From: SAR116 cluster bacterium AG-321-K23
GTDB lineage: Bacteria > Pseudomonadota > Alphaproteobacteria > Puniceispirillales > Marisalimonadaceae
Assembly: GCA_003284565.1 (NCBI GenBank)
Contig: QBXO01000020.1
Location: 1 to 35,415 of the forward strand
Direction of reading: 5' to 3'
Length of the DNA: 35,415 nucleotides
Positions 1 through 35,415 of the stretch are shown here, piece after piece. The notes under the pieces were generated by a model, which worked only from the letters and a program-made list of their open reading frames with translations, was not told where the DNA came from and did no database searches. How positions within the stretch are numbered: position 1 is the first letter of the stretch; the number at the start of each line of letters is the position of its first letter. Both the position numbers and the translations under genes were made by a program.

Positions 1-762
1 TAGATTTGTATATAATCCAGACCGTGAAGGACCTATTTTTTCAACACCCTTCATAAAAAAGATTTGAGCTAAAAATGATGGAAAAATAATTATTACACCT
101 AATATTATACACCCTCTATATCCAGGAAGTATAAACTGATTTGAAAAAAATTCAAAAATCAACCCAGGAATTGAACCTAAAAAAGCTACATATGCAAAAA
201 AAGTAAGTAAAGGAAGCGCCCCAATTTTAGGTTTTTTTCTTAAACCTACTGCATATACTGCATATAAGGAGCAGGCAAAAATCATTATAATATCACCATT
301 ATTTAATTCTAAGTTAAGCAATAAACTTAGATTTCCAGCACTAACTACTATCAATACAGCTATAAATGTAATTAATACCCCTAAAAATTGAGTTAAATTT
401 ATTTTATCTTTTAACCAAACCCATGCAATTATAATTATAAATGCTGGCATTGTTCCTTGAACCAAACCTAAGTTTATTGCTATAGTATTGTGAGCCGCGA
501 TATAATATGCAGAGTTAAAACCTGTAAAACCAAATAAACCCATAAAAATAATCCATTTAAGTCTTTTATTTACAATACTCCATATTTCTTTCAATTGATT
601 TCTGCATAAAATTGATAATATTATTGAAACAAAGAACCACCTTACACTTACTATTAATAATGGAGAAACCTCGCCAACTGCTGCTCTACCTGCTATAGTA
701 TTGAAAGCCCAAAAAATAGACGTAAGTGTTAATAGAAAATGAGGATTGGTTAAAATTTTCAT
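1..762 (-). CDS. EamA/DMT-family permease, C-terminus cut by window edge
   Basis: An open frame runs from an ATG at 762 to base 1 with no stop, giving 254 residues; the C-terminus lies outside the window. The protein starts MKILTNPHFLLTLTSIFWA and is a series of hydrophobic helices. It shows the two-fold EamA architecture: an early FWAFNTIAGRAA helix, then a second half containing GDIIMIFACSLYAVY and, near the edge, GVEKIGPSRSGLYTNL, which matches the conserved EamA stretch before the last helices. It is a predicted inner-membrane drug/metabolite exporter of unknown substrate. It is divergent from the molybdenum hydroxylase operon across 108 bp, so the two may share a control region. It is one of three EamA proteins in the first 10 kb. 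Confidence 0.85.
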   Translation of the reverse strand, partial: MKILTNPHFLLTLTSIFWAFNTIAGRAAVGEVSPLLIVSVRWFFVSIILSILCRNQLKEIWSIVNKRLKWIIFMGLFGFTGFNSAYYIAAHNTIAINLGLVQGTMPAFIIIIAWVWLKDKINLTQFLGVLITFIAVLIVVSAGNLSLLLNLELNNGDIIMIFACSLYAVYAVGLRKKPKIGALPLLTFFAYVAFLGSIPGLIFEFFSNQFILPGYRGCIILGVIIIFPSFLAQIFFMKGVEKIGPSRSGLYTNL

Positions 763-870
763 AAATTTTTGTGCTTTAAAATTTAAATATATTGAATAAG
801 AAAAAATAAATTGTTATTTTGTTTATAATTCTTTTTTCTTTATATTCAAATTTAATCTTTGGGAGATAAA

Positions 871-1740
871 ATGTCAGACACACAATACCTAGCTGCAAAA
901 ACTATAGATGAAGCTGTTGATGCTCATGCAAAAGCTAATGGATCAGCACGTTTCTTGGCTGGTGGAACAGACTTATTAGTTCAAATCAAAAGTGGTATTA
1001 GAAAACCTAATTTAGTTATAGACATAAAAAAAATTGTTGAACTAAACTCTATTAAAGAAATTTCTGACAATGAGTTTATGGTAGGCGCCTCTGTTTCCGG
1101 TGCAAACCTAAATAGAAATCCTAAATTTGCTAAACTTTGGCCAGGTGTTCTGGAAGCATTTAGGCTCATTGGTTCAGAACAAATACAAGGAAGGGCTTCT
1201 CTTGGGGGAAATTTATGTAATGGCTCACCTGCTGGTGATAGTGTGCCAGCATTAATTGCAGCTGGATGTAAAGCAGTAATAGCTGGACCCGAAGGAAGAA
1301 AAGAAATACCTATTGAAAATTTTCACTTGGGACCAGGTAAAACAATATTAGAAAATGGGCAAATGCTAGTTAGTCTTAAATTTCCAAAGCGAAACAAAAA
1401 CTCTTCTGATGCTTACTTAAGGATGACACCTAGAACAGAAATGGACATCGCAGTTGTTGGATGTGGAGTGAATATTTCAATGGTCAATGGTATATGTACA
1501 AACGCCAGAGTTTCATTAGGTGCTGTTGCCCCAACACCATTATTAATAAAAGAAGCAACAGAAATAATGGTTGGATCCAGTTTAGATGAATATACTCTAG
1601 ATAAAGTATCAAAAATATGCATGGATGCATGCAATCCAATTAATGATAAAAGAGGAACAATTGAATATAGAACAAAAGTTGCAGGAGTTTTGTTTAAAAG
1701 GACTACTAATATTGCAGTTGATAGAATTATAGGAAATTAA
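871..1740 (+). CDS. Molybdenum hydroxylase FAD-binding subunit (CoxM/XdhB-like)
   Basis: This is the medium subunit of a xanthine dehydrogenase/CO dehydrogenase-family enzyme. It carries FAD and passes electrons from the iron-sulfur subunit to the acceptor. The visible FAD-binding motifs are AGGTDLL (about residues 30-36) and QGRASLGGNLCNGSPAGD (about 106-123), followed by the C-terminal CODH FAD domain. I chose the ATG at 871 (289 aa) because GGGAG at 861-865 is well spaced for it; an in-frame TTG at 859 would overlap that site. It is first in a three-gene operon, with 2 bp to the 2Fe-2S gene. A TATAAT-like -10 lies at 824-829 without a good -35. The family is secure, the substrate unknown. 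Confidence 0.93.
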   Translation: MSDTQYLAAKTIDEAVDAHAKANGSARFLAGGTDLLVQIKSGIRKPNLVIDIKKIVELNSIKEISDNEFMVGASVSGANLNRNPKFAKLWPGVLEAFRLIGSEQIQGRASLGGNLCNGSPAGDSVPALIAAGCKAVIAGPEGRKEIPIENFHLGPGKTILENGQMLVSLKFPKRNKNSSDAYLRMTPRTEMDIAVVGCGVNISMVNGICTNARVSLGAVAPTPLLIKEATEIMVGSSLDEYTLDKVSKICMDACNPINDKRGTIEYRTKVAGVLFKRTTNIAVDRIIGN

Positions 1741-1742
1741 AT

Positions 1743-2222
1743 ATGGGAAAGATTCAAGTTTCTACGAAAATTAATAATGAAAACGTTGAGTATTTATGTG
1801 AGCCTCATGATACAATGTTAAATGTTTTAAGAAATCAGTTAAATCTTACTGGCTCTAAAGAAAGTTGTGGTTCAGGTGATTGCGGTTCATGCAGCATTAT
1901 ATTAGATGAAGAGCTTGTATGTTCCTGCCTAATGTTAGCTGCAGAAGCAGAAGGTAGCAGCATTGAAACGATAGAGGGTATGTCAGAAGGTGGTAAATTA
2001 CATGCTTTGCAACAAAAATTTCTTGAAAAAGCTGCACTTCAATGTGGTATTTGCACACCTGGTTTTTTAATGGCCTCTAAAGCACTCTTAGATCATAATC
2101 CATCACCAACAGAAACAGAAGTAAGGTATTGGCTGGCTGGCAATTTATGCAGATGTACTGGATATGACAAAATTGTTAAAGCTGTACTAGAAGTTGCTGA
2201 TGAAATCAAGGAGAATGCTTAA
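1743..2222 (+). CDS. Molybdenum hydroxylase 2Fe-2S subunit (CoxS/XdhC-like)
   Basis: This small subunit has two [2Fe-2S] clusters that wire the molybdenum site to the FAD. The N-terminal plant-ferredoxin-type cluster uses Cys42, Cys47, Cys50 and Cys62. The C-terminal four-helix cluster uses Cys101, Cys104, Cys136 and Cys138 (QCGICTPGF and GNLCRCTGY). All eight ligands are present and the spacing is that of CoxS; an extra Cys sits at position 60. At 159 aa it has the usual length. It starts 2 bp after the FAD subunit, and its TAA overlaps the ATG of the large subunit by one base (TAATG), which suggests translational coupling of subunits made in equal amounts. Confidence 0.95.
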   Translation: MGKIQVSTKINNENVEYLCEPHDTMLNVLRNQLNLTGSKESCGSGDCGSCSIILDEELVCSCLMLAAEAEGSSIETIEGMSEGGKLHALQQKFLEKAALQCGICTPGFLMASKALLDHNPSPTETEVRYWLAGNLCRCTGYDKIVKAVLEVADEIKENA

Positions 2223-4459
2223 TGAATGAAATAAGTAATAAATGGATTGGTAAAAACACTGTAAGACCTGATGGTGCTGATAAAGTTACAGGTCGAGCTC
2301 AATATTCATCAGACACTTCGATGCCAGGTATGATTTGGGGTCATGTGCTAAGAAGTCCTCATCCTCATGCTAAAATACTATCCATTAACACAAAAAAGGC
2401 GGAGGCATTGGAAGGAGTTAAAGCTGTAATAACTTCAAAAGATGTAGTTGACTTCCCACTCGACACACCGGTTTTATTAGGAATTCAAGATATGCGCTGG
2501 ATGTGTAGAAATGTAATGGCTAGAGATAAAGTACTTTTTCATGGCCATCCCCTTGCTGCAGTTGCAGCAACTACTGAGGCAATAGCAGAAAAAGCATGTG
2601 AATTAATCGAAGTAGAGTATGAAGTTTTACCATGGGCAATCGAAATTGATGATGCAATAAAACCTGATGCTCCTATTTTACATGACCATATTGAATTTGA
2701 TGGAAAGCCCTCAAATATAGCTGGAACTCTTGAACATAAAAAAGGTAATCTTGAAGAAGGTTTTTCAAAAGCTGATGTTATTATTGAAAGAGAATTCAAA
2801 ACTGAAGCAGTTCATCAAGGTTATTTAGAAACACATTCATGTTTAGTTAGTGTTGCTGCGGATGGTAGAGCTACTATATGGAGTTCAAGCCAAGGCCAAT
2901 TTATGGTAAGAGCAATGACTTCTTACTTAACTGGTATACCACAAAGTAACATTAGAGCTATTCCAGCTGAAATTGGTGGAGGATTTGGTGGCAAAACTAT
3001 AGTTTACCTTGAACCATTAGCTACTATCTTATCACAAAAAACAGGTCGTCCAGTTAAAATTGTTATGAACAGAGAAGATACAATGAGAGCCTCTGGTCCA
3101 ACATCTGGTTCTAAAAGTAAAGTAAAAATAGGTGTGACTAAGGATGGAAAAATTGTTGCAGCACAAGGTATTTTTTATCTACAAGCAGGAGCATTTCCTG
3201 GTTCGCCAATAAGGGGTGCTGTAGGCTGTTCTCTTGCACCATATGATATACCTAATGCTCATACTTTTGGATACGACGTTGTGTCAAATAGATGTAAGGT
3301 AGCTGCGTATAGAGCCCCTGGAGCTCCTATAGGAGCGTATGGAGTTGAATGTGTTTTGGACGAAATTGCAGAAAAACTCGGTATGTGTCCTTTAGATTTA
3401 AGAAAAATTAATGCTGCTAAAGAAGGAACTCAAGCTGTGCACGGACCAACTTATCCACAAATGGGTTATTTAGAAACAGTAGAGGCTGCAATTAATCATC
3501 CTCATTACAAAGCCCCTTTAGGAAAGCATCAAGGGCGTGGTGTTGCAAGTGGATTTTGGTTTAACGCTGGAGGAGAGTCGAGTGCACAATTAAATATTAC
3601 TGAAGATGGAAATGTTGTTGTTACAACTGGACATCCTGATATTGGTGGATCAAGAGCATCAATAGCAAATATTACTGCTGAATTGTTAGGAATTCATCAT
3701 GATAAAGTATCTGTTTTAATTGGTGACACAGCAACAATTGGATATAGTAATCTTACTGGAGGAAGTAGAGTTTTATTTGCTTCAGCAATGGTTGTAACCG
3801 AATCTGCCAAAATAGTAATTAATCAGTTAAAACAAAGAGCTGCTAAGATTTGGGGTATTGATGAAGAAGCAATAGAATGGGAAAACGGTGCCGCAAGGCC
3901 TGCAGGAGATAACGCAGGAAAATTTGCTCCTCTTTCTTTAGCTGACTTAGCAGAAAAAGCTACCGCCACCGGTGGACCAATTGGAGCTGGATACCAGGTA
4001 AATACTGAAGGTGCTGAAGGTGGCTTTGCAACACATATTTGTGATGTTGAAGTAGATATGGACCTTGGAATAGTAAGAGTGAAACGATATACATCTATTC
4101 AAGACGTTGGTAAAGCTATCCATCCTGATTATGTAGAAGGTCAACTTCATGGTGGATGCGTTCAAGGTATAGGCTGGGCCTTAAGTGAAGAATATATTTA
4201 CAATAAAGATGGTCATTTGGATAATACAGGGTTTTTAGATTATAGAATGCCTGTATGTTCAGATTTACCAATGTTGGATACAGTATTAATAGAGATTCCC
4301 AATCCAAAACATCCACAAGGAGTAAGAGGTGTTGGTGAAGTCCCTTTAGTACCACCTCTGGCAGCTATATCTAATGCAGTTTATCAAGCAATTGGGAAAC
4401 GTTCATATAGTCTTCCAATGTCACCACCAAAAGTTTTGAAGATAATTGAAGATAATTAA
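2222..4459 (+). CDS. Molybdenum hydroxylase large, molybdopterin-binding subunit (CoxL/XdhA-like)
   Basis: This is the catalytic subunit (745 aa) of a xanthine dehydrogenase-superfamily hydroxylase; it binds molybdopterin-cytosine dinucleotide or a related cofactor. The fused aldehyde oxidase/XDH a/b-hammerhead domain occupies roughly residues 18-140 and is followed by the Mo-binding domains. Visible motifs are GGGFGGK (252-258), the active-site loop AYRAPGAP (362-369), QGIGWALSEE (648-657) and GVRGVGE, whose Glu706 is the expected catalytic base. The loop is not the AYRCSFR of form I CO dehydrogenase, so CO oxidation is unlikely; aldehyde, purine or N-heterocycle hydroxylation are all possible. 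No coxDEF-type maturation genes adjoin it, but moaC and moeA lie 16 kb away in the same window. Confidence 0.93.
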   Translation: MNEISNKWIGKNTVRPDGADKVTGRAQYSSDTSMPGMIWGHVLRSPHPHAKILSINTKKAEALEGVKAVITSKDVVDFPLDTPVLLGIQDMRWMCRNVMARDKVLFHGHPLAAVAATTEAIAEKACELIEVEYEVLPWAIEIDDAIKPDAPILHDHIEFDGKPSNIAGTLEHKKGNLEEGFSKADVIIEREFKTEAVHQGYLETHSCLVSVAADGRATIWSSSQGQFMVRAMTSYLTGIPQSNIRAIPAEIGGGFGGKTIVYLEPLATILSQKTGRPVKIVMNREDTMRASGPTSGSKSKVKIGVTKDGKIVAAQGIFYLQAGAFPGSPIRGAVGCSLAPYDIPNAHTFGYDVVSNRCKVAAYRAPGAPIGAYGVECVLDEIAEKLGMCPLDLRKINAAKEGTQAVHGPTYPQMGYLETVEAAINHPHYKAPLGKHQGRGVASGFWFNAGGESSAQLNITEDGNVVVTTGHPDIGGSRASIANITAELLGIHHDKVSVLIGDTATIGYSNLTGGSRVLFASAMVVTESAKIVINQLKQRAAKIWGIDEEAIEWENGAARPAGDNAGKFAPLSLADLAEKATATGGPIGAGYQVNTEGAEGGFATHICDVEVDMDLGIVRVKRYTSIQDVGKAIHPDYVEGQLHGGCVQGIGWALSEEYIYNKDGHLDNTGFLDYRMPVCSDLPMLDTVLIEIPNPKHPQGVRGVGEVPLVPPLAAISNAVYQAIGKRSYSLPMSPPKVLKIIEDN

Positions 4460-4488
4460 TTATAAAAATAGTTTAATTATTTAGATCG

Positions 4489-5439
4489 ATGAATCAAAAT
4501 AATAAAACTTTAATAATATTAGCTTATTTTTCTGCTTTTTTAGGCGTTTGTGGTCATGCTAGTTCTGAATTTTTTGTTAAACTTTCAGGTATTTCTGGTG
4601 TTGAAGTATCTGTTTGGAGGTTTGGTTTAGGTGGCTTTGCCTTATTGATATTGTGTTTAATTAATCCATCATCTAGAAACTTAATTGTACCACTCAAAAA
4701 AGATTTTTTCTCCATTGTTATTCTTTCTGTTTTTGGAATGGCATTTGGACAATTCTTGTTTCATTGGGCTCTAGATTTTGCTTCTGTTGTTCAAGTTGCT
4801 ACTATGGTTACTGTAATGCCCATAGGAGTTGTTTTTGTAGCTCGTCTGATTGAAGGAACTAAAATAACACCCCCAAAAATAGTAAGTGGTATTGGCGCTT
4901 TTCTAGGATGTATTTTTTTACTTACCGACGGCTACTTAGAACAACTTAGTGGAACTGGTGACAGTATATTAGGAATTTACTTGTCTATTGGTTGTGCCTT
5001 AGTTGGGGCGATTTATCTTGTTATGGTAAAACCCTATGTACAAATATATGGACCAATAAGGATGACCACATACACGTTTGTACTTGGCTTTATAGCTTTA
5101 TATCCATCTATAGGTATTATTTGGAATATATGGATAAATCCATTCGATCTTTTTGATAGAACTCATATTGAATATATATCCATCATAACTCTTGGAGTTT
5201 GGAACACTTGTATAGCATTTATACTTTGGTTATGGGGGCTGTCGAAAATTCCTGACGTCGCAAGAGGAAATTATTTGTTTTTCTTAAAACCGGTGATTGC
5301 TCTAGGATTGGCATTTTTTATTCTTGAAGATGATATTACTATCAATCAATTAATAGCAATTTTTGTAATAACAGGATTTGTGATGTTAGAAATTTTTTAT
5401 AACCCAATTTCTAATTTTTTTAAAATAAATAGAAATTAA
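4489..5439 (+). CDS. EamA/DMT-family permease
   Basis: This is a 316-residue integral membrane protein with about ten hydrophobic helices in two EamA repeats. The first repeat begins ILAYFSAFLGVCGHASSEFF. The second ends with the conserved tail LFFLKPVIALGLAFFILEDD and a last helix. It is probably an inner-membrane exporter of a small metabolite or amino acid; substrates cannot be read from sequence in this family. It follows the molybdenum hydroxylase large subunit by 29 bp on the same strand with no visible terminator, so it could be co-transcribed and move the hydroxylase substrate or product. That link is inference from position only. Confidence 0.85.
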   Translation: MNQNNKTLIILAYFSAFLGVCGHASSEFFVKLSGISGVEVSVWRFGLGGFALLILCLINPSSRNLIVPLKKDFFSIVILSVFGMAFGQFLFHWALDFASVVQVATMVTVMPIGVVFVARLIEGTKITPPKIVSGIGAFLGCIFLLTDGYLEQLSGTGDSILGIYLSIGCALVGAIYLVMVKPYVQIYGPIRMTTYTFVLGFIALYPSIGIIWNIWINPFDLFDRTHIEYISIITLGVWNTCIAFILWLWGLSKIPDVARGNYLFFLKPVIALGLAFFILEDDITINQLIAIFVITGFVMLEIFYNPISNFFKINRN

Positions 5440-5459
5440 TCACATCAGATAGAGAAAAA

Positions 5460-5492
5460 TATTTCAACTTGAAATAAAAATGTTATTTTTAT
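5460..5492 (+). promoter_or_regulatory. Two overlapping inverted repeats upstream of gnd
   Basis: Bases 5460-5476 form a perfect dyad of two 8-bp arms around one base (TATTTCAA c TTGAAATA). It overlaps a second AT-only hairpin at 5474-5492 (ATAAAAA / TTTTTAT around five bases). Both lie in the 73-bp gap between the permease and gnd. The odd-centred 17-bp dyad resembles a repressor operator, but no regulator gene is nearby and the AT content makes chance dyads more likely. Confidence 0.35.
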
Positions 5493-5512
5493 CCTAAAAG
5501 GTAAATCGTCTT

Positions 5513-6892
5513 ATGAATATTGGAATAATTGGACTTGGTTCAATGGGATTAAATTTAGCTAAGAATATTATATCAAAAAAACATAAAGTTTATGCATATG
5601 AACAAAATTCTACAATTAAAAAAAATCTAAAAAAAAATAATATTCAAAATTTATTTCTAACCAAATCTTTAAGTGAACTCATAAACAAAGTAAATTCACC
5701 AAGAATTATAATGCTCAGCTTACCAGCTGATAAAGTAGATGAAGTAATTAATGAATTAACTAATTTTTTAGAACCTAAAGACATTATTGCCGACCTTGGA
5801 AATTCACTTTATCTAAAGTCAATAGAAAGAGATAATTTATTAAAAAGTCATAAGATAAACTTTTTGGGTGTTGGGGTTTCAGGTGGACCTAGAGGAGCTA
5901 AAAATGGGCCAGCAATAATGGTTGGTGGGTCAAAAGAAGCATGGAATAAAACCAGACATATATTTGAAGATATTGCAGCAAAGAATGATAAACAAAAGGC
6001 TTGTTCTTTTTTTGGAAGTGCTGGTTCAGGTCATTTTGTGAAATTGATACATAATGGAATTGAATATGCACTGATGGAAGTATTAGCTGAGATAAGTAAT
6101 ATCTTAGATAAGTTTTATAATCTAAATAATGATGTAATTGAAAAAAAATTTAGAGATTTACTTAAAACTAACTCTTCTTCGTTTCTGCTGCGAATAACTT
6201 CTGAAATAATAAATGCTAAAAATGACAAAGATCAATATTTCATAAATGAAGTTGACCCTGAAATTGGACAAAATGGAACTGGTGTTTGGGCTATTAAAGC
6301 AGCACTAGATTTAGGGGTTGCCATTCCATCTATTTATGAAGCTGTATCTGCAAGATCTAATTCAAAAAATTTTAATTATAATTACGACCAAAGTCCTAAA
6401 AACAAAAAGTATTTTTTAAATAATAAAGATAATGAAATCTCCCTTGAACAAATAATTTTTTTTAATTTTGCATGTTCTATATACCAAGGTCTCAATATTA
6501 TTAATGAATCGAATAAATGGAATTTTTTTGATTTTAAAATTGAAGATGTTTTTCAATCATGGAGTGCAGGATGTATTTTACAGGGTAAATATTTAGAAAT
6601 TATTTCAAAAGAATTCCTCAAGCATAAAAAAATTGAACCACAATATTTATATAATTTAATTAAAACAAATTGCTCAGATCAATTAAAATCTGTTAGAGAA
6701 TTTAATTCAAATGCAATTAAAATGGGTATAACCTGCCCTGTTTTATCTTCAAATCTAGCATATTATGATCAAATGTTTTCAAATCATAAAATTGGTGAAT
6801 TAATACAATTACAAAGAAGTTATTTTGGACTTCATCCAATTAGAGAGAAAAAAAGTAATAACAAGATAACCCCCTACTGGACAAACTTATGA
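5513..6892 (+). CDS. gnd: 6-phosphogluconate dehydrogenase, decarboxylating
   Basis: It oxidises and decarboxylates 6-phosphogluconate to ribulose 5-phosphate and makes NAD(P)H in the pentose phosphate pathway. The Rossmann motif GLGSMG is at residues 7-12. The substrate signature VSGGPRGAKNGPAIMVGG spans 122-139. The catalytic cluster GHFVKLIHNGIEY holds Lys177, His180, Asn181 and Glu184, matching sheep Lys183, His186, Asn187 and Glu190. The C-terminal R435-SYFGLH441 corresponds to the conserved RDYFGAH. At 459 residues it is the long form. Its stop overlaps the gluconokinase start (ATGA), so the product of the kinase feeds directly into this enzyme from a coupled mRNA. An AAAGG at 5495-5499 is the likely ribosome site. 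Confidence 0.95.
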   Translation: MNIGIIGLGSMGLNLAKNIISKKHKVYAYEQNSTIKKNLKKNNIQNLFLTKSLSELINKVNSPRIIMLSLPADKVDEVINELTNFLEPKDIIADLGNSLYLKSIERDNLLKSHKINFLGVGVSGGPRGAKNGPAIMVGGSKEAWNKTRHIFEDIAAKNDKQKACSFFGSAGSGHFVKLIHNGIEYALMEVLAEISNILDKFYNLNNDVIEKKFRDLLKTNSSSFLLRITSEIINAKNDKDQYFINEVDPEIGQNGTGVWAIKAALDLGVAIPSIYEAVSARSNSKNFNYNYDQSPKNKKYFLNNKDNEISLEQIIFFNFACSIYQGLNIINESNKWNFFDFKIEDVFQSWSAGCILQGKYLEIISKEFLKHKKIEPQYLYNLIKTNCSDQLKSVREFNSNAIKMGITCPVLSSNLAYYDQMFSNHKIGELIQLQRSYFGLHPIREKKSNNKITPYWTNL

Positions 6893-7401
6893 GTAATAAA
6901 TTTATTACAATACTTATAATGGGTGTTGCTGGTTCTGGCAAAACAACAATTGCAAAAATGTTATCAAAAAAAATAAACGCATTTTTAATTGAAGCAGATG
7001 ATTATCACAGTAAAAATAATATTAATAAGATGAGCTCAGGCATTCCGTTAAATGACGCCGACAGATATGATTGGCTTGTTAAAATTAGAGAAGAAATCAA
7101 AAAAAGGAAAAGTATTCAAAACCTAGTTGTTACATGTTCTGCATTAAAAGAAAAGTATAGATTAATACTGAACGTTGATGAATATCATCTAGTTTATTTA
7201 AAAATTAGTAAAAGTACTGCAAAGGTAAGGATGAAAAATAGAAAAGATCATTTTATGCCTTACAGCTTGGTTGATAGTCAATTCGCTATTTTGGAAGAAC
7301 CAGATGTTTGCATAACATTAGATGAACTTCTTACACCAGATGAAATGCTGACACATTTGACCTCAATTATTGATAATAACGAATTTTCTTATGAAAAATA
7401 A
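6889..7401 (+). CDS. gntK: Gluconokinase (GntK/IdnK type)
   Basis: It phosphorylates D-gluconate with ATP to 6-phosphogluconate, the substrate of the preceding gene. It is a small P-loop kinase of 170 aa, normal for the family. The Walker A motif GVAGSGKT is at residues 12-19. The gluconate-kinase signatures are EADDYHSKNNINKMSSGIPL (35-54), DADRYDWL, CSALKEKYR (83-91) and HFMPYSLVDSQFAILE, which contains the typical SLxxSQF. It overlaps gnd by 4 bp and the downstream helicase by 11 bp, giving a three-gene translationally coupled set. No gluconate transporter is next to it in this window. Confidence 0.95.
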   Translation: MSNKFITILIMGVAGSGKTTIAKMLSKKINAFLIEADDYHSKNNINKMSSGIPLNDADRYDWLVKIREEIKKRKSIQNLVVTCSALKEKYRLILNVDEYHLVYLKISKSTAKVRMKNRKDHFMPYSLVDSQFAILEEPDVCITLDELLTPDEMLTHLTSIIDNNEFSYEK

Positions 7402-8677
7402 AAGTAATAATTACAGTGATATACCTGAAAAAATTGAATTTGATAATGAATTCAAAGAAATTTTTAATTTAATGGAATATTCTGAACAAAATTTTTTTAT
7501 TACTGGCAAAGCTGGCACAGGCAAGACAACATTATTAGAATATTTTAGAATCAATTCAAAAAAAAACTTTGTAATATTAGCATCAACGGGAATATCTGCA
7601 ATAAAAGCAAAAGGCAAAACCATTCACTCTTTTTTTCTTTTTCCACCAAGAATATTAATAAATGAAAAAATCAAAAAATTAAGAAGTAAAGTAATAAGTA
7701 AAATTGATACTATATTAATTGATGAGTGTTCTATGATAAGATGTGATGTTCTTGATGCTATAGATCAATCACTTAGATCAAATAGAAATAGTAATAAAAG
7801 CTTTGGGGGTATTCAAATTATTCTTTTAGGAGACTTACATCAACTCCCGCCAGTAATAAGAGAAAATGAAAGAGAAATTTTCAATAATTTCTATCCAGAT
7901 GGTCATTATTTTTTTAATGCAAAATGCTTTAATGAAAGTGATATTCAAACGTATGAACTAACGAAGGTCTTTAGACAAAAAGATGAAGATTTTATTAATT
8001 TACTCAACAAAATTAGGTCTGGAAACGTAAATGATAATGATCTCTTTTTATTAAATAACAGAGTTGTTAGTCAAAATTCAGATATTCCTTCAGAGACAAT
8101 CATATTGTCTCCAACAAATAAAAGAGTAGATTCAATCAATAATGTTAACCTTCAAAATATAAACAGTGAAACATTTTCTTATGCTTCATCTGAAACAGGT
8201 GACTTCAAAGAAAAACCAGCTGACGAAATTCTTGAGCTAAAAGTTGGAGCTCAAGTAATGCTAATTAAAAATGACTTAAAATCTCCAAAAAGATGGGTTA
8301 ATGGATCAATTGGTTTGGTTACTCAGTTAACAGAAGATTCTATTCATTTAAAAATTAAAAATAAAATTTATAAAATTACACAAGATACTTGGGAAAAATT
8401 TGATTATTTGATTAAAGATGGTCAAGTTATGCATGAAGTTGTAGCAACTTTTACTCAATACCCTATCAAGCTAGCTTGGGCTGTAACAATACATAAAAGC
8501 CAAGGACAAACTTTTGAAAAAGCTGTAATAGATTTAGACAAAGGCTCATTTGCTCCTGGTCAAACTTATGTCGCATTAAGCAGAGTTACTTCTTTGGATG
8601 GTCTTTTTTTAACGCGACCAATAAATGTATCTGATGTGGTTTTTGATCAGAATATTGAAGATTATTTTCTTAATTGA
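7391..8677 (+). CDS. PIF1/RecD-like superfamily 1 DNA helicase
   Basis: An ATP-dependent DNA helicase of the PIF1-like SF1B group (428 aa from the ATG at 7391). The visible motifs in order are Walker A GKAGTGKTT (39-47), motif Ia ILASTGISA (62-70), Walker B ILIDECSM (108-115), motif III GDLHQLPPV (147-155), the FRQ of motif IV (194-196), and the C-terminal AVTIHKSQGQTF and YVALSRVTSLDGL motifs V and VI. A TTG at 7370 is in frame, but the ATG at 7391 is preferred because the helicase core starts about 35 residues later either way. It overlaps gluconokinase by 11 bp and, at its 3' end, the convergent permease by 16 bp. Family members act at forks, G-quadruplexes or in recombination; the specific role here is not known. 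Confidence 0.9.
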   Translation: MKNKSNNYSDIPEKIEFDNEFKEIFNLMEYSEQNFFITGKAGTGKTTLLEYFRINSKKNFVILASTGISAIKAKGKTIHSFFLFPPRILINEKIKKLRSKVISKIDTILIDECSMIRCDVLDAIDQSLRSNRNSNKSFGGIQIILLGDLHQLPPVIRENEREIFNNFYPDGHYFFNAKCFNESDIQTYELTKVFRQKDEDFINLLNKIRSGNVNDNDLFLLNNRVVSQNSDIPSETIILSPTNKRVDSINNVNLQNINSETFSYASSETGDFKEKPADEILELKVGAQVMLIKNDLKSPKRWVNGSIGLVTQLTEDSIHLKIKNKIYKITQDTWEKFDYLIKDGQVMHEVVATFTQYPIKLAWAVTIHKSQGQTFEKAVIDLDKGSFAPGQTYVALSRVTSLDGLFLTRPINVSDVVFDQNIEDYFLN

Positions 8678-9621
8678 TTTTTTATTTTTATCTGTTCTCG
8701 AAAAGCAATAAAAATTCCAGAAAAAGCAATTAAAAACATTCCAAGTATATTTGAATAACCAGGCCAATCTCCAAAAAATAGTTTTCCCCAAATAGCTGCA
8801 AAAACTAAATATGAATAATCCATTGGTGCTAACCAACTACTTTCAGCCGTCTGATAAGCTTTGGCTAAAAGCATATTACCAGTAATGTTTAATACTGAGC
8901 ATGATAAACAAAAAGAAAATACGATAAACGTTAATAATGGCCATCCTATAAAAACAAATGGGCTTGTTTCTCTATAAATATTTTCTTTATATAAATATTC
9001 AAAAAATAATATGCCCAAAGAAGCAGAAATAAAAAACATTACCCCTACTGCTAATGTTAAAGACATTACAGATTCTTCTCTGCAGTATTTTCTAATAATA
9101 ATAATATTACATGCAAAGAAAAAACCAGCCAATATAGGTAATATTTGTAACAATAAAAAGTTTTCAGACCATGGTTCTAAAATCAATAAAGCTCCTAAAC
9201 TTCCAAATATCAAAGCAAGAATTCTCCAAATTCCAACCCTTTCTCTAAGAAAAACTATTGCTAATAAAGATACAAAAATTGGAAATGTATAAAGACCAGC
9301 CGCCATCTGCGCAAAACTTAATTTTGGAGATGCTGCAAAGAAGCAAAACATACAAGTTGTCATCATCACAGCTCTAAAATATACAGGCTTCCAGTTAATT
9401 GGAAAAAGAAGATGAATACCGTTAGTAAATTTAGCAATTAAAAACAGTAGTGCTATATTTCCAATAGATCTAATAAATTGCAATTGCCAAAAACTTGTTT
9501 CGCTAGACATTAATTTGATTAGACTATCTTGCAAAGATAAAATTATTACCCCTAAAACTAACATTAAAAGTGAAGAAAAGGGATTGTCTTTTGCTTGTGG
9601 AGTAAAAAAATCAAATCTCAC
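8662..9621 (-). CDS. EamA/DMT-family permease
   Basis: A 319-residue polytopic membrane protein with two EamA repeats. The first shows LGVIILSLQDSLIKLM and, further on, FAQMAAGLYTFPIFVSLLAIVFLRERVG, a typical EamA helix-4 region ending in a charged loop. The second shows SWLAPMDYSYLVFAAIWGKLFFGDWPG. The resemblance is to the RhaT/YdcZ-like DMT exporters common in Alphaproteobacteria. The start is GTG at 9621; an ATG about 19 codons later is possible but would remove the first residues before helix 1. It lies 21 bp after the acyl-CoA synthetase on the same strand, and its last 16 bp overlap the end of the helicase gene. Confidence 0.85.
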   Translation of the reverse strand: MRFDFFTPQAKDNPFSSLLMLVLGVIILSLQDSLIKLMSSETSFWQLQFIRSIGNIALLFLIAKFTNGIHLLFPINWKPVYFRAVMMTTCMFCFFAASPKLSFAQMAAGLYTFPIFVSLLAIVFLRERVGIWRILALIFGSLGALLILEPWSENFLLLQILPILAGFFFACNIIIIRKYCREESVMSLTLAVGVMFFISASLGILFFEYLYKENIYRETSPFVFIGWPLLTFIVFSFCLSCSVLNITGNMLLAKAYQTAESSWLAPMDYSYLVFAAIWGKLFFGDWPGYSNILGMFLIAFSGIFIAFREQIKIKNQLRK

Positions 9622-9642
9622 TATTTTGAAACCTAAACAGAA

Positions 9643-11391
9643 CTAGAAGAAGGATTTCTTATATAAGTTATTTATTTCGTCTTTATAATAAGTTGCAATT
9701 ACGTGTCGTTTCATTTTAAGTGTTGGTGTTAATTGGCCATTATCCGTTTTAAAAACATTATTCGAATGAATAAATTTTCTAATTTTTTTTTGCTGAGATA
9801 AATCTTTATTTACGTTATTCAAAATATTTTGAAGATTTTCTTTTAAATTATTCTGGTTATCACTTAGTAGGGTTTCATTTGGAATAATTATGGCAATTAA
9901 AAATGGTCTGTTATGACCATAAATCATTACTTGTTCAATCTCATCATATGATAGTAAAAGATTTTCAATTGGAACAGGAGCTATATTTTCACCACCTGAA
10001 TTTACAATCATTTCGTTCGCTCTTCCGGAAATTTTCAAGTATCCATCATCATCGATTGATCCAAGATCTCCAGTGTGAAGCCAACCATTTACCAAAACTT
10101 TATCCGTATTTGTTTTATCTTTCCAATATCCCTTCATTAGAGAACTTCCTTTTACGAGAATTTCATTCTCATTAGAAATTTTAACCTGAAGACCCTTAAT
10201 AACAACGCCAACGGTATCTAATTTAATATTATTTATTGGGTTACATGATATGAGTGGAGAACATTCAGTTTGACCGTATCCTTGCAGAATATTAACTCCA
10301 AGAGATTGAAAAAACAAACCAACTTGTTCATTCAAAGCAGCTCCTCCAGAAATAAATGCTTGTAAATTTCCACCAAAATTTCTCTGAAATTTTTTTCTTA
10401 CTAATTTATCCAAAATTATATTTTGGACTTCTTCAAAAAAACTTAATTTTATTTTTTTATATTTTTTTGTCCCTAATGTTATTGTTTTTTCAAATAATTT
10501 TTGAGAAAATTTACTTTTGTTTAATAGTTGGTTATTTATTTTCTTATATAAAACTTCATAAAGTCTTGGTACTGCGGTCATTAATGTTGGTTTAATACTT
10601 AATAAATCATTTACTATTTGGTCACGATTTTCATTAAAATAAATTTCTGCACCTATAAAAATTGGTAAGAAGAAACCCGCAGTATGTTCATAAGCATGTG
10701 ATAAAGGAATTATAGATAAAAATTTATGTTCTTTTATTTTAATTTCAGAAACTAATTCATTTGCTCCAAGTATATTAGATATAATTGATTTATGAGTTAA
10801 CATTACCCCTTTAGGTTTATTACTAGTTCCAGATGTATAAATAATTGAAACCACATCATTTTCGTCAATGTTAGAAACAAAAAGTTCTATTATGTTTGAT
10901 TTTACATGACTTTTTGAACCCAGATTTAATAATTGATTCAATGTATAAAAACCAATGTTAATTTTTTTAAATTTTGATGTACTTGTGTCATCGATACAAA
11001 TTACATGTTCAATTTTATCTAAACTTGGTAATATTTGTAAAATTAGTGGTAAAAGTTTTTCATTAACAAAAACTATTTTGGCTTCTGAATGAGATAAAAG
11101 GTAAGAAATTTCTTCTTCATTGCTTGTTGTATAGCCAGGAACAGTTATTGCTCCTAAAGATATTGTAGCTAAATCTACAACACACCACTTATAACTATTG
11201 TCAGCAATAATAGATACTTTGTCCTTTTTTTTTATACCTATTTCATACAAGGCTGCACTTATATCTAAAACTAGCTCTTTAGTTTTTTTCCAAGAAAGGC
11301 TCTCCCAGTTGCTATGTTTTTTAAAACCAAATAATGTTTTATTCTCATACAATTCAGAATTTTTAAAGAAAATCTGTGGTAAATTATTCAT
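9643..11391 (-). CDS. Long-chain acyl-CoA synthetase (AMP-forming)
   Basis: It activates a fatty acid with ATP and CoA through an acyl-AMP intermediate, feeding beta-oxidation or lipid synthesis. It is 582 aa, close to the FadD15/FACS group. The P-loop-like motif YTSGTSNKPKG is at 185-195. The adenine-binding GYGQTE is at 371-376 and the hinge motif GWLHTGD at 436-442, before SGRANEMIVNSGGENIAPVPIE, where the C-terminal domain begins. No signal peptide is seen, so it is cytoplasmic or peripheral on the inner membrane. It probably forms a two-gene unit with the permease 21 bp downstream. The chain-length preference cannot be read from sequence. Confidence 0.92.
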   Translation of the reverse strand: MNNLPQIFFKNSELYENKTLFGFKKHSNWESLSWKKTKELVLDISAALYEIGIKKKDKVSIIADNSYKWCVVDLATISLGAITVPGYTTSNEEEISYLLSHSEAKIVFVNEKLLPLILQILPSLDKIEHVICIDDTSTSKFKKINIGFYTLNQLLNLGSKSHVKSNIIELFVSNIDENDVVSIIYTSGTSNKPKGVMLTHKSIISNILGANELVSEIKIKEHKFLSIIPLSHAYEHTAGFFLPIFIGAEIYFNENRDQIVNDLLSIKPTLMTAVPRLYEVLYKKINNQLLNKSKFSQKLFEKTITLGTKKYKKIKLSFFEEVQNIILDKLVRKKFQRNFGGNLQAFISGGAALNEQVGLFFQSLGVNILQGYGQTECSPLISCNPINNIKLDTVGVVIKGLQVKISNENEILVKGSSLMKGYWKDKTNTDKVLVNGWLHTGDLGSIDDDGYLKISGRANEMIVNSGGENIAPVPIENLLLSYDEIEQVMIYGHNRPFLIAIIIPNETLLSDNQNNLKENLQNILNNVNKDLSQQKKIRKFIHSNNVFKTDNGQLTPTLKMKRHVIATYYKDEINNLYKKSFF

Positions 11392-11510
11392 AAATTAAAC
11401 CATTTAAATAATAAAATTATACTGCCACAAATCACTGTAAATTAACATTTTTATTTTAATATTTGTTATTTTTTTTTATCATATAGTGAATTGATTGTAA
11501 TATTAAATTA

Positions 11511-11516
11511 AAGGAG
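11511..11516 (+). promoter_or_regulatory. Strong Shine-Dalgarno site (AAGGAG) with no standard start codon after it
   Basis: AAGGAG is a near-perfect anti-16S complement. The next in-frame ATG of the hydrolase is at 11585, 68 bases away and far too distant to be served by it. At normal spacing (8 bases) the codon is ATA at 11525, followed by ATT. See the extension entry that follows. Confidence 0.65.
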
Positions 11517-11524
11517 TAATCAAA

Positions 11525-11584
11525 ATAATTTTAAAATATATTACACCCATTGTACTACTTATCACTTTAACTTTTTTAATATCT
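11525..11584 (+). other. Probable N-terminal membrane anchor of the hydrolase, started at a non-AUG codon
   Basis: The frame of the alpha/beta hydrolase stays open upstream of its first ATG back to a stop at 11504-11506. The 20 codons before the ATG read IILKYITPIVLLITLTFLIS, which has the composition of a signal anchor. No ATG, GTG, TTG or CTG occurs in that frame, but AAGGAG lies 8 bases before the first codon (ATA). Either the gene uses ATA or ATT as its start (ATT is known for infC), or an ATG was lost by a point change or a sequencing error. Confidence 0.5.
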
Positions 11585-12493
11585 ATGAACTCAAATCAGA
11601 TAAATCTTTCTAGCGATTTTAATCCAAATTCTATTGGTTCTAATATAAATGAATATTTAAAAAAAACAGAAGAACATTTATTAGATATTAAAGAAGGTGT
11701 AGCAAAAAAAATAATATGGGCTAACGAAATAAATATTAAAACACCAATTTCAATAGTTTACATCCATGGCTTTACTGCATCTTCAGAAGAAGTTCGCCCT
11801 CTTCCTGACAAAATTGCTAGTGATTTAAATGCCAATCTTTTCTTCACAAGATTAACAGGGCACGGAAGAAATCCAAGCGCAATGGAACTATGCTCAATTC
11901 CAAATTGGATTAGAGACCTACATGAAGCAATAGAAATTGGATCAAGGATTGGTGAAAAAGTTATTTTACTTTCTTCTTCAACTGGTGGAACAATAAGTGT
12001 AACATCTGCTCTAGATAAAAAGCTTTCCCAAAAAATTTTAGGATACATATTTATATCTCCTAATTTTGGAATAAATAATAAATTTGCTGGCATGATTTCG
12101 TGGCCATTTTCAGAGTATTGGTTAAAATTAATTCTTGGTAAGAAAATGAAGCACAAACCTAGAAATGACCTTAATAAAAAATATTGGACAATGTCATATC
12201 CTACAAATGCTCTCATACCAATGGCTAAGTTAGTAAGAGAAGTAAATAAAAAAGATTACAGCACAGTGAAAAAGCCTGCACTTTTTTATTTTTCAATGGA
12301 AGATAAAGTTGTAAATCCTCACAAAATTAAAGAGTTTATTACTAAGTGGGGAGGAAATAGTACAACGAAAATTGTTAAACTTTCAAATAAGGATGATAAA
12401 TTTTCACATGTATTAGCTGGCGACATTATTTCTCCAAACCAAACTGATCATGCAAAAAAAACAATGGTAAATTGGATTAAAAATTTAAAATAA
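11585..12493 (+). CDS. Alpha/beta hydrolase (serine esterase/lipase-like)
   Basis: The protein is 302 aa from the first ATG, longer if the upstream anchor is real. The oxyanion strand is YIHGFTASSEE (about 59-69) and the family's LTGHGR is at 90-95. The nucleophile elbow is SSSTGG, with Ser132 as the likely nucleophile. The usual first Gly of GxSxG is replaced by Ser, giving SxSxG. Asp240 (SMEDKVVNP) and His275 (FSHVLAGD) complete a plausible catalytic triad. It resembles carboxylesterases and monoacylglycerol lipase-like proteins; the substrate is unknown. It is divergent from the acyl-CoA synthetase, so a lipid-related job is possible but unproven. The 16-bp gap to the convergent NTF2-like gene holds no clear terminator. 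Confidence 0.82.
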   Translation: MNSNQINLSSDFNPNSIGSNINEYLKKTEEHLLDIKEGVAKKIIWANEINIKTPISIVYIHGFTASSEEVRPLPDKIASDLNANLFFTRLTGHGRNPSAMELCSIPNWIRDLHEAIEIGSRIGEKVILLSSSTGGTISVTSALDKKLSQKILGYIFISPNFGINNKFAGMISWPFSEYWLKLILGKKMKHKPRNDLNKKYWTMSYPTNALIPMAKLVREVNKKDYSTVKKPALFYFSMEDKVVNPHKIKEFITKWGGNSTTKIVKLSNKDDKFSHVLAGDIISPNQTDHAKKTMVNWIKNLK

Positions 12494-12509
12494 ATCTGAA
12501 TTAAAACAC

Positions 12510-12992
12510 TTATTTAATATATGGAATGGATGAGTGATGTAGATTGATTAACAAATTGTTTTCATTATCTTTTACATAACCAAAAGTATATTCAACTTTT
12601 ACTTCATCGGCATCTTCAAAACTTTGAAAAAAGTAATTTCCCATAGATAAAGCTGTCTCTTTAGAAAAAATTATTTTTCTTTCACCAAAACGTATTTTTT
12701 TCCATGGTCTTAGCGCAAAACCTTTATCTTCTGAAATGGAACCACCTATGAAATAAGACAATGCATCATCATAAGTGAAACGAAATTGCTTTTCTGAAGC
12801 CAATGTGGGTTTGAATAAGACATCAGTTATATCAAAAGCATAAAATTGTTTAACAAAAAGGCTTGCTTTAGTTTTATAATCTTTGTTTTTGGTATATAAA
12901 TTTCCGATTTCTATTACGTTTTGAGCCCACAACTCTTGGACCTTGTTAATTTCAAATTCTGATGTGTTAATTTTTTCTACAATAGTTTTCAT
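12510..12992 (-). CDS. NTF2-like/SnoaL-type small protein
   Basis: A 160-residue soluble protein without signal peptide. The N-terminal helix VQELWAQNVIEIGNLYTKNKD is followed by a substrate-pocket region and strands ending VKVEYTFGYVKDNENNLLINLHHSSIPY. That layout, including the final curved sheet and the HHSS motif, is what I expect of the NTF2-like fold (CaMKII-association or SnoaL type). Family members are enzymes such as isomerases or simple binding domains; no catalytic role can be assigned. It is transcribed alone from a candidate promoter at 13083-13110. Alternative: a member of an uncharacterised family that only shares this fold. Confidence 0.6.
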   Translation of the reverse strand: MKTIVEKINTSEFEINKVQELWAQNVIEIGNLYTKNKDYKTKASLFVKQFYAFDITDVLFKPTLASEKQFRFTYDDALSYFIGGSISEDKGFALRPWKKIRFGERKIIFSKETALSMGNYFFQSFEDADEVKVEYTFGYVKDNENNLLINLHHSSIPYIK

Positions 12993-13046
12993 AATAATTT
13001 TATATTTTTAAAAGAATAAGTTTTAACAATATATTGGATTTAATAA

Positions 13047-13110
13047 TTTTAATAATCATTAAAATTCTATTTAGAATTTGAAACCTTACACATTAAAAAA
13101 AAACTGTCAA
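13047..13110 (-). promoter_or_regulatory. Candidate promoter with two inverted repeats for the NTF2-like gene
   Basis: On the minus strand a consensus -35 TTGACA (13105-13110) is followed after 16 bases by TAAGGT (13083-13088) as a possible -10. Just downstream lie two dyads. AAATTCTA and TAGAATTT flank two bases at 13062-13079. TTTTAAT and ATTAAAA flank four bases at 13047-13064. The first sits where transcription would begin, as an operator would. The -35 is convincing, the -10 weaker. Confidence 0.42.
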
Positions 13111-13143
13111 CATTATGAAATCTTTTATTTTATTATAATACAA

Positions 13144-13572
13144 TTACTTAAGAGGGAATGTTGAGGTTGCATGGCAAATAATTTTTTCTTTATTGTCCTC
13201 TGGGTAAACTTTAGTTTCACCAATTGCAATTGAACTTCCAAATCTTTGAACAATACTTTCGATAATAAAATAATCTCCGAATGCTGGACGAATAAAATTA
13301 TTATTTTGAGAAAGGGTTCCCCTTTGTGATTTGACAGAAGTATTCATAGCTATAGACATTGTTGTGTCAATAACAGACATCAAAACTTGGCCAGACACAG
13401 CGCCTGTAACAAATTGGTAATCTCTAGAATTTTCTAATTTAGCTACCACCCTACCTTCTTCTATTTCTAAAAATGAAAGTTTAAGTTGTTTTACATAAGG
13501 TGCAAAAATATATTCATATATTTCTTCAATATTTTCCATTGTAATTTTTTGAGTAGGTAATTTGTTGTTCAT
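13144..13572 (-). CDS. PaaI-type hotdog-fold thioesterase
   Basis: A hotdog-domain acyl-CoA thioesterase of 142 aa from the ATG at 13572. A TTG four codons upstream (13584) is open but less likely. The central helix region GAVSGQVLMSVIDTTMSIAM contains Asp69, in the position of the catalytic acid of the PaaI/YbgC-like family. It is followed by the typical SQNNNFIRPAFGDYFIIES strands. It is likely to hydrolyse an aryl- or acyl-CoA to the acid and free CoA in the cytoplasm; the substrate is unknown. It stands alone between the NTF2-like gene and the CobW-like remnant. Confidence 0.8.
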   Translation of the reverse strand: MNNKLPTQKITMENIEEIYEYIFAPYVKQLKLSFLEIEEGRVVAKLENSRDYQFVTGAVSGQVLMSVIDTTMSIAMNTSVKSQRGTLSQNNNFIRPAFGDYFIIESIVQRFGSSIAIGETKVYPEDNKEKIICHATSTFPLK

Positions 13573-13627
13573 GGATTTTCTCAATATTAATTAATAATTA
13601 CATATTAATTAGAAATATAATTCTTTT

Positions 13628-13755
13628 TTAAACTTTATTCAGCTCATTTTCTCCAATTATTTTAAATAATTCATCTATAATATTTTATTTATATTTTTAG
13701 TAATAAAAACTAAACGTGATTTTCTATCATTACTTGGCCATTTCTCTAACCATTG
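13628..13755 (-). pseudogene. Remnant of a CobW-family GTPase C-terminus, frameshifted
   Basis: Reading the minus strand from 13755 gives QWLEKWPSNDRKSRLVFIT then KNINK. This resembles the WPxxDRRSRIVFIT block found near the end of CobW/COG0523 metallochaperone GTPases. The frame then hits TAG at 13675-13677. Moving one base near 13681 restores an open frame, IIDELFKIIGENELNKV, which ends at TAA 13628-13630 as a normal C-terminus would. The frame is closed by TAG at 13756-13758 upstream, and no GTPase domain precedes it. Only about 40 codons survive. The identification rests on motif memory; a profile search against CobW_C would settle it. Confidence 0.55.
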
Positions 13756-13790
13756 CTAGATATAATTAGCAGTAGCTAGAGATAGTTTTG

Positions 13791-13813
13791 TTTGGCACCA
13801 AATTGGTACCAAA
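13791..13813. repeat. 23-bp near-perfect palindrome beside tRNA-Glu
   Basis: TTTGGCACCAA and TTGGTACCAAA are inverted arms around a single A, with one mismatch in 11 pairs. It lies 43 bases past the 3' end of tRNA-Glu and between it and the CobW-like remnant. It is much more GC-rich than its surroundings. No run of T follows it on either strand, so it is a poor intrinsic terminator. It could be a protein-binding dyad or the trace of an old recombination site. Confidence 0.5.
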
Positions 13814-13856
13814 AGCTTTATCATAACAATTTAACTAGAAATATCAGATACTTAAT

Positions 13857-13931
13857 TGGTGATCCCTAGGGGATTCGAACCCCTATTGCAGCCGTGAAAG
13901 GGCTGAGTCCTAACCATTAGACGAAGGGACC
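13857..13931 (-). tRNA. tRNA-Glu (anticodon UUC)
   Basis: The minus strand folds as a full cloverleaf of 75 nt including an encoded CCA (13857-13859). The 7-bp acceptor stem is GGTCCCT with AGGGATC, with one G-U pair. The anticodon stem CAGCC/GGCTG encloses the loop CTTTCAC with anticodon TTC (13896-13898). The T arm is GGGG TTCGAAT CCCC. Sequence and anticodon match glutamate tRNA of Proteobacteria. It decodes GAA and GAG and is charged by GltX, which is also encoded in this window. Its 5' end lies 36 bp after recJ. Confidence 0.97.
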
Positions 13932-13942
13932 ACTAGCTTTAT

Positions 13943-13971
13943 TTATTAACTACAATTTAATTAAAAATCAA
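13943..13971 (-). promoter_or_regulatory. Promoter of tRNA-Glu overlapping the recJ stop
   Basis: On the minus strand TTGATT (13966-13971) and TAATAA (13943-13948) are separated by exactly 17 bases. The -10 ends 11 bases before the mature tRNA 5' end, leaving a leader of only a few bases. The -35 overlaps the last codon and stop of recJ, so the tRNA can be made independently of that gene. Confidence 0.55.
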
Positions 13972-15773
13972 GTAGCATCTGCATAAATTATATCGTCAAG
14001 CATAAACTCAATAGTTTTAGAATTATTCCATGTATCAATTATTAAACTACCTAAAAAATCAAAATTTATATTTTCGTAATTTTTAAATATTTTGTCTAAA
14101 TCACTATTTAATAAATTAAATTTTTTTACTCTTAATTTTTTTGAAGAACCGTCATTTATATAAAATGAAGCATGCTCATTATTAGTACCAAATCTTCTAA
14201 ATGAAGATATCTTAGAGTTAGCTACTATAAATTTTGGTTCTTCCATTCCTGCACCCCAAGGACCCAATTTTTCAAGCCATTCAGCTATCTCCAAAGTGCA
14301 TGCGGAAATAGGAATAACAGAAGTCGCAACAAGTGAAAGTCTTGGAACTCCCTTTTCCATAAAATAACTTACTTTATCATTTAAAAAGTTATTAAAATTA
14401 TTAATCTGAGATGGATTAATTGTAAATCCAGCAGCCATATCATGTCCACCACCAGTCTTTATTATTTTTAAATTTAAAGCTTCTAAAATAATTTCTCCAA
14501 GAGGAATACCATAAATTGATCTACCTGAACCCTTTCCTATCCCATTATTAATTGAAATTAAACATACGGGTCGGTTATATAATTCTTTCATCCTGCCGGC
14601 TACAATGCCAGTTATACCCTGATGAAAATCTTCTCCATTTACTACTATAGCGTTTGGTACCCTATTATCATTTTCATTTTTAATTTTTTCTATTAGTCCT
14701 ATGACTTTTCTTTCTAATTCAGCCGTTAGAAATCTTCGTTTTTTATTTAATTCATCTAGTTTACTTGCTTTTTCAATAGCTTTACTTTCATTATTTTCTT
14801 TAAGAAGGCTTACACCAAGCTCACTGTTTCCAATCCTACCTCCAGCATTAATTCTTGGACCTAAAGAGAAACCAATAGACTGAGTATTTGGTGCACTATT
14901 AATTTTACTAATATCTGACAAGGCTTTGATACCAACATTCTCTCTTCTTTTCATAATGTAAAGTCCTTGCTTTACAAGAGCTCTATTAAGCTGATTTAAA
15001 GGTACCACATCACAAATTGTACCTAACGCAACCAAATCTAAAAATTGTAACAAATTAGGTTCATTTCTATTTTTAAAAAAACCTTGTTTTCTTAATTCTC
15101 TATTCAAACCTATTAAGAAAATAAATGTCACTCCAGCCGCACATAAATCTTCATAGCCTTTTTCAGTGTCAACTCTTTTAGGATTAATAATCGCATATGC
15201 TGGAGGTAATTTTATATCAGGTATATGGTGATCAATTACAATTACATCAATATCAACAGAACTCATTGCTTGAAGGGGCTCAAAAGAAGAAATGCCACAA
15301 TCAACAGTAACAATTAATTTTGAGCCTTTTTCATGAAGCCCTTTTAAAGCTTTTTCATTTGGCCCATATCCCTCTAGAAATCTATCTGGTATATGTATAA
15401 ATGTTTTACAGCCACATTGTTCTAAATATTTTGATAATATAGCTGCAGATGTAGCTCCATCCACGTCATAATCACCAAAAATACCTATGGGACGCGATGC
15501 AATTACTTCTGACGCCAGCCTATTCACTCCTTTTTCTAAATCTTTAAATTTAAAAGGCTCTGGTAATAAGTTTTTAAGTCTAGGAACAAAGAAATTGTCA
15601 AAATCATCTAAATTTATACCCTTATATAAAAGATAAGGAGAAATAAAGCTTGGTAGTTTATATTTTTGATTCAAATAATCTACAGACCTTTTTGTGAAGT
15701 CATTTGAAACAATTAATTGCCAGTCCGCATTATTTATTGAAGGATTTGGGTTATATAATATTGTTTTTGTCAA
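13968..15773 (-). CDS. recJ: Single-stranded-DNA-specific exonuclease RecJ
   Basis: A 5'-3' single-strand exonuclease used in RecF-pathway recombination, mismatch repair and base-excision repair. At 601 aa it is the normal length. The DHH phosphoesterase motifs are DYDVDG (101-106), VDCG (157-160) and DHH (181-183). GPRINAGGRIG (305-315) and the DHHA1 motif GGGHDMAAGF (441-450) follow, and then a C-terminal OB-like domain. All metal ligands visible in these motifs are intact. It lies 18 bp after hom on the same strand and is probably co-transcribed with it; this neighbourhood is common in Alphaproteobacteria. Confidence 0.96.
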   Translation of the reverse strand: MTKTILYNPNPSINNADWQLIVSNDFTKRSVDYLNQKYKLPSFISPYLLYKGINLDDFDNFFVPRLKNLLPEPFKFKDLEKGVNRLASEVIASRPIGIFGDYDVDGATSAAILSKYLEQCGCKTFIHIPDRFLEGYGPNEKALKGLHEKGSKLIVTVDCGISSFEPLQAMSSVDIDVIVIDHHIPDIKLPPAYAIINPKRVDTEKGYEDLCAAGVTFIFLIGLNRELRKQGFFKNRNEPNLLQFLDLVALGTICDVVPLNQLNRALVKQGLYIMKRRENVGIKALSDISKINSAPNTQSIGFSLGPRINAGGRIGNSELGVSLLKENNESKAIEKASKLDELNKKRRFLTAELERKVIGLIEKIKNENDNRVPNAIVVNGEDFHQGITGIVAGRMKELYNRPVCLISINNGIGKGSGRSIYGIPLGEIILEALNLKIIKTGGGHDMAAGFTINPSQINNFNNFLNDKVSYFMEKGVPRLSLVATSVIPISACTLEIAEWLEKLGPWGAGMEEPKFIVANSKISSFRRFGTNNEHASFYINDGSSKKLRVKKFNLLNSDLDKIFKNYENINFDFLGSLIIDTWNNSKTIEFMLDDIIYADAT

Positions 15774-15791
15774 ATTAAATGCTTATGATTG

Positions 15792-17087
15792 TTAAGAATA
15801 AATACTAAAACAAACTGGCTTTGTAATTACCCCATCTAAAGTTGATATTTTTAATAAAGAGTCGTTTAGCACAGAACCTTCAGCCTCATGAGTAATTATT
15901 ACTAATTCAGCAGTTTTGTCTTCGTGATTAGATTTTTGAATAAAGCTTTCAATTGATAAGTCATAATCTTTAAAAATAGACGTAACATCAGCTAGTACAC
16001 CAGATTTATCTTCTACATTAAGTCTTAAGTAATACTTAAATTTATTTGTAAAAGGTATTGTTTTATAATTACTTTTTATGTCCTTTGAGTTTCTTCCAAA
16101 CGAAAAAACCTTTGTTTCATTAGCATAATCAACTATATCTGCCAAGACAGCAGATGCGGTAGGTTCACCACCAGCCCCAGCCCCAGTAATCATTACTGAG
16201 CCAGCTAAACTTGACTCGATTTGGACAGCGTTCAGTACCCCAGCAACACTTGAAAGTCCATGATTTTTTGATATAAGCCATGGCTCAATAGAACAACATA
16301 ATTCATCTTCACCATTTTTATTTTTAGATAACAAAGAATTACCTAATAACTTTATTTTATAACCTAACTGGTTACAGTATGAAATATCATTCAGTGTAAT
16401 ATCTCTGATTCCCTTAATTGAAAGATTATTAACATTTGGCATTTTCCCATAAGCTAATGCTGACAATATTATGGTTTTATGCGCTGCATCAATTCCATCT
16501 ACATCAAAAGATGGATCTGCTTCAGCAAAACCTTTGATTTGTGCTTCTTTGAGAACTATATCAAAACTTTTTTGTTCTTTTTCCATTTCGGATAAAATGT
16601 AATTGGCAGTTCCATTTAAAATGCCTGTAAGCTTAGTTATGTCATTTACTATTAATCCTTCTCTAATAAGTTTGAGAATAGGAATGCCTCCTGCAACAGA
16701 GGCTTCAAATGAAAAGAATAAATTTTTTTCTTCAGCTATTTCGGCTAACTCTTTACCATATTTAGCTATTAATGCCTTATTAGCAGTAATAACTGCCTTA
16801 TTATTATTTAGTGCAGAGAAACATAAATCTTTTGCAACACCCTCATCACCGCCGATTAATTCGACAATCACATTAATGTTATTATCTGACACCATTTCTA
16901 AAGGATTATCAAAAAATTTAAGATGATTAATATCAACTTTTCTTTTTTTATTTTTTGATCTTGCTGAAACTGCTACTAACTCAATCTGGAATAAGTTTTT
17001 TTGAACTCTGAAACCTTTAATCAACTGATAAGCAACCTCTTCACCAACATTTCCAAGCCCTGCGATTCCTATTTTTATAGGTTTCAT
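15792..17087 (-). CDS. hom: Homoserine dehydrogenase
   Basis: It reduces aspartate semialdehyde to homoserine with NAD(P)H, the branch point to threonine and methionine. At 431 aa it has the three expected parts. There is an N-terminal Rossmann domain with GLGNVG (10-15). The catalytic domain starts around GILNGTANYILSEME and contains EADPSFDVDGIDAAHK. A C-terminal ACT domain (about 355-431, LRLNVEDKSGVLADVTSIF) is expected to bind an amino-acid effector. A good ribosome site (AGAAGGA) precedes the ATG. The gene is insulated from the upstream ribosomal operon by an intrinsic terminator, so it should have its own promoter in the gap, which I could not pin down. Confidence 0.96.
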   Translation of the reverse strand: MKPIKIGIAGLGNVGEEVAYQLIKGFRVQKNLFQIELVAVSARSKNKKRKVDINHLKFFDNPLEMVSDNNINVIVELIGGDEGVAKDLCFSALNNNKAVITANKALIAKYGKELAEIAEEKNLFFSFEASVAGGIPILKLIREGLIVNDITKLTGILNGTANYILSEMEKEQKSFDIVLKEAQIKGFAEADPSFDVDGIDAAHKTIILSALAYGKMPNVNNLSIKGIRDITLNDISYCNQLGYKIKLLGNSLLSKNKNGEDELCCSIEPWLISKNHGLSSVAGVLNAVQIESSLAGSVMITGAGAGGEPTASAVLADIVDYANETKVFSFGRNSKDIKSNYKTIPFTNKFKYYLRLNVEDKSGVLADVTSIFKDYDLSIESFIQKSNHEDKTAELVIITHEAEGSVLNDSLLKISTLDGVITKPVCFSIYS

Positions 17088-17141
17088 TGCATTTCCTTCT
17101 CATTTAAAAGTAACAAATTACTTATAAAATATATTTAAGAT

Positions 17142-17168
17142 AAAAAAAAGGTGTGCATTGCACACCTT
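17142..17168 (-). terminator. Intrinsic terminator of the rplM-rpsI operon
   Basis: On the minus strand AAGGTGTGCA and TGCACACCTT form a perfect 10-bp inverted repeat around one base (17148-17168), realistically a hairpin with a few unpaired loop bases. It runs directly into a stretch of T's (A's on the plus strand at 17142-17149). It begins 25 bp after the rpsI stop and ends before hom. Confidence 0.88.
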
Positions 17169-17193
17169 ATAAATTAAATTAATATACACTTCT

Positions 17194-17682
17194 CTATCGT
17201 TTTGAAAATTGAAAACTTTTTCTAGCTTTAGCCCTACCATATTTTTTACGTTCAACAACTCTAGAATCTCTGGTTAACATTCCTGCTGTTTTCAATGACT
17301 TTCTTAGATCTGGTTCAAAAAGACATAAAGCCCTACTTAAACCATGTCTAACAGCTCCTGCCTGCCCAGATAATCCACCACCTTTAACTGTTGCAACAAC
17401 GTCAAACTGATCTTTTCTTTCGGTTACATCAAACACAAAATTCAACTGCATTTGAAGAACTGGTCTAGCAAAATAATTTACCATTTCTTTGCCATTAATC
17501 GAGATCTTTCCTGTACCTCGCTTTACCCAGACACGGGCTGTAGATTCTTTCCTTCTACCAGTTGCATATGACCTACCAAGAGCATCAATTTTTGGGTCAT
17601 TAATTATGGACTCTTCTTTGACATCAACTTTCAGTTTAGATAAATCATTAAGACTATTTGTTTCTTTATTTTCTTCAGCCAT
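17194..17682 (-). CDS. rpsI: 30S ribosomal protein S9
   Basis: Ribosomal protein uS9 of the small-subunit head; its C-terminal tail reaches the P-site tRNA. The body begins around [18 protein letters not shown] (about 39-56), contains [19 protein letters not shown], and ends [16 protein letters not shown] with the conserved basic tail. The 162 aa include an acidic N-terminal extension of about 35 residues, common in alphaproteobacterial S9 but absent from the 130-aa E. coli protein. It lies 10 bp after rplM, forming the usual L13-S9 operon, and is closed by a strong terminator. Confidence 0.97.
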
Positions 17683-17692
17683 ATTTAAACCT

Positions 17693-18157
17693 TTAACTAT
17701 TTTTTCTATTCATAGATTTTACATCTAATGTTACTGGAGATTGAGCTTCATGAGGATGCTTGTTGCCAGCGTAAACATATAGCTGCCTCATTACTTGACG
17801 TCCAAGTGGGCCACGAGGAATCATTCTTTCTACAGCTTTACGGATCACTCTATCTGGAAATCTACCATCTAAAATTTTATCGGCTTTTCTTTCTTTTATG
17901 CCACCAGGGTATCCAGTATGCCAATAATATGTTTTTTGAGATCTCTTGTTTCCAGTCAAAACAACTTTTTCACAATTTACAACGATTATATTATCACCAC
18001 ATGCCATGTGTGGGGTATATCCAACCTTATGCTTACCTCTTAATCTATTTGCAATAATTACAGCTAAGCGTCCTAAGACCAAACCTTCTGCATCTACAAC
18101 AAACCAATCTTTATTAATATCTTTTGGTTTTGCTGAGTAAGTACCTTTTAAGGACAT
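17693..18157 (-). CDS. rplM: 50S ribosomal protein L13
   Basis: Ribosomal protein uL13, an early assembly protein of the large subunit. At 154 aa it has the normal length. The recognisable blocks are [50 protein letters not shown] and the [23 protein letters not shown] signature. It is first in the rplM-rpsI operon and is preceded by AAGGG about nine bases before the ATG and by a clear promoter. Confidence 0.97.
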
Positions 18158-18199
18158 TTCATCTTCCCTTAATGAAAATTGGTTTATAAAATTTATGTT

Positions 18200-18228
18200 T
18201 AGTTAACCTTTTTATCTTTAACAGTCAA
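18200..18228 (-). promoter_or_regulatory. Promoter of rplM-rpsI
   Basis: On the minus strand TTGACT (18223-18228) and TAACTA (18200-18205) are separated by exactly 17 bases, 42 bases upstream of the rplM start codon. The 230-bp divergent gap to trpD also holds two TATAAT hexamers on the plus strand (18249-18254 and 18283-18288). Either could serve trpD, but neither has a good -35. Confidence 0.6.
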
Positions 18229-18387
18229 TTAAAAAGTTCTAAGTATTCTATAATAATTTCAATTACTTAATTAAATGAGTATTATAATACCACATAAATA
18301 TGATAGATAAAGAAATATAGATTAAATTATTAAAAAATATTATTATAATTTAAAATTACCTAAAGTAAATTATGGATGAGCTAATAA

Positions 18388-19410
18388 ATGAATTATGATT
18401 TGGATTTTAAAAATATTTTAAAAATTGTTACTGATGGAAACGAATTGAGTCATCAACTAAGCAAATCAGCATTTGAGATTATTATGTCTGGAAAAGCAAC
18501 TGATGCCCAAATATCGTCGTTTTTGACAGCTATTAAAATGCAAAATCATAACCCGAATGTTATTGCAGCAGGAGCTAAAATTCTTAGAGAAAAATGTTCA
18601 AAAATCAAATCTAAGGAAAATACTATCGATGTTGTAGGAACTGGTGGAGACAATTTAGGGACTTTAAATATATCTACTGCAGTTTCTTTTGTATTAGCTG
18701 GAACAAATATTCCAGTAGCAAAACATGGAAATTATTCTGCTACGTCTAAGTCAGGAGCTGCAAATGTTTTGAAATCTCTATCAGTAAATATTGATTGTGA
18801 ACTTGACATTGTAGAGAGATGTCTGGACAAAATTGGTATTTGTTTTCTTCTTGCTCCCAAACATCATATTGCAATGAAATATGTTGGAAAAATAAGACAA
18901 GAAATAGGCATAAGAACCATATTTAATTTGTTAGGTCCCTTATCAAACCCAGCATTAGTAAAAAGACAATTATTAGGTGTTTATGACAAATCTCTAATTC
19001 TACCATTTGCAGAATCACTAAAAACTCTTGGATCTACTCATGCATGGATAGTCAATGGTAGTGACGGCTTAGACGAAGTTACTATAACTGGAGAGACTTA
19101 TTGTGCTGAACTTAAAAATGGGAATATAAGACAATTTTCAATTAATCCATCTGATATTGATATTCCTACTGCCAAAATATCTGATATTGTGGGTGGAGAA
19201 CCTGAAGAGAATGCTAAAGAAATTATTGAATTGTTTAATGGTAAAAAAAGTAAGTTTAGAGATGTTGTAATTTTAAATTCCGCTTCTGCATTAGTTGCTA
19301 CCGGAAATGCTCAAAATCTTCAAGAAGGTGCATTAAAATCAATAGAGTCATTAGACAAAGGAAAAGCTTTAGAAAAATTAGAAATGTTGATAGAAATGAC
19401 TAATTCGTAG
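18388..19410 (+). CDS. trpD: Anthranilate phosphoribosyltransferase
   Basis: It joins anthranilate to phosphoribosyl pyrophosphate in tryptophan synthesis. At 340 aa it is full length, an unfused TrpD. The PRPP motif VGTGGD is at 83-88, KHGN at 112-115 and the anthranilate-site block IRTIFNLLGPLSNP is present. After KHGN most relatives have Arg; here it is Tyr116 (KHGNYSATSKSG), a possible minor change. It heads the trpD-trpC-moaC-moeA run; trpE and trpG are not in the window. I saw no Trp-rich leader peptide upstream, so classical attenuation is not supported. Confidence 0.96.
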   Translation: MNYDLDFKNILKIVTDGNELSHQLSKSAFEIIMSGKATDAQISSFLTAIKMQNHNPNVIAAGAKILREKCSKIKSKENTIDVVGTGGDNLGTLNISTAVSFVLAGTNIPVAKHGNYSATSKSGAANVLKSLSVNIDCELDIVERCLDKIGICFLLAPKHHIAMKYVGKIRQEIGIRTIFNLLGPLSNPALVKRQLLGVYDKSLILPFAESLKTLGSTHAWIVNGSDGLDEVTITGETYCAELKNGNIRQFSINPSDIDIPTAKISDIVGGEPEENAKEIIELFNGKKSKFRDVVILNSASALVATGNAQNLQEGALKSIESLDKGKALEKLEMLIEMTNS

Positions 19411-19423
19411 GGCTGAAAATAAA

Positions 19424-20212
19424 ATGATGACAAAACTTAGAGAAATTATAGATTATAAAAGAGAAGAATTTACTTTTAGAAGAAATCAAACAAACAAATT
19501 TGAACTTCAATCTAAAATTGATCAACAAAAAAAACCAAGAAAATTCATAGAAAACCTAAATAAGGCAAAAAAATTAAATCTTATAGCAGAAATAAAAAAA
19601 GCCTCACCAAGTAAAGGATTAATAAGAAAAAATTTTGATCCAATTGAGCTTGCAAGATGTTATCAAATTGGAGGCGCTTCATGTTTATCTGTTTTAACTG
19701 ATGAGAAATATTTTCAGGGAAATAATAAATATATTGAAATTATAAAAAAAGAAATTGATTTACCAGTTCTTAGAAAAGATTTTATAGTTGATCCTTGGCA
19801 AATAAAAGAATCTAGGTCGTTAGGTGCTGATTGTATATTATTAATAATGGCAGCTCTAAATTTAGAGGATGCAATCTTACTGGAAAAAGAAGCTATGGAT
19901 TTAGGCATGGATGTGCTTATAGAGACACATACTCATGAAGAAATTAAGATGGCAAATGTACTTAAATCAAAATTAGTTGGTGTTAATAATCGAAATTTAA
20001 AAACAATGGAAGTAGATATAAATAATGCTATTAAATTAAAAAAATTTATTGATCCAAACAAAATTGTTGTGGCTGAAAGCGGGCTTAAAACACACTCAGA
20101 TCTTTTGTTATTTAAAGAAAATGGAATAATAAATTTTTTAATTGGAGAAAGTCTTATGAAGGAAAAATATTTGACGTTAGCAACAAAAAAAATATTAGGA
20201 ATTAAAAATTGA
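19424..20212 (+). CDS. trpC: Indole-3-glycerol-phosphate synthase
   Basis: It cyclises carboxyphenylamino-deoxyribulose phosphate to indole-3-glycerol phosphate in tryptophan synthesis. It is a TIM-barrel protein of 262 aa, unfused to TrpF. The signature AEIKKASPSKG is at 55-65, LRKDFIVD at 116-123, and GVNNRNLKTMEVD and ESGL follow in order as in the family. Two adjacent ATGs (19424, 19427) are possible starts. It lies 13 bp after trpD, and its TGA overlaps the TTG start of moaC by three bases. Confidence 0.96.
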   Translation: MMTKLREIIDYKREEFTFRRNQTNKFELQSKIDQQKKPRKFIENLNKAKKLNLIAEIKKASPSKGLIRKNFDPIELARCYQIGGASCLSVLTDEKYFQGNNKYIEIIKKEIDLPVLRKDFIVDPWQIKESRSLGADCILLIMAALNLEDAILLEKEAMDLGMDVLIETHTHEEIKMANVLKSKLVGVNNRNLKTMEVDINNAIKLKKFIDPNKIVVAESGLKTHSDLLLFKENGIINFLIGESLMKEKYLTLATKKILGIKN

Positions 20213-20691
20213 GCAAAAATAAACTTACACACTTTGATAAAGATGGAAACCCGTCAATGGTGGACATAAATCAAAAAGATTCAACTGTTCGCGTGGCTAT
20301 TGCAACTGGCAAAATCATTATGAAACCAAATACTCTAAAAAAAATTTTAGGCTTGGAAATTAAAAAGGGCGATGTTCTTAACGTAGCAAAATTGGCAGGT
20401 ATCATGGCAGCAAAAAAAACAGACCAACTAATTCCTTTATGTCACTCTATTCCCTTATCATATGTCAATGTTGATTTAGAACCAAGCATTGAAGAATCGT
20501 CTATAAACATTAGTGCTGAAGCTTCACTTATTGGGAAAACTGGTGTTGAGATGGAGGCTTTAACTGCAGTTTCAGTTGCTGCTCTTACCATTTATGACAT
20601 GTGTAAGTCGATTGACAGAGAAATGATACTAACAAATGTAAGACTTATGCATAAATCTGGAGGAAAATCTGGAGAATTCAATGCAGTCTGA
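20209..20691 (+). CDS. moaC: Cyclic pyranopterin monophosphate synthase
   Basis: It converts the MoaA product to cyclic pyranopterin monophosphate in molybdenum cofactor synthesis. At 160 aa it has normal length. The visible motifs are LTHFDKDGNPSMVDI at the N-terminus, LCHS (77-80), EMEALTA (114-120), YDMCK with Asp130 (129-133) and LMHKSGGKSG (146-155). The start is TTG, overlapping the trpC stop, and fits the family's N-terminus exactly. The trpC-moaC-moeA-lexA order is a conserved alphaproteobacterial arrangement. The product would supply cofactor to the hydroxylase at 0.9-4.5 kb. Confidence 0.96.
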   Translation: MSKNKLTHFDKDGNPSMVDINQKDSTVRVAIATGKIIMKPNTLKKILGLEIKKGDVLNVAKLAGIMAAKKTDQLIPLCHSIPLSYVNVDLEPSIEESSINISAEASLIGKTGVEMEALTAVSVAALTIYDMCKSIDREMILTNVRLMHKSGGKSGEFNAV

Positions 20692-21913
20692 TTTGCTGTC
20701 ATTAGATGAGGCAATCAATAAAATTAAATCCAACTTTAAGAAAATAGGTAACGAAGATATTTTTCTTAAAAATGCTTTAGGTAGGTGCTTAGCCAAACCC
20801 ATAATAAGCGAAATAGACAATCCGAAGTATAATGTTTCTTCAATGGATGGATATGCTGTAAATTACAAAGATTTTGCTAAATTAAAAGACAGCAAATTTA
20901 AAAAATTCAAAATTATTGGCGAGTCTTCTGCAGGCGTTCCTTACTCAAAAAAACTCAATACTTGTGAAACAGTCAGAATTTTTACTGGTGCCAAATTACC
21001 TAAGGGAAGTAATACAGTTATTATTCAGGAGGATGTTAAAGTTTCTAATGATACTAATTATATAATAATTGAAGAAAGTCCTAAAAAAAATCAGTTTGTT
21101 CGTAAGAGAGGATTAGATTTTAAAAAAAACAACATTCTTTTTGAAGAAGGAACTATCCTAAAATCACGGCACCTTGGATCTATTGCTATGACTGGACAAG
21201 CTTGGTTGACAGTGTCTAGAAAACCAACTGTTTCTATACTATCTACTGGCAACGAAATTTTAAAAGTAGGAGAGCAAATATCAAAAGATAAAATTCCTAA
21301 TGGTAACAGTCTTATGTTGGCATCTATGATCCAAGAGTTTGGGGGTATAGCAAGAATTTTACCAGTTGCCAAAGATAATTTACAAGATATTTATGAAATA
21401 TTAAAAGATGCTCTTGATAGTGATTTAATAATAACAACTGGAGGAGTTTCAATTGGAAAATACGACCTAATACAAAAAGTGCTATCAAAATTTGAGAATA
21501 AAATTGAATTTTGGAAAATAGCTATGAGGCCTGGGAAACCGCTACTTTTTTCAAAAATAAACAATACACCACTAATTGGATTGCCAGGAAACCCGGTGTC
21601 TTCGGGTGTTTGCTCATTAATATTTGTAAACATAGCTATAAGAAAAATGTTAGGTGATAACAGTTACTTCCCACTTTTTGAAAATGGTGTTTTAAATGGC
21701 CAAATGTCTAAAAATGATAAAAGGCTAGATTTTGTAAGAGCAAACTCAAGCTACAATAATGGAGTGTTAAAAGTTACACCATTTAACTTACAGGATAGCT
21801 CAATGATTACCAATTTTTCCAGAGCAGACTGTTTAATCGTTAGAAATCCATTCGATAAAGCAATCACCAATGGAGAAAATGTTAAAGTATTTAAATTTCC
21901 AAATAATATTTAA
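20681..21913 (+). CDS. moeA: Molybdopterin molybdenumtransferase MoeA
   Basis: It inserts molybdate into adenylylated molybdopterin, the last common step of Moco synthesis. At 410 aa it is full length. The N-terminal block VSSMDGYAV (52-60) is followed by the MoCF-binding domain with LSTGNEI, TTGGVSIGKYD and GLPGNPVSS. The C-terminal beta-barrel domain contains FVRANSSYNNG. It overlaps moaC by 11 bp, so the two are translationally coupled. No moaA, moaE, moaD or mobA is in the window. Confidence 0.96.
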   Translation: MQSDLLSLDEAINKIKSNFKKIGNEDIFLKNALGRCLAKPIISEIDNPKYNVSSMDGYAVNYKDFAKLKDSKFKKFKIIGESSAGVPYSKKLNTCETVRIFTGAKLPKGSNTVIIQEDVKVSNDTNYIIIEESPKKNQFVRKRGLDFKKNNILFEEGTILKSRHLGSIAMTGQAWLTVSRKPTVSILSTGNEILKVGEQISKDKIPNGNSLMLASMIQEFGGIARILPVAKDNLQDIYEILKDALDSDLIITTGGVSIGKYDLIQKVLSKFENKIEFWKIAMRPGKPLLFSKINNTPLIGLPGNPVSSGVCSLIFVNIAIRKMLGDNSYFPLFENGVLNGQMSKNDKRLDFVRANSSYNNGVLKVTPFNLQDSSMITNFSRADCLIVRNPFDKAITNGENVKVFKFPNNI

Positions 21914-21941
21914 AACTTGTATTTTGATTACTTGTACTGTA

Positions 21942-21956
21942 GAACAAAAAGTGAAC
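21942..21956 (+). promoter_or_regulatory. LexA operator (alphaproteobacterial SOS box) upstream of lexA
   Basis: GAAC, seven bases and GAAC (GAACaaaaagtGAAC) is a perfect match to the direct-repeat SOS box GTTC-N7-GTTC of Alphaproteobacteria, read on the other strand. It lies in the 54-bp gap after moeA, 11 bases before the lexA ATG. It implies that LexA represses its own gene. It also argues against the upstream TTG start at 21917, which would put the operator inside the coding region. Confidence 0.8.
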
Positions 21957-21967
21957 ATGAGGAAATT

Positions 21968-22651
21968 ATGTTAACTGATAAACAAAATCAATTATTAAGT
22001 TTTTTAATTAAACGTATAGAACAAGGTGGTGTCTCCCCTTCGTACGAAGAAATTTGTTTAGAGCTTAATTTAAAATCTAAATCTGGCATTCACAGAATTG
22101 TTAAAGCTCTTGAAGAAAGAGGATACATTGAACATATAGAAAATAAAGCTAGAGCAATAGCTCCAACTAAATACCCAAATGGGCAGCCCTTTATTAGTAA
22201 TGTAATAAATATTAATAAGTTATTACATCCAAAAGATAGAGATTACAAAAAAAGTTCTAATGAAGACACAAAACAGATACCAATGTTAGGAAAAATTGCA
22301 GCTGGAACACCAATTGAAGCAATTTCAAATTATGATCAACATATTGATGTGCCAAAAAATTATTTACTTTCCGAAGATAGTTTTGCCTTAACAGTAGAAG
22401 GAGACTCTATGATTGACGAAGGTATCTTTGATGGAGATACCGTAATAATAAGTAAAACAACTGATATTAACAATGGGGATATTGTTGTTGCTTTAATAGA
22501 CAAAGAAGAAGCAACATTAAAAAAGTTTAGAAAAAAAGGGGATAGTATTGCACTTGAACCTGCTAACAAACATTATAAAATCCAAATTTACGGTCCAGAT
22601 AGGATTATAATACAAGGTAAAATGTGTGCATTGATAAGGAAATATTTTTAA
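21968..22651 (+). CDS. lexA: LexA repressor
   Basis: Transcriptional repressor of the SOS regulon that self-cleaves when RecA is activated. From the ATG at 21968 it is 227 aa. The N-terminal winged helix covers MLTDKQNQLLSFL to about residue 65, with the recognition region LKSKSGIHRIVKALEERGYI. The cleavage bond is Ala112-Gly113 (KIAAGTP). The serine-lysine dyad is Ser147 (VEGDSMID) and Lys185 (EATLKKF). GAGG at 21959-21962 is the ribosome site. It follows moeA by 54 bp and is autoregulated through the SOS box in that gap. No other SOS box was recognised in the window. Confidence 0.96.
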   Translation: MLTDKQNQLLSFLIKRIEQGGVSPSYEEICLELNLKSKSGIHRIVKALEERGYIEHIENKARAIAPTKYPNGQPFISNVININKLLHPKDRDYKKSSNEDTKQIPMLGKIAAGTPIEAISNYDQHIDVPKNYLLSEDSFALTVEGDSMIDEGIFDGDTVIISKTTDINNGDIVVALIDKEEATLKKFRKKGDSIALEPANKHYKIQIYGPDRIIIQGKMCALIRKYF

Positions 22652-22725
22652 ATTATATTAATAACTCTTTAAATTTATACAAAATTATGTCAAATATTTT
22701 CAATTAATTTATTCAAGGCAGTGAT

Positions 22726-24099
22726 TTGAACGTAGTTACAAGATTTGCACCCTCACCCACAGGAAAACTTCATATTGGCGGTGCTAGAACTGCGATTATT
22801 AACTATTTATTTGCAAAAAAACATTCCGGAAAATATTTAGTTAGAATTGAGGATACCGATAAAAAAAGATCTTCTAAGGAAGCCATTAAGGCAATTCATA
22901 CAGGTTTAAATTGGCTAAATGTAAATTCTGAATTCAAAATAGTATACCAATCTCAAAATTATAATTCACACATAAAAGTTGCTAATGAACTTTTAGAAAA
23001 AGGATTTGCTTACAAATGTTTTTTAAATTCTGATGAATTGGAAAAATTAAGAATAAAAAGCCGTGAAAATGGAATTCCAATTAAATCACCATGGAGAAAC
23101 AAAAGAGAACAAGATGAGGATAAGAATAGAAAATTCGTTATTCGGTTAAAAATGCCATCTGATGGTGTAACAATAATTGATGATTTAGTTCAAGGAAAGA
23201 TTACAGTGAAAAATGAAATTCTTGACGATATGGTTATTTTAAGATCCGATAAAACACCAACTTATATGTTATCTTCAGTAGTAGATGACAATGATATGGG
23301 AATAACTCATATAATTAGAGGTGATGATCATTTTAACAATGCGTTTAGACAAATACAAATTATTAAATATCTTAATTGGAATATACCGTATTACGCACAT
23401 ATACCTCTAATTCATGGAGCAGATGGAGCTAAATTATCTAAAAGACATGGAGCTACAAGCCTTTTTGATTATCATAATTTAGGTTACACTAGTGAAGCAA
23501 TGTTTTCATACTTACTTCAATTAGGATGGTCTGCCAAAAATGAAAAAGACTATTCTATGGATAGAGCAATAAAGTTATTTACACTTGAAAATGTAAACAA
23601 GTCTCCAGCAAAGTTTGATTTAAAAAAACTTAAAAATATAAATGCTAAAAAATTAAATAGTATGAATGTAAATGAGGTATTAGACTTAGTTATTAATAGA
23701 TTTAATCTATCTTTGAATAGTGAGGAAGAAAAAAGATTTAAATGTTTACTGCCTGCACTACTAAAACGCGTTCAAGTTTACACTGATTTACAAGATGAAT
23801 TTGATTGGATTTTTGAGAAAAATTTTTTTTGTAAGGATAAAAATTTTCAATTTCAATTACAAAAAAATTATTTAATGCTCAAAGAAATCGGATCACTTTT
23901 AAAAAAATGTGAATGGAGCATTCAAAATATTAAAGATTGTCTTAATAACTATATTGTAGAAAATTCACTAACATTTAAAGATATTGGACCAGTTCTAAGA
24001 ATGGCCTTAACAGGTAAAACTAATTCTCCTGATTTAATTTCAATAATTTATGAACTAGGTTGTACTATTACTGTAAATCGACTAAATTATAAATATTAA
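22726..24099 (+). CDS. gltX: Glutamate--tRNA ligase
   Basis: Class I synthetase that attaches glutamate to tRNA-Glu (a tRNA-Glu gene lies at 13857-13931). It is 457 aa. The HIGH motif is HIGG (16-19, in PSPTGKLHIGGART), and the KMSKS motif is KLSKR (236-240). The start is TTG, needed for the conserved NVVTRFAPSPTG N-terminus, with AAGG about eight bases upstream. The zinc-binding Cys cluster of E. coli GluRS is not present, as in many relatives. Alphaproteobacteria often carry two GltX copies, one of which charges tRNA-Gln for GatCAB; which one this is cannot be decided here. Confidence 0.94.
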   Translation: MNVVTRFAPSPTGKLHIGGARTAIINYLFAKKHSGKYLVRIEDTDKKRSSKEAIKAIHTGLNWLNVNSEFKIVYQSQNYNSHIKVANELLEKGFAYKCFLNSDELEKLRIKSRENGIPIKSPWRNKREQDEDKNRKFVIRLKMPSDGVTIIDDLVQGKITVKNEILDDMVILRSDKTPTYMLSSVVDDNDMGITHIIRGDDHFNNAFRQIQIIKYLNWNIPYYAHIPLIHGADGAKLSKRHGATSLFDYHNLGYTSEAMFSYLLQLGWSAKNEKDYSMDRAIKLFTLENVNKSPAKFDLKKLKNINAKKLNSMNVNEVLDLVINRFNLSLNSEEEKRFKCLLPALLKRVQVYTDLQDEFDWIFEKNFFCKDKNFQFQLQKNYLMLKEIGSLLKKCEWSIQNIKDCLNNYIVENSLTFKDIGPVLRMALTGKTNSPDLISIIYELGCTITVNRLNYKY

Positions 24100-24148
24100 A
24101 ATTTAGAAAATCCAAACAAAAACTTGATAATTAAAATAGGTAATAAAT

Positions 24149-25450
24149 ATGTCAAACGATTCATCATCAGATAAAAATAAAATTATATTTAATGATAGAG
24201 AAATGGAACTAAAAACGTTATCAGGTACTGTTGGACCATCCGTAGTGGATATAAGATCACTTTATAATGATTTAGGCATTTTCACCTATGATCCAGGTTA
24301 TGGATCGACGGGTTCATGTGAGTCAGGAATTACATATATAGATGGAGAAAATGGAATATTACTACATAGAGGATATCCCATCGATCAATTAGCTAACAAA
24401 AGTAGTTTTTTAGAGGTCGCTTACTTATTGCTAAATGGAGACTTACCAAAAAAACCAGAAAAAGAAGAATTTGAAGATGCTATAACTTATCACACCATGG
24501 TGCATGAACAATTAATAAATTTTTATAGAGGCTTTAGACGTGATGCTCATCCAATGGCAATAATGGTCGGTGTAGTGGGAGCTCTTTCTTCATTTTACCC
24601 TGATTCAACAAATATAAATGATGAATATGAAAGACTTGTTTCTTCAAGAAGAATGATAGCTAAAATACCAACTATAGCCGCAATGGCCTATAAATATTCA
24701 CTAGGCCAACCATTTAATTATCCTCAAAATGATTTGAATTATGCTGAAAATTTTTTACATATGTGTTTTTCAGTACCAGCGGAAAAATATAAAATAGACC
24801 CAATAATAGCAAGAGCTATGGATAAAATATTAATTTTACATGCTGATCACGAACAAAACGCTTCAACTTCAACTGTGAGAATTGCTGGATCTTCTGGTGC
24901 AAATCCCTTTGCTTGTATTGCAGCGGGTATTGCTTCTTTGTGGGGACCTGCTCACGGTGGAGCGAATGAAGCTGTACTGAAGATGTTAGGTGAAATAGGT
25001 ACAGTTGACAGAATTGGAGAATTTGTAAACAAAGCTAAGAATAAAAATGACCCTTTTAGGTTATTTGGGTTTGGTCATAGAGTTTATAAAAATTATGATC
25101 CAAGAGCAGCTGTAATGAGAGTTTCATGTCATGAAGTTTTAGATTTATTAGGAATAAAAAATGAACCACTATTAGAAATAGCTATGGAGTTAGAAAAAAT
25201 TGCTCTAAATGATGAATATTTTATTGAAAAGAAACTTTACCCTAATGTTGATTTTTATTCAGGAATAATTCTCAAAGCAATGGGGTTCCCTACAGATATG
25301 TTTACAGTACTATTTGCTGTAGCTAGAACAGTTGGTTGGGTGGCTCAATGGAATGAAATGATCACTGATCCAGTTCAAAGAATAGGTAGACCTAGACAAC
25401 TTTATACAGGTAAGACTATTAGAGATTTTGTTGAATTAAAAAACAGATGA
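24149..25450 (+). CDS. gltA: Citrate synthase (type II)
   Basis: It condenses oxaloacetate and acetyl-CoA to citrate at entry to the TCA cycle. At 433 aa it has the N-terminal domain of the hexameric, NADH-sensitive Gram-negative type. The catalytic residues are His269 (GPAHGGAN), His310 (GFGHRVY) and Asp368 (VDFYSG), matching E. coli His264, His305 and Asp362. The substrate motif [14 protein letters not shown] begins at 231. It is 49 bp after gltX. Its TGA at 25448-25450 abuts the stop of lpxB on the other strand with no base between them. Confidence 0.97.
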
Positions 25451-26647
25451 TTATCTCTCATAATTATTGATTAGATTCATTACCATTTTACCAGAATTAG
25501 TTGAAAAATTTGTAGATTTACGATTTAAGTAATTCATATTTTTAAGAATGTTTTTTGAATAACTATGATAAAGTTTACTTTGAATATCAATATTATTGAT
25601 AAGATTTATTAAAATTTTTTGCATTTGGATATAATTACATTTTTCTTGAAAAAGAAATGGAACTACATTTTTTCTTAATAAAAAATTTGGTAAAATAACA
25701 TTTTTAAAATTCACTAACATTCTTCCTATAAGAGCACTTATAAAATCTGTTTTATAAACAGCAATAGTAGGAATTTTGAATAATACCAACTCTAAAGTAA
25801 TAGTTCCACTACATGCTATTGCAATATTTGCACGCTTAAGTACTTCGTAATTATCTTGGAGTATAATAACTTCGATAGGGTAAGACTTTATTTCATTAAT
25901 TTTGGACAAAACATTTGCGTATTGTGATTTTGTGGTTGGTATGATCCAATTTATATTTTTAATCTTATTACTTGAGTTTTTAATTAATTTAACAAATTCT
26001 GGAAAAACATATTTTATTTCTCTACTTCTACTTCCTGGTAGTAAAAGGCAATTAATTTTTTTTAAACAGTTTGCATTATTATTTTGATTATTTTTAGATT
26101 GTTCAAATTTTAAAAATTTTTCTAGAATTGGATTGCCTATATAAGTGCACTTAGTGTCATAATTTTTAAAAATATCTTCTTCTATTTTGTAAAGACAAAT
26201 TAATTCATCATGAAGATTCTTCCATTTTTTTATTCTAGATTTACCATATGCCCAAATTGTTGGAGGCACAAAATGAATTAAAGGACAATTAAAAGAAGAG
26301 TCTTTAAAAGCTTTCTTCAAAGATTTTGCCAAAGCTAAGGAAAAGCCTTTAGTGTCAATTGTAATAACAACTTGAGGTTTTTCTCTAATGATAATTTTTA
26401 CAATTTCATTAATATAATTTCTTAGTTTTTTTAGATTAATTATAGTATTTAAAAAACCTATAATATTTAATTCTTCTATGTTGTAAATAGAGGTTAAACC
26501 TTCATTTCCCATTAAATTACCACCAACTCCGAAAAATTTAATGTTGTCATTATATTTTTTAATTCCTTTCATAATACAGGAACCTATATAATCACCAGAG
26601 CTTTCGCCTGCTAAAATAAAAATTTTATTTTTTTTATTTAATTTCAT
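25451..26647 (-). CDS. lpxB: Lipid-A-disaccharide synthase
   Basis: Inner-membrane-associated glycosyltransferase (GT19) that joins UDP-2,3-diacylglucosamine and lipid X into the lipid A disaccharide. Characteristic blocks are KIFILAGESSGDYIG at the N-terminus, GFLNTI, FVPPTIWAYGKSRIKKW, LLPGSRSREI and ACSGTITLEL. I prefer the ATG at 26647 (398 aa) because it gives the family's N-terminus; a TTG at 26668 would add seven residues and nearly abut lpxI. It is last in the long envelope operon and ends directly against gltA. Confidence 0.95.
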   Translation of the reverse strand: MKLNKKNKIFILAGESSGDYIGSCIMKGIKKYNDNIKFFGVGGNLMGNEGLTSIYNIEELNIIGFLNTIINLKKLRNYINEIVKIIIREKPQVVITIDTKGFSLALAKSLKKAFKDSSFNCPLIHFVPPTIWAYGKSRIKKWKNLHDELICLYKIEEDIFKNYDTKCTYIGNPILEKFLKFEQSKNNQNNNANCLKKINCLLLPGSRSREIKYVFPEFVKLIKNSSNKIKNINWIIPTTKSQYANVLSKINEIKSYPIEVIILQDNYEVLKRANIAIACSGTITLELVLFKIPTIAVYKTDFISALIGRMLVNFKNVILPNFLLRKNVVPFLFQEKCNYIQMQKILINLINNIDIQSKLYHSYSKNILKNMNYLNRKSTNFSTNSGKMVMNLINNYER

Positions 26648-26671
26648 AATTTTATTATCAAAATCCAAATT

Positions 26672-27481
26672 TTAAACTGCATAAATACAAAACTTATTAT
26701 TTTTTAAATAATTTTTAACAATTTCAATATCAGCAATTAAGGTGCCCTTAGAAGATAGGACAATCGAACTAAAACCTAATTCATTACATTTTTTTATTGT
26801 TTCTAATCCTATGACCGGCAGGTCCATTTTAAAATTTTGATTTAATTTAGGAATTTTAACTAAAACTGGACCAAAATCGTTATTTTGAAAGTAATTATTA
26901 TATAATTCTCCAGCTCTAATTATCATTTCATCAGTGCCTTCCATGGCCTCTACTGCATATACAATAGTATCACTTACAACAATAGATTGACCTACATCAA
27001 ACTCAGACATTTTATTAAGAAAATTAGTTCCAAATCTAGCATTTTGTATTACAAAATCTTTTAATTTTGTTGAAAAATATTCCTCTTTATAAAAACCTTT
27101 TTTAAAAAAACATTCTTTTAATATAGATGTGACTGGTATTATTTCAAAACCATTTTCATTAAAAAAATTTCCAATAAGATTTAAGGCGTTGTTATCACCT
27201 TGGGCAAATGTTTTTTTGATTAGTTCATGCGTAGATTTTTTAAACGATAGATTTGTAATCGAAATTCTATTAATTTTGCCAGCCATAACTAAATGAGTAA
27301 TTTTATTTTTTTTTAATACTGAAATCCAACTTAATGGATCTTTTAAAGAGATTACTTCTGATTTATTTTTGAATGTTTTTGGAGACGAATGATATTCAAC
27401 ACACAGAACAAAGGCATTAGGATTTTCTTTTGCAATTTGAATTGGAAAATCACCACTACCAGCAATTATAGCTACTAACAT
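26672..27481 (-). CDS. lpxI: UDP-2,3-diacylglucosamine pyrophosphatase LpxI
   Basis: It hydrolyses UDP-2,3-diacylglucosamine to lipid X and UMP, the step done by LpxH in E. coli. It is 269 aa and fits the LpxI (DUF1009) family. The N-terminal Rossmann-like domain starts LVAIIAGSGDFPI and includes HLVMAGKINR. The C-terminal catalytic domain contains DVGQSIVVSDTIVYAVEAMEGTDEMI and LPVIGLETI. Its position between lpxA and lpxB supplies the step otherwise missing from this operon. It overlaps the lpxA stop by one base (TAATG). Confidence 0.95.
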   Translation of the reverse strand: MLVAIIAGSGDFPIQIAKENPNAFVLCVEYHSSPKTFKNKSEVISLKDPLSWISVLKKNKITHLVMAGKINRISITNLSFKKSTHELIKKTFAQGDNNALNLIGNFFNENGFEIIPVTSILKECFFKKGFYKEEYFSTKLKDFVIQNARFGTNFLNKMSEFDVGQSIVVSDTIVYAVEAMEGTDEMIIRAGELYNNYFQNNDFGPVLVKIPKLNQNFKMDLPVIGLETIKKCNELGFSSIVLSSKGTLIADIEIVKNYLKNNKFCIYAV

Positions 27482-28281
27482 TAATGTTTGCCCATTTTAG
27501 GATGAACTAATGGGCGATTAAGATTTTCTTTTAAAAAAATTAATATTTCTTTCACTAAATCATTTTTATTATATGTTTCACTCACTTCCGAAAGTCTCTC
27601 ATTAAATGTTCCTTCAGGGGCAAATAAAAGTCTGTAAACATTTCTCAATATCTTTATTTCTTCTTTTTTAAATGATCTTCTCTTTAGACCAACTAAATTT
27701 AATCCACTAAGATATCCTCTACTTCCCACAACTGATGTGAAAGGTATAACATCACCATCTATGGTTGTCCCAGCTCCGATAATAGCATGTTTTCCAATTC
27801 TACAAAATTGATGAACAGCGCTTTGACCACCTAAATAGACGAAATCAGAAATTTCAACATGCCCTCCTATAACTGCATTATTTACAAAAACAACATTGTT
27901 TCCTACTAAACAATCATGAGCCACATGTGATCCAACCATAAAAAATCCGTCATTTCCGATAATTGTTTTCTGAATTCCAACTTTTGTACCTGGATGAATA
28001 GTGACATGTTCTCTGAAAATATTATTATTACCAATTATAAGTTGGGTCATCTCACCTTTATATTTTAAATGTTGTGGGTTAGATCCTATTACAGAAAAGG
28101 AATAAAATTCATTATTAAATCCAATAGTAGTATTGCCATCAATCAAAACATGTGAATGAATTTTAGAATTATTTCCAATTTTTACATTTGGACCAATAAT
28201 TGAATAAGCGCCAATTGATACATTTTCACCGATTTCACTGCCTTCATGAATTATCGATGTCGAATGTATACCATTCTTCAT
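27481..28281 (-). CDS. lpxA: UDP-N-acetylglucosamine acyltransferase
   Basis: First step of lipid A synthesis: transfer of a 3-hydroxyacyl chain from ACP to the 3-OH of UDP-GlcNAc. It is 266 aa, a left-handed beta-helix of hexapeptide repeats (for example IGENVSIGAYSIIGPNVKIG). His122 in SHVAHDCLVGN is the catalytic base, equivalent to E. coli His125. The C-terminal helical domain starts around LKRRSFKKEEIKILRNVYR. It overlaps fabZ by 4 bp (ATGA) and lpxI by one base. Confidence 0.97.
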   Translation of the reverse strand: MKNGIHSTSIIHEGSEIGENVSIGAYSIIGPNVKIGNNSKIHSHVLIDGNTTIGFNNEFYSFSVIGSNPQHLKYKGEMTQLIIGNNNIFREHVTIHPGTKVGIQKTIIGNDGFFMVGSHVAHDCLVGNNVVFVNNAVIGGHVEISDFVYLGGQSAVHQFCRIGKHAIIGAGTTIDGDVIPFTSVVGSRGYLSGLNLVGLKRRSFKKEEIKILRNVYRLLFAPEGTFNERLSEVSETYNKNDLVKEILIFLKENLNRPLVHPKMGKH

Positions 28282-28757
28282 TTTGCTTGTTCCTTATTAA
28301 CTAACATTGCCGAAAACTCTGAAGAAGCAACTAATTTGTTCTGGACAAATGCTTCACCATTAAATTTGTAAAAAGTTCGTTTACTTGAAATAAAATTAAT
28401 TTTTAAGAACAATTCATTTCCAGGAGTTACAGGTTTTCTAAATTTAGCTTTTTCTATACCTGTAAAAAAAACAAGATTATTCAAAGAAAGAGATTTATTC
28501 TCATAAGATACTAAACATGCTGCTGTTTGTGCCATTGCTTCTAAAATTAATACACCTGGCATAACGGGATGTTCTGGAAAATGTCCAGGAAAAAATGGTT
28601 CGTTAAATGTTACTGCCTTTATACCTGTAATAGATTTATCAATAATAATATCTGTTAATTTATCAATTAATAAAAAAGGAAATCTATGAGGTATCAATTT
28701 AATTATATCATTATGTAAAAGCGTTACCACTTCACCATTATTGTCCTTTAATAACAT
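28278..28757 (-). CDS. fabZ: 3-hydroxyacyl-ACP dehydratase FabZ
   Basis: It dehydrates 3-hydroxyacyl-ACP in fatty acid elongation and competes with LpxA and LpxD for the same ACP substrate, hence its place between them. It has a single hotdog domain of 159 aa with PHRFPFLLIDKL near the N-terminus, catalytic His59 in FFPGHFPEHPVMPG and Glu73 in LILEAMAQTAA. There is 1 bp between the lpxD stop and this start, and a 4-bp overlap with lpxA. Confidence 0.97.
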   Translation of the reverse strand: MLLKDNNGEVVTLLHNDIIKLIPHRFPFLLIDKLTDIIIDKSITGIKAVTFNEPFFPGHFPEHPVMPGVLILEAMAQTAACLVSYENKSLSLNNLVFFTGIEKAKFRKPVTPGNELFLKINFISSKRTFYKFNGEAFVQNKLVASSEFSAMLVNKEQAK

Positions 28758-28758
28758 A

Positions 28759-29811
28759 TCAATTTATCTTTCTTTTTTTAATATTTAATCTCTGTGAGAC
28801 TACCAGTCTTTTCCAAGAGTTAATATCTTGGGCTGGGCTTCCACCTATTTTACTATTTTTAGGAAAATTATTAAAAACTTTAGAGGCTCCTGCTACAACT
28901 GAGTGTTCACCAATTACAATATTATCTTTGATACTTACATCTCCACCTAAGATAACATTTTTTTCTAAAACAACTGAACCAGACAAACCAACTTGACCAG
29001 CTAAAATACAAAAATCATCTATAACACAATTATGACCAATATGTACTTGGTTATCAATCATCACATATTTACCTATAGAAGTATTGTCAATTAACCCTCT
29101 ATCAATTGTACAACCAGATCCAATATTTGTACCTTCTCCAATTAAAAGACCACCAATATGTGGAGTTAAATTCGTCTCATTTGTATTGGGAATAAAACCA
29201 AAACCTATTTTGCCTAAGACAGTATTGTGGGATACATTAACATTTTTACTTAAAGTAGAACATTCAATGAAAACTCCAGAACCTATAAAGCAATCTTTTC
29301 CTATTTTACAATTTTTTGAAATCGTAACTCGTTCAGATATGTACGAGTTATCTTCAATAATAACACCTTCACAAATTATACTATAGGCGCCAATGAAAAC
29401 ATTTTTACCAATTTTAGCATTATGGTCAACTATTGCTGACGGATGAATTATGTATTCTTTATTATTAATATCATTTTGATAAAAATATTTTTTTAAAAGC
29501 TTTGAAAACCCTTTTTTGGGATCATCAAAAGGTATTTTTATAATATCTTTATGTAAAAAATGATAATTTTCCTTTCTTACAATACAAATACCAGAAGAAA
29601 CATCCTTAAAATTCCTTTTTAAATTTGTAAAAAAAGATAATTTATTTTTTTTTAAATTTTCAAAGGAAACAAAATCTGTAATATAAATTTCCTCTGGAGA
29701 AATTATTTCATTATCCTTCTCAGTAAAAACATCCCTCTTAGATATATTTAAGACTTTCAAAATATCTAATAAATTCAGATCATTATCAATTTTAAAAAAA
29801 TCTTTATTCAT
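28759..29811 (-). CDS. lpxD: UDP-3-O-acylglucosamine N-acyltransferase
   Basis: Third step of lipid A synthesis: it adds the N-linked 3-hydroxyacyl chain. It is 350 aa. The N-terminal uridine-binding domain (residues 1-120) is followed by the hexapeptide-repeat beta-helix (about 121-320) and a short helical tail. His260 in HIGHNCVIDD is the expected catalytic base (E. coli His239). GGAAAACAA just before the ATG gives a weak ribosome site. It lies 12 bp after the skp/ompH gene and 1 bp before fabZ. Confidence 0.96.
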   Translation of the reverse strand: MNKDFFKIDNDLNLLDILKVLNISKRDVFTEKDNEIISPEEIYITDFVSFENLKKNKLSFFTNLKRNFKDVSSGICIVRKENYHFLHKDIIKIPFDDPKKGFSKLLKKYFYQNDINNKEYIIHPSAIVDHNAKIGKNVFIGAYSIICEGVIIEDNSYISERVTISKNCKIGKDCFIGSGVFIECSTLSKNVNVSHNTVLGKIGFGFIPNTNETNLTPHIGGLLIGEGTNIGSGCTIDRGLIDNTSIGKYVMIDNQVHIGHNCVIDDFCILAGQVGLSGSVVLEKNVILGGDVSIKDNIVIGEHSVVAGASKVFNNFPKNSKIGGSPAQDINSWKRLVVSQRLNIKKRKIN

Positions 29812-29823
29812 TTGTTTTCCATA

Positions 29824-30414
29824 TTATTTAGGAGACGTAATTATAATTTTCATAGATTTTGTCTTATTGTTAAATAACTCAAGAACTTCGTCGGTAAAAT
29901 CTATATTTTTATCATTAAATAAAAAAACATTTTCTTTTAGTAATACAACATTAATATTCTTTCTTATTGAAACATCTTTAATAATCTTAGCCAATAAATC
30001 TTTAAGTTTTTTTTGAATTTTTTGAAAAGATTTGTTCAGTGAGTTTCTTTCATCTTTATATTTTTTTTGAATTTGAAAAACTTCTTCTTTAAAGAGTTTT
30101 AATTTTTTTTTATATTCTTCAACTGTAATATTATTTTTGTTTTTTTTTATTAATACTTCTTTTTGTTTTAAATAATTTTGTTTTTGTTTTATTTTTTGAT
30201 TAATTTCATTTTCAAGCAATAAAAACTTGTTTCCTAAAATTTTCATAGCATTGGATCTTTTCAAAATAAATCTAAAATCAATAATTCCAATTCTATTAAT
30301 ACTCAGATCATTATGGTTACTAGCTATGTCTTGAATTTTAATATAATTATGATCATTAAAATTTTTATTTGCGTTCATAATAGTTGAAAAAATTAACAGA
30401 TCTGCAAATAACAT
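29824..30414 (-). CDS. Skp/OmpH-like periplasmic chaperone
   Basis: A 196-residue protein with an initial strand block RIGIIDFRFILKRSNAMK, a long Lys/Glu-rich coiled coil (about 75-150) and a final strand region INVVLLKENVFLFNDKNIDFTDEVLELFN, which together are the Skp/OmpH layout. Skp carries unfolded outer-membrane proteins to BamA, encoded just upstream. An in-frame TAA immediately precedes the ATG at 30414, so the N-terminus is fixed as MLFADLLIFSTIMNA. That is a short hydrophobic stretch with no Lys or Arg before it, poor for a signal peptide. The family call rests mainly on shape and position. Confidence 0.82.
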   Translation of the reverse strand: MLFADLLIFSTIMNANKNFNDHNYIKIQDIASNHNDLSINRIGIIDFRFILKRSNAMKILGNKFLLLENEINQKIKQKQNYLKQKEVLIKKNKNNITVEEYKKKLKLFKEEVFQIQKKYKDERNSLNKSFQKIQKKLKDLLAKIIKDVSIRKNINVVLLKENVFLFNDKNIDFTDEVLELFNNKTKSMKIIITSPK

Positions 30415-30434
30415 TTAAAACTCAACAAAAACGT

Positions 30435-32714
30435 TTAAAAACTTGTACCTATTGAAAATTGAAAATTTTCTTCAATATCATAACTCTTACTTTTTACTGG
30501 AAATCCCCATACCATTTCTAATGGTCCAACCGGAGTGGTCATAGAAAGTCCAAACCCGTTAGTTATTCTAGGTTCTTTATCATCATGACCTTGCACACCT
30601 GTTTCAAAATCAGTTCCCCAAATTGAACCTATGTCAGAAAAAACAAACCATTTTAATCCTGTGTCTTCTGGCATCAATTTATCCGATTTCAATTCTAATG
30701 ATAAATTATAAAAATTGTTTCCACCTATAGCTTGATTGTTACCAGTATCACGTGGACCGATACCAGCATTGTCAAATCCTCTTATGGTTCTTCCACCTAA
30801 GAAAAAACGGTTAGATGAAGTAATTTTATCATCAATAGATGATATAAAACCTACACCACTCTTAAGACCAAAAATATATTCTCCATAATCAATTGGGTAG
30901 TAAGATTTCAACTTAAATACCGATTTATAAAAATTTGAATCACCACCTAATCCTGCCAAAGTATTTTCAAAGCGCCAATTGTAACCTTTAGAAGGATTAA
31001 AAAAGCTATCTCTAGTGTCTTTAGACAAGCTGTGAGTTACTGATGAGGTCACAATTTCCACACCTTCTTCTCCAGTAATAGATGCAGCAGTAGAGGTTGA
31101 GGAAGTACTTGTTTCAGAGGTGGAATATTGATATTCAAATCTTTGATATATTTTATTGGATTTAAAACCAACACCTAGAGCAATACCAGAACTTTCTGAT
31201 TTAACATCACCTTTAGAATTTTCACTCTCTTGATCAAAAATATCACCAAATAAAGAAAGATGTCTATCTAAAAAATAAGGTTCCGTAATACCCAAACTAT
31301 AGTTAGATTTTTTTGGTGAAAGATTTGCTTCTAAACGTAATTTTTTTCCTTCGCCAAGAAAATTTCTTTCATTTAAGCCAAAAGTCATAGATGTATCGTT
31401 CAGTGAAGAGTACCCAACACCAAAGCTAACAGAACCGGTGTTCATCTCTTTAACTTCAATAATTATATCTAATGAATTTAAAAGATTAGAATCTTGTAAT
31501 TTGTAATTAACTGTTTCAAAGTATCCTAATCTTTTGATAGAACTAATGGATGAATTAAGTTTAGCTTTATTGAAAGGATCACCTTCTAAAAGAGACAATT
31601 CTCTTCTTATAACACTGTCATTTGTTCTTGTATTCCCAACAATAGTAATTTTATTAATATATTTTTCGTCACCTTCAGTTATATTAAAAGTCAAATCAAC
31701 GAAGTCTCTATTTTTTTTAATTGATGGAACAACCCTAATAAAATTAAATCCCTCACTTTCAAAAAAATCAATTAAATATTTTGATGATTCCTCAAGAGCT
31801 TTTGAGTTGAAAAAATCATCTTTTTTTAAATATAATTTTTTTAAAAGAAATTTCTTTTTTTTGTTATCTAACAATTCTGTCCTTATACTCACTTTATTTA
31901 TGGTATATTTTTGTCCTTCATTAATAACAAAATTTAAATTAAATCCTGAAAGGTTTGGAAGAAGATCACCTCTTGCAACAATTACATTAAAATCTATATA
32001 GCCTCTATTATTATAAAACTCTTTTAATTTTTCTTTATCATATTCTAAACGTTCGGGGATAAATTTATCTGAGCCGAAAATTTTATACCATGCATCTTCT
32101 TTTGTCGAAATATTTGCTTTTAATTCGTTATCAGAGAAGTTTTTATTTCCTTCAAAATTAATATTTTTAACAACAAGTAAAGAACCTTCGCTTATAACAA
32201 AATTTAAATTTACCCTACCATCACTAATTTCAGTTTTTTTTAATATTACTTGAGCTAAATAACGACCAATTTTTTGATATTCTTCTTTTATTTTTTCTAT
32301 TGTGTTAATTAATATACTTTCATTAAAAATATCTCTAGGTTTTATTGCAACAATTTTATTTAAGGTTTCACTATCTAGCAAATCATTACCAGAATAGATT
32401 ATTTCATTAATAATTGGATATTCTTCAACCATAATTTCTAATATTTGATTATTAACGTCTATATTGATTTTTGAAAACATACCTGAATTGTATAAATCTT
32501 TTGTGAATTTATTTAAAACTTCATTATTAAATTGAGTATTTGGGTAATTAGGTAAATAATTTAGGATGAAGGATTCTGACAATCTTTTTTCGCCATTGAT
32601 AATAATTTTTTCAATTTTGATTGTATCAGCATAAGAAACTGTTATTTTTGTAAATAAAAATATAAATAAAATTAAATGATTTTTAACAATAAAATTTTTA
32701 AAAAAATTAAACAT
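30435..32714 (-). CDS. bamA: Outer membrane protein assembly factor BamA
   Basis: Core of the BAM complex, which folds and inserts beta-barrel proteins into the outer membrane. It is 759 aa. A signal peptide (residues 1 to about 29, ending VSYA) is followed by POTRA repeats (about 30-400; IKIEKIIINGEKRLSE starts the first) and the C-terminal 16-strand barrel. The barrel contains GFDNAGIGPRDTGNN near the conserved lid-loop region and ends in Phe (FQFSIGTSF), as expected for a beta-signal. A Ser/Thr-rich segment (TSETSTSSTSTAAS) is a surface-loop candidate. It follows rseP by 44 bp and precedes the skp-like gene by 20 bp. Confidence 0.96.
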   Translation of the reverse strand: MFNFFKNFIVKNHLILFIFLFTKITVSYADTIKIEKIIINGEKRLSESFILNYLPNYPNTQFNNEVLNKFTKDLYNSGMFSKINIDVNNQILEIMVEEYPIINEIIYSGNDLLDSETLNKIVAIKPRDIFNESILINTIEKIKEEYQKIGRYLAQVILKKTEISDGRVNLNFVISEGSLLVVKNINFEGNKNFSDNELKANISTKEDAWYKIFGSDKFIPERLEYDKEKLKEFYNNRGYIDFNVIVARGDLLPNLSGFNLNFVINEGQKYTINKVSIRTELLDNKKKKFLLKKLYLKKDDFFNSKALEESSKYLIDFFESEGFNFIRVVPSIKKNRDFVDLTFNITEGDEKYINKITIVGNTRTNDSVIRRELSLLEGDPFNKAKLNSSISSIKRLGYFETVNYKLQDSNLLNSLDIIIEVKEMNTGSVSFGVGYSSLNDTSMTFGLNERNFLGEGKKLRLEANLSPKKSNYSLGITEPYFLDRHLSLFGDIFDQESENSKGDVKSESSGIALGVGFKSNKIYQRFEYQYSTSETSTSSTSTAASITGEEGVEIVTSSVTHSLSKDTRDSFFNPSKGYNWRFENTLAGLGGDSNFYKSVFKLKSYYPIDYGEYIFGLKSGVGFISSIDDKITSSNRFFLGGRTIRGFDNAGIGPRDTGNNQAIGGNNFYNLSLELKSDKLMPEDTGLKWFVFSDIGSIWGTDFETGVQGHDDKEPRITNGFGLSMTTPVGPLEMVWGFPVKSKSYDIEENFQFSIGTSF

Positions 32715-32758
32715 CTTTATATTTTATCTTCTTTTTTGCTAATGTATACCATTTATAT

Positions 32759-33826
32759 TTAAAGGCCTAGATCAAAGGCTGTAACTAAAATCATTAATGA
32801 AATTAAAAATAACAATCCAAATTTTAATAATATAATTTGTATTTTTCCAGACATTGGTTTTCTAAAAATCAACTCATAAGTAAAAAGCATAATATACCCT
32901 CCGTCTAGTGCGGGTATTGGTAATAAATTAATCAAACCTAAGTTAATTGATAAAATTGCCATTAAAAAAATTATTGATGCTAAACCTCTATCTAAACTTG
33001 TTCCAGAAATTTTAGCAATGCCAATTGGGCCCATTACGTCTTTTTTATTAACCTCAAACATAAAGAGTGAACTCAAGCCTTGCAACCATTCCAGGGTCAT
33101 TTTCATAGAATCTTTTAAACCAAATTGCAGCACAGCTAAAATCTTCAACTCTTCTAGTTCAGGCTGTACAGCAGTTATCCCAATCCTGCCAACTATTTTT
33201 TTTGGACCTATGCTATATCCATCAGGGATAACATTAAGAAAAAAAATGCCATTATTTCTGAGCACTTCAAATGATAAAGTTTTGTTAGGATTATTTTCAA
33301 CAATTTCTTTTAAATCATAAAAATCATCTATTTTTTTATTATTTATACTTAAAATTTTGTCTCCTGAGATGAGTCCGCTTTGCATAGCTGGCTTCGATTG
33401 TATAACTTCATTAATTATTGGTGGTGATACATATCTACCATTAAAAAAATAAAGACCCATAATCAAAAGAATACCTAATAATAGATTTGCTAAAGGGCCT
33501 GATACGACTATAAAAAATCTTGAAAATAAATTTGCTTGTAAAAAGGCATCTTTATCATACGTCTCTTTTTTTATTTCTTTTGAAATATTAATTAGTTCAC
33601 CTTTCATTTTTACATAACCGCCAAGAGGAATTAAGGAAAATTTCCACCTAGTATTTTTTTTGTCTGTGTAACCAAATATTTCTGGACCAAAACCTATAGA
33701 AAAAGTTTCTACTTTTACACCAGATCTTACAGCCGCAAAATAATGACCAAGTTCGTGAATGAAAATTAATGGAGTTAAAACGATAAAAAAGCCTATCAAT
33801 GAACTTAGAAAACTACTTTCAAACAT
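32759..33826 (-). CDS. rseP: Intramembrane site-2 metalloprotease RseP
   Basis: Inner-membrane zinc protease that cuts anti-sigma factors or signal peptides within the membrane. It is 355 aa. The zinc motif HELGH is at 24-28 in the first helix. A single PDZ domain covers about residues 120-205 (MQSGLISGDKILSINNKKI). LLPIPALDGG, carrying the third metal ligand, is in a late helix. E. coli RseP has two PDZ domains and about 450 aa; the shorter one-PDZ form is typical of many Alphaproteobacteria. One base separates it from dxr. Confidence 0.95.
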   Translation of the reverse strand: MFESSFLSSLIGFFIVLTPLIFIHELGHYFAAVRSGVKVETFSIGFGPEIFGYTDKKNTRWKFSLIPLGGYVKMKGELINISKEIKKETYDKDAFLQANLFSRFFIVVSGPLANLLLGILLIMGLYFFNGRYVSPPIINEVIQSKPAMQSGLISGDKILSINNKKIDDFYDLKEIVENNPNKTLSFEVLRNNGIFFLNVIPDGYSIGPKKIVGRIGITAVQPELEELKILAVLQFGLKDSMKMTLEWLQGLSSLFMFEVNKKDVMGPIGIAKISGTSLDRGLASIIFLMAILSINLGLINLLPIPALDGGYIMLFTYELIFRKPMSGKIQIILLKFGLLFLISLMILVTAFDLGL

Positions 33827-33827
33827 T

Positions 33828-34976
33828 TTATCTTAACCTATTGATAATTTGTGACGAATGGCTCCTAGCAATTTTATCAATCTCGATTACCTCATCTATA
33901 TTTTTTGGTACAAAAGGGTTATAAGAGTTTAAAGTTTCATAAACAATATCGAAAATATCTGTAAATTTAATTTTATTTTTTAAAAAAGCATCTACTGCAA
34001 TTTCGTTTGCTGCATTCAAAACAATTGGAGAACAAAGTGGGTTTTGAAGTGCATCCCATCCCAGTTTTAATGCAGGAAATTTTTTGTAATCTGGTTTATA
34101 AAAACTCAGTTTGCTGATACTATTTAGTGAGAATTTTTTCAAATTTAAGTCTGATCTTGAAGGCCAATTAAGCGCAACACTTAATGGTGTTATCATGTCA
34201 GGAAAACCTAAATTAGCTATAACTGATCCATCTTTATAATGAACTAATCCATGAATAATATGCTCAGGATGTATTGTAACTTCAATTTTTTCACTTTTGA
34301 TATCAAATAGTATAGATGCTTCAATAATTTCAAGAGCTTTGTTAAACATAGTAGCGCTATCAACAGAAATTTTTTTTCCCATTTTCCAAATTGGGTGTTT
34401 TATTGCGTCTTTAGGCTTTATATTTTTTAAATCTTCAATTGGAGTAAATAAAAATGGACCACCTGAAGCAGTAAGTGTAATAAAGTCTAAATTAGAAATG
34501 TTATGATTATCTAAACATTGAAAAATTGCACTATGCTCAGAGTCAACAGGCAAAATTTTAACATTATTTTTAATGCTTTGATCCAAAAATATTTTGCCAG
34601 CAGAAACTAATGCTTCTTTGTTAGCTATGGCAAGATTGTTACCAACGCTTATTGCAGCAAAGGCAGAATGTAACCCAGACATTCCAGATATACCAGAAAT
34701 AACAATATCACAATTAATCTTTGATAATTCTATTAAATTGAGTGAACCTAAAGTCAACTCATGTTTACCAAAATAATCTTTAGCATTTTCAGGATTAGAT
34801 AAAACAACATTAGGAACATCAAACTCATTTACAATTTCGCTTAATAATTTAACATTATTATTTGCTGAAACTCCTATTAGGTTAAATTTTTCTCTATTTT
34901 TTCTCAATAAACGCAAACAAGATTCACCTATTGAACCTGTAGAACCCAGTAAAATAATGTTTTTTTTATCTCTCAT
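33828..34976 (-). CDS. dxr: 1-deoxy-D-xylulose-5-phosphate reductoisomerase
   Basis: Second step of the MEP isoprenoid pathway, converting DXP to MEP with NADPH. It is 382 aa. The nucleotide-binding motif GSTGSIG is at 11-17, NKEALVSAGK is near 119-128 and the metal/substrate residues Asp145, Ser146 and Glu147 are in PVDSEHSAIF. MFNKALEIIEA supplies the further metal-binding Glu residue. It lies 14 bp after cdsA; together they supply isoprenoid and phospholipid precursors at the head of the envelope operon. Confidence 0.97.
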   Translation of the reverse strand: MRDKKNIILLGSTGSIGESCLRLLRKNREKFNLIGVSANNNVKLLSEIVNEFDVPNVVLSNPENAKDYFGKHELTLGSLNLIELSKINCDIVISGISGMSGLHSAFAAISVGNNLAIANKEALVSAGKIFLDQSIKNNVKILPVDSEHSAIFQCLDNHNISNLDFITLTASGGPFLFTPIEDLKNIKPKDAIKHPIWKMGKKISVDSATMFNKALEIIEASILFDIKSEKIEVTIHPEHIIHGLVHYKDGSVIANLGFPDMITPLSVALNWPSRSDLNLKKFSLNSISKLSFYKPDYKKFPALKLGWDALQNPLCSPIVLNAANEIAVDAFLKNKIKFTDIFDIVYETLNSYNPFVPKNIDEVIEIDKIARSHSSQIINRLR

Positions 34977-34990
34977 TATAACATTAAATC

Positions 34991-35415
34991 TTAGATAATA
35001 AAAAAATATGAAAAAGGTAAAACCAGAAAATAACCATCAAATCTATCCATTAAACCTCCATGACCAGGAATTAATTTTCCACTATCTTTTACGCCTATTT
35101 TTCTTTTGAAAATTGACTCTATCATATCTCCCAAAAAAGCAAGAATACTAATTATGAAACCAAATATTAATGAATTTATAATATTATGATGAATTAAGTC
35201 CTTTATTACAAAAGACATAAGGAGTGTAGAAAATAATCCAATTAAAGTACCTTCTATGGTTTTACCCTTACTAATCTTAGGTATTATTTTATTTTTACCA
35301 AAAAATTTACCGCCAAAATACGCAAGAATGTCCATTGTACTTACTAATATTACAATATATAAAAATATATATATTCCGTTTGGTTTCTGCAAAATACCTA
35401 TTAAGGAAAACAAAG
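34991..35415 (-). CDS. cdsA: Phosphatidate cytidylyltransferase, N-terminus outside window
   Basis: It makes CDP-diacylglycerol from phosphatidate and CTP in the inner membrane. About 141 C-terminal residues are present, with several membrane helices. The CdsA signature is clear: YFGGKFFGKNKIIPKISKGK, then KRKIGVKDSGKLIPGHGG and MDRFDGYFLVLP, which hold the metal-binding Asp residues. The frame is open to the right edge, so the true start lies beyond the window. In related genomes frr and uppS would come next upstream, but this cannot be seen here. Confidence 0.94.
   Translation of the reverse strand, partial: LFSLIGILQKPNGIYIFLYIVILVSTMDILAYFGGKFFGKNKIIPKISKGKTIEGTLIGLFSTLLMSFVIKDLIHHNIINSLIFGFIISILAFLGDMIESIFKRKIGVKDSGKLIPGHGGLMDRFDGYFLVLPFSYFFII

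Follow-up and report, generated by a model that had tools for sequence, protein, structure and literature searches.

The hydrolase gene and its start region

The window (the whole stretch of 35,415 nucleotides analysed here) is contig 20 of a 1.81 Mb SAR116 genome given as 69% complete. It holds a gene for an alpha/beta hydrolase resembling monoacylglycerol lipases, the region in which translation of that gene would begin, and a divergent neighbour (Table 1).

Table 1. Features of the hydrolase locus in the window
Feature	Position	Strand	Evidence or remark
Divergent AMP-binding, acyl-CoA ligase-like gene	9643..11391	-	AMP-binding, 8.8e-70; conserved neighbour
In-frame stop TAA	11504..11506	+	Upstream bound for possible start sites
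Shine-Dalgarno AAGGAG	11511..11516	+	8 nt before ATA; GGAG in 18/18 genomes of the window's clade
Proposed start codon ATA (AUA)	11525..11527	+	AUH in 34/34 family genomes read; parallel in infC
Hydrophobic N-terminal anchor of 20 codons (IILKYITPIVLLITLTFLIS)	11525..11584	+	Best 15-residue Kyte-Doolittle mean 2.38; predicted helix, residues 2-23
Whole alpha/beta hydrolase gene, monoacylglycerol-lipase-like	11525..12493	+	322 codons plus stop
In-frame ATG at the anchor end, without Shine-Dalgarno; candidate second start, for a soluble form	11585..11587	+	ATG in 33/34, GTG in 1/34 family genomes
Ser152, putative nucleophile in S-S-S-T-G	11978..11980	+	Invariant in alignment A1
Asp260, putative catalytic acid	12302..12304	+	Invariant in alignment A1
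His295, putative catalytic base	12407..12409	+	Invariant in alignment A1

The hydrolase product matches Hydrolase_4 (PF12146, Pfam) at 45.1 bits, the curated cut-off being 27 (E = 9.7e-12), and among solved structures it is nearest to bacterial monoacylglycerol lipases: PDB entry 4lhe by sequence similarity (1.2e-10), and 3rm3 by a Foldseek comparison with the predicted structure (4.1e-16, about 20% identity). The predicted structure has a mean pLDDT of 89.3, and its residues 2-23 form one helix. With the monoacylglycerol lipase of Bacillus sp. H257 (3rm3/3rli) the SAR116 protein shares the fold, a detectable sequence similarity and the Ser/Asp/His residues, while it differs in an extra hydrophobic helix at the N-terminus and in an overall identity of about 20%. 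From the fold, Ser152, Asp260 and His295, all invariant among the 23 sequences of alignment A1, make up the putative catalytic triad. A lysine stands before the core of the N-terminal helix and no positive charge just after it; by the positive-inside rule, this suggests a helix with its N-terminus inside and a catalytic domain outside the cytoplasm, the enzyme itself being presumably located at the membrane. The frame of the hydrolase body is broken in two assemblies, L056 (G002) and L025 (G037), which may be real or an assembly error.

A match to the AMP-binding gene flanks the hydrolase in 32 of the 36 other family loci that were searched; the remaining four (L011, L018, L022 and L025), which have no such match, stop short at contig ends. 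None of the 18 loci of family f3 shows it; their flanking sequence is only a few hundred bases long. Such a neighbour does no more than hint at monoacylglycerol hydrolysis by the SAR116 enzyme. On the other side of the hydrolase lies an ORF of 160 codons (12510-12992, minus strand), which has no Pfam match and is matched next to the hydrolase in 17 related loci at 77-84% identity.

The first-pass annotation had proposed either that the hydrolase carries a membrane anchor translated from a rare start codon, which keeps expression low, or that a start codon has been lost and a soluble form remains. Its description of the site is accurate throughout. The proposed AUA stands exactly 8 nt after the last G of the Shine-Dalgarno and in frame with the ATG at 11585, from which it is separated by 20 stop-free codons that encode the hydrophobic stretch. 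Reading the in-frame codons of the window from the upstream stop, we find no ATG, GTG, TTG or CTG before the ATG at 11585, and no Shine-Dalgarno before that ATG itself. Within a single genome, however, a Shine-Dalgarno followed by ATA is statistically unremarkable: across 403 ORFs in 435,415 bases sampled from this genome, 9 of 149 ATA codons follow a Shine-Dalgarno-like word, a frequency similar to that of AAA (19 of 289) and TTT (9 of 197). What lifts the pattern above chance is its conservation in other genomes. A search of positions 11300-12600 for known RNA elements in the leader gave one match, far below the cut-off (E = 0.51) and on the opposite strand.

Conservation of the start site and neutral simulations

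A hydrolase match was found in 35 of the 40 genus genomes searched, in 45 of 58 family genomes (the weak ones are probably other hydrolases) and, at 1e-30, in 55 of 136 genomes of the order. The start region was readable in 32 genomes of the genus (the window's own included) and in two belonging to a sister genus, 34 of the family in all; L018, L022 and L025 were left out of the start-site count, as their contigs end first. The orthologous proteins are homologous up to the AUA site, and do not, as the first-pass annotation had allowed, begin to resemble one another only at 11585. At the place where homology begins, all 34 have AUA, AUU or AUC (hereafter AUH): ATA in 22, ATT in eight and ATC in four. 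The alignment for an ATG that the annotation had suggested hence turned up AUG in none of these assemblies. For the family we therefore reject a sequencing error at the start codon, and a misread or misassembled ATG has a practically negligible probability, given that AUH recurs in 34 of 34 separate assemblies, many of them from named single cells.

Of the 34 genomes, 31 keep the anchor frame open. The exceptions, L005 and L006 with an in-frame stop each and L020 with a frameshift, all belong to the window's 18-genome clade; in all three the hydrolase body remains open. Over the best 15 residues, mean hydropathy is at least 2.3 in 33 genomes and 1.97 in L020. Between the upstream stop and the AUH, 21 of the 34 genomes have no in-frame ATG, GTG, TTG or CTG, and in L053 and L057 an in-frame stop directly precedes the AUH. 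The remaining 13 have a canonical start farther upstream (TTG in nine, GTG in L023 and L028, CTG in L024, both GTG and ATG in L058), before none of which the test used found a Shine-Dalgarno; the TTG six codons upstream of the AUH in the 61%-identity clade could serve as an alternative start. As AUH also spells isoleucine, the constant lack of AUG would fit an internal isoleucine as well, against which the nearby upstream stops argue where they are present.

The Shine-Dalgarno itself is regular in the window's clade: the spacing from GGAG to AUH is 8 nt in 17 genomes and 9 nt in L017. Outside the clade it is variable, and weakest in L023. In family f3 (L085-L102), read by eye, the anchored protein starts at the corresponding place, with TTG or GTG in 13 of the 18 loci and ATG in five; the anchor is therefore probably older than the AUH codon.

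Neutral change was simulated along the tree under HKY with no rate variation between sites, with branch lengths taken from third codon positions of the hydrolase body and the observed open anchors as starting point. The simulations used 33 of the 34 genomes, L056 being omitted for its broken hydrolase frame. Over the family, 3 of 2000 runs had as many open frames as observed (30 of 33), and none of the 2000 attained the observed mean hydrophobicity, AUH in all 33 genomes, or the three features jointly. Another set of runs gave 8, 0 and 0 of 2000 for open frame, hydrophobicity and AUH. For the 15 genomes outside the window's clade the corresponding runs were 1 for the open frame, 0 for hydrophobicity and 3 for AUH, again of 2000. 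Halving the branch lengths over the family raised the counts to 135, 61 and 14 of 2000, respectively, with the joint outcome still at 0. Within the window's clade (18 genomes, own root), the open frame was reached in 745, the hydrophobicity in 299 and AUH throughout in 78 of 2000 runs, so that the anchor in this clade alone is indistinguishable from drift.

The Shine-Dalgarno in the same clade behaves otherwise. GGAG was retained in all 18 genomes in 2 of 100,000 neutral runs, AUH alone in 4334, and the two together in 0 of 100,000. At a distance of 68 nt, this Shine-Dalgarno is out of reach of the ATG at 11585, which suggests that translation of something begins near 11525.

infC and other candidate AUH starts

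We examined infC as the gene likeliest to use AUA if the lineage uses it at all. An IF3 match is present in 27 of the 40 genus genomes, many of which are incomplete, and infC begins at ATA in all 27 loci (L103-L129); GGAG lies exactly 8 nt before it in the 26 leaders that are visible, L103 beginning at a contig edge. Among the 45 genomes of the order that are at least 90% complete, genus members counted, 44 have an IF3 match, and in the 24 loci read outside the genus (L180-L203) ATA again stands at the homology start behind GGAG. In six of these 24 an in-frame ATG or GTG also occurs at some point before the AUA, which makes the control not wholly clean. In total, infC has AUA in 51 of the 51 loci read. 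The lipase-like gene is laid out like infC, an AUH gene of a known type in the same genome.

A 435,415-base sample of the genome (403 ORFs) was scanned for a Shine-Dalgarno plus ATH preceding the first canonical start by five codons or more. The looser list has 25 ORFs and the strict one three candidates: the window's hydrolase, an ELM1-like gene and a cyclo-ligase-like stretch. The last of these (L143:12015-12581, plus strand), which we take to resemble 5-formyltetrahydrofolate cyclo-ligase, has no canonical start in its first 78 codons and is perhaps frameshifted; as an AUH start it was rejected, its open frame extending well upstream.

The ELM1-like gene (L142:2593-3552, minus strand; PF06258, 3.2e-55) has a match in 32 of the 40 genus genomes; 30 loci were read, G039 and G004 being without a locus. 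By eye, the start site is ATA in all 18 of the nearer loci (L150-L167, own genome included, 67-100% identity), with an ATG farther upstream in L164, a TTG farther upstream in L166, a TTG just downstream in L165, and a Shine-Dalgarno that varies. Twelve more distant genus loci have TTG in 11 and ATA in one (L177), and TTG stands at the corresponding place in both sister-genus genomes read (all by eye). From this distribution, a second gene seems to have switched between TTG and AUA.

AUA-type starts are known from a few cases elsewhere. AUA leaves a mismatch at its third base when read by the initiator tRNA, and IF3 discriminates against this mismatch, as is known from infC and pcnB. In E. coli, infC, which encodes IF3, has a start of the AUU/AUA type and is autoregulated by IF3; by analogy, the same autoregulation may be assumed in the SAR116 lineage. 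Binns and Masters are said to have found in 2002 that the AUU start of E. coli pcnB limits poly(A) polymerase, and we know of no membrane anchor between the AUH and the conserved AUG of that gene. Published work describes this IF3 discrimination against AUA-type starts for infC and pcnB (PMC9410913) and, for S. aureus, conserved non-canonical starts at infC (AUA), ccpN (AUA) and cvfC1 (AUU); relative to AUG, reporters with AUA and AUU reached about 10% in poor medium, and ccpN up to 30% in rich medium (PMC13009471).

Set against these cases, the SAR116 lipase-like gene shares with infC of its own genome and genus the GGAG, the spacer of 8 nt and an AUA start kept across the lineage. The two differ in that infC controls its own discriminator whereas the lipase is without obvious feedback, and in that the third base of the lipase start varies between A, U and C whereas that of infC is constant. 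With E. coli pcnB it has in common that both are genes other than infC with an AUH start, pcnB being kept low, although the proteins are unrelated. S. aureus ccpN and cvfC1 resemble it in a non-canonical start and a Shine-Dalgarno conserved across species; they belong to a different phylum and encode different proteins, and the passages of that study consulted here make no mention of a second in-frame start that would change location.

Proposed start choice at the hydrolase gene

The best account of these observations, and one that we consider probable, is that the conserved AUH start is truly used and the hydrolase translated from the AUA at 11525. This is supported because AUH codon, Shine-Dalgarno and hydrophobic frame are kept in the family and because infC has the same AUA layout; of the two proposals in the first-pass annotation, the rare start codon is hence the one that fits best. 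Few ribosomes would start at the AUA, 8 nt behind a full Shine-Dalgarno, as IF3 would discriminate against the third-base mismatch with which the initiator tRNA reads it, and little anchored enzyme would be made. The 20 extra residues would form an N-terminal membrane helix, N-inside, that places the catalytic domain outside the cytoplasm, and the AUG at 11585 would probably also start translation, without a Shine-Dalgarno, to give a soluble cytoplasmic form. What is observed directly is that Shine-Dalgarno, AUH codon, hydrophobic frame and downstream NTG are conserved and that infC has a matching AUA layout; initiation at the AUA, its weakness and IF3 sensitivity, the topology and the second form are inferences.

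The codon at the anchor end deserves attention of its own. The single GTG among the 34 family genomes is in L058, and the codon lies at position 18, 20, 21 or 22 depending on lineage; even the frame-shifted L020 has an ATG. For the family, not one of 20,000 neutral runs kept ATG, GTG or TTG at one codon in every leaf; for the window's clade, 155 of 20,000 did. Selection for methionine or for a hydrophobic residue could also explain the retention seen. A second start at the anchor end, which may yield a soluble form beside the anchored one, is likely rather than shown; it would explain how three genomes were able to lose the anchor and yet keep the gene.

That the AUA is the sole start that matters, and the anchor-end ATG merely a methionine residue, is a sub-case of the best explanation to which we give an appreciable chance, if well short of an even one. 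It would suit the lack of a Shine-Dalgarno at 11585 and the GTG of L058, valine being equally at home in a hydrophobic position. Such a lack is however ordinary in this genome, since a strong Shine-Dalgarno precedes only 65 of 288 first-ATG candidates in a genome sample (a strict test, applied to first ATGs, which need not be the true starts). Nor would a mere residue readily account for an NTG at codons 18-22 in 34 of 34 genomes though its exact place differs by lineage, or for the anchor-end ATG kept by the three genomes with a broken anchor.

The other proposal of the first-pass annotation, that the start codon was lost, that only a soluble form from 11585 is made and that the anchor is a decaying relic, we regard as unlikely. 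Three of the 18 genomes in the window's clade do have a broken anchor frame, an ATG or GTG is available at the anchor end in every family genome read, and the anchor of this clade, taken alone, is not separable from drift. Had the loss occurred once at the root of the family, on the other hand, the frame would not have stayed open and hydrophobic throughout it (the joint outcome of 0 in 2000), and a Shine-Dalgarno so far ahead of the ATG would not have been retained (2 in 100,000), which counts against a lost start in the window's own clade also. The proposal thus fits three of the 34 genomes at most. Very unlikely, too, is a regulatory leader peptide begun by the Shine-Dalgarno and AUA, with the hydrolase made by re-initiation at 11585: the AUA frame does end a few codons before the ATG in L005, L006 and L020, but in the other 31 genomes the anchor is stop-free and runs on toward the hydrolase, and in family f3 the anchored protein stands behind TTG, GTG or ATG.

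With translation from the AUA as the preferred reading, the anchored lipase would, by analogy, be made at a low level, perhaps following IF3 and ribosome supply. As a tentative and rather doubtful extension, we propose that SAR116 keeps a small set of AUA-type genes like infC (the lipase and the ELM1-like gene) that track IF3 and ribosome supply, and that the second AUG of the lipase makes the choice of start a choice of location, anchored outside or soluble inside.

Few bacterial genes with conserved AUA, AUU or AUC starts have been described, among those in print being infC, pcnB, ccpN and cvfC1, and the openly licensed literature that we searched yielded nothing on this gene or on AUH starts in SAR116. 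To these the hydrolase adds a monoacylglycerol-lipase-like enzyme kept on AUH across a bacterial family, with a third such gene, the ELM1-like one, pointed to beside infC. For annotation, a gene finder that admits only ATG, GTG and TTG starts the protein at 11585, as the ORF list does, and loses the hydrophobic anchor, which turns a probably anchored enzyme into a cytoplasmic one. For the biology of the lineage, the lipase, taken together with infC, makes it possible to examine if IF3 regulates genes other than its own.
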